Below, piece after piece: positions 1-50,198 of a stretch of DNA of 50,198 nucleotides. Both the position numbers and the translations under genes were made by a program. This DNA comes from Micavibrio sp. (GTDB taxonomy: Bacteria > Pseudomonadota > Alphaproteobacteria > Micavibrionales > Micavibrionaceae). The DNA lies in the NCBI GenBank assembly GCA_027075555.1, contig JALTAZ010000059.1, positions 1 to 50,198 on the forward strand, in the 5' to 3' direction. How positions within the stretch are numbered: position 1 is the first letter of the stretch; each line of letters begins with the position of its first letter. The notes under the pieces were generated by a model. It ran no database searches and was not told the DNA's origin. It saw only the letters and a program-made list of their open reading frames with translations.

Positions 1-1646
1 ATGGTATAACCCCTGCTGAAAATGAGTTAAACCCAACAAATAAAGAAAAAATTATTATACTCGGCGGTGGTCCTAACCGCATTGGTCAAGGCATAGAATT
101 TGATTATTGCTGTGTTCATGCGGCATACGCGCTTAAAGAAGCTGGATATGAAACCATAATGGTAAATTGCAATCCTGAAACGGTTTCTACTGATTATGAC
201 ACATCAGATAGACTATTTTTTGAACCCTTAACCGAAGAAGATGTTATTGAGCTTATAAGAGCCGAACAATCTAATGGTATAGTAAAGGGCGTTATTGTTC
301 AGCTAGGAGGGCAAACCCCGCTTAAACTCGCCAAAGCTCTGTTAGATAATAATATACCTATTCTTGGCACTGACCCTGATGCAATTGACCTAGCAGAAGA
401 TCGTGAGCGCTTTCAACAGCTCTTACATGGTTTAGGGCTAAAACAACCCCCTAATGGAATTGCTAGTACAAAAGAAGAAGCTCTTAATATTGCTGAAAAT
501 ATTGGTTTTCCTCTTGTAATACGCCCATCTTACGTTCTTGGCGGACAAGGAATGGAAATTGTCCACTCTATTTCTGAGCTTGAGCGCTATATCAATATGG
601 CAGTAAAAGTATCAGGTGATTGCCCTGTATTGCTTGATCGTTATCTAAAAAGTGCAATTGAGCTTGACGTTGACGCACTATGTGATGGTGAAGATGTTTA
701 TGTTTCTGGAATTATGGAGCATATCGAAGAGGCAGGTATTCACTCAGGTGATTCTGCTTGCGTACTCCCCCCTCATTCATTACCACAAAAGGTGATAGAA
801 GAGTTAAATGCCCAAACCATAAAATTAGCAAAAGCCCTAAAAGTAAAAGGACTTATGAATGTTCAATTTGCAGTTAGAAAAGATGATGAAACAGGCGATG
901 AGGTGATATATATAATAGAGGTAAACCCTCGGGCATCACGTACAGTACCGTTTGTTGCCAAAGCAACGGGTGTTCCTGTTGCTAAATTAGCAGCGCGCAT
1001 AATGGCAGGTGAAAAACTTAGCAAGTTCAAGGATATGCTAATAGACATTCAATATGATCATTACGCTGTTAAAGCTCCGGTATTTCCGTTTAACCGCTTT
1101 CCCGGTGTTGACCCTTTATTAGGACCTGAAATGAAATCAACTGGCGAAGTAATAGGGCTTGATAAAGATCTGGCTCATGCTATTGCTAAATCACAACTTG
1201 GCGCAGGAACTAACCTGCCAATTAAGGGTAGTGTTTTTATGTCGGTCAAAGATGAGGATAAACCCGCCTTAATACCAATTGCCAAAGAACTCTTAAACAT
1301 AGGATTTAAAATAGTAGCCACTGGTGGAACATGCTCTTTTCTTAATGATAACAATATCAGGGCAGAGCGAATAAATAAGGTTTTAGAAGGACAACCCCAT
1401 ATTGTTGATGCAATTATCAATGGGGATATTGATCTTGTAATAAATACCACAACCAAAAGTTCACACGCACTTTCTGATTCATCATCTATAAGATGTATGG
1501 CTTTGATGAATAAAATCCCGTATTACACCCTTATGAGCGCAGCAAGCGCAGCCACAAGGGCTATTCGTGCATTAAAAGATCGTGACCTTGATGTTGCTAG
1601 CTTGCAAAGCTATTTCAAGGAAAAAGATAAAAGCAAAGCTGCTTGA
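1..1646 (+). CDS. carB: Carbamoyl-phosphate synthase large subunit, C-terminal part (5' end outside window)
   Basis: Frame is open from base 3 ([81 protein letters not shown]), the second ATP-grasp half of CarB, ending with an MGS-like domain ([13 protein letters not shown]). Confidence 0.97.
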
Positions 1647-1681
1647 CGCAGAGAAGACTTATATCTATAATCCTGTCAATT

Positions 1682-1709
1682 CCCGCCTATGCTACTATTG
1701 GCGGGTTTT
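1682..1709 (+). terminator. Rho-independent terminator after carB
   Basis: CCCGCC-tatgctactatt-GGCGGG followed by TTTT. Confidence 0.75.
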
Positions 1710-1740
1710 GCTTTGCAATAACAAATATTAGAGAAAAATA

Positions 1741-2214
1741 ATGGATAAGGTTCCCGTAACTAAAATTGGCTATGATGAATTAGTGAAAGAGCTAAATCAT
1801 CTTAAGACTGTTGCCCGCCCCGAAGTTATTGAAGCAATAGCAGTGGCTCGCGAACATGGTGATTTAAAGGAAAATGCCGAATACCACGCAGCAAAAGAGC
1901 AACAAAGCTTTATTGAAGGACGTATTTTAGAACTTGAATCTGTTACAAGCAGGGCGCAGATCATTGATCCAACCACACTAAGCGGTGATATCGTTAAATT
2001 TAGTGCAACTGTCACTATCGTTAATGAAGATACGGACGAAGAAGAAACTTATCAAATTGTTGGTGACTATGAAGCCGATATGGAAAAAGGTAAACTATCA
2101 ATCAGTGCCCCTGTCGCCCGCGCATTAATAGGAAAAAGCAAAGGTGATTCTGTTAGTGTTAAAACGCCTAAGGGAACTCAAGATTTTGAAATTTTAAATG
2201 TTGAGTATAAATAG
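1741..2214 (+). CDS. greA: Transcription elongation factor GreA
   Basis: 157 aa; [55 protein letters not shown] is the GreA N-terminal coiled coil. Confidence 0.97.
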
Positions 2215-2254
2215 TAACAAATGATATTTTAATCCAAAATGGGGCTGTCCCCTC

Positions 2255-2509
2255 TTAAAGCAGACTATTTAGACGATCAATATCAGAAGATAAAGTAAGA
2301 TTACGCTTAGATTGTATCTGTACCCTTGTATCCTGAGCAATGTTTTGTGCCGCTGATAAACTCAAAGCCTCATCAGATATGGCAACATCATCAGATAAGA
2401 ACACGTTAGAAGCAACCTGCTCTGCCCCCTTCTTATCCACTTGTTTTTGCACTGATGATGAAGATTGAACTTTTGGGATATGCCCATTTGAACCAATTGA
2501 ATCAACCAT
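2255..2509 (-). CDS. Small hypothetical protein, weakly FlgM-like layout
   Basis: Start refined to MVDSIG (2509) with AAAGG-type SD upstream; Ser/Gln-rich N-terminus then LSDDVAISDEALSLSAAQ. Family assignment is tentative. Confidence 0.55.
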   Translation of the reverse strand: MVDSIGSNGHIPKVQSSSSVQKQVDKKGAEQVASNVFLSDDVAISDEALSLSAAQNIAQDTRVQIQSKRNLTLSSDIDRLNSLL

Positions 2510-2618
2510 TTTTAATCTAACCTTTTTTAAACTCAAAAGAAAACTTTAACCACCCTTTTAAGGCATTAAACTACAAGAAAAACATTAACGTTACCATAAT
2601 AAACTTATCTATAAATAA

Positions 2619-3491
2619 TTACATTATTTTTGTTTTCCAAAAAACCCTAAATACCTTTAATGAGGGATCACATGTAATTGCAGATGATAAAACATCATAG
2701 TCTAAAGATTTTATCTGTTTAAAATATATCTCACTTATAGATTGAGCTGATCTTAGAAATAAATTATCAGATTTTGAAGCTATTAAGCGATTATCAACAA
2801 TATCCTTAATTAACAATTTTAAATTGTACTGATTATCATCACTAAAAAAATCATCTTTTTTTATTGAATATTTATTCATCAGATCCTCAGGCAATAAAAA
2901 TCTGTTTTGGCATACAAAATATCTAGTGGAGCGAATTATCCCAGCCAAAGCATAATTTATGGCTATAGGCTGCACTACTTCTAGATCAGGATTAGACCCT
3001 GTTATTATGAGCGCAAGTTTAAATAAAGGCTGCGTTGTAAAATCTGCATAATTCATCAATCCTTCAAGATTAGCAGGCGACACACATTCTAAATCAAACT
3101 CTCTAGCATAAAGTAGCTTATCAAAATGCCTCCTTGGTAAATCATATTTCTTTATTGATATGGATAAAGGTTTTAATATCTCATGCTCAGTTACTGCCCC
3201 TTGCTCATATATATTTTTAATTTCATCGCGCCACCATTGCAAACGTATAAGGCCAAGGTTAGAATCACTTACCACCTCTCTGGTTTTGGCTATCTCATGA
3301 TTAAAGGCGAACAAAGCCCATAAATCTTCACGAATACCAGCAGGAAAAAACATAGATTGCAAAAATCTATCACTATCGTAACCACGCACTATCTCACCAC
3401 AATAAGATAAATTGCTTCCCAGCTTATTTTTATGTGCTTTCAAAATACAAAAACCCTTTAATGAATAGTAAAAAAAGACTAGATTAAGCAC
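2619..3491 (-). CDS. Squalene/phytoene synthase family protein
   Basis: YCGEIVRGYDSDRFLQSMFFPAGIREDLWALFAFNHEIAKTREVVSDSNLGLIRLQWWRDEI matches the trans-isoprenyl-diphosphate synthase/NDUFAF6-like pattern; N-terminal extension (MLNLVFFYYSLKG) may be an over-extended start. Confidence 0.8.
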   Translation of the reverse strand: MLNLVFFYYSLKGFCILKAHKNKLGSNLSYCGEIVRGYDSDRFLQSMFFPAGIREDLWALFAFNHEIAKTREVVSDSNLGLIRLQWWRDEIKNIYEQGAVTEHEILKPLSISIKKYDLPRRHFDKLLYAREFDLECVSPANLEGLMNYADFTTQPLFKLALIITGSNPDLEVVQPIAINYALAGIIRSTRYFVCQNRFLLPEDLMNKYSIKKDDFFSDDNQYNLKLLIKDIVDNRLIASKSDNLFLRSAQSISEIYFKQIKSLDYDVLSSAITCDPSLKVFRVFWKTKIM

Positions 3492-3530
3492 TTATCAGTT
3501 TTTACTAGCAATGAAAAGCAGGAGATAACC

Positions 3531-4142
3531 ATGACCTTAGAATTACCAGATCTTCCCTATGCCTATGATGCACTTGCCCCTTATATGTCCGCAGAAACAC
3601 TGGAATACCATCATGATAAGCACCATAACGCTTATGTGACAAACGGTAATAAAATTTTACAAGATTTGCCTAATATGGGATCAACACTAGAAGAAGTTGT
3701 TATTAATGCCCATAAAAAAGGAGAGCAAGGATTATTCAACAACGCGGCACAACACTGGAATCACAAATTATTTTGGCAATGGATGAAACCTAATGGCGGC
3801 GGATCACTACCTGGTGATCTTGAGATAGCAATAAATGACAGTTTTGGATCTTTTGAATCCTTTAGGGATAAATTCCTTACCGCTGGTGCAACACAATTTG
3901 GCTCTGGCTGGTGCTGGCTAGTTTTAAATGCAGATGGCAAATTAGAGGTAACTAAAACGCCAAATGGTGAAAATCCACTTATACACAATCAAAAAGCACT
4001 ACTTGGTTGTGATGTCTGGGAACATAGCTATTACATTGATTACCGTAATGCCCGCCCAAAATATCTTGAAGCATTTATAGATAACCTTGTAAATTGGGAG
4101 TTTGTAGCAGAATTACTCGAAAAGGCAAAACAGGAATTATAG
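3531..4142 (+). CDS. sodB: Superoxide dismutase, Fe/Mn family
   Basis: 203 aa; MTLELPDLPYAYDALAPYMSAETLEYHHDKHHNAYV...NNAAQHWNHKLFW...DVWEHSYYIDYRNARPKYL. Confidence 0.96.
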   Translation: MTLELPDLPYAYDALAPYMSAETLEYHHDKHHNAYVTNGNKILQDLPNMGSTLEEVVINAHKKGEQGLFNNAAQHWNHKLFWQWMKPNGGGSLPGDLEIAINDSFGSFESFRDKFLTAGATQFGSGWCWLVLNADGKLEVTKTPNGENPLIHNQKALLGCDVWEHSYYIDYRNARPKYLEAFIDNLVNWEFVAELLEKAKQEL

Positions 4143-4186
4143 CCTAAGCACCAAGCCTACACTGCAAACCTATTAAAAATAGAACA

Positions 4187-4215
4187 AATAAGGAAGAAAT
4201 GGCTTCCTTATTTTT
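4187..4215 (+). terminator. Rho-independent terminator after sodB
   Basis: AATAAGGAAG-AAATGG-CTTCCTTATT perfect 10-bp stem followed by a T-rich tract. Confidence 0.85.
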
Positions 4216-4236
4216 CTATGGCTTATTTTTCTATGG
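4207..4236. repeat. 15-bp perfect tandem duplication (CTTATTTTTCTATGG x2)
   Basis: 4207-4221 and 4222-4236 are identical. Confidence 0.95.
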
Positions 4237-4914
4237 TTGAATTACCGGTTGTGCAGACGGTTCTTGGATTGGTTGTTGAGCAGCAGCCGCAGCTTCTTCT
4301 TCTGCAATACGAGCATCAATATATTCTATAATTTTCTTGCCAAGCTCTCCCATATCCTTCATAGCGGCTCTATTACGCTCTACAGCATCTGAATAAATTG
4401 CACGCATTTCTAAAATAACATTACCAGCACTTATAACACCAGCCTCAAATTGCCTATTAAGCTCACTATTAGGATCCGTTGGGCGTTCTCCATTTTCAAG
4501 ATAGTTACTAGCCTCCTCAAGTCTATTAGAAGCATTTTCAAATTTCTTTTTTATGCGCTGATCCGCAGCTTCAATTGAGCTTGTGATTTCTTCTTGCACT
4601 GCAGAGTCAATCATTTTGGGAAAATCTTTAACATCACTATCAACTGTTTCATCAATTGCATCTTCTGAAGATTGTTCAATAACAGGCAAAGTCTTTAATA
4701 TATTACCAATTCTACTTTGCAAAGCCTCTACCATTTCAGGCTTTTTATCCTCAAGCACACTTGCCGATAAACCACGATCTTCTAGCTGTTCTATAATTTC
4801 AGGCCTAGATATGACCTCATCTATCTTCTTCTCAAGAAAATCCGGAGTCACAGCCTTCATCTGCTCTTCTAACAATGCCCGTTTTTCTGCCGTAAGATTA
4901 TTTGCATCACCCAT
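4231..4914 (-). CDS. Hypothetical acidic coiled-coil protein
   Basis: 227 aa, charged helical protein with Ala/Gln/Pro-rich C-terminus (AAAAAQQPIQEPSAQPVIQP); no family recognised. Confidence 0.75.
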   Translation of the reverse strand: MGDANNLTAEKRALLEEQMKAVTPDFLEKKIDEVISRPEIIEQLEDRGLSASVLEDKKPEMVEALQSRIGNILKTLPVIEQSSEDAIDETVDSDVKDFPKMIDSAVQEEITSSIEAADQRIKKKFENASNRLEEASNYLENGERPTDPNSELNRQFEAGVISAGNVILEMRAIYSDAVERNRAAMKDMGELGKKIIEYIDARIAEEEAAAAAQQPIQEPSAQPVIQP

Positions 4915-4998
4915 AATATATTTACCTAATACTATTTTTTTCTATATACTACCTCAATTATAAACATTATTGCAAATAGAGCTTTATTCCTCCTTAAT

Positions 4999-5391
4999 TC
5001 ATTCCTTCTTAAAAGGTAATAATGCACAAACTACGCGCCGCCCATCAGCCATAAGCACATTATATGTTCTACACGCTGCTCCCGTATCCATAACATCAAT
5101 CTTTAGACCATTTTCTTTTAATAAAACTTTTAACTCACGAGGCAAAAAATTCATTTTAGCCCCTGATCCTAATAACACAACATCAATATTATCGCGAGTT
5201 TTTATCAAATCATAAAAATGCTCTAGCTTAAGATCTGACACGCCTCTAACATTTGGTATTTTCCAAACATTAACCATATCAGGAGCGACTATAACAGGAC
5301 TGTTATAGATAACAGAACTTATTTTAAAAACGCCTTTTGTATAGGATTGTATAACATTCTGGTTGGCTCTGATAAGTGGGGTAACGTCCAT
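4999..5391 (-). CDS. Mth938-like / DUF498 domain protein
   Basis: 130 aa; VVLLGSGAKMNFLPRELKVLLKENGLKIDVMDTGAACRTYNVLMADGRRVVCALLP; sits directly after secF as is common in Alphaproteobacteria. Confidence 0.88.
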   Translation of the reverse strand: MDVTPLIRANQNVIQSYTKGVFKISSVIYNSPVIVAPDMVNVWKIPNVRGVSDLKLEHFYDLIKTRDNIDVVLLGSGAKMNFLPRELKVLLKENGLKIDVMDTGAACRTYNVLMADGRRVVCALLPFKKE

Positions 5392-5438
5392 ATAAAAGAT
5401 ACCTCTTTATATATTTTTATATATTCACCTAGATATAT

Positions 5439-6467
5439 TTATGTAGATGCTGGAGTTTCTTCTTTGATATTTTCGCTATCCTTATCATAAGAAACTTCCC
5501 CTCTTTTGATATTCATCCTTAATAATAATGGAGATGCAACAAAAATAGATGAATAAGTACCGACAACAATACCAAAAATCAGCGCATATACAAAACCTCT
5601 TATAACTTCGCCACCAAATATATAAAGCGCAATCAACGCGAGAAGAGTTGTAATAGATGTCATCAATGTTCTTGATATTGTCTGATTTATAGAAAAATTA
5701 AATAATTCATTAAGAGGCTTCTTTTTATATTTACGTAAATTTTCACGAATACGATCAAATACAACCACAGTGTCATTGATAGAGTATCCAGCAATCATAA
5801 GTATTGCAGCAACTGTTGATAGGTTAAATTCCATCTGCGTTAAGGCAAACAATCCTATAGTTATCAAAGAATCATGTGCAAGAGCAATAAGAGCAGCAAC
5901 ACCAAATTGCCATTCAAACCTAAACCAAATATAGATCATAATACCAAGAAGCGAGAAAATAATGGCATAAAGCCCCTTCATTTTAAGCTCTTTACCAACT
6001 TGAGGCCCTACAAACTCAATACGACGGTAATCGACTTCTTGCCCATCAAATATCGATGACAAAGCTTCTCTAACACTACTTATTGCTTTGTCGTTTGCTG
6101 TTGGGCATTTATCGCGCTTATGAGGATTGATATCTAAACATTTTTCTCTTTCCAGTCTTTCATCTTCACTTTCTTCTTGCTCTGGCAACCGGATAAGAAG
6201 GTCGTCAGACCTGCCAAATTCCTGAATAGATATAGCACCAAGGCCCAAACCGTTGAGCTTAGAGCGCAACCCCTCCAAATCTGGGCTAATAGGTGTGCGT
6301 ACCTCAATAACAGTACCACCAGTAAAATCAATTCCCATATTAAGACCATCTTTGGCAATAAGAAAAATTGATGCCAGCATGACAAATGCTGATAGTATAA
6401 AAGCCCCTGCACTAATACTAATAAAATTTATATTACAATCGCTTGGGATAAGCCTTATTCCACGCAT
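5439..6467 (-). CDS. secF: Protein translocase subunit SecF
   Basis: GLNMGIDFTGGTVIEVR...AGYSINDTVVVFDRIRENLRKYKKKPL...NQTISRTLMTSITTLLAL. Confidence 0.97.
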   Translation of the reverse strand: MRGIRLIPSDCNINFISISAGAFILSAFVMLASIFLIAKDGLNMGIDFTGGTVIEVRTPISPDLEGLRSKLNGLGLGAISIQEFGRSDDLLIRLPEQEESEDERLEREKCLDINPHKRDKCPTANDKAISSVREALSSIFDGQEVDYRRIEFVGPQVGKELKMKGLYAIIFSLLGIMIYIWFRFEWQFGVAALIALAHDSLITIGLFALTQMEFNLSTVAAILMIAGYSINDTVVVFDRIRENLRKYKKKPLNELFNFSINQTISRTLMTSITTLLALIALYIFGGEVIRGFVYALIFGIVVGTYSSIFVASPLLLRMNIKRGEVSYDKDSENIKEETPAST

Positions 6468-6480
6468 TTTTATACCCTTC

Positions 6481-8034
6481 CTATATAGGAACTACCTTAG
6501 ATTTAGATTTCTTAAGCCATAAGACAACCAGCAGCCTAGTAACCATAATCGCAGAAAAGAATGAAGTAACAATACCTATTCCCATAGTTACAGCAAACCC
6601 TTTTATAGGTCCTGTTCCAAATAAGAACAAAATAAGTGCCGCAATCAATGTGGTTAGGTTAGAGTCAATAATGGTAGACATAGCACGCGAATAACCCGCA
6701 TCTATTGCGGAAATATTACTCCTACCACCAGCTAATTCCTCACGAATACGCTCAAAAATAAGCACATTAGCATCAACAGCCATACCAACAGTTAAAACGA
6801 TACCTGCAATACCTGGCAAAGTCAGTGTTGCTTGAAGGCTTGAAAGTATGGCCAAAATAAGCGCTATATTTACAACCAAAGCTACATTGGCCATAAAGCC
6901 AAATAAGCCATAACTAACAACCATAAACACCAATACAAAAACTAAACCAATTATACTTGCAAGTTTTCCAGCAGCAACAGAATCCGCCCCCAAAGAAGGA
7001 CCAACCGTGCGCTCTTCTACAACTTCAAGATCAGCAGGCAGCGCCCCCGCTCGCAACAACAAGGCTAGCTCTTTTGCTTCTTTAACATCAAAATCACCTG
7101 ATATTTGCCCCCTACCACCACAAATAGCTTCATTTATACGCGGAGCACTAATTATCTGATTATCAAGAACAATCGCAAAAGGTTTACCAACATTTTTTCT
7201 GGTAACATTACAAAATTTCCTAGAACCAATAGAATCAAGAGTAAAACTAACAACAGGCTCTCCTGCTTGACCAAAAGATGGTTGAGCATTAACAAGCATT
7301 TCACCGGTGATAACAGCAGTTTTTTTAACATTTAACTCACGCCCAGGATCATCAGCATAAGGAAGCATCATCTCTCTAAAGTTCTTACGTCCTAGTTGTC
7401 CTACTAGATGAAAACCTAACTTTGCAGTCTTTCCTATAAGATCACGAACCTGATCAGAGCTTGCACCTGGAACTTGAACAACTATGCGATCAACACCTTG
7501 CCGTTGTATCACTGGATCTGTTGTACCTACCTCATCAATGCGCCTTCTAACAACTTCAATAACTTGAGATATAACCTGATCTTGAACCTTCTTTACAAAA
7601 TCATCTTCCATAGTAACATTGACCGTAACCCCGTCATCATCAGTAAAAACATAAAGCTCAGGATTATTTTTCCTTATCATTACTTTTAGTTGATTTGCAT
7701 CTTCTTGTTCTTCCATTACAATTATCAGACCATTATCGGTAATAGAAAAGCTTTTGTTTTTTAACTCCTTTTCCTTCATAAAAAGGCTAAAATCTTCTTC
7801 GAACCTATCTTTTCTTTCTTTAAATACCTTGTCCATATCCACCTGATAAAGCAAGTGAGCCCCGCCCCGTAAATCCAAGCCAAGATTTACTGTTTTATGT
7901 GGAAACCATGAAGGCAAGTTCTGCTCCATATAATTATGCATTTTTTCACCAACAAAATTCGGCGCACTATATGCAAAACCATATATACAAACCAATAAAA
8001 TCAGATAAATTTTCCAACGGGGTATTTGTACCAT
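6481..8034 (-). CDS. secD: Protein translocase subunit SecD
   Basis: NLGLDLRGGAHLLYQVD...RRIDEVGTTDPVIQRQGVDRIVVQVPG...GMAVDANVLIFERIREEL. Confidence 0.97.
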   Translation of the reverse strand: MVQIPRWKIYLILLVCIYGFAYSAPNFVGEKMHNYMEQNLPSWFPHKTVNLGLDLRGGAHLLYQVDMDKVFKERKDRFEEDFSLFMKEKELKNKSFSITDNGLIIVMEEQEDANQLKVMIRKNNPELYVFTDDDGVTVNVTMEDDFVKKVQDQVISQVIEVVRRRIDEVGTTDPVIQRQGVDRIVVQVPGASSDQVRDLIGKTAKLGFHLVGQLGRKNFREMMLPYADDPGRELNVKKTAVITGEMLVNAQPSFGQAGEPVVSFTLDSIGSRKFCNVTRKNVGKPFAIVLDNQIISAPRINEAICGGRGQISGDFDVKEAKELALLLRAGALPADLEVVEERTVGPSLGADSVAAGKLASIIGLVFVLVFMVVSYGLFGFMANVALVVNIALILAILSSLQATLTLPGIAGIVLTVGMAVDANVLIFERIREELAGGRSNISAIDAGYSRAMSTIIDSNLTTLIAALILFLFGTGPIKGFAVTMGIGIVTSFFSAIMVTRLLVVLWLKKSKSKVVPI

Positions 8035-8044
8035 AATCAGCTAA

Positions 8045-8497
8045 CTACACTTTTTTCTTATTCTTACTTGTTTTTGTATCTTTTAAATCCTTATCAGATT
8101 TCGACTTCCACTTAGCAGAAGAATCATTATTTTTATTTGCCACATCTTTTGGCTTAAGCTCAGTTTTACCCTGAATCATAGAACGTAACGCTGTAACTTT
8201 TATATTATTTCCAAGATCAATAATAACTTCTTTGTCATCAATGACCTTATCAATCTTACCAATCAGCCCCCCACTTGTTATAACTCTATCCCCTTTTTTA
8301 AGATCATTGAGCATGTCGCTATGTTCTTTAAAGCGTTTTTGCTGTGGCATAATAAGAAGCACATAGAACAAAGCTACAAGAACAACCACTAGCCCCAAAT
8401 TCCACATCAAAGCCTCAGCAGGCGTCGGCGCTCCTGCAATATCAGCTAGCGCATCAACATTTTCAGCAGCAGCGGCATAAGCCTTAGAAATAAACAT
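8045..8497 (-). CDS. yajC: Preprotein translocase subunit YajC
   Basis: LFYVLLIMPQQKRFKEHSDMLNDLKKGDRVITSGGLIGKIDKV; upstream of secD. Confidence 0.95.
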   Translation of the reverse strand: MFISKAYAAAAENVDALADIAGAPTPAEALMWNLGLVVVLVALFYVLLIMPQQKRFKEHSDMLNDLKKGDRVITSGGLIGKIDKVIDDKEVIIDLGNNIKVTALRSMIQGKTELKPKDVANKNNDSSAKWKSKSDKDLKDTKTSKNKKKV

Positions 8498-8608
8498 GTA
8501 TAAAGCTCCCTTTATAAAAAATTTCTATTACATAAAAACATAAACAACGGAACTATAAAGATAATGACACCAAAGGCAAGGGGTAGAAAACATCATAGCA
8601 TAATAAAT

Positions 8609-9982
8609 TCACATAAGCGCCCTATAACGCGCCCTGCCATAACGACGAGCTACAGCCATTGATTGAAATGCCATAAGTAATAATAACAAAGAACCAATAG
8701 CAAGCCCCCCGCTTAACCCCCAATTCATTAGACCTCTATCAATAATTGCCCCTTGCGTATTATCAGGAAGATACAATATCTGCACTTTATCTCCTCTTTT
8801 GTATGTAGGGTTACTAGAACCAACATTATCTTCAAAACGAATAGATCTGCCATTATTATCCGTGTAATTAACCACAGCATAATAAGTATAGCCTCCACCA
8901 GACCCTCCAGAAGAGCTAGAATAACGACTTTTTAAATCAACAACCTTTCCTGATGTAGATATGCCATTTCGTGTTATATTAAGCATATTTAGACCAGTAA
9001 AATAAGCTCCCCCAGCAAGAGCAAGAACCATAACAAACATAACATAACTAGCAATCATAGAATTTCTTGCCTGAACTTTAACTCGCGCCATAATCTCAGA
9101 ATTATCAAGAACCCTCTCGCCTTTACCTCCCCTAGAATAGGAGCTAGCTACCTCTAACCCTTCTTTTCTAAAATCAGACAAGCCTTTTTTAAATTCTTTA
9201 ACTGAAATTTTACTAATGAATGACCATATTTTATATGAAAGAAAACCAACCCCTGCTAAAACCATAAGAATTGTGAATATATTAAACTCAAACCTTGTTA
9301 ACGCCATATTCATGATAAATATTCCTGGCGTAAGAAAAATCAGACCAAATATGATCATAAAGCGTGAAGGTCGCTTAACATTCTTAGGGTTTTTTTGCGA
9401 CATTAAAAGAGTAATGCGCGTTCCTGGTATTTTATTTAACAAAGAATTTGAGCTAACATCACTTACTATCTGGTTACGATCACCATTGGGCATCTTATAC
9501 TCAAACACAGCCCTATACATTTCATTATAAAAATTATTCTTACTACTTGATAAAGATAGATTGCTATTATTTTTACCTTTTTTATTGAAATAAGATCCCA
9601 ATAATATAAACCCAATAAAAACAAACCCAAACGCAGTAAAGGCAGTTGCAACACCCATATTGTGCCAAAAATCGTCTATTACAAATTCGTTGGGATCTTT
9701 AGGATCGTAGTAAACTCCAATTTTTGTTCCTATACTAAAAGAAGGAGAATTACCGTAGCTAATATTATCCTTAACTTCCCAAGTTTTACCATATTGATCT
9801 GTAAAACGTAGAACCGCCTTATAGCTTGTGCCATTATCACTGCTATAACTACTATCATTACGAATGACCGTAGCCTTTGCATATTTACCATTTTGAGTTA
9901 GACTCAAATAGCTGTACCCCATATAAACACCCATAGCCGAGAATATGAGTGGAAGTCCTATAAATAGAGCCACAATAAGCAC
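8609..9982 (-). CDS. DUF3592-type multi-domain membrane protein (probably the downstream part of one gene with 10024..10269)
   Basis: 457 aa, repeated [TM - A.V......Y.A.V.FTD..G......N.....P.Y..G..V.I.YDP] modules; apparent start is an internal GTG, and the frame remains open upstream through the poly-A region. Confidence 0.75.
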   Translation of the reverse strand: MLIVALFIGLPLIFSAMGVYMGYSYLSLTQNGKYAKATVIRNDSSYSSDNGTSYKAVLRFTDQYGKTWEVKDNISYGNSPSFSIGTKIGVYYDPKDPNEFVIDDFWHNMGVATAFTAFGFVFIGFILLGSYFNKKGKNNSNLSLSSSKNNFYNEMYRAVFEYKMPNGDRNQIVSDVSSNSLLNKIPGTRITLLMSQKNPKNVKRPSRFMIIFGLIFLTPGIFIMNMALTRFEFNIFTILMVLAGVGFLSYKIWSFISKISVKEFKKGLSDFRKEGLEVASSYSRGGKGERVLDNSEIMARVKVQARNSMIASYVMFVMVLALAGGAYFTGLNMLNITRNGISTSGKVVDLKSRYSSSSGGSGGGYTYYAVVNYTDNNGRSIRFEDNVGSSNPTYKRGDKVQILYLPDNTQGAIIDRGLMNWGLSGGLAIGSLLLLLMAFQSMAVARRYGRARYRALM

Positions 9983-10023
9983 AGCAAAAGAAGTTGTTAC
10001 AGGCTCATCCTTAAATTCTGCTG

Positions 10024-10269
10024 TTAATGTTTTTTTGTTTTTTTGTTTTTTTCTTCTTTGCTATATTTTCTACTTGTTCTTGATGCTAATTTTTTATTAT
10101 TTTCCTTTACCCTTACCTCTGTAATTATCCCTTTAATTCTTTTTGCTCTAAGTCGCCAAGCAAGCTCATATCCAGCTAATCCGCCGCCAATCAATATAAA
10201 TACTGACCCCATAAGCATAAGCCCAACCTGATTCCATGCTTCAAATATATTAAAAATAAAATCAAACAT
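10024..10269 (-). CDS. Small membrane ORF; likely the N-terminal part of the DUF3592-type gene, ending in a Lys-rich tail at an A7C repeat
   Basis: 81 aa: one TM (VGLMLMGSVFILIGGGLAGYELAW) then AKRIKGIITEVRVKENNKK...KYSKEEKNKKTKKH*; stop directly after the A7C array. Confidence 0.7.
   Translation of the reverse strand: MFDFIFNIFEAWNQVGLMLMGSVFILIGGGLAGYELAWRLRAKRIKGIITEVRVKENNKKLASRTSRKYSKEEKNKKTKKH
10029..10053 (-). other. Candidate -1 frameshift / phase-variation site: three tandem A7C octamers (coding strand)
   Basis: Coding strand GAA GAA AAA AAC AAA AAA ACA AAA AAA CAT TAA; contains A_AAA_AAC and A_AAA_AAA in the zero-frame phase; -1 frame is continuous with ORF 8609..9982. Confidence 0.6.
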
Positions 10270-11312
10270 TATCTCTCCATATATTTAGTTGGGTTAAGTG
10301 CCGATGTACCACGCCTAACTTCAAAATGAAGCTGTGGTTTTGAAACTGACCCTGTTGATCCTACCTTACCAATAACCGAGCCACGACTAACAACCTGCCC
10401 TTTGCGCACAGTTATCTTATCTAAATGAGCATAGGCCGTCATCCACTGATTTTCATGCCGTATCAATATAAGATTTCCTGAGCCTTTAAGCGCATTTCCT
10501 GCATAAACCACTACGCCATTTTCTGCCGCCTTTACTGAAGTACCATGCTTTGCCGCAATATTTATACCATCATTATGAAGCCCACTTTTTTTAGGGCCAA
10601 ATCCTGATATAATCTTGCCACGCACTGGACGTAAAAACTTAGCTGAAGATCGTTTAGGAGTTTTAGTATAAACTTTAGAAACCCTAATTGCTTTATCGCT
10701 TTTAGCCACCTTATTACTCTGCCATGGCTTACTTTTAGGAACAAGAACACCATCTTTTATAATTGCAGGTTTTGATTTTGGTCTAATACTAGAACTTGCC
10801 AAAACCTCTGCCTTATTAACTTTAGGTACAGATAATAGCTTAGACTTGTTGGGCTTAACTATTGATGAGTTTTCATCCTTAAGCTCACCTATAACAGAAG
10901 GCAGACGCAATATCTGACCACGGCGCAATATATATGGAGAACGTATATTATTCATATTTGCAACTTCAAACGAATTTACGTTAAACATACGTGAAACACC
11001 ATATAGAGTATCTCCGCTTTGAACCTTATACTCACGTGGAGGGGGTAATCTTAATCTTTGCCCCTCATAAAGTTTAAAAGGCGGTTTCATATTATTTAAT
11101 ATTGCAATATCACGCATTGGCAAAAGATAGCGATTAGAAACGCTGTATAATGTATCTCCCCTAGATACTGTATGAACCCCTGCACTTCCCGCTCCACTTG
11201 ATTGCCCATAATCAACAACAGGAGCAAAATTCCCCCCTCCACAAGAAGTTAAGAAAAATAGATATATTAAAGATAAATATGTAAGGCGAGCGCTCATAAG
11301 CCTATAATACAC
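10269..11312 (-). CDS. nlpD: LysM-repeat M23 peptidase-family lipoprotein, NlpD-like
   Basis: Lipobox-like LTSCGGG, two LysM (HTVSRGDTLYSVSNRY; YKVQSGDTLYGVSRMF), M23 domain (LHNDGINIAAKHGTSVKAAENGVVVYAGNALKGSGNLILIRH...HFEVRRGTSALNPTKY). Confidence 0.92.
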   Translation of the reverse strand: MYYRLMSARLTYLSLIYLFFLTSCGGGNFAPVVDYGQSSGAGSAGVHTVSRGDTLYSVSNRYLLPMRDIAILNNMKPPFKLYEGQRLRLPPPREYKVQSGDTLYGVSRMFNVNSFEVANMNNIRSPYILRRGQILRLPSVIGELKDENSSIVKPNKSKLLSVPKVNKAEVLASSSIRPKSKPAIIKDGVLVPKSKPWQSNKVAKSDKAIRVSKVYTKTPKRSSAKFLRPVRGKIISGFGPKKSGLHNDGINIAAKHGTSVKAAENGVVVYAGNALKGSGNLILIRHENQWMTAYAHLDKITVRKGQVVSRGSVIGKVGSTGSVSKPQLHFEVRRGTSALNPTKYMER

Positions 11313-11331
11313 CTCTAATCGCCTGCGGTCA

Positions 11332-12024
11332 TTATGAATTTACAACCATTTCCATATCATTTTTTTCATTGGTAACATCAGGCAATAAAGGAACAAAACG
11401 CACCGGCATAACATCACGTACAGCGTATGCATCACAGCTTTCACGCTTATATAATTTAAGAACCTGCTCTCCGGCATCACCAACTGGAATAATCATCAAC
11501 CCACCAATTTTAATTTGATACAGCAATTCTTGTGGTGGTTTTTCCCTTGCCGCGGCTGTAACTATGATTTTATCAAATGGGGCTTGATCTATACCATTTA
11601 TGCTTGGCCAGCCCTTCATTCCATCTGCAGCAATAGCGGTAATATTTCGTAAATTTAAATCGTTAAAGCGCCTTTCTGCACTCTTAAGTAAATTTTTATG
11701 ACGCTCTATAGTATAAACTCTACGCGATAAATGTGATAACACTGCGGCTTGATATCCGCAACCTGTGCCAATTTCCAAAACCTTATCGCGATCTGATAAC
11801 TTTAGCGACTGCGTCATAAAAGCTACGATATAAGGCTGACTTATCGTTTGCCCTAACCCAATTGGCAAAGCTATATTATCCCATGCCTGATCCTTGGAAT
11901 ATTCTGGAACAAAATAATCACGTGGAACACGCTCAAGCGCGCTTAATACATTAGTGTCAGTTATACCCTGGTTACGAAGTTCCATTATAAGGCGAATACG
12001 CTTATTAGCAGATTGTATATTCAT
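11332..12024 (-). CDS. pcm: Protein-L-isoaspartate O-methyltransferase
   Basis: RVPRDYFVPEYSKDQAWDNIALPIGLGQTISQPYIVAFMTQSL...VLEIGTGCGYQAAVLSHL. Confidence 0.95.
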   Translation of the reverse strand: MNIQSANKRIRLIMELRNQGITDTNVLSALERVPRDYFVPEYSKDQAWDNIALPIGLGQTISQPYIVAFMTQSLKLSDRDKVLEIGTGCGYQAAVLSHLSRRVYTIERHKNLLKSAERRFNDLNLRNITAIAADGMKGWPSINGIDQAPFDKIIVTAAAREKPPQELLYQIKIGGLMIIPVGDAGEQVLKLYKRESCDAYAVRDVMPVRFVPLLPDVTNEKNDMEMVVNS

Positions 12025-13781
12025 TAATTTCTAAGCCTATACATAAAATTAAACCCCATATTATCAACATCAGGTTTACCATACTTAATAGATCCACTCA
12101 TTGAATAAAAATCTATTTTATATAATAAATCTTTATTTTCACCAGTAAGAACAATATTTTGAATATTAGATTTTAAATCAACTTTTTTAGATACAAACTC
12201 ATTTATATCAATGTATATAGTGTCATACATGCTGATATAAATAGCAAGCTCTCCATTATTATATTTTATCTTTATTTCATCATTACCTTGCGATTTCCAA
12301 TTATTTTCCCAACCTTTACCATTTGAATATGTATAAATATTCACATTTCGAAGCATCATGTCATATCCACTAATATCAACAAAATTATTACGCGCGCGAT
12401 TTATATAAAAACGATCATTTCTTTGAGATCGATGGCTATAGCGAACATAGTCAAAACCAAGATATTTAGTTAAATTATAACCACCTGAACATGACCAACT
12501 ATCCTTATTATCAGTATTGAACAATGGCTCTAACATACGATCCCGATTAGAACGGCACAGATAATCTAAAATAGAGCTGATACTTAATCTATCATCAAAA
12601 GGTATATCTTCTTTAGTTTTAACAATTTTTCCCTCTTGCAAAATATTATGTTTTTCCAATAGATTTTCTAACCTTGAAAATTGACTAACACCAGATAGAC
12701 TAACCCCACCCCAAGGACCAAATGATGCAAACACAAGCAGCATTGCCAAAGTCATCGGTATAGCCTTAATTGGAATTTTACTGCGAATATTACCAAGAGC
12801 CAAAATAGCTAACCACAGAGCAGAAATCATAAGCAAATAGCGTTGCTCGGTAATACCATAAGCGCTTACCCTTTCCCATATTGCATAAAAATGAAAGCCC
12901 ACAGGAATGATCAACGCAGGGAAAAATACCTTATAAAATAGGCGAAGCTGCATCGCACCTGTATTTTTCATTGGCCATGCAAGCAAATATGTAACAATTC
13001 CTGCACCTGCAAAACCGCTTATCATATATGCAAGATAGCCATTTGGAACTTCACCACTAAATATAATTTTGATAAAATAAGCATATAATATAAGCAAATA
13101 AACAAATACCATAGGCGCAGAAATCCAATTAGCAATAAATCGTAGCCCCGTAAGGTCTTGACAATCATCTTGGCTATATTCAAAACGCTTTGGCACCCAT
13201 GAAAGGGCATAAAGGGGGCCTAAGACAAAGGCCGCAAACAACCAGATATCAAAATAAATTTTTTCATCAATATCAACATCAAATAATGTATGAATAGCAA
13301 ACATCGCTAGGCTTAATCCACCTGCAAACATAACCAAAGCAGCGTAGGAAACAACCACTCCAAACCACATAGTGCGATTAAAAAACCAAAATGATGTATC
13401 ATCACCAGATTTTATATAAGGTGCAAACATTATACCAAGTAATAATGCAGGCATTATAAACATTAAGTGCATATACCAAACATTAGAAAAACCAATCAAT
13501 AATGCTATAGTAATCCCTATAATAGAGCTAATAATAAAATGTTTAATAAATGACCAATTATTGCTCTCTGCAACTAATTTTGAAATTCCAAACCAGAAAT
13601 AAAGACTACTTAATATTGCAAAAACACGCCCTAATATATCATCATCTTCATCAATAAAATCATGAACAATCATTACGGATAAAACAAACATGAAAAACGC
13701 ACAAACAACCGACAAAGGAAAGCGTTTTACAGTTTTAACTAAATCGCCAACAGGCAACAATCTATGTAATAATTTGCTCAT
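12024..13781 (-). CDS. DUF4153-type polytopic membrane protein
   Basis: 585 aa, many TM helices, then soluble C-terminal domain; LFAAFVLGPLYALSWVPKRFEY; 1-nt stop/start overlap with pcm. Confidence 0.75.
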   Translation of the reverse strand: MSKLLHRLLPVGDLVKTVKRFPLSVVCAFFMFVLSVMIVHDFIDEDDDILGRVFAILSSLYFWFGISKLVAESNNWSFIKHFIISSIIGITIALLIGFSNVWYMHLMFIMPALLLGIMFAPYIKSGDDTSFWFFNRTMWFGVVVSYAALVMFAGGLSLAMFAIHTLFDVDIDEKIYFDIWLFAAFVLGPLYALSWVPKRFEYSQDDCQDLTGLRFIANWISAPMVFVYLLILYAYFIKIIFSGEVPNGYLAYMISGFAGAGIVTYLLAWPMKNTGAMQLRLFYKVFFPALIIPVGFHFYAIWERVSAYGITEQRYLLMISALWLAILALGNIRSKIPIKAIPMTLAMLLVFASFGPWGGVSLSGVSQFSRLENLLEKHNILQEGKIVKTKEDIPFDDRLSISSILDYLCRSNRDRMLEPLFNTDNKDSWSCSGGYNLTKYLGFDYVRYSHRSQRNDRFYINRARNNFVDISGYDMMLRNVNIYTYSNGKGWENNWKSQGNDEIKIKYNNGELAIYISMYDTIYIDINEFVSKKVDLKSNIQNIVLTGENKDLLYKIDFYSMSGSIKYGKPDVDNMGFNFMYRLRN

Positions 13782-13878
13782 TTAAAATCTTTCATGTAAG
13801 CTTTGTTTTGATGCAAAGCATATATTTATAATATATAATAACATCTATATATAAAAATATAGAAAGAAAGGTATAAAT

Positions 13879-13947
13879 ATGCCTACCTATAAATCATATA
13901 ATTCAGATACAAAAAAACCTATTGAAAACCCAACCCCTTGGAGATAA
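13879..13947 (+). CDS. Putative 22-aa microprotein
   Basis: ATG..TAA encoding MPTYKSYNSDTKKPIENPTPWR; strong SD AGAAAGG about 9 nt upstream; below the ORF-track length cut-off. Confidence 0.35.
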   Translation: MPTYKSYNSDTKKPIENPTPWR

Positions 13948-13997
13948 CTCTATTCTATAACCTTAAAAAAATAGAGCTAATGTAAGGCTTTTGGGCT

Positions 13998-15272
13998 TTA
14001 TGTTCTGATTATCTTTTCAATTCCACCCATATAGGGCTTTAAAACTTCTGGAACAATGATTCCACCATCAATCGGGTCATAGTAATTTTCTATAACTGCA
14101 ATAAGCGCACGCCCTACAGCCACACCAGAGCCATTAAGAGTATGAACATATCTAGTATCCTTTGCACCTTTTACACGCGTACGGGCATTCATGCGTCTAG
14201 CTTGAAAATCCTTACAATTTGAAACGCTTGAAATCTCACGATAGGTTTCTTGCCCAGGCAACCATACCTCAATATCATAGGTTTTAGTTGCACCAAAGCC
14301 AGTATCACCGCTACATAAAATGACAGTGCGAAAGGGCAACTCTAACTTTTTCAAAACAGTTTCCGCGCAATTTAACATATGTTCATGCTCTTCCTCAGAT
14401 TTTTCGGGCGTGGTAATGCTTACCATTTCAACCTTATAGAATTGATGCTGGCGCAACATTCCGCGCGTATCTCTTCCGGCTGATCCCGCTTCTGATCTAA
14501 AACACGGAGTATGCGCACAATATCGGCGTGGCAAGCTATCATGATCAACTATCTGCCCTGCTACCATATTTGTTAAAGGAACTTCAGCAGTTGGAATAAG
14601 ATAGTGATCAGTCTCCCTTGTACTAAACTGATCTTCAGCAAATTTTGGCAACTGACTTGTACCATAAAGCGCATTATCACGCACTAAAAGCGGTGGTGAA
14701 ACCTCAATATAGCCATGATCTCGCGTATGAATATCAATAAAAAATTGTGATAAAGCTCGCTCCAAACGCGCTATAGCACCTATTAAAATAGTAAATCTTG
14801 CCCCCGACATTTTAGCTGCCATTTCAAAATCTATACCGCCAATGTCCTCTCCTATCTCAACATGATCGGGACCATTAAGAGATTTTATATCTCCCCATTT
14901 ATAAAGTTCCTTATTATCGCCCTCATCTGTACCGTCGGGTACATCAACACTAAGAAGGTTTGGTAAGGAGGAAAGAATATTTTTTAACTGCTCGCCTAGC
15001 TTTCTATCTTTTTCTTCAAGCTCTGCCACTTGCCCCTTGATAGCGGCAACAGCTTCCATTTGAGCCATAGCATCACCACCATCTTTTTTAATGATGCCAA
15101 TCTTTTTGGATTCCTCATTACGCTTGGCTTGCAATTCCTGTAGTAAGGTTTGTACTCTACGCTTTTTTTCATCAATTTTTAAGATTTCAGATGTCCGAGG
15201 CTCTAGCCCCCTGCGCGCCCAAGCCTTATCAAAAAATTCAGGTTCTTTGCGAATTGCACGTATATCAAACAT
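13998..15272 (-). CDS. serS: Seryl-tRNA synthetase
   Basis: [25 protein letters not shown]...[15 protein letters not shown]...[27 protein letters not shown]...[17 protein letters not shown]. Confidence 0.98.
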
Positions 15273-15345
15273 TACTTCAGCCTTTTTGGTAATATAATTT
15301 ACTATTGGTCTTTATACCTAAAATCTGACACAATAAAAGGCAACA

Positions 15346-16248
15346 ATGATTAAAAAAACTAAAAAGAAAAATATTTATACGCTTTTGGATCCTGAGAATC
15401 CGCTTCCTACAGTTTTTGACTCTCCCCATAGCGGAAATATATATCCCGATGATTTTGGATATGATTGTAGCTTAGAGGATCTAAGGCGCAATGAAGATGC
15501 CTATATTGATGAGCTTTTTAATAAAGCCCCAAGATTTAAAGCTCCCCTACTTTGTGCCTTATTCCCACGCAGCTACATTGATCCGAACCGCACACGCAAT
15601 GATATTGATGAGAATATGATTGAAGGTTCATGGCCCAAAGAAGAGTTTGGCGAGATAATACCCTCCAAACGTTCCTATTCTGGCATTGGATTGATCAGTC
15701 GCACAATAGGATCAGGAGCATATATATACAGGCGTAAACTAGACCCAAAAGAGATCATGAACCGTATAAGAACCTATTATGACCCATATCACGATATATT
15801 ACGCACCCTGCTTGAAAGGGCCTATAGTGATTATGGTCAATTTTGGCATATAAATCTTCACTCTATGCCAGCAAACAGTGCCTATCCAAAACGCGATATT
15901 AAGTTTGAAAATGGACGAATTAAGGCAAGTGATATTGTATTAGGTGATCTTGATGGGAGCACGTGTAATCGTGACTTTATCAATGGTTTAAAGGATTTTT
16001 GGAAAGATCATGGCTATAGGGTTACAATAAATGACCCATTTAAAGGGGTGGAGATAATATCGCGCTATTCTCAACCCACCATAGGAAAAAATAGCGTTCA
16101 AATAGAGATCAATAGATCACTTTATATGAACGAAAAAACAGGAGAAAAAAGCCCAGATTTTAATACATTCAAAGATCACTGTACCGAAATGATTCAATTT
16201 TGCTCTGAATTTGCACTAAAAAACCTTTCCCCCATAGCAGCAGATTAA
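15346..16248 (+). CDS. N-formylglutamate amidohydrolase family protein
   Basis: [17 protein letters not shown]...[16 protein letters not shown]...[18 protein letters not shown]...[13 protein letters not shown]. Confidence 0.88.
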
Positions 16249-16868
16249 AAAACTTCATCAAATTTTTTATGCAACATTTGATCTAGTTCTTCCATAGTTA
16301 TATCCAATCCTAAATCATGCAAGCTGGTTACGCCGTGCTCTGTAATGCCACAAGGAACAATTCCTTTAAAATGTGAAAGATCTGGATTAAGGTTAATAGC
16401 AATGCCATGATACGTAACCCACCGACGTATTCTAACCCCAATAGCAGCAATCTTACTTTCCGAACCATCTGGCATAACCACCCAGATTCCAACGCGCCCT
16501 TTTCTGCGCTCTGCTTTAACGTCAAAATTTGCCAAAGTTTTAATAATCCATTCTTCTAGCGACCATATATAATATTTTATATCTGGCTTTGACTGACGTT
16601 TTTTAAGATCAAGCATAACATAGGCAATACGCTGTCCCGGTCCATGATAGGTGTATTCTCCACCTCGTCCTGTCTTATACACTGGAAAAATATTATCAAG
16701 CAAATCACTGTCTTTTGCATTTGTTCCTGCCGTATATAAAGATGAATGTTCAAGCAACCATACCAATTCAGAGCCATGATTATCGCGCATATCTGATACG
16801 CGTTTTTCCATTTGCTTAATCGCTTCTTTATAAGGAACTATATCTTTTTCAATAATCCACTCTACCAT
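16245..16868 (-). CDS. lipB: Octanoyltransferase (lipoyl(octanoyl) transferase)
   Basis: [22 protein letters not shown]...[24 protein letters not shown]...[48 protein letters not shown]. Confidence 0.96.
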
Positions 16869-17000
16869 TAGTTATACCATTAGTCTTAATATGCACTAAT
16901 TTTGTTGCAGCGCAATGATTTACTCACTTGCCCTTAACATAAAGATTTGTTATTCCTCACCCTTATATTTTGATGGCTATGCATAAGCAAGGTAAATTAT

Positions 17001-17087
<87 letters not shown>

Positions 17088-17153
17088 TTGAAATAAAGCA
17101 AAAAAACTAGAGATAACCAGTAATCATAATATAGGCAAAATGGATTAAAACTC

Positions 17154-19487
17154 ATGGACAAAAAACAAGAAGAAGAAAAAGCATTTAGAGAATGTGCATT
17201 AAAGTATCACTCTCACCCAACACCAGGAAAAATTGCTATACGAGCAACTAAGGGTATGGCTACGCAGCGCGATCTTGCTCTTGCATATTCCCCAGGGGTT
17301 GCAGCTCCTTGTGAAGAAATAGCTAAAGACCCGCTAACCGCTTATGATTACACGTCACGTGGAAACTTGGTCGCAGTTATAACTAACGGTACAGCAGTTC
17401 TTGGTCTTGGTGATCTTGGCGCACTGGCATCAAAACCAGTTATGGAAGGAAAATCTGTTCTATTTAAAAAATTTGCAAATATCGATTCGGTTGATGTAGA
17501 GGTTGATGAAACCGATGTTGATAAGTTAGTTGAAATTATTTCATCTTTAGAACCCACTTATGGGGGGATAAATCTAGAAGACTTCAAAGCTCCAGAATGT
17601 TTTGAGCTTGAAAGAAAACTAAAAGAAAAAATGAATATTCCTGTATTTCATGACGATCAACACGGAACAGCAATTATTGTAACAGCGGCATTCATAAACT
17701 GGATACATCACTCTGGGCGCAATATGGAAGATATCCGACTCGTTGCCTCTGGCGCTGGTGCTTCGGCTATTGCTTGTTTGAACTTGCTTGTACACGCTGG
17801 ATTAAAACGTGAGAACATAGTTGTTTGCGACCGTAATGGAGTTGTCTATGAAGGACGTACAGAGGGAATGGATCCTCAAAAAGCTGTATTCGCTTCAAAA
17901 ACAAATGCCAGAACATTAGATGATGCTATTGAAGGGGCTGACGTATTTCTTGGCCTGTCAGGCCCTGGAGTTATGGATAAGGAAAAAGTGTCAAAAATGG
18001 CTGATGCTCCGCTAATCATGGCTTTGGCTAATCCTACTCCTGAAATTATGCCTGAAGATGCTTATGAAGCCAAGCCAGATGCTATTGTATGTACTGGTCG
18101 CTCTGATTATACAAATCAGGTTAACAATGTTTTGTGTTTTCCTTTCATATTTCGTGGCGCACTTGATGTTGGCGCAACAACAATAAATGAGGAAATGAAA
18201 CTTGCTTGTGTTAAGGCTCTTGCTGAACTTGCGCGCAAAGAAGCCACAGCAGAAGTTGCCTCAGTTTACAGCGATGAGAACCTTACTTTTGGTCGTGACT
18301 ATCTTATACCAAAGCCATTCGACCCGCGCTTGATCGTTGATCTTCCCATCGCCGTTGCAAAAGCAGCGATGGATAGCGGCGTTGCCACCCGTCCCATTGA
18401 AGATTTCGAAGCATATGAGCATAAATTACAGCAATATTTTTTCCGCTCACAGCTTGTTATGCGGCCAATATTTTCACGCGCAAAGGAAAATCCAAAACGT
18501 GTTGTCTACTGTGAAGGTGAAGAAGAACGCGTCTTACAAGCAACACAAATCGCTTTAGATGAAAATCTGGCAAGACCAATTTTGATTGGGCGAGAGTCTG
18601 TTGTACGTGAACGCATAAAAAGATTGGGATTGCGTATGCAGCCGCGCAAAGATTTTGATTTAGTTGACCCCCAAGATGATCCTAGATACCGCGAATATTG
18701 GGAGGCATACCATAATATTATGGAGCGCAGAGGCCTTACTCCAGATGATGCCAAAACAGTATTACGCACTAAACCGACAGTTATTGGCGCACTTATGGTA
18801 TATAAAGATGCGGCTGATGCAGTTCTTTGTGGTACGCAAGGACACTTCCATTCCCACCTTGAAGATATTATAGATATTATAGGTCTTAAACCTGGTGTTG
18901 AAACTCCTGCAGCACTTAGCCCTCTATTAATTTCTCAAGGAACATATTTCTTTTGTGATACACAAATAAATACTGACCCAACGATTGCACAAATTTCAGA
19001 GATGACCCTCTTAGCAGCCGAAGAAGTGCGGCGTTTTGGTATTCGCCCCAAAGTAGCCCTGCTATCTCATTCTAATTTTGGCACAATTGATTGCAAAACA
19101 TCTGACAAAATGCGCGCTGCTTATGCGGATATAAGACGCAGAGATCCAGAATTAGAAATTGATGGTGAGATGCAAGCCGATACAGCGCTATCAGAAACAA
19201 TACGACACCGTATAATGCCAAATTCTAAACTTAGCGGTCAAGCAAACTTGTTTATTATGCCTAATGTAGAATCTGCTAATATATCATTTAATATGGTAAA
19301 ATCATTTTCAGATGGAATAAGTATAGGTCCTGTTCTTCTTGGAATGTCTAGACCTGCTCATATTTTGACGCCCTCAACAACTACAAGAGGAATTGTTAAC
19401 ATGACAGCCCTTGCCACAGTGGGTTCACAGATTTTTGATGATTCTATGACAGATAATATCACTCATCGTCTTATAAAAAGCGCATAA
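17154..19487 (+). CDS. maeB: NADP-dependent malic enzyme with C-terminal phosphotransacetylase-like domain
   Basis: [20 protein letters not shown]...[23 protein letters not shown]...[13 protein letters not shown]-terminal PTA-like [32 protein letters not shown]. Confidence 0.96.
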
Positions 19488-19533
19488 TACAGGTGACAAG
19501 GGTGAATAACCTGTAAATATGGCATTATCTGCT

Positions 19534-19555
19534 GGCAAGCCTTGCAAGGCTTGCC
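19534..19555. terminator. 22-bp perfect palindrome GGCAAGCCTTGCAAGGCTTGCC between maeB and mgtE (possible terminator/hairpin)
   Basis: Sequence equals its own reverse complement; followed by T-containing but not a strong T-run sequence. Confidence 0.5.
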
Positions 19556-19601
19556 TATACTTGTTTTGTAAATAATTTCAATATCTTTTAGTACGTGTAA
19601 T

Positions 19602-21017
19602 TTGTGCATGGATAAAGGCGGAAACATGGACAAGAGTTCTTCTGGTAAAAAAATATCAAATCTGGAAGATGTTAAGTATCACTTACCTGATGAACAAATC
19701 AGAGAAATAGTTGATGCCACGCGTTCCCAAGATTCAGACACTGTACATGCTGTCCTTGATGATCTTAGTGTTGCCGATAGCGCCGAACTTTTAAGCAAAA
19801 TAAAAGAAGAAGATCGTAACGAACTGCTATCTATGTATAGTGATATACTTGATCCTGCAATTTTTACAGAGATGGATCCTGAGCTAAGACGTGTTTACCT
19901 CTCATCTATGACAGCATCACGCATTGCTCAAATGATTTCAGAGCTTGAGAGTGATGATGCCCTATTGCTGATAGAAAATCTTGAACCCGAATTTCAGCAA
20001 GAAATTATTAAAAAATTATCCGCTAAAACTCGCATTGCCTTAGAAGAAGGTTTGAATTTTCCTGAAGATAGTGCCGGACGATTGATGCAAAGAGAACTTG
20101 TATCAATTCCTGATTTTTGGACAGTAGGAAAAACAGTTGATTATCTACGCACTGCCTCCGATACCTTACCAGAAGATTTTTTTGATATTTTTATTGTTGA
20201 TCCCGCACATCACTTAACTGGTGAAATCCCTCTAAGCAGGTTAGTAAGGGCAAAAAGATCGGAAAAAATTAAAAACCTTAGCCTTGATGAAGTGCACCCT
20301 GTTCATGCACAAACAGATCAAGAAGAAGTCGCTCACATGTTCCGCCGTGAAAATATTGTTTCCGCGCCAGTGGTTGATGATTCTAATAGGTTAATTGGAG
20401 TTATAACAATTGACGATGTTGTTGATGTTATTGACCAAGAAGCCCAAGAAGATATTCTACGTCTAGCAGGTGTTGATTCTGGTGACTTATACAAGGCGGT
20501 TATATCTACTACAAGCACGCGCTTTCGGTGGCTATTTATTAACCTTATTACAGCAATTCTAGCATCTATTGTAATTTCATTTTTTGATGCCACGATTGAA
20601 CAAATAGTAGCCCTAGCCGTGCTTATGCCTATTGTTGCTTCTATGGGAGGCAATGCAGGAACACAAGCTTTAACCGTTGCTGTTAGAGCCATTGCTACCC
20701 ACGAATTAACTGGTGCAAATGCATGGCACGTGATATGGAAAGAAACACTTGTTGGAGCTGTGAACGGTTTTTTATTCGCTGTTATAATTGGCATATTAGC
20801 CGCCCTTTGGTTTAAAACCTCTATTTTAGGAATTGTAATTGCCCTTGCCATGATAACCAATATGATAGTAGCAGGTCTTTTCGGGGCAAGTATTCCCCTA
20901 ATACTTAAAAAATTCGGCAGTGACCCAGCCGTATCATCTACAGTATTACTAACAACTGTAACCGATGTTATTGGATTTTTATCATTTCTTGGGCTAGCAA
21001 CAATATTTATGTCCTAA
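19602..21017 (+). CDS. mgtE: Magnesium transporter MgtE
   Basis: MgtE N domain, CBS domains (REN IVSAPVVDDSNRLIGVITIDDVVDVI), TM domain VLMPIVASMGGNAGTQALTVAVRAIATHEL. Start could be MDKSSSGKK at 19626. Confidence 0.95.
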   Translation: MCMDKGGNMDKSSSGKKISNLEDVKYHLPDEQIREIVDATRSQDSDTVHAVLDDLSVADSAELLSKIKEEDRNELLSMYSDILDPAIFTEMDPELRRVYLSSMTASRIAQMISELESDDALLLIENLEPEFQQEIIKKLSAKTRIALEEGLNFPEDSAGRLMQRELVSIPDFWTVGKTVDYLRTASDTLPEDFFDIFIVDPAHHLTGEIPLSRLVRAKRSEKIKNLSLDEVHPVHAQTDQEEVAHMFRRENIVSAPVVDDSNRLIGVITIDDVVDVIDQEAQEDILRLAGVDSGDLYKAVISTTSTRFRWLFINLITAILASIVISFFDATIEQIVALAVLMPIVASMGGNAGTQALTVAVRAIATHELTGANAWHVIWKETLVGAVNGFLFAVIIGILAALWFKTSILGIVIALAMITNMIVAGLFGASIPLILKKFGSDPAVSSTVLLTTVTDVIGFLSFLGLATIFMS

Positions 21018-21098
21018 AATATATGAAATATATGCATATGCCCTTTAAAGTAACCACATTAGTATTAGTAAATATAACTCGTATTCATTTTTTACAAC

Positions 21099-21120
21099 TT
21101 ACATACAAATTACATACAAA
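21099..21120. repeat. 11-bp tandem repeat TTACATACAAA x2
   Basis: 21099-21109 and 21110-21120 identical, upstream of GNAT gene. Confidence 0.9.
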
Positions 21121-21192
21121 CATTTGTCTTGCATTGTAAAATGCCATATAACAGATAATCTAAAATATATAACATTAAAATTTAATTATATT

Positions 21193-21726
21193 ATGTCAGC
21201 AGCAAAATTAGAAAGACCAAGCATAGAACATAGAGAAAGCTACATAGAGGCTTTAAAAGAGTTCCAAGAAGAAGGGCGTTATACATTCTTGGACATTCAC
21301 GATGTTGAAAAGAATTTTGAAAGCTTTATAGAAAAACTAAATGATGGTAAGAAAAACCTGCATAAACCATATGAAGATTGGGTAGAACCTGTGCCAGAGA
21401 CTGTATTATGGCTGATAAAAGAAAATGAATTTATTGGAACTTTAAATATCCGTCACCGCCTAAACTGGCATTTGGAAAAATGGGGAGGACATCTAAACTT
21501 TGTCATTCGTCCTTCTATGCGCGGCAAGGGTTTTGGTAAAAAACTACTACAAAAGGCCATACCCTACATTGCATATTTAGGAATAGACAAAGCTCTAATA
21601 ACTGTTGACCCTAAGGACGCTGCTGCAAATCGTATTGTTCAATTTGTAGGGGCAAAGCTTGAAGATACCCTTCCCGCAACTGACAAATTCCCAGAAAGAA
21701 ATCGTTATTGGCTAGATTGCACATAG
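21193..21726 (+). CDS. GNAT family N-acetyltransferase
   Basis: WLIKENEFIGTLNIRHRLNWHLEKWGGHLNFVIRPSMRGKGFGKKLLQKAIPYIAYLGIDKALITVDPKDAAANRI; start refined to internal MSAAKLERPS. Confidence 0.88.
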   Translation: MSAAKLERPSIEHRESYIEALKEFQEEGRYTFLDIHDVEKNFESFIEKLNDGKKNLHKPYEDWVEPVPETVLWLIKENEFIGTLNIRHRLNWHLEKWGGHLNFVIRPSMRGKGFGKKLLQKAIPYIAYLGIDKALITVDPKDAAANRIVQFVGAKLEDTLPATDKFPERNRYWLDCT

Positions 21727-21742
21727 GACTTAAGATCAATTT

Positions 21743-23704
21743 ATGACAAAAGCCAGAAAAAAAAATTCTTCAAAAAAAAATAGGAATAAAAAAAAGAAAA
21801 AGTCTTTTCTATTCGTGCTCCTATTCAAATGGATATTTATATTATCTATATGGGCTGCTATTATCTTATCAGGGGTAGTTTTATGGTTTGCTAAAGATCT
21901 TCCTGATATTACAAAATCAGCAACTTTTAATAAACAATCTTCCATAATTATTTTAGCATCGGGAGGGGAAGAAATTGCCCGATATGGAGAAATAAAGGGT
22001 AAAATAATAAATGTAAAAGATCTTCCTCCCTATCTCCCTCAAGCCGTTTTAGCCATAGAAGATAGACGCTTTTACAGTCATCATGGCATTGATCCACTTG
22101 GAATAGCCAGAGCAATGATAACAAATATATATAAAGGTAAATTTACCCAAGGCGGTTCAACTATTACTCAACAGCTTGCCAAAAATCTATTTCTTACACA
22201 TGAAAGAAAAATAACGCGAAAAATTAAAGAGGCTATATTAGCAATATGGCTAGAAAAAGAATTAACCAAAGATGAGATATTAAGTGCATATATGAACCGT
22301 GTTTATCTAGGCTCTGGTACTTATGGTTTTGAGGCTGCATCTCAACTATATTTTGGAAAATCTGCAAAAGATGTAACATTAAGAGAGGCCGCTGTTTTAG
22401 CTGGCCTGCTAAAAGCTCCCTCACGCTACTCTCCGCATAATAACCCTAAACTAGCAAAGAAACGCTCAGATATTGTTTTATCTGCGATGGTTGATGCAAG
22501 ATATATCACAAAAACAGAAAAAGATAATTTAGGGTTTGAGCTATCTCTTCCAAATAAAAAAACCTCAAATTCACAAGCTGCGCGTTATTTTGCCGATTGG
22601 GTTATAAGTGGGTTGGATGAGGTTATCGGCACCCCCGATATGGATATAATTGTTGAAACAACACTAGATTACAATCTCAATAATAAAGCCCAGAACATAT
22701 TAGTAAGTTCCATAAATAGCACTGATGAAATGCAATTTGTTTCTCAAGGTGGAATCTTAGTTATGCGCCCTGACGGTGCTATAATTTCTATGATTGGCGG
22801 TTATAATTATGCTAAAAGCCAGTTTAATAGAGTAACCCAAGCCAAACGCCCCCCAGGTTCAGCTTTTAAGCCTATTATTTACCTAACTGCACTAGAGCAA
22901 GGTTGGCACAAACAAGATAAAATACTCGATGCTCCTATAAATGAGGGTAATTACCGCCCAAAGAATTTTGGTAACAAATATTACGGCAAAGTGGACTTAG
23001 AAACAGCTATGGCAAAGTCCATGAATACAGCAACAGTGCGTTTGGCAAAAAATATTGGTATAGGAAATATAATAAAAACCGCTAGAAAAGTTGGAATTAT
23101 CTCAAAATTAAATAGAGATTTAAGCCTTGCCTTAGGCAGCTCTGGCGTATCTATGCTAGAAATGGGCATTGCATATTCTACTTTTGCAAATGGTGGCTTT
23201 AGGGTCTATCCATATGGTATTAAACGTATAAAAACTCAAAATGGACGTATATTATACACTCATAAAGATCCAAAATCATATATGTCTGTTATTAGCCGCG
23301 ATAATGCTAAAGAGCTATCGATTATGCTGCAAAGTGTTGTGAATAATGGAACAGGAAAAAATGCTAATCAGCCATACCCCGTTTACGGAAAAACTGGAAC
23401 ATCTCAAGATAATCGTGATGCTTGGTTTGCTGGATATACTAACAAAATAGTTGCCATTATATGGCTTGGTAATGATGATAATAGCCCAATGCGAAAAATT
23501 ACGGGAGGAGGACTTCCTGCTAAAATATTCAAGAAAGTTATAAATAGTGATGATAACAATCAAAAGCCTATGATATTTAAAACAAATACCAATTCAAAAA
23601 ACAATAGAGGTTTTTCTGATCTTATAGGAAGAATTTTAAAAGGCGGTAATAGCGCTCAAAATCAAAATAAACAAAAGAACGACTATTCTAATCTAAATGA
23701 TTAA
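21743..23704 (+). CDS. Class A penicillin-binding protein (transglycosylase/transpeptidase, PBP1-type)
   Basis: AVLAIEDRRFYSHHGIDPLGIARAM...QGGSTITQQLAKNLFLTHERKITRKIKEA; transpeptidase KRPPGSAFKPIIYLTALEQG, KTGTSQDNRDAWFAGYT. Confidence 0.95.
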   Translation: MTKARKKNSSKKNRNKKKKKSFLFVLLFKWIFILSIWAAIILSGVVLWFAKDLPDITKSATFNKQSSIIILASGGEEIARYGEIKGKIINVKDLPPYLPQAVLAIEDRRFYSHHGIDPLGIARAMITNIYKGKFTQGGSTITQQLAKNLFLTHERKITRKIKEAILAIWLEKELTKDEILSAYMNRVYLGSGTYGFEAASQLYFGKSAKDVTLREAAVLAGLLKAPSRYSPHNNPKLAKKRSDIVLSAMVDARYITKTEKDNLGFELSLPNKKTSNSQAARYFADWVISGLDEVIGTPDMDIIVETTLDYNLNNKAQNILVSSINSTDEMQFVSQGGILVMRPDGAIISMIGGYNYAKSQFNRVTQAKRPPGSAFKPIIYLTALEQGWHKQDKILDAPINEGNYRPKNFGNKYYGKVDLETAMAKSMNTATVRLAKNIGIGNIIKTARKVGIISKLNRDLSLALGSSGVSMLEMGIAYSTFANGGFRVYPYGIKRIKTQNGRILYTHKDPKSYMSVISRDNAKELSIMLQSVVNNGTGKNANQPYPVYGKTGTSQDNRDAWFAGYTNKIVAIIWLGNDDNSPMRKITGGGLPAKIFKKVINSDDNNQKPMIFKTNTNSKNNRGFSDLIGRILKGGNSAQNQNKQKNDYSNLND

Positions 23705-23860
23705 GTTGTTAGATAATAAACTGAATCTATACATAGTAATTTATCAACTAGCGTAAGTAAGAATGCGTTTAAAAATGCATTATTGAATAAATATTACAAT
23801 AAAAACTCATACAAAGGGTATAAGACCAAATATCAAAATCCTAAAACCCATATTCATAAC

Positions 23861-24280
23861 CTATTTTTTATCCATTATAATATCAGCAGTTTCAATATTA
23901 TTTTTGCGTAGAAAAACCATAATTGCCAAAAGCTTTTGCATGGAGACATTTTTATCGCCGATTATAATAATTCTTTTATTGTCCTTTGCACGCACTTTCA
24001 GTGTTTCCTTAAATTCTTTCTCTGTTTTATAAGTAGTTTCATTTATCTTCCACCCCTTATCATCGGGTAATAATGTAACTGAAAGCATATCAGAATCTTC
24101 AACCATATTTGTAACTGCTTCTGAATCCTCTGGCAGATTAACGTCAAGCGCATAAGGCACAGCATTGGCCGTAAGTATAAAAAACACCATAAGCATAAAC
24201 ATTATATCCAAAAGTGGCGTAAGATCCGGCATAAGATCAGTTATAATATTACCTCTTTTTTCGGTATGTATCTCAATCAT
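23861..24280 (-). CDS. exbD: ExbD/TolR family biopolymer transport protein
   Basis: DLMPDLTPLLDIMFMLMVFFILTANAV...ALDVNLPEDSEA. Confidence 0.92.
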   Translation of the reverse strand: MIEIHTEKRGNIITDLMPDLTPLLDIMFMLMVFFILTANAVPYALDVNLPEDSEAVTNMVEDSDMLSVTLLPDDKGWKINETTYKTEKEFKETLKVRAKDNKRIIIIGDKNVSMQKLLAIMVFLRKNNIETADIIMDKK

Positions 24281-24831
24281 TTTAATATTTCTTCATTAAA
24301 TTTTGCACCTTCAATTCTAAGACTTTGTGCATTCAAATGCTTTTGAAATTTTTCTAGACGTTTTTCAGCCTTACGCATAAAGATAAAAGCCGAAAACAAA
24401 CAGGGCAATGCAATTGACAGACCATAAACTGTTGTTAGCATCGCACTCCATAAACCATCAGCAATCATGCTTGGTGCAACAGCTCCTTCCAATTCAGATA
24501 TATCCTTAAAAGCCTCAATCATACCTAAAACTGTACCAAGCAATCCTAGCATAGGGCTTAAAACCGCAATAATACGCAAAAGATGAATACCTTGTTCAAG
24601 TTCTGATTTAAGATCTGCAAGATGGAAAGATAGCAACTCATCACGCACAGGTTTTTCCAAATCAGCATTGTCCTGCAATTCTTTTTCAAGTGCTTTCAAA
24701 TTCTTTGATTCATCTATTTTAGGCAAACGCAAAAAAAACACCAATCGTTCGATGATAAGGGCTGCTCCCAAAAGGGAAAATGCCAAAAGTGGATAAAAAA
24801 TAGGTCCAATTTGTGAAATTATTTCCGGCAT
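24277..24831 (-). CDS. exbB: MotA/TolQ/ExbB proton channel family protein
   Basis: LLRIIAVLSPMLGLLGTVLGMIEAFKDISELEGAVAPSMIADGLWSAMLTTVYGLSIALPCLF. Confidence 0.93.
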   Translation of the reverse strand: MPEIISQIGPIFYPLLAFSLLGAALIIERLVFFLRLPKIDESKNLKALEKELQDNADLEKPVRDELLSFHLADLKSELEQGIHLLRIIAVLSPMLGLLGTVLGMIEAFKDISELEGAVAPSMIADGLWSAMLTTVYGLSIALPCLFSAFIFMRKAEKRLEKFQKHLNAQSLRIEGAKFNEEILK

Positions 24832-24844
24832 AATATTCCTTCAA

Positions 24845-25570
24845 TTACTGAATTTTAAATTCAATGGGGATTTCAACCCAGCTTTGAACAGCACGACCAT
24901 TTACAAAATTAGGGCTAAACGTCCATTTCTTAACGGCTTTTATCGCCGCTTTATTCAATAGCTCATATTGAGAAGGCTTATAAATCCTTATATCTTGACG
25001 AGACCCTGTTTTAGAAATCAGTACATGCAACAAAACAACCCCCTCTTGTCGCATTCTTAATGCACGTTTGGGATATTTAGGTTGAACGCGACGTCCCTTA
25101 AGCCTTGCCTCACTAACAACAGGAATAACATCTTGAACAGGTTGTGATACCAATTGATAAGTTTTAGATGAAGGAGCGGCAGGTTCAATTTTATTTAGAG
25201 TTTCTGGCTTTTTTTGAACTTGCTTAACTTTAGCAAGGTTAACTTTAGAGATTTGTTTTTTTACAGGCTTTGGATCTGTTTGTTGGCTTTTTTGGGGCTT
25301 ATTTTTGGCCGTCTTTTCTGTAACTATATTTTTTGCAACTGTATTTGTTTTTTTAACCTTAACAGCTTCAACTTCAATGGGTTTTTGAGCTGTAAACAAG
25401 CGAACTTTTATATTTGTAGGCATATTCAACAATTCTGTTGATAGTGTTTTTTGCGACTGTGCTTGGAAAATAATATAAATAACAACGATATGAAGGAAAA
25501 TAGCAAAACACAGGCTTACCCCCAACCTTATAGTATTTTGTTCAATTATATATCCTGTACTCAAAAACAT
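24845..25570 (-). CDS. tonB: TonB family energy transducer
   Basis: N-terminal TM, Lys/Pro/Gln-rich linker, C-terminal RRVQPKYPKRALRMRQEGVVLLHVLISKTGSRQDIRIYKPSQYELLNKAAIKAVKKWTFSP. Confidence 0.93.
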   Translation of the reverse strand: MFLSTGYIIEQNTIRLGVSLCFAIFLHIVVIYIIFQAQSQKTLSTELLNMPTNIKVRLFTAQKPIEVEAVKVKKTNTVAKNIVTEKTAKNKPQKSQQTDPKPVKKQISKVNLAKVKQVQKKPETLNKIEPAAPSSKTYQLVSQPVQDVIPVVSEARLKGRRVQPKYPKRALRMRQEGVVLLHVLISKTGSRQDIRIYKPSQYELLNKAAIKAVKKWTFSPNFVNGRAVQSWVEIPIEFKIQ

Positions 25571-25670
25571 TTCTAAATCCGCTATTTCCTTAAAAAAGCT
25601 TCTAAGTCTTCGCTAAAAGTAATAAGCAATATTTCTTGCATTTGCATAAAACCTTATAAATTTTTTAATT

Positions 25671-25689
25671 GCGAATGATTTTCATTATT
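25671..25689. promoter_or_regulatory. Candidate Fur box 1
   Basis: GCGAATGATTTTCATTATT versus GATAATGATAATCATTATC: 14/19 by hand count. Confidence 0.65.
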
Positions 25690-25722
25690 GACTAGACTAA
25701 AATCATAATCTAGATATGAATT

Positions 25723-25741
25723 CTTATTGATATTCGTTCTC
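25723..25741. promoter_or_regulatory. Candidate Fur box 2
   Basis: Reverse strand GAGAACGAATATCAATAAG versus consensus: 12/19 by hand count. Confidence 0.45.
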
Positions 25742-25776
25742 AATTGCAAGTACAAAATTCTTAGGAGAAAACAAAA

Positions 25777-28014
25777 ATGCTACCCCGTATAAAAAGTATA
25801 AAAACCACCCTTGTCCTTACAACTATCCTTGGCGCTACTCCCCTTTATAATGCAAAAGCCGAAGAGCAGGTTACTTCAAAAAATTACGCCAAGACCATTA
25901 TGGAACGCGTTATGGTTATTGGCAACGCAGAAAAAGCACAAGACTTAACGGGTTCGGGGCAGTTTATTGATGAAAAAATGCTTGATCGAAATAGCTATAC
26001 CGATATTAACCGTATCTTGCGCCAAGTTCCAGGGGTTAATATTCAAGAAGATGAAGGCTATGGCAACCGCCCAAATATTGGTCTTCGTGGTGGACGCTCT
26101 GAACGCAGTGCAGATATTACCCTTATGGAAGATGGTGTACTTATTGCTCCAGCGCCCTACTCAGCACCCGCAGCCTACTACTTCCCTCGCGTAAGCCGTA
26201 TGGAAGCAGTAGAGGTGCGTAAAGGCTCTAGCACCATCAAATTCGGACCACGCACAACCAGTGGGGCGGTAAACCTTATCTCAAGTTCTGTTCCATCAAC
26301 GCGAAAAATTAAGGCATTGGCAGGATATGGAACTAATAATACACAAAGGCTTCAAGCGCAATATGGAGATAGTATAGCCTTTGGTTCTGGCAATATCGGA
26401 TTTGTCATTAACGCTAGCACTGATTCGACTGATGGATTTAAATCCATCGATATTGTTGGTGGCAATACTGGATATTCTATACAGGACATAATGGGAAAAG
26501 TAAAATTCAGCACAGACCCAACCGCAGATATTTTTCAGTCACTGGAAATCAAAATTGGTGCGACTGAGGAAACATCGAACGAAACATATCTAGGTCTGAC
26601 GCAAGATGATTTTAATGCCAACCCTTTTCGCCGTTATGCTTCAACGCAAATGGATAATATGGATGCAAATAACCGCCAATATTATATTCGGCACTTTGCC
26701 GATTTTGGTAATTTTGATGTTACAACCACGCTTTACCATAATCAATTTTCAAGAAATTGGTATAAACTTGACGACATTACTATCGGTGGCGTACGTCAAA
26801 GCCTCAATAGTGCATTAAATGATGCTACATATCTTGCAGCGCTTCAAGGAACAACCAATTTAGACGGAAGCGCGGCAAATAATCTTACATTACGAGCTAA
26901 TAACCGCGACTACTATTCTACTGGTATTCAAACAGACATGGCAACCCAATTTAATCTAGGTGACGCAGATCATGAGCTGGAATTTGGACTTCGCTATCAC
27001 TATGATAAGGAAGATCGTTTTCAGCAAGAAGATCTTTATGCCATCAATAATGGCGTTATGACTCTGGCAAGCTCTGGTGAGGCTGGATCACAAGCAAACC
27101 GCCATGCAACAGCAAAAGCAACGGCATTTTACGTTCAAGACGAGATCAGCATTGCAAACTGGACAATCGTTCCTGGCGTTCGCTATGAATATATTCGACT
27201 GATGCGAGAAGATTTTAATAATGGGGAAACTCGCAAAAACACTGTTGATGTTATTGTTCCTGGGATAGGTATTGGTTATGCCTTAACAGATAATCTTAGT
27301 CTACTTGGCGGAATTCACAAAGGTTTTGCACCGCCATCACCTGGAAGTACGAATGAAAAAAGCGAAGAAAGCATCAATTATGAGCTAGGAGGACGTTACA
27401 ATGGAACTATTTTCAATGCTGAATTTGTTGGTTTCTTCAATGACTACTCTAATCTTTTAGGCGAGTGTACGCTTTCATCAGGTTGCAGTGGTGGCACTAC
27501 GGGGGAGCAATTTAATGCAGGTGAGGTTAATGCATATGGAGCAGAATTTTCGCTCAACTATGATGCTGCATCAAACCTGAAACTTCCTGAAAATATAAGC
27601 CTTCCTATCAATTTTAATTATACATACACCCGGGCTGAGTTTCAAAATAGCTTTGTTAGTAGCTTCGATGAATGGGGAAGTGTTAGCGCAGGGGATGAAC
27701 TTCCTTATATCCCTGAACATCAATTTTATGTTTCTGCTGGTGTTGTAGCCCCCAAATGGGAAATGCATGTATCAGGTAAATATGTTGATAAAATGCGTAC
27801 ACAAGCCGGCAGTGGCTCTATCCCGTCGGGGCAAGGCACAGACGAAAATTTCATTATTGATGTTGCTGGTGAATATGAGATTATTGACCATGCTCGCCTG
27901 TTTTTTACAGCCGATAATATAACCGATAAAGAATATGTTGCTGCACGCCGTCCTGCCGGAGCACGCCCGGGAAAACCTGCTACATTTCTTGCGGGTATTA
28001 AATTAAAATTTTAA
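25777..28014 (+). CDS. TonB-dependent receptor, FecA-like
   Basis: Signal peptide, plug domain (DINRILRQVPGVNIQEDEGYGNRPNIGLRGGRSERSADITLMEDGVLIAPAPYSAPAAYYFPRVSRMEAVEVRKGSSTIKFGPRTTSGAVNLI), C-terminal beta-strand AGIKLKF. Confidence 0.95.
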   Translation: MLPRIKSIKTTLVLTTILGATPLYNAKAEEQVTSKNYAKTIMERVMVIGNAEKAQDLTGSGQFIDEKMLDRNSYTDINRILRQVPGVNIQEDEGYGNRPNIGLRGGRSERSADITLMEDGVLIAPAPYSAPAAYYFPRVSRMEAVEVRKGSSTIKFGPRTTSGAVNLISSSVPSTRKIKALAGYGTNNTQRLQAQYGDSIAFGSGNIGFVINASTDSTDGFKSIDIVGGNTGYSIQDIMGKVKFSTDPTADIFQSLEIKIGATEETSNETYLGLTQDDFNANPFRRYASTQMDNMDANNRQYYIRHFADFGNFDVTTTLYHNQFSRNWYKLDDITIGGVRQSLNSALNDATYLAALQGTTNLDGSAANNLTLRANNRDYYSTGIQTDMATQFNLGDADHELEFGLRYHYDKEDRFQQEDLYAINNGVMTLASSGEAGSQANRHATAKATAFYVQDEISIANWTIVPGVRYEYIRLMREDFNNGETRKNTVDVIVPGIGIGYALTDNLSLLGGIHKGFAPPSPGSTNEKSEESINYELGGRYNGTIFNAEFVGFFNDYSNLLGECTLSSGCSGGTTGEQFNAGEVNAYGAEFSLNYDAASNLKLPENISLPINFNYTYTRAEFQNSFVSSFDEWGSVSAGDELPYIPEHQFYVSAGVVAPKWEMHVSGKYVDKMRTQAGSGSIPSGQGTDENFIIDVAGEYEIIDHARLFFTADNITDKEYVAARRPAGARPGKPATFLAGIKLKF

Positions 28015-28047
28015 TCTCATGTAATATTAATATATAGATAATTAAAT

Positions 28048-28116
28048 TTATCCGCGGATAAAAAACAACTAGATTAAGCTGATAGTATTTTATTATTCGC
28101 GGATAAAAAAACAACT
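28048..28116. repeat. Two palindromic repeats TTATCCGCGGATAA / TTATTCGCGGATAA, each followed by A-tract + CAACT
   Basis: 28048-28061 is a perfect 14-bp palindrome; 28093-28106 differs at one position; the extended ...GCGGATAAAAAA(A)CAACT sequence is also repeated, 45 bp apart. Confidence 0.85.
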
Positions 28117-28188
28117 GGCAGAACTTTGTTTATACAGACAAAAATTCATTTACATTTGATTATAGTAACAGTTTAATGCATAACCTTT

Positions 28189-28224
28189 GTTCATATGTTT
28201 ATATATGTTCATATGTTTATATAT
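28189..28224. repeat. 18-bp perfect tandem repeat GTTCATATGTTTATATAT x2
   Basis: 28189-28206 and 28207-28224 identical. Confidence 0.95.
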
Positions 28225-28271
28225 ATGTATTTATATGTATGTGAAGCTAGATAATAGATAGAACGTAAATA

Positions 28272-29681
28272 ATGGTTATTCAAATGGCAAATAAATGGAC
28301 ACCTCAAAGCTGGAGAGATAAGCCAGCGCAACAACTCCCTGAATATAGCGATGAAATTTCATTAAAGAATGTTGAAAAAGAGCTAGGGAAAATGCCCCCT
28401 TTGGTTTTTGCAGGAGAAGCACGCAGGCTTCAAGAGCAACTTGGGCTTGCAGCTCAGGGAAAAGCTTTTCTTCTTCAAGGTGGAGATTGTGCAGAAAGCT
28501 TTGCTGAATTTAACGCAAACAAAATTCGTGATACATTCCGCGCACTGTTGCAAATGGCTGTTGTTATGACATATGCGGGATCACTACCCATTATTAAAGT
28601 TGGGCGTATGGCAGGTCAATTTGCAAAACCAAGATCCAGTGACGTAGAAACTCAAGGTGATATTACCCTTCCTAGTTACCGTGGTGATAATATAAACTCG
28701 TTAGAATTTACAAAAGAGGCAAGAAAACCAGACCCAAAGCGCATGGTTATTGCATATCATCAAGCATCATCTACCCTTAATTTACTACGCGCCTTTGCAA
28801 ATGGTGGCTATGCCAACCTCAATAAAGTTAATAAATGGAATTTAAGTTTTGTTGCCAGCAGCCCACTAGGTGAGAAATATCAAGATTTAGCAAATCGTAT
28901 TAGCGATGCCATGCGTTTTATGGAAGCTTGCGGAATTACACCTGATAATGTTCCTGCACTAAAAGAAACAAGTTTTTATACATCACATGAAGCGCTGTTA
29001 CTTCCATATGAGGAAGCAATGACCAGAACTGACAGCCTGACAGGTGACTGGTATGATACTTCTGCACATATGTTATGGGTTGGCGCACGCACTCACCAGT
29101 TAGATAATGCACAAATTGAGTTTGTACGCGGAATAAAAAACCCACTAGGGCTTAAATGTTCTCCAGCTTTAAAATCTGATGAATTATTGCGTTTAATTGA
29201 AGTGCTAAACCCTGATAATATACCAGGCCGGCTAACTTTAATCTCTCGTATGGGGCAAGGTAGAGTAAAAGAAAATCTTACCCCTCTTATAAAAGCAGTC
29301 GAACAAGAGGGGTTAAGCGTTATATGGTCTTGTGATCCTATGCACGGAAATACAATTAAATCTTCCTCTGGTTATAAAACAAGACCATTTGATGCAATAC
29401 TCGCAGAAGTGCGTGAATTCTTTACTGTTCATAAAGAGATAGGCTCACATCCTGGCGGAATTCATATAGAGATGACAGGTCAAAATGTAACTGAATGTGT
29501 TGGCGGCGCAGATGCAATTGCTGATGAGGACTTATCTAGTCGTTATCACACGCATTGTGACCCTCGCCTTAATGCTAATCAGGCTCTGGAGTTAGCTTTT
29601 CTTATTGCTGATGAGCTAAAAGATATTCGTAAGGATCAAGATCATAACTATGAATCACAGGACTTAAGCGCGGTAGAATAA
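28272..29681 (+). CDS. Class II 3-deoxy-7-phosphoheptulonate synthase (DAHP synthase)
   Basis: [20 protein letters not shown]...[12 protein letters not shown]...[16 protein letters not shown]...[23 protein letters not shown]. Alternative start MANKW at 28284. Confidence 0.96.
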
Positions 29682-29682
29682 G

Positions 29683-31359
29683 ATGAGCTATGATCTTATT
29701 AGGATAACACTAGCCCAGCTTAACCCAACAGTTGGCGACATTGACGGCAATGCCCAACAAATACTAAATATTTGGAAAAAATATGATACGACCAGTGATC
29801 TAGTTATTTTTCCTGAATTATTTTTATGTGGTTATCCACCTGAAGATCTGATCCTAAATAGCGCATTTATTGATTATCTTGAACAAAAACTTGAGCATAT
29901 CCGCACACAGAGCAAAAATTATAACTCTTCTGCTCTAATACCTACAATATGGCGTAAAAACAGCAAAATATACAATGCCGCCCTTATTGTTAAAAGTGGT
30001 AAAATCACAGATATAATATTAAAACACAAGCTCCCCAATAATTTTGTATTTGATGAGCCCAGAACCTTTGCAAGTGGTCCTTTACCAATGCCTGTATCAT
30101 TTCATGGTCATAAGTTAGGAATCATGATTTGTGAAGATCTCTGGCATAGCGATGTTTCACTCCACCTAAAAAATAATGGTGCAGAGTTTTTAATTGCAAT
30201 AAATGGAAGCCCTTTCCACTCTCATCAATTTGATAAAAGAAAATCAGTTGCCATTAAAGCCGTATCAGAAACCAGCCTTGACTTAATTTATCTAAATATG
30301 TTTGGTGGACAAGATGAGTTAGTATTTGATGGTAGATCTTTCATAATGTCAAAAGATCAAAAAATTTCTTATATAGCCCCAGCATTTGAAAAATCTATAA
30401 TTCAAACAAAAGTAAGTAGAAACCCCAAATCAATAGATGTTATTGATAATATTAACATTGTAAATAAACAATGCAATGAACAAGAACTTATATATAAAGC
30501 ACTTGTTACAGGCGTTAAGGATTATGTTCATAAAAATGGATTTTCTGATGTTTTAATTGGTTTGTCTGGCGGGATAGATAGCGCATTGACCGCCACCATA
30601 GCAGTTGATGCCCTTGGAAAAGATCATGTGCGTTGTATTATGCTTCCTTCCGAATTCACATCTCAAGAAAGCCTTGATGATGCAAAAGAATGTGCAAAAC
30701 TACTAGGTGTTAAATATGAAATAATAAAAATTGAGCAGGCAATATCAACTTTTGAGAATATAATTCCTAACCTTAATGGTCTTGCACATGAAAATACTCA
30801 GAGCAGAATCCGTGGAACAATACTAATGGCACTATCTAACATTAGTGGAGAAATGCTGCTTACAACTGGAAACAAAAGTGAAATGGCAGTGGGATATTGT
30901 ACGCTTTATGGTGATATGAATGGCGGATTTAATCCATTAAAAGATGTATATAAAACCCAAGTTTATGAATTATCAAAATGGCTTAATAAAGATAAAGATA
31001 AAGATAAAGATATAATACCTCAACGCATAATAACAAAAGAGCCAACGGCAGAATTACGCAAAAACCAAAAAGATCAAGATAGCCTACCCCCCTATTATTT
31101 ACTTGATGATATATTACGCTTGCTTATTGAATATGATAATGTCGACTGGGAGTGTGCTTCTGAAATTTTGCATGATATACAAAATAAATGCCTGAAATAT
31201 CCATATGAAGTTGAAAAAGTAGCACGCCTTTTAAGAAATACGGAATATAAACGCTACCAGTCACCTCCTGGAACGCGCATATCATATAGAGCATTTGGAA
31301 GAGATCGCAGATACCCCTTGACTAACCGCTTTATAAATAAGATTGAAAAAAGCTACTGA
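29683..31359 (+). CDS. nadE: Glutamine-dependent NAD+ synthase
   Basis: N-terminal nitrilase domain (LAQLNPTVGDIDGNAQQI...MICEDLWHSD) and synthetase domain (VLIGLSGGIDSALTATIAVDALG...TTGNKSEMAVGYCTLYGDMNGGFNPLKDVYKTQVY). Confidence 0.96.
   Translation: MSYDLIRITLAQLNPTVGDIDGNAQQILNIWKKYDTTSDLVIFPELFLCGYPPEDLILNSAFIDYLEQKLEHIRTQSKNYNSSALIPTIWRKNSKIYNAALIVKSGKITDIILKHKLPNNFVFDEPRTFASGPLPMPVSFHGHKLGIMICEDLWHSDVSLHLKNNGAEFLIAINGSPFHSHQFDKRKSVAIKAVSETSLDLIYLNMFGGQDELVFDGRSFIMSKDQKISYIAPAFEKSIIQTKVSRNPKSIDVIDNINIVNKQCNEQELIYKALVTGVKDYVHKNGFSDVLIGLSGGIDSALTATIAVDALGKDHVRCIMLPSEFTSQESLDDAKECAKLLGVKYEIIKIEQAISTFENIIPNLNGLAHENTQSRIRGTILMALSNISGEMLLTTGNKSEMAVGYCTLYGDMNGGFNPLKDVYKTQVYELSKWLNKDKDKDKDIIPQRIITKEPTAELRKNQKDQDSLPPYYLLDDILRLLIEYDNVDWECASEILHDIQNKCLKYPYEVEKVARLLRNTEYKRYQSPPGTRISYRAFGRDRRYPLTNRFINKIEKSY
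30991..31012 (+). repeat. In-frame hexanucleotide microsatellite (GATAAA)n in nadE
   Basis: gataaagataaagataaagata encodes (DK)n within WLNKDKDKDKDIIPQ. Confidence 0.9.
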
Positions 31360-31406
31360 TATAACTATTAAAGAACAACTTACTTATAATATGAAAAGAG
31401 AATAAT

Positions 31407-32756
31407 ATGAGTGTAAAAGTTAGATTTGCCCCCTCCCCTACAGGAATGTTACATGTTGGCAATGCCAGAACTGCATTGATAGCATGGCTGTTCACACGAT
31501 CACAAAACGGACATTTCTTACTTAGGATCGATGACACAGATCAAGAGCGCTCTAAGAAGGAATATGAAAAAGCTATTCTATCTGGTTTAAAATGGCTTGG
31601 TATTGATTGGGATAGCAAGCTTTACCAACATAATAGAACACAAATATATAATAAAAAAATTGAACAACTTAAAGCTGATGGACGCTTATATCCATGCTAT
31701 GAAACGCCTAATGAACTTGATCTAAAGCGCAAGAGCCAGCTATCTCGTAAATTACCGCCAATATATGACAGGCAATCCCTCAATCTTACTAATGAACAAA
31801 TAAAATCCTACGAAGATGAAGGACGAAAAGCACATTGGCGTTTTAAAATGGATCACAAACCTATTGAATGGAATGACTTGGTCAGAGGTGATGTTAAATT
31901 TAATGGCGCGGACTTATCAGACCCTGTTTTAATACGTGAAGATGGAACTCCGCTATATCACATTTGCTCGGTTATTGATGATATTGATTATGGTATAACC
32001 CATGTAATACGCGGGGAAGACCATGTTTCTAATACTGCATGTCATATTCAAATGTTTGAAGCTCTTGGATCAAAACCACCAAAATTTGCACATTTGCCTC
32101 TTCTTTCAGACAAAGAAGGAGAGAAATTATCTAAACGCATTGGCTCTTTGAGTTTACACGATTTACAAAAAGATGGGCTAGAACCCATGTCCATTGTAAG
32201 TCTAATGGCTAGACTTGGCACATCTGAACCAATAGAAATTTTCACAGATATTAAAAAGGTAATAGAAAGCTTTGATATTTCTACATTCTCACGAGGAACA
32301 CCTAAATTTGATGCTGAAGAACTTAAGCGCCTTAACGCAAAGATTTTGCATGAATTAGATTTTTCATCAATAAAGCACAGATTAAGTTCTATTGGCTTAT
32401 CAGATATTGATGAAGAATTCTGGCTTGCTGTCCGTCCAAATATAGAAAAATTATCTGATATTAAAGATTGGTGGCAAGTTGCGAAAGGTCCTGTTAATCC
32501 TGTTATTAAAGACAAAGAATTTATCAGCCAAGCACTAGAGCTACTCCCGCCTACCCCATGGGGTGAAAATACATGGAAAGAATGGACAAAAGCAATAAGA
32601 GAAAAAACTGGACGCAAAGGTCGTGATTTATTTATGCCTCTTCGTCAGGCACTTACAGGAATGGATCATGGTCCAGAGCTTGGTATATTGCTACTTCTTA
32701 TTGGTGAGGATAAAGCAAAAGAACGTCTTATGAATGGTAACAAACACATTGAGTAG
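31407..32756 (+). CDS. gltX: Glutamyl-tRNA synthetase
   Basis: VRFAPSPTGMLHVGNARTALIAWLFTRSQNGHFLLRIDDTDQERS...EKLSKRIGSLSL. Confidence 0.96.
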   Translation: MSVKVRFAPSPTGMLHVGNARTALIAWLFTRSQNGHFLLRIDDTDQERSKKEYEKAILSGLKWLGIDWDSKLYQHNRTQIYNKKIEQLKADGRLYPCYETPNELDLKRKSQLSRKLPPIYDRQSLNLTNEQIKSYEDEGRKAHWRFKMDHKPIEWNDLVRGDVKFNGADLSDPVLIREDGTPLYHICSVIDDIDYGITHVIRGEDHVSNTACHIQMFEALGSKPPKFAHLPLLSDKEGEKLSKRIGSLSLHDLQKDGLEPMSIVSLMARLGTSEPIEIFTDIKKVIESFDISTFSRGTPKFDAEELKRLNAKILHELDFSSIKHRLSSIGLSDIDEEFWLAVRPNIEKLSDIKDWWQVAKGPVNPVIKDKEFISQALELLPPTPWGENTWKEWTKAIREKTGRKGRDLFMPLRQALTGMDHGPELGILLLLIGEDKAKERLMNGNKHIE

Positions 32757-32795
32757 CAAATAACATGATTACGCACTTATTTATAAGATAATAAA

Positions 32796-33227
32796 CTAAG
32801 AAGGAATACCAAACCTTGCTAATTCATCTGCTCTTTCATTTTCCACGTGACCTGCATGCCCCTTCACCCAAATAAATTCAACATTATGTCTTTCAACCAA
32901 CAAGTCTATACGTTCCCATAAATCTTTATTTTTAACTGGTTTTTTAGATGCAGTTTTCCAACCTCTTTTCTTCCAACCCTCTAGCCACTCAGTAATACCT
33001 TGCATGACATATTTGCTGTCAGTATATAACCTAACATTTGAAGGCTTTTTTAGTGCTTCAAGGGATTTTATAACTGCCATCATCTCCATACGGTTGTTGG
33101 TGGTTTCTTTTTCTCCACCATATATTTCTTTTTCATGCCCATTATAACGCATCAGCGCGCCCCAACCACCAGAACCTGGATTACCGCTACATGCTCCATC
33201 AGTATATATTTCAACATAATTTGTCAT
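32796..33227 (-). CDS. rnhA: Ribonuclease HI
   Basis: [55 protein letters not shown]...[18 protein letters not shown]. Confidence 0.97.
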
Positions 33228-33982
33228 GAATTATCCAAATGCTTAGCAATTATTTCAACAAACTGATCCGAAGATTGTATATTTTTAAACTCACTGCTTG
33301 GAACTGTTACTCCATATAAATCTGCTAGCCTTTGATATTTGGGTTTGCGTGCCTCAAATAAAATTGGAAAAACCCAGCGAGAAAAATCATCAGGCTCTAT
33401 TTCTGCAACATTATGATAGCCATTTTCCGACATATATATATCAAGTTTTTCAGTTAAAAACCTAGGAGGGAAAAATAACGGCTTTGGATATTCGCGCGCG
33501 CGCCTTAATACTTCTTGTTCTTCATCTTTGCCTGTTTTCAAATAAATAAACAAAGTTTGCTCTCCAATTTTTCGAAGCAACTCATCATCTTCTATTTCAC
33601 ATAAACTTCCAGTAGAGTCATGGACAAAATCACCTGAAACATTATCCAAAACTCTAGCCATATCATTAAGAGCCATAATCTCTGCATCATAATATGATTT
33701 TTGCCGTTGCCTAAATAACTCAAGATCAAAACCACCCGATAGGGGTTTACCCAACTTTCCAAGATAAACGGATAAAGCTCCAATATTCTCTGCGCTTATA
33801 CCTTTGGAATTATCTAACTCATCCTTTAAATATTTTGCACCAATAACATAATCACATGAGTAACTATACCACCCCCATTTCTCTAACTGGCATGAAATAT
33901 AGGTTTTACCTGCACCAGACATGCCTATAAGGGTAATGGCCTTTTTAGACTTATTTAAAAAATCTTGCTTTGTTAATTTCAT
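33224..33982 (-). CDS. P-loop ATPase / small-molecule kinase-like protein, function unknown
   Basis: Walker A GMSGAGKT at N-terminus; 252 aa; overlaps rnhA start (ATGA). Confidence 0.8.
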
Positions 33983-33987
33983 AATAT

Positions 33988-34938
33988 TTAAACTTCACTC
34001 AAAATTTTAGGAACTTTAAAATGAACGTTTTCTTGAGTGATTGCAATCTCTTCTAACTCAACTATAAAAAATTCCTTTGCCTTTTCAATCACTTCATTTA
34101 TCAAAATTTCAGGAGCCGAAGCACCAGCGCTAAGCCCTAAAGAATTTATACCATCTAACCATGCCCAGTTGATTTCATCTACGCGCTGAACCAACATTGC
34201 CTTTTCACAACCATTAAGAGCGGCAACCTCAACCAAACGATTAGAATTTGATGAATTAGGCGCACCAAGAACCATTACCGCATCACTTAACGGAGCTATA
34301 GCCTTCATTGCTGCTTGGCGATTAGTCGTGGCATAACAAATATCTTCCTTTTTAGGGCTTTTAATATGCGGAAAACGCTGTTGTAAAGCCTCAACAATTC
34401 CTGCCGTATCATCAACTGAAAGCGTGGTTTGCGTGCAATATGCCAACTTATAATCATCATCAATATCAAGAGTATTTACATCTTCTACCTTTTCAACCAA
34501 CTTAACAGCGCCTTTGGGTAGCTGCCCCATCGTACCGATAACCTCCGGATGACCAGCGTGACCTATTAAAATAACCGTATCCCCACTTTTTGCATGTCGT
34601 TCAGCTTCTCTATGAACTTTACTAACTAATGGACAAGTTGCATCAATAAAAAACATTTTACGGTTTTTTGCTTCTTCTGGTACCGATTTAGCTACACCAT
34701 GAGCCGAAAAAATAACGGGCTGCCCATCATTAGGAATTTCATTGAGTTTTTCTACAAAAACCGCGCCCTTATCTCGCAATGAATTAACTACAAATTTATT
34801 ATGGACGATTTCATGGCGCACATATACCGGGGCGCCATATTTTTCTAGTGCTAACTCAACAATTTGAATTGCTCTATCTACCCCAGCACAAAAACCACGT
34901 GGCGCCGCTAATAAAATCTTTAAAGGCCTTCTTTCCAT
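33988..34938 (-). CDS. ispH: 4-hydroxy-3-methylbut-2-enyl diphosphate reductase
   Basis: [43 protein letters not shown]...[13 protein letters not shown]...[13 protein letters not shown]. Confidence 0.97.
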
Positions 34939-35061
34939 GAAAACCTATATAAGCAATATTTTATAAATAATCTATACCCTCCTTGCCTATCCATTATGTT
35001 TTGCGTAGTATAGCAATAACGCGGAATTATATGGGTTTATTATATCAGGACATAAAAACAG

Positions 35062-35745
35062 ATGAAATATCTGAAATTATTAGCTTTTCTTATCATTATG
35101 CCTTCTATTTCTGCTTGCCAGACACTAGAGGGCGCTATGGACGATGCTTATGATATAGCCGAAGGCAATATAGCTATAGCCAACGTTACAGGAAAAAGTG
35201 CAGAAAAACTATTAAGAAGCCCCTGCCCGCAAGTAGAAATTGTTGATGACCTTAGTTCAATAAGTGATTTTTCAGACCCTAAAAAACAAATAAAAAAGAA
35301 TTTAATCTCCCGTGTTGACCTAAAAAGCGCACAAAGCACTTGTAAGCTATCATCAAAAACTGCGATTGTAGATCTAAAATTAATTTTTGATGGACATCTT
35401 GGCGCAAAGGGAAGAAAAAAATCAACGGATAAGCCGTTTTTCTCATACCCTTTCTTTGTTGCTGTTACAACTCCTACTGGTAAGATTATGGCAAAAGAGA
35501 TATTTGCAGCCTCTCTTACTTATGGTGCAAAGGAAAATGAGCATACATATTATGAGAATCTGCGCCAAATAATCCCTATAAAAAATAAGAACCAAGCCAG
35601 TAACTATAGGATTTTTATTGGTTTTCAGGTTACTAAGGATCAGCTTGCATATAATAGGGAGCACATGGTTCCTGTTGCAAGTGCACAGGCTGCTATAAAA
35701 ACCAAGCCTAATAATAAAAAAGAAAAAGAAAAAGGTAAGGAATAA
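35062..35745 (+). CDS. Hypothetical lipoprotein
   Basis: MKYLKLLAFLIIMPSISACQTLEGAM: signal peptide with lipobox (ISAC); Lys-rich C-terminus. Confidence 0.8.
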   Translation: MKYLKLLAFLIIMPSISACQTLEGAMDDAYDIAEGNIAIANVTGKSAEKLLRSPCPQVEIVDDLSSISDFSDPKKQIKKNLISRVDLKSAQSTCKLSSKTAIVDLKLIFDGHLGAKGRKKSTDKPFFSYPFFVAVTTPTGKIMAKEIFAASLTYGAKENEHTYYENLRQIIPIKNKNQASNYRIFIGFQVTKDQLAYNREHMVPVASAQAAIKTKPNNKKEKEKGKE

Positions 35746-35751
35746 ACTTAC

Positions 35752-36342
35752 ATGACAGGTTTTGACATTGAGCAATATTGGAATGAACAAACCCAATCAC
35801 ATATAAAAACGGCTAATAAAACAGCAATATCGTCATTGAGTGAGTTTAAAAACATAATAAAAACATGCACAAAGGCGATAAAATTAGGAAATAAGATACT
35901 GTTCTTTGGAAATGGTGGTAGTGCATCAGATGCCCAACATTTAGCAACAGAACTTACCGTACGTTTTATAAATAATCGCTCTCCTATTGCTGCTATTGCT
36001 CTAACAACTGACACCTCTGCATTAACAGCTACAGGTAATGATTTTGGCTTTGAGCATATATTTTCACGCCAAATTGATGCTATAGGAAAAAATGGAGATA
36101 TAGCAATAGCCCTAAGCACATCAGGAAATAGTCCTAATATTATCAAGGCATTAGAAATGGCTCGTTCTAAAAACATAGTAACAATTGGCTTTTCAGGGCG
36201 CGATGGTGGCCGTATGAAGGAATTATGTGACCAAATAATCATTGTTCCATCTGATATTACTGCGCGTATTCAAGAAATGCATATATTGCTTGGGCATATG
36301 CTTTGTGGAGGGTTAGAACAGAATTTAGGACTTAGTGCTTAA
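35752..36342 (+). CDS. gmhA: SIS-domain phosphoheptose isomerase (GmhA-type)
   Basis: NKILFFGNGGSASDAQHLATELTVRF...DIAIALSTSGNSPNIIKALEMARSKNIVTIGFSGRDGG. Confidence 0.9.
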   Translation: MTGFDIEQYWNEQTQSHIKTANKTAISSLSEFKNIIKTCTKAIKLGNKILFFGNGGSASDAQHLATELTVRFINNRSPIAAIALTTDTSALTATGNDFGFEHIFSRQIDAIGKNGDIAIALSTSGNSPNIIKALEMARSKNIVTIGFSGRDGGRMKELCDQIIIVPSDITARIQEMHILLGHMLCGGLEQNLGLSA

Positions 36343-36416
36343 ATATCTTGAGCATATTCTACTTCTGGAATACACTCTCATTCGTTTTATATAATATATA
36401 TCAAGGGTAAAAAGGC

Positions 36417-36662
36417 ATGACAGAACCTAAAGCGGTTGAAACTTTAAGCTTTGAAGAGGCTCTTAGAGAACTGGAAACCATAGTAAGAGCCTTAGAAACC
36501 GGAGATACAGCATTAGAAGAATCCATAAAAGCTTATGAGCGTGGAACAGCGTTAAAGATTCATTGCGAAAACAAGCTAAAAGAAGCGCAAGCAAAAATTG
36601 AAAAAATTTCCATCTCTAATGATGGCAGTATAAATACACAACCCCTAGATTCAATAGGTTAA
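36417..36662 (+). CDS. xseB: Exodeoxyribonuclease VII small subunit
   Basis: LSFEEALRELETIVRALETGDTALEESIKAYERGTALKIHCENKLKEAQAKIEKI. Confidence 0.95.
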   Translation: MTEPKAVETLSFEEALRELETIVRALETGDTALEESIKAYERGTALKIHCENKLKEAQAKIEKISISNDGSINTQPLDSIG

Positions 36663-36664
36663 AA

Positions 36665-37576
36665 ATGGCACCATCACCAAGAAATGCAGACCCACAACTG
36701 CAAAAAAAAATGGATGAAGCTAGCGCAGCTATCAATAAAACAATAGAGCGCTTATTACCAAGCACAGATTTGGCCGAAAACAAGCTTTTTGATGCTATGC
36801 GCCACGGAACTTTAGGTGGAGGGAAACGTCTAAGACCATTTTTGGTTATAAACTGCGCAGCATTATTTAATGTTGATCCAGCAAGAGCGCGAAGAGTTGC
36901 AGCAGCTCTTGAATTTATACATTGCTATTCACTTATACATGATGATCTTCCTGCTATGGATGATGCGTCTTTAAGGCGCGGAAAACCGACGGTGCATAAA
37001 CAATTTGATGAGGCAACCGCCATTCTAGCAGGTGATGCGTTATTAACATTTGCATTTGAAATATTAAGTGAACCTGAAACTCATGAAGACCCTCATGTCC
37101 GCTGTGAACTTATACAAGAGCTTGCAAAAGCCTCAGGTGGTCATGGTATGGTCGGCGGTCAAATGCTTGACCTTATTGCAGAAAAAGAAAATTTTGACTT
37201 AGGTACTATTTCGCGTATGCAAAGAATGAAAACTGGCAAATTAATGGCTTTTGCTTGTGAAGCAGGCGCTATTTTAGGAAAAGCAAGCGAACCTCACAAA
37301 AAGGCTCTATGCAACTATGCCCATGATCTTGGTTTAGCATTTCAAGTTACAGATGATATTCTTGATGTGGAAGCAGACCCCCAAGATACGGGCAAGGACA
37401 CAAGAAAAGATGAACAAGCTGGAAAATCAACTTTTGTTTCAGCTATGGGAAAAGAGCAAGCTAAAGAAAGAGCAGAGATGCTTATTGAACAAGCAATAAA
37501 ACATTTGCGTATATTCGATGGACGAGAGCAAACTCTAGTAGATCTTGCGCTTTATGTTTTAGAGCGTCGCGCTTAA
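36665..37576 (+). CDS. ispA: Geranylgeranyl/farnesyl diphosphate synthase
   Basis: GGGKRLRPFLVINCAALF...HCYSLIHDDLPAMDDASLRRGKPTVHKQFDEATAILAGDALL...QVTDDILDVEAD. Confidence 0.95.
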   Translation: MAPSPRNADPQLQKKMDEASAAINKTIERLLPSTDLAENKLFDAMRHGTLGGGKRLRPFLVINCAALFNVDPARARRVAAALEFIHCYSLIHDDLPAMDDASLRRGKPTVHKQFDEATAILAGDALLTFAFEILSEPETHEDPHVRCELIQELAKASGGHGMVGGQMLDLIAEKENFDLGTISRMQRMKTGKLMAFACEAGAILGKASEPHKKALCNYAHDLGLAFQVTDDILDVEADPQDTGKDTRKDEQAGKSTFVSAMGKEQAKERAEMLIEQAIKHLRIFDGREQTLVDLALYVLERRA

Positions 37577-37628
37577 AATATCAATTTTGTTGATTTATAT
37601 AAACCCTTTGCGGTAGAACAAGCACACA

Positions 37629-39596
37629 ATGAAAAATGCTGAGAAACAAATATCAGATGAAGAAGCTGTAAACAACACTTCTAGAACTCATCTACTGGAA
37701 AAGGTCAACTTCCCGAAGGATATAAAAAACCTGTCGGTAAGTCATCTATGCCAATTATGTGAAGAAATCAGATCATTCATGATCGGCTGTGTTTCTAAAA
37801 CAGGGGGACATTTGGGCGCAGGATTAGGCGTTGTTGAGCTTACAGTTGCTTTACATGCAATATTTGATGCTCCAGATGATAAAATAATATGGGACGTAGG
37901 GCATCAATCTTACCCCCATAAAATTCTGACAGGTAGAAAAAAACAAATGCATAAACTGCGCCAAGGCGGTGGAATTTCTGGCTTTACGAAAAGATCAGAA
38001 AGCAAGTATGACCCTTTCGGAGCAGGCCACAGCTCTACTTCAATATCTGCTGGTCTTGGTATGGCCGTTGCCAGAGATTTGGATATTTTATTAAATCCTG
38101 ATAGAAGAAAAAATTATGTAATTTGTGTTATTGGTGATGGCGCTATGTCTGCTGGGATGGCTTATGAAGCCATGAATAATGCAGGTGCTTTAACAATTGA
38201 TGGTAAGAAGAGTCGCTTAATTATTATATTAAATGATAACGATATGTCTATTGCTCCACCAGTGGGGGCAATGAGCAGTCATTTAACTAAATTAGTATCC
38301 TCAAAGCCTTATATAAATGTACGTGAATTTGGAAAGAAAATAACTGATGTTTTGCCTTCAACAATAAGAAATGTCGCGAAGAAGGCCGAAGAAAGGGCAA
38401 GAGGTGCTCTTGGTGGTGGTTCATTATTTGAAGATATGGGGTTTTATTATATAGGTCCCGTTGATGGGCATAATTTAAGTGATCTACTTTCAATTTTAAA
38501 TAATGTAAAAAATAGTAATCACGAAGGACCTGTGTTAATTCATGCTATTACTCAAAAGGGTAAAGGCTATCACCATGCAGAAAATTCTGCTGATAAAATG
38601 CATGGGGTTAAAAGATTTGATATAGTCACAGGCACTCAGAAAACAGTAAAATCACCAGCTCCAAGCTATACCCAAATATATTCTGATACTTTAATAAAAT
38701 TAGCAAAAGATGATGAAAAGATTGTCGCTATAACTGCTGCGATGCCTTCAGGAACAGGTATTGATGCTTTTGCAAAAGCCTACCCTGAAAGATCTTTTGA
38801 TGTTGGTATAGCAGAACAACACGCCGTTACTTTTGCAGCAGGTTTGGCAACCCAAAGTTATAAGCCTTTTGTAACTATTTACTCTACATTCATGCAGCGT
38901 GCATATGATCAAATAATACATGATGTAGCAATACAAAACCTTCCTGTACGTTTTTGTATGGATAGAGCAGGTCTTGTTGGTGAAGATGGTCAAACACATG
39001 CAGGTGTCTTTGACATTGCCTATCTTGGGTGTCTGCCAAATTTTGTGATTATGGCTCCTTCTAATGAAAAAGAGTTAGCAAATATGGTTGCAACTGCCGC
39101 TGCCTATGATGAAGGTCCTATCGCTATACGCTATCCAAGGGGTAATGGTATTGGAATAGAGTTAGACAGTGAAACAAAAATACTTCCTATAGGAAAAGGT
39201 AATATAATTCAAAAGGGTAAAAAACTTGCTATATTAAGTCTTGGCACAAGATTAGAAGAGTGCAAAGCCGCGGCTAAAATAATTAAAAGCCAAACAAATA
39301 TAGATATAACAATTGCTGATGCTCGTTTTGCTAAACCCCTTGATAAGGTAATGATTAAATCTTTATCTCAAAATCATGACAGCATAATAACCATAGAAGA
39401 AGGATCAAGAGGAGGTTTTGGATCTTATGTTCTTGAGTTTTTGTCAAGTAATGCACTATTGGATAAGGGGTTGAAAATAAGAACTATGACTTTACCAGAT
39501 ATGTTTCAAAATCATAATAACCAAACAGCCCAATATCAAGAAGCAGGTCTAGATGCAAAAAGAATAGCCACCCTAGCTTCATCTCTAATGGTATAA
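37629..39596 (+). CDS. dxs: 1-deoxy-D-xylulose-5-phosphate synthase
   Basis: [47 protein letters not shown]...[20 protein letters not shown]...[17 protein letters not shown]. Confidence 0.97.
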
Positions 39597-39687
39597 GACA
39601 TATATAATATATGTTATAGACACTATTTATAATTTAAATCCGATTAAAGTTGATATTGTCTGTATTTAACATTAAAGTTTCAAATAT

Positions 39688-40491
39688 ATGAGCATAAAAA
39701 AACCAACAATAGTTATATTTGATATGGATGGTACTGCCGTAAGGCATATCAACCCTAGGTTGCTTCATATTCTTGAATTATTTGACAGCCTATTTTACAA
39801 AATATCAAAAATATTTACATGGTTATTTAAACGTGGAGCTAAAGGAAGGATAGTACCTGAATGGCACGACCCTGAATGGAGCAATAAAAACAAAAAAAAA
39901 CCTAAGCTAATAGTTCATCGTGCTATACATAAATTCCGCAGAAAGCCAGTCGAACAAATAGTTCAACCCTGCCCTGGGCTTTATGATGTTCTTGATTTAC
40001 TGAATAAGCATAATATCCCTACAGCACTAGTCAGTAATGGGCTTGGTAAAGGATACGGGCATGATATTTTAAACAAATTTGATCTTAATGATTATTTTAA
40101 ATCAACCGTATTTCGTGAGGATATTACAAATTCAAAGCCCCACCCCGAACCCATTTTATTAGCCATAAAAAAAATGAAAATAACCCCTGATAATGATGAT
40201 GTTATATGGTATATCGGAGATCGTAGAAAAGATATTATCGCAGCCCTAGAAGCTTCAAAAATCATCAAAGGTGAGGTTATACCCATCGCATTTGCTCTTA
40301 ACGCCACCCTTGCCGTTATGGAAAAAAATATAGGGTCAGATCACATTATAATGTCATTTCACGATATGTTTGACCAATTAAAGCCACTTCTTGAAGATTT
40401 GAGCAGTGATATATCAGAAAAAAAAAATAACCTAGCCGTTTCGCAAAAAAACCAAGAAGTAGCACATGTAAAAAATGCTCAAAAAGCGTGA
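39688..40491 (+). CDS. HAD-superfamily hydrolase (phosphoglycolate phosphatase-like)
   Basis: IVIFDMDGTAVRH motif I; TALVSNGLGKGYG motif II; SKPHPEPI motif III; WYIGDRRKDIIAALEA motif IV. Confidence 0.88.
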   Translation: MSIKKPTIVIFDMDGTAVRHINPRLLHILELFDSLFYKISKIFTWLFKRGAKGRIVPEWHDPEWSNKNKKKPKLIVHRAIHKFRRKPVEQIVQPCPGLYDVLDLLNKHNIPTALVSNGLGKGYGHDILNKFDLNDYFKSTVFREDITNSKPHPEPILLAIKKMKITPDNDDVIWYIGDRRKDIIAALEASKIIKGEVIPIAFALNATLAVMEKNIGSDHIIMSFHDMFDQLKPLLEDLSSDISEKKNNLAVSQKNQEVAHVKNAQKA

Positions 40492-40543
40492 TACTTTTGT
40501 TTCATATACCTTTTTTTCATATAATGTAAATAATATAAAAAAG

Positions 40544-42466
40544 TTACTCAATACTTACGGGATCATATATAACGGCACCCTGATGTCCTATTCCTTTCAT
40601 TATCACCATTTGCTTAAAATTCGATATAATTCCTGAAAATAGTTCGGATAATACGCGCATATCCTCTTTGGTTTCCACTTGCCCTTCAAACAGCTTTATA
40701 ATTTGTTCTACTGTGGATAAAGGCTTAGGAAGAATAACAATATCGGCATCTAGCCTATTCCTTAAACCAAGTTGAACGGCTGCATAATCCAAAGCATCAT
40801 TTAACCCTCCAAATTGATCAGCCAGCCCTAACTCAACAGCTTGTTTCCCTGACCAGACACGCCCCCTTGCAATTTTATCAACCTCATCAATGCTCATATT
40901 ACGCCCCTTAGAAACGCGCTCTAAGAAATTATTATATACATTATCCATCATGGTATTTACCCGCTCAGCCTCACTTTTAGAATAAGGTTGATTCATTGAC
41001 CACATTGCAGAATTATCACCCCAGCGAACAAAATCCCATGTAACACCAATAGTTGACCATAGTTTTTTAAGAGAAAACTTCCCCCCCAACACACCGATAG
41101 AGCCGGTAATTGTTGTAGGTAAAACAAATATCTCATCGGCAAGACTTGCTATCCAATAGCCACCAGATGCAGCCACTGGTCCCATTGAAACCGTTACGGT
41201 TTTTCCTTTTTCCTGAACTTTTTGTATAGCGCGCAAAATTGTTTCCGATGCTACAGGAGATCCTCCGGGGCTATCAATCCTAAGTACAACAGCGCCTATG
41301 CTATCATCATCAGCAGCATCTAAAAGAGCCTTAGATATCCCTTTCGCTCCGGCAATACCGTCATCAACAAATGCCGGACTACTATGACGATCAGAATCCA
41401 TAATCGCACCAACAGCGTAAACCAAAGCCACCCTAGGTTTATAAGAAACAGCATCATGCTCAGCTCTAAAAATACTATTATCATATATATTTTTTTGCTC
41501 AATCATCTCAGAAACATAAGATGAAAATTTTACATAAAGTTGATCGCTATTATCAGGATAACCCGTAACATCTTCATTTATTTTAGAAATCAATCTATCT
41601 TCATAATCAATACGATCAACAACTTTGAGTTTAGTAGCTTCACTATCAATTAAAAGACCTTTATTAACAATATAATTCACGTCCTCTTCTGATATTTCCC
41701 TATCTTCGGCTATATCGGCCTTAACAATATCTGCTATATCATTTATCAAAGCAGTTGTAGCACGCCTGCTTGGCTCTGGCATTTCACTTTCAGTAAACAT
41801 ATCATAAGCGCCCTTATATTCTTTACGCTTAAAAATTTGTGGTTCTATCCCCAGCGTATCAAGAACTTTACGAAAATATGGCATTTCCGCATTAAGACCG
41901 TTTATCATTACAACGCCTAATGGCTGCATCCATATCTCATCAAAGGCAGATGCCAGATAATACCCTCCAAGCCCTTGCATATAAGAAGTTGCATAAATAT
42001 ACGCAAATTTTCCACTTTTTCTAAAATCGTGAATAGCGCGGCGTAACTCTTGAATATGTGCAATAGAAAGATGGCTTTTTCCAATTTTTGTATAAATTCC
42101 TTCAACGCGCGGATCTACTTTTGCGCGCCCTAACGCATCAATATAATTTTTCACAGTTTTATTGTTTTTTATAAATGGATCAACAAAACTGCTTTCCTTG
42201 GGAAGGTCGCCTATATTGCCATCTAACTCCATATATAAAACCATTTTATCTGGAAGGCTTTTATCAATATCTTCCATCAATGGGGCAAACATAAAAGACA
42301 TAGCTACAGACGATATAATTACAAAAGCACCAATAATCATGGACGTTCGCTTAAAAGCCAACCATAATACAGGCATTAGACGCCATTTTTTTCTAGCTTT
42401 GCCTACAATCTTTGGTGGCTGAGAGCTATGTAATTTTTTTTGTCTTAACCAAGGGTCTTGCTGCAT
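40544..42466 (-). CDS. sppA: Signal peptide peptidase SppA, 67K type
   Basis: 640 aa; VVLRIDSPGGSPVASETILRAIQKVQEKGKTVTVSMGPVAASGGYWIASLADEIFVLPTTITGSIGVLGG; N-terminal TM. Confidence 0.94.
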   Translation of the reverse strand: MQQDPWLRQKKLHSSQPPKIVGKARKKWRLMPVLWLAFKRTSMIIGAFVIISSVAMSFMFAPLMEDIDKSLPDKMVLYMELDGNIGDLPKESSFVDPFIKNNKTVKNYIDALGRAKVDPRVEGIYTKIGKSHLSIAHIQELRRAIHDFRKSGKFAYIYATSYMQGLGGYYLASAFDEIWMQPLGVVMINGLNAEMPYFRKVLDTLGIEPQIFKRKEYKGAYDMFTESEMPEPSRRATTALINDIADIVKADIAEDREISEEDVNYIVNKGLLIDSEATKLKVVDRIDYEDRLISKINEDVTGYPDNSDQLYVKFSSYVSEMIEQKNIYDNSIFRAEHDAVSYKPRVALVYAVGAIMDSDRHSSPAFVDDGIAGAKGISKALLDAADDDSIGAVVLRIDSPGGSPVASETILRAIQKVQEKGKTVTVSMGPVAASGGYWIASLADEIFVLPTTITGSIGVLGGKFSLKKLWSTIGVTWDFVRWGDNSAMWSMNQPYSKSEAERVNTMMDNVYNNFLERVSKGRNMSIDEVDKIARGRVWSGKQAVELGLADQFGGLNDALDYAAVQLGLRNRLDADIVILPKPLSTVEQIIKLFEGQVETKEDMRVLSELFSGIISNFKQMVIMKGIGHQGAVIYDPVSIE

Positions 42467-42563
42467 TATTATAATTCTTATTATTTATCCAATTGAACAA
42501 AAGCTATCATATAAAAAATATTACAAAAACACTTTTTTAATTTATCATTAGTTAAATTTACTA

Positions 42564-42893
42564 TTACTTATGTGTATTTCTTTTAATGTTTTTGGCTCTA
42601 TAATAATCTCTAGCATCATATATTTTTCTAATACGGGCTTTCTCTTCATTAGTTTTTTGCATCTCATTATAAAGTTTAACACCATCGGCTATGGGAATTG
42701 TTGGTTTAGCCCCATCCTCCTTCTTTTTTATCTTAGGATATGCCAAAACGTAAACTATTGCTAAAGCCAATAAAATAAAGAACAATACACCAAACAAAGC
42801 GAAAAAATTTACTATTTTTGGTTTTAGCCTTGTAAAAAATACATCTTTATCTTTCTTAACATCTTTGTTTTCTTCCATAATCAAATCTAACAA
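42564..42893 (-). CDS. Hypothetical single-pass membrane protein
   Basis: 109 aa; one TM (IVNFFALFGVLFFILLALAIVYVLAY); alternative start MEENKD at 42878. Confidence 0.65.
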   Translation of the reverse strand: MLDLIMEENKDVKKDKDVFFTRLKPKIVNFFALFGVLFFILLALAIVYVLAYPKIKKKEDGAKPTIPIADGVKLYNEMQKTNEEKARIRKIYDARDYYRAKNIKRNTHK

Positions 42894-42946
42894 AAAACAT
42901 TATATATAGAAATAAATCTTTAATTTTTCTAATCATATGACTTTAT

Positions 42947-44035
42947 TCAAAGACATTGCGCCTTATGACGCAGCCAATGATCGGCAAGAACACATGCCAT
43001 CATCGCCTCTGCCACGGGAACGCCACGAATACCAACGCATGGATCATGCCGACCTTTGGTTATTATATCCGTTTCATTACCATCTTTATCAATAGTTTTT
43101 CGCGGAATTAAAATTGAGCTAGTTGGCTTAAATGCCACACGCACAACAATATCTTGCCCAGAAGAAATGCCTCCTAATATACCTCCTGCATTATTGCTTT
43201 GAAATTTGGGGTTTCCACCTGCACCTGTGCGAATTTCATCAACGTTATTTTCTCCATCCAAAGCAACACAATCAAAACCATTACCAATTTCCACCGCCTT
43301 AACAGCGTTAATACTCATCATAGCTTTTGCAAGATCAGCATCTAATTTATCATATACAGGAGCGCCAAGACCTGCGGGGATTCCACTTGCATGCACTTCT
43401 ACTAACGCACCAGCACTAGATCCACTTTTACGCACACTATCCAAATAGCTTTTCCAGTTTTCCTCCGTTTTAGAATCAGGACAAAATAACGGACTTTGCG
43501 TTACATAATCCCAGTCCCACCTATCACGGTTTTTTAGCTTTTCACTTCCTATCTGCACTACGCAACCACGGATTTTTATATGCTTACCAATTTGATGTTC
43601 AAGAACTTTACGAGCCACCGCGCCCGCAGCCACGCGCATCGCAGTTTCACGAGCCGATGAACGCCCACCTCCGCGATAATCACGTACACCATATTTTTTA
43701 TGATATGTGTAATCCGCATGACCAGGGCGAAACTTATCTTTTATATCGCTATAATCCTTAGATTTTTGATCTTTATTGTGAATCAATAAACCAATTGGCG
43801 TTCCTGTTGTTATTCCTTCAAATACACCAGATAGTATCTGAACTTCATCAGGTTCTTTACGCTGAGTTGTGTGACGCGATTGCCCAGGCTTTCTAAGATC
43901 TAGAAATTTCTGTATATATTCTTTATCTATAGGAATACACGGAGGAACTCCATCAATAACCACGCCAATAGCCTTACCGTGACTTTCGCCAAAAGTTGTA
44001 TACTGAAATAAGTTCCCGAAATGATTGCCAGACAT
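42947..44035 (-). CDS. aroC: Chorismate synthase
   Basis: [36 protein letters not shown]...[34 protein letters not shown]...[21 protein letters not shown]; start refined to MSGNHF, removing overlap with the upstream gene. Confidence 0.97.
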
Positions 44036-44039
44036 TTTG

Positions 44040-44510
44040 CTATTCCACCTTAATCTTTTCTTTTTGCGCAGACAAAGTCCCATGCTCAATAATTGCCACG
44101 GTCATACGGCTTATTGCGCTGCGCTTTCCTGTCGTCTCTTCTACCATATCAGTTTGCCATACTTGTGTGCGCCTACCGATATGAACTGGTATGCATGTTC
44201 CTATAACATATCCCTTTGTTACTGCGCGAATATGGTTACAGTTGATCTCCACTCCAACAGCGCGATATTTATCGGGGTCAATAGTCATCCACGCGCCAAC
44301 ACTTCCCAATGTTTCGGAAAGAACGCAACTTGCCCCGCCATGAAGTATACCAAAGGGCTGAGTTGTTCGGTTATCAACAGGAAGTCTTCCTTTTAAAAAG
44401 TCTGAGCCAACCTCGGTAATCTCCAAGCCAATATGCACACCCATATTAGCATTACGAAGGCCTTCTAAATAACCTGCAGTGTAATCTTTAAACCAGATTT
44501 TTTTAGACAT
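44040..44510 (-). CDS. PaaI-family (hotdog) thioesterase
   Basis: [53 protein letters not shown]. Confidence 0.9.
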
Positions 44511-44542
44511 ATATTATCGCCTATTATCGCTTAGTATGTAGA

Positions 44543-45400
44543 TTATGCGACCTGATCACCTTTATTGCCTTTAGACTTCACACTAGCAAGTAATTGTGCC
44601 GTTTCAGATGCGCTATCTACTGCCAGCATACCAACAGTATGATAACCAGCATCAACATGCAGAATTTCACCAGTAACACCACTACCAAGATCAGAAAGCA
44701 AGAATAAACCAGAGCGACCAACATCATCAATTGTTACATTACGTTTAAGTGGTGCGTTAAGTTCATTCCATTTCAATATAAAACGAAAATCACCAATACC
44801 ACTTGCTGCTAGTGTTTTAATTGGTCCTGCACTAATGGCATTAACGCGAATATTATCCTTGCCCAGATCAGCAGCAAGATATTTAACACTTGCCTCCAAA
44901 GCTGCTTTAGCCACACCCATAACATTATAATGTGGCATCACCTGCTCTGCCCCGTAATAAGTAAGGGTTAAAAGCGAGCCACCATCTCTCATTAAAGGAA
45001 CAGCCCTTTGCGCAACAGCGGTAAATGAGTAAACGGAAATATCCATTGTTTTTAAGAAATTATCACGTGATGTATTAAGATACATACCATCAAGCTCATT
45101 CTTATCAGAAAAAGCTATGGCATGAATTACAAAATCTATCCCCCCCCACAGCGATTTAATCTCAGCAAAGGCCGCATCAATGCTTGCCTCATCAGTAACA
45201 TCACAAGGAAGCAAAATATCAGAGCAAACTTTCTGCGCCAAAGGCTTTACCCGCTTTAGCAAAGCATCGCCCTGATAAGTAAATGCCAGTTCTGCACCAT
45301 TATCAGCCGCTACTTTGGCGATTCCCCAAGCTATAGATCTATCATTTGCTACGCCCATTACAAGACCACGCTTGCCTTTTAAAAAATCACTATTCATCAT
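44543..45400 (-). CDS. fabI: Enoyl-[acyl-carrier-protein] reductase (NADH)
   Basis: FLKGKRGLVMGVANDRSIAWGIAKVAADNGAELAFTYQG...LLTLTYYGAEQVMPHYNVMGVAKAALEASVKYLA. Confidence 0.96.
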   Translation of the reverse strand: MMNSDFLKGKRGLVMGVANDRSIAWGIAKVAADNGAELAFTYQGDALLKRVKPLAQKVCSDILLPCDVTDEASIDAAFAEIKSLWGGIDFVIHAIAFSDKNELDGMYLNTSRDNFLKTMDISVYSFTAVAQRAVPLMRDGGSLLTLTYYGAEQVMPHYNVMGVAKAALEASVKYLAADLGKDNIRVNAISAGPIKTLAASGIGDFRFILKWNELNAPLKRNVTIDDVGRSGLFLLSDLGSGVTGEILHVDAGYHTVGMLAVDSASETAQLLASVKSKGNKGDQVA

Positions 45401-45546
45401 ATTTTCTTACTATCATATTAAAATTCACAACTAGCCATTATCGTACACATTTACACAGCCCCGTCTAGATCAAGGAATAATATTAAGGTAAATTAATTAC
45501 AAAAAAATTATAGCCTTACTTCTTAGAAAGGTAAAACTCTGCTACA

Positions 45547-47100
45547 ATGGCGGACAAGTTGTTAAATCCACCTACAACAGAATATGAAGGATTCATGTCT
45601 GTAGATTATAAATCAGCAAAACATATATGCAATGTTATAAGAAGGCAGGTACAATCATGCTACCCTGATCTACACATACACTTTACTATACATAAGGAAA
45701 ATGAGCGCGAAAAAGCATTTATCTCAGATACAGCAGAAATAAGTGAACACCCTGCAGGCAAATATATGCTTAACTATCCAGATATAGATGCTATGCGCAA
45801 AATTTTAGAACAAAACCGAACCCAATTTATCTATATTTCAAGATTCAATAATCCCGGTTTTTTAGGAGTTTTTCAAAATAATGCTTATCTAGCATTATGT
45901 TTTTTGAATTATACCCGTTTTGATACAATAGATGACTTAAAAAGCCATACACTCCACATATCTTGGCATGCCATCGCATTGTACAAAGAATATATAAATT
46001 ATAGAAGGTCAAAGGACAAAAAAGCATCTTATGATTTTACAGATAATTATAATATTATAATACCCAAGCTCGATAACTACCAAAGATTTCATAGGAATCT
46101 TATGGGAGACATATTTTCAGCCAGCGTTCAAACATTACAAGGAAAGGAAAAAGCATTTGAAACACTGTCAAAACAAAGGATAATAGACACCCTTACTCCC
46201 AAAACAGGTTTTAGAGCCGAAGAATTCCCCTTCCCAATATGCATTGATACGCTAGGATACTTATTCAAAGACAATATTAAACAATATAAAAAAAATAAGA
46301 AAACCATACAATCAGCCGTTAAAATTACAGAAGATATTGGCAATACTCATACGTCAACATCTATTGAACAATGGCAAAGCTTTAGCTCTCCATCTCAGCA
46401 ACTAGCTTGGATAGGATATAATATAGAAACAATATTAGGAGCAGCTCTTTACACCAGTGACAATACTTATGTTCAATCTATTGCTGATATGATCTCAGAA
46501 AATATATCCAAAAAACCTGAAATAATCACAAACATACAAGATTATAACCCATACACAAATCAAGAAGTAAATTCACGCCTGCATAAAAAGCTATGTAGAG
46601 AGCTTCTTGAAACTATTCAAAGAAATATTGCAAATCCAGAAGATTATAATTTGATAATAGATATAATAAATAAACAAAATATATCATTAAAAGAGGGGAA
46701 AGTTATGGGATGGTGTGTACCTGCCCTAATTCCCATGGCAGATATGATTAGGAAATGCCCTACTGATGATATTTTTGAAAATGTTTTCAAAGATGCCATT
46801 TGCCGCTATGAGGAAGAAGTTAATAACATTACATGGGAAACATTAAGTGAGTTATCAAAACAACTTTTCCATATAAAAAGAGACAACGGGCATCTTTCAT
46901 GGGACGATATTTTAGACTTTATATCACAAAATGATGAATTTTCTTCTATACACTGCGGAATAATGCTAGCGCGGCAAATAAATGATGAGAGCAAATCTCA
47001 AAAAACCCCTAACAACATGAATAATACCGACAAGCATAAAAAAACGGAAGTGAATATTACCAATTTTATAAGCCCAAATGCCATAAAAAGAACAAAATGA
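45547..47100 (+). CDS. Hypothetical protein, 517 aa, no recognised family
   Basis: Long uninterrupted ORF with AGAAAGG upstream; soluble, mostly helical by appearance; no signal peptide or catalytic motif recognised. Confidence 0.8.
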   Translation: MADKLLNPPTTEYEGFMSVDYKSAKHICNVIRRQVQSCYPDLHIHFTIHKENEREKAFISDTAEISEHPAGKYMLNYPDIDAMRKILEQNRTQFIYISRFNNPGFLGVFQNNAYLALCFLNYTRFDTIDDLKSHTLHISWHAIALYKEYINYRRSKDKKASYDFTDNYNIIIPKLDNYQRFHRNLMGDIFSASVQTLQGKEKAFETLSKQRIIDTLTPKTGFRAEEFPFPICIDTLGYLFKDNIKQYKKNKKTIQSAVKITEDIGNTHTSTSIEQWQSFSSPSQQLAWIGYNIETILGAALYTSDNTYVQSIADMISENISKKPEIITNIQDYNPYTNQEVNSRLHKKLCRELLETIQRNIANPEDYNLIIDIINKQNISLKEGKVMGWCVPALIPMADMIRKCPTDDIFENVFKDAICRYEEEVNNITWETLSELSKQLFHIKRDNGHLSWDDILDFISQNDEFSSIHCGIMLARQINDESKSQKTPNNMNNTDKHKKTEVNITNFISPNAIKRTK

Positions 47101-47101
47101 T

Positions 47102-47137
47102 AAAGGATCATCATAATTTACCCGATGACCCCTTTTT
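47102..47137 (+). terminator. Possible rho-independent terminator after the 517-aa ORF
   Basis: AAAGG-A-TCATC ... GATGA-CC-CC-TTTTT, imperfect stem followed by T5. Confidence 0.5.
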
Positions 47138-47166
47138 CAATTAATAACGATAATAAACAATATCCG

Positions 47167-47652
47167 TTATTTATTTACAATTTCCCAACTACCATCTGGT
47201 TGTTGACAAGCGGTTCCATAAGCTGTTTCATCTCTACCGCCTATATGGACAGTTTGCTGGAACTCACGACAATAACGACCACTAGCCGTATAACCATCTT
47301 TTACCGCTACTACCTCTCCTGAATTTCCACTTTCTGGATTATTCCAGGAAATAGGCTCTCCAATAGGTGCAGATTGAGCCTGATAAACAGCAGCAGACAT
47401 TTGCTGCTTATCTGCGGCATCAAGGGATTTTCCAATCTCATTACCTAAATAGGCACCTAGCAAAGCACCTGCTCCAGTTGCCCATAGCTGCCCAGATCCA
47501 CCACCAACTTTTGAACCTAAAATACCGCCAATTAGCGCGCCAGCCCCCGTACCGACGACCTCCTTAGTTCCCTTATCCTGCATTGTAGTAGTATCACATG
47601 CCCCTAAAGCAAAAATTGAAACCACCATCATCATCATTGTAACTTTTTTCAT
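47167..47652 (-). CDS. Glycine-zipper 2TM / 17 kDa surface antigen-type lipoprotein
   Basis: MKKVTMMMMVVSIFALGACDTTTMQ lipobox; GTGAGALIGGILGSKVGGGSGQLWATGAGALLGAYLGNEIGKSLDAADK; C-terminal YCREFQQTVHIGGRDETAYGTACQQPDGSWEIV. Confidence 0.93.
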   Translation of the reverse strand: MKKVTMMMMVVSIFALGACDTTTMQDKGTKEVVGTGAGALIGGILGSKVGGGSGQLWATGAGALLGAYLGNEIGKSLDAADKQQMSAAVYQAQSAPIGEPISWNNPESGNSGEVVAVKDGYTASGRYCREFQQTVHIGGRDETAYGTACQQPDGSWEIVNK

Positions 47653-47881
47653 TAGAGTAAACCTTTGCTGTTGGAATAACTTTATATCTTCACAAAGCGC
47701 AGTATATACTTTTGTAAGTGTAATTCATAGGATATATGCATGAAAAAATAATAAAAATTACAAAAAGAAACTTAATATTATAAACCACATACCAACATAT
47801 TTTCTATCTAACGTATTTTATATTAAAGCCAATATGTAACTCTCCTATACTCTTGATTATTCTATTGATTCGGTGCATAAA

Positions 47882-47909
47882 TCCATATTACGCATAAGAT
47901 AATATGGAG
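47882..47909 (+). promoter_or_regulatory. 5'UTR hairpin overlapping the SD of htpG (candidate RNA thermometer)
   Basis: TCCATATTA-CGCATAAGA-TAATATGGA perfect 9-bp stem; GGAG at 47906-47909, 10 nt from ATG 47920. Confidence 0.5.
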
Positions 47910-47919
47910 TATTTGGGTA

Positions 47920-49863
47920 ATGAGCGCACAAAAAGAAACTAATAACTACCAAGAAAAACAAAATTTTAGCGCTGATGTATCGCGCCTTTTAGATATAGTT
48001 GCAAATGCACTCTACACTAACCATGATGTATTCCTACGTGAGCTTATATCTAACTCAGCAGATGCATGTGATCGCCTAAGGTATGATGCAATAACAAATC
48101 CTGATTTAATAAAGGACAATCCAGATTTTAGAATTTGTATTTATAAAGATACAACAAATAGAACATTAAGTATTGTTGATAATGGCATAGGTATGAGCAA
48201 AGAAGAACTTGCTGAGAATCTTGGCACTATAGCTAAATCAGGAACAGCAGCGCTGATGGAGCAAATGAAAAATGCAAATGATAATGATGATGCTAAATTA
48301 AAGCTAATAGGTCAGTTTGGAGTAGGATTTTATGCAAGCTATATGGTTTCTCATAAGATTCAGGTTGTTAGTAAAAAGGCAAAAAGTAATGAAACATGGC
48401 TGTGGGAGTCTGATGGAAAAACAGGATTTACCATTCGTGAACCAAATGAAATTGAAATGGCACGCCTAGACGGTAATCGTGGAACGGCAATTACCCTTTA
48501 TATAAAAGATGAAGCATCTGAATTTTTACTAGATCATAAAATTGAAACCACAATCAAAGAATATTCAGACCATATTGACGTTCCAATATTTATAGGCGCG
48601 CCGTCAGAGGTCGCAAAAGATAAAGATGCAAAAGCAGTAAATAGCGCCTCTGCCCTTTGGATGCGCCCTAAAAATGAAATACCTAAAGAGGAATATGATA
48701 ATTTTTACAAACATATATCAGGTGGTTTTGATGAACCCCTTATGGTTTCTCACTGGAAAGCTGAAGGCAAAATAGAATTCACATCACTTTTATATATCCC
48801 AACATTAAGACCGTGGGATATGTTTGACCCTAGCCGACGCAATTTTGTAAAGCTATATGTAAGACGTGTTTTTATAACTGATGATTTAGATGCTCTTATG
48901 TATCCGTGGTTAAGATTCGTGCGCGGGGTAATTGATAGTGAGGATCTCCCCCTTAATATAAGTCGTGAAACACTTCAATATAACCCTACTATTGAAAAAA
49001 TTAAAAATGCAGTTGCAAGAAAAATACTTAGTGATCTTGATAAGCTATCACGCGATGACAAAGCAAAATTCAATGCTCTTTGGGGGCAATTTGGGCCTGC
49101 AATAAAAGAAGGGCTGTATGATGCAACAGAACATAGAAAGGCACTGTTAAAAATCTGCCGTTTTTACTCAAGCAGTAGCAATGAGCTAACCTCCCTAGCT
49201 GATTATGTAGAGCGTATGAAGGAAAACCAGAATAAAATATATTACTTAAGTGGCGAATCACTGGAAAATATAAAAAACAGTCCCCAGCTTGAAGGTTTTA
49301 AGGCAAAGGGAATAGAAGTATTATTCTTTACAGATACTATTGATGATTTTTGGTTACAAAGCGTTCTCGATTACCAAGATATTCCTTTTCAATCTATAAC
49401 TAAGGGGGATATAGATCTTTGTGGTTTTGACAAAGAAGAATCCAGCGATAATGATGACAGTGATGATGAAAAACCAGAAAAAAATAAAGAAAATAAATCG
49501 GTTGCCAAGCTTATATCTAAGTTTCAAGAGATACTAGCCAACAAAGTACATAATGTACGGATATCTCAACGGTTAATAGAATCACCAGTTTGTCTTGTTG
49601 CTCCTGATGATGGGGTTGATATGTATATGGAAAGAGTTCTTCGCATACATCAAAAATATGAAACTGATAATAAACCTGTGCTTGAAATAAACCCTAACCA
49701 TGAGCTTATAAAGAAACTAGCAACTAACTGTGAAAAAGGCAGCGATATCTCTGATGCTGCATTTTTATTATTAGATCAAGCAAAAATAATACAAGGTGAG
49801 CCAATAGAAGATCCTAGCGCATTTACTAGACGCATTTCTAACTTTATGAAAGATGCTTTATAA
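47920..49863 (+). CDS. htpG: Molecular chaperone HtpG (Hsp90)
   Basis: FSADVSRLLDIVANALYTNHDVFLRELISNSADACDRLRYDA...IVDNGIGMSKEELAENLGTIAKSGTAALME...GQFGVGFYASYMVS. Confidence 0.97.
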   Translation: MSAQKETNNYQEKQNFSADVSRLLDIVANALYTNHDVFLRELISNSADACDRLRYDAITNPDLIKDNPDFRICIYKDTTNRTLSIVDNGIGMSKEELAENLGTIAKSGTAALMEQMKNANDNDDAKLKLIGQFGVGFYASYMVSHKIQVVSKKAKSNETWLWESDGKTGFTIREPNEIEMARLDGNRGTAITLYIKDEASEFLLDHKIETTIKEYSDHIDVPIFIGAPSEVAKDKDAKAVNSASALWMRPKNEIPKEEYDNFYKHISGGFDEPLMVSHWKAEGKIEFTSLLYIPTLRPWDMFDPSRRNFVKLYVRRVFITDDLDALMYPWLRFVRGVIDSEDLPLNISRETLQYNPTIEKIKNAVARKILSDLDKLSRDDKAKFNALWGQFGPAIKEGLYDATEHRKALLKICRFYSSSSNELTSLADYVERMKENQNKIYYLSGESLENIKNSPQLEGFKAKGIEVLFFTDTIDDFWLQSVLDYQDIPFQSITKGDIDLCGFDKEESSDNDDSDDEKPEKNKENKSVAKLISKFQEILANKVHNVRISQRLIESPVCLVAPDDGVDMYMERVLRIHQKYETDNKPVLEINPNHELIKKLATNCEKGSDISDAAFLLLDQAKIIQGEPIEDPSAFTRRISNFMKDAL

Positions 49864-49942
49864 TACTATAATAATATAAATAACGAGCCACGACCGAGCA
49901 GAACTGGTAGGTTCGTTTTGTGGTTCAAGCCGTTTTTTAAGC

Positions 49943-49957
49943 GTATGCTTCGCATAC
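49943..49957. repeat. Compact hairpin GTATGC-TTC-GCATAC
   Basis: 6-bp perfect stem with 3-nt loop in the non-coding region after htpG. Confidence 0.6.
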
Positions 49958-50080
49958 ACATTTCAAATTTTATAGTGACAAAAGCGTAGTAACTTTGCGT
50001 TAGGAACCCGCAGCAACAAAGTCATAAAATAAACGCAAGTTGCTATAGATTTGATTCTACCGCATGGAATTTGTGAACCT

Positions 50081-50100
50081 CCATGGGCTTACGCCCATGG
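50081..50100. repeat. Perfect hairpin CCATGGGC-TTAC-GCCCATGG; candidate IS200/IS605 end hairpin
   Basis: 8-bp stem, 4-nt loop, 2 nt beyond the stop codon of the partial tnpA-like ORF. Confidence 0.6.
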
Positions 50101-50102
50101 CG

Positions 50103-50198
50103 TCACTCCAGCTCAAGCTCCGCTTGTCCAGTGTCTTCCTCACCCTGATGTTGAATATATTTCCTAAGAGCGCTCTGTGTAATGCCAACTGTGGACAC
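50103..50198 (-). mobile_element. tnpA: C-terminus of an IS200/IS605-type TnpA (Y1 HUH transposase), continues beyond window
   Basis: Reverse strand open to the window edge: VSTVGITQSALRKYIQHQGEEDTGQAELELE*, resembling the '(GYF)xSTVG...IRxYI..Q...D' C-terminus of IS200/IS605 TnpA. Confidence 0.55.

Follow-up and report, generated by a model that had tools for sequence, protein, structure and literature searches.

The window, a stretch of 50,198 nt from a Micavibrio sp. genome (1.97 Mb assembly, 161 contigs), carries two open reading frames that lie between a LysM/M23 peptidase gene on one side and yajC-secDF on the other and that meet at a tandem array of A7C units (Table 1). The shorter, N-terminal ORF begins with an ATG that overlaps the stop codon of the upstream LysM/M23 gene. 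It encodes the first transmembrane helix, the opening part of the first beta module (AKRIKGIITEVRV) and a linker rich in Lys, and its 3' end reads GAA GAA AAA AAC AAA AAA ACA AAA AAA CAT TAA. The coordinates, frames and stops reported for this locus in a first-pass annotation were confirmed on the minus-strand sequence. Both ORFs had also been described there as DUF3592-type. This designation holds for the downstream ORF, which matches the DUF3592 profile (PF12158) in two stretches with an E-value of 5e-22 and 78.7 bits against a gathering cut-off of 25.3, but not for the 81-aa ORF, which gives no match to the same profile.

Table 1. Features at the junction of the two ORFs, in positions of the window.
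Feature	Position	Strand	Remarks
N-terminal 81-aa ORF	10024..10269	minus	stop TAA 10026-10024
Downstream open frame, -1 relative to the 81-aa ORF	8609..10060	minus	483 codons, two DUF3592 matches
(A7C)x3 tandem array, site of the frame change	10029..10052	minus	perfect three-copy 8-bp repeat
A_AAA_AAC heptamer, zero-frame X_XXY_YYZ phase	10045..10051	minus	phase forced by array period
A_AAA_AAA heptamer, zero-frame X_XXY_YYZ phase	10030..10036	minus	phase forced by array period
Possible hairpin	9980..10024	minus	starts 5 nt after the A_AAA_AAA heptamer, a suitable distance

The limits of the break can be set closely. As the last in-frame stop before the downstream frame opens is at 10063-10061 and the zero-frame stop follows the array almost directly, the change of frame is confined to the 34 nt from 10060 to 10027, a stretch dominated by the array, which makes up 24 of them. 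The 483 codons of the downstream frame contain no stop and no further lesion. This ORF has no credible start of its own, in agreement with the first-pass annotation: the first start codons are GTG at 9982 and GTG at 9973, neither of which is preceded by a Shine-Dalgarno sequence. With none at the right distance from either codon, re-initiation at 9982 or 9973 appears unlikely.

The array itself is far from chance. When 3 mismatches were allowed, (A7C)x3 found 0 matches in 100 shuffles, and it occurs at one place in the genome. The sole other A7Cx2 of the genome is intergenic (L158:1501-1516; G000 C100:22245-22260). The array is a tandem repeat within a coding region whose 8-bp unit is not a multiple of 3, and its successive copies occupy phases 1, 0 and 2 for A7 and phases 2, 1 and 0 for A6C. 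Because three 8-bp units cover all three phases, exactly one A7 and one A6C fall in the slippery phase. The two heptamers that had been singled out as correctly phased are indeed in phase, but automatically so, and heptamer phasing in a three-copy 8-bp array carries no information on recoding.

Named records related to the window's genome are metagenome-assembled genomes, Micavibrio-like or from other alphaproteobacteria. A homologue search covered 58 genomes, drawn from the genus, the family and the order. The downstream part was found in 22 of the 58, and in every case in which it has its first modules it is continuous with the N-terminal part. In full-length three-module relatives, which comprise four other genomes of the genus and many in the family and order, both parts are joined in one ORF, about 530-580 aa long (31-49% identity). 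The 81-aa ORF aligns with the N-terminus of single-ORF relatives at up to 62% identity, with E-values down to 7e-20. No split ORF was seen among relatives with the full three-module form and, as judged from these alignments, the split is found only in the window's genome. The proposal of one split gene, made in the first-pass annotation, is borne out in that relatives carry both halves in one ORF, and sequence comparison strongly supports it, showing that both ORFs descend from one gene. The alternative of two independent genes was rejected, since in relatives there is a single ORF and the second frame has no credible start. A comparison of the locus in relatives had been suggested as a check on the earlier reading; the genes proved to be fused rather than independent, which supports a split gene but lends no support to recoding.

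At the protein level the break falls in a hydrophilic linker that varies in length and sequence among relatives, and in the predicted model of one relative this linker has a pLDDT below 50. The A7C array is absent from the linker DNA of the relatives read, where the longest A-runs are 3-7 nt; the array therefore arose in the window's lineage, and the split is not an inherited state. A conserved A-tract in the linker was likewise considered and rejected, one A7 run being present in a single relative (L027) only.

All ten aligned homologues match PF12158. The downstream part of the window gene resembles DUF3592 membrane proteins, from which the group of the window gene differs by having one module nested in another together with a C-terminal module. 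A fold search with the predicted model of a relative (pLDDT 70, pTM 0.48) returned no PDB match at E <= 0.001, a sequence profile compared with the PDB gave no match, and NCBIfam gave nothing above its cut-offs. One paper was found that touches on DUF3592, in passing only.

The order M23 peptidase, DUF3592 gene, yajC, secD, secF is kept in the genus, and the form of the DUF3592 gene differs among its members. Four genomes (G003, G006, G009 and G011) carry the full-length gene. A form about 160 aa shorter, from which one whole module is missing, is present in G004 and G005, G010 retains a stub that reaches a stop after about 50 codons, and no gene lies between M23 and yajC in G001 and G007. Two genomes were left out of this classification, namely G008, whose contig ends 198 bp upstream of yajC, and G002, where the match runs to the contig start inside secD. 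A tree built on SecD, SecF, YajC, Pcm and M23 groups the genome with the stub and the two genomes without the gene in a single clade. The window's genome lies outside this clade and adjoins G002, G008 and G011. Because other members of the genus have shortened, truncated or lost the gene, it is dispensable there, and its natural loss in the window's lineage would therefore be unremarkable.

Several other features of this region were observed. A clean difference between the sister genomes G003 (L004) and G005 (L010) is that a DUF3592 module of about 160 aa is present in one and absent from the other. This variable module sits within another one, at the same linker that is interrupted in the window gene. 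At the expected end of the DUF3592 gene in G008, where the contig ends, there is a 20-bp inverted repeat (GTTCCATTTAAGAATAATACA ... TGTACTATTCTTAAATGAAAC; L036:30-88) that is possibly a mobile-element remnant. Upstream of yajC, a strongly conserved block, CTTGCCTTTggcGTGATTATCTTTATAgTc (window 8580-8550, minus strand), is kept in 11 of 11 aligned genus members (the window with L036, L046-L053 and L055), even where the DUF3592 gene is gone. The block contains TTGCCT-16-TATAGT and looks like the promoter of yajC-secDF or a regulator site.

On balance, we regard it as probable that a recent slipped-strand indel in the lineage-specific A7C array split one DUF3592-type gene. The starting point would be one gene for a multi-module DUF3592 membrane protein. 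An indel inside (A7C)x3, most simply produced by slipped-strand mispairing during replication, would then have put the second part out of frame in this one lineage only, and the outcome would be an early pseudogene or a decaying or off-phase allele. We infer both that the indel is truly in the genome and that replication slippage was its cause. The intact state of the downstream frame implies either a recent event or continued synthesis of some full-length product. Under neutral decay, the probability that this frame remains free of stops is 0.58 at 1% divergence and 0.07 at 5%, and continued production of the protein by slippage would also account for the lack of further lesions.

Frameshifts that are present in one genome only and that have BLASTp and Pfam support have been classed as indels or sequencing errors (PMC3711429). 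The window gene resembles these GeneTack singletons and young pseudogenes (PMC3711429) in that one indel is found in one genome, homologues are continuous and the downstream part is supported by Pfam. It differs from them in that the lesion resides in an unusually clean (A7C)x3 array and is not accompanied by a second lesion. After the indel, we would rank the explanations in the order assembly error, slippage rescue and phase variation.

A sequencing or assembly error, or a mixed-strain consensus in the low-complexity array, would mean that the real gene is a single ORF. The window comes from one of the assembly's 161 contigs, the sole frameshift found coincides with the most repetitive part of the gene, and BLASTp-confirmed singleton frameshifts often turn out to be errors (PMC3711429). 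We nevertheless consider this explanation rather unlikely, given that 147 A- or T-runs of at least 7 nt in 230 kb of conserved genes are associated with no other true frameshift, which limits the homopolymer error rate to about 2% per run or less, and that the 24-bp array is short enough to be covered by one short read. A frameshift survey that used 386 reference ORFs of G009 with hits in 481 kb of the window's genome gave five candidate breaks, and the only convincing one is at this locus. Three of the five are weak candidates. Another (L092) is a spurious antisense frame and not a frameshift; its other strand reads as the start of a gene, presumably that of GMP reductase, which it resembles. 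Widespread frameshifts in the assembly were thus rejected (one of five candidates convincing in 481 kb), and a general homopolymer problem is unlikely, although a single local error may be present.

Some full-length protein might instead be produced, by chance or under regulation, through -1 ribosomal slippage at A_AAA_AAC or A_AAA_AAA or through slippage of RNA polymerase on the A-runs. The in-phase heptamers, the intact downstream frame and the possible hairpin past the second heptamer are each compatible with recoding, and the first-pass annotation had put forward both programmed -1 frameshifting and transcriptional slippage on poly-A. The phasing, however, is forced by the repeat, and we examined how the motif is used in the remainder of the genome. 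The background set consisted of 230 kb of intact conserved coding sequence of the window's genome (G000; L056-L095 and the window), and expected counts were obtained by shuffling of synonymous codons. These genes carry 116 A-runs and 31 T-runs of at least 7 nt. They contain 30 in-phase copies of A_AAA_AAC and 48 of A_AAA_AAA. In the comparison with shuffled codons, in-phase A_AAA_AAC was seen 29 times against 13 expected (z 4.3) and A7 92 times against 71 expected. A-runs of at least 9 nt are rarer than expected (4 versus 8.6). T-runs of at least 7 nt are under-represented in the same coding sequence relative to synonymous shuffles. The enrichment of A_AAA_AAC and the over-representation of A7 indicate that the cell tolerates such sites. 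Frequent frameshifting at them would predict avoidance, none of which is seen for these motifs; together with the forced phasing, these counts speak against the heptamer as a signal.

In one window the possible hairpin has a z of -1.6, and 13 of 200 shuffled sequences fold as well; in wider or shifted windows z is -0.2 to +0.1 or -0.4. No Shine-Dalgarno-like stimulator was found just upstream of the heptamers, where the sequence is AAAATATAGCAAAGAAG, and the site is conserved in no homologue, the relatives having neither the split nor the A7C array. The locus therefore shares with the dnaX type of programmed -1 frameshifting its phased slippery heptamers and a net -1 shift, but its heptamers are A_AAA_AAC and A_AAA_AAA rather than A_AAA_AAG, it lacks the Shine-Dalgarno stimulator and conservation of the site, and its possible hairpin is not significant against shuffles. 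Programmed -1 frameshifting is not supported, since the phase is forced, the heptamer is enriched in intact genes and neither split nor array is conserved; the motif-based case for it does not hold.

Slippage by E. coli RNA polymerase needs at least 7 T or more than 7 A (PMC6260861), and in many bacteria selection against A- and T-runs as slippage sites is evident at 9 nt (PMC1088944). The A-runs in the window are A7 interrupted by C and are shorter than the published slippage lengths, which argues against the poly-A proposal. The closest precedent is tssM1 of Citrobacter rodentium, where an A11 run with about 20-25% slippage rescues an interrupted gene (PMC4256274). As in the window, a stop follows soon after an A-rich tract and the C-terminal part is open in another frame. 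The slippage at tssM1 was measured on A11, whereas the window has C-broken A7 runs. Overall, we find it quite unlikely that either kind of slippage accounts for this locus.

Reversible switching of the full-length protein through the addition or removal of one A7C unit or one A, as in a phase-variable (contingency) locus, seems to us more doubtful still, although the arithmetic behind this proposal in the first-pass annotation is correct. The perfect tandem array in coding sequence, with a unit that is not a multiple of 3 and no second array of its kind in the genome, would suit such a role, but there are three units only, they are absent from relatives, and the other 8-bp repeat is intergenic, with no sign of a multi-locus system. 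Least probable of all, and by our estimate very improbable, is a lineage-specific compound slippery site in which (A7C)x3 and the hairpin set the ratio of an 81-residue single-helix protein to the full-length protein.

These results carry a caution for the reading of slippery motifs, in that a phased heptamer is guaranteed by arithmetic in any three-copy array whose unit length cannot be divided by 3. Normal genes of AT-rich genomes often contain A_AAA_AAC in phase, and such motifs alone do not indicate recoding. If a full-length product were shown, the locus would become a small natural test of short A-run slippage in an AT-rich alphaproteobacterium.
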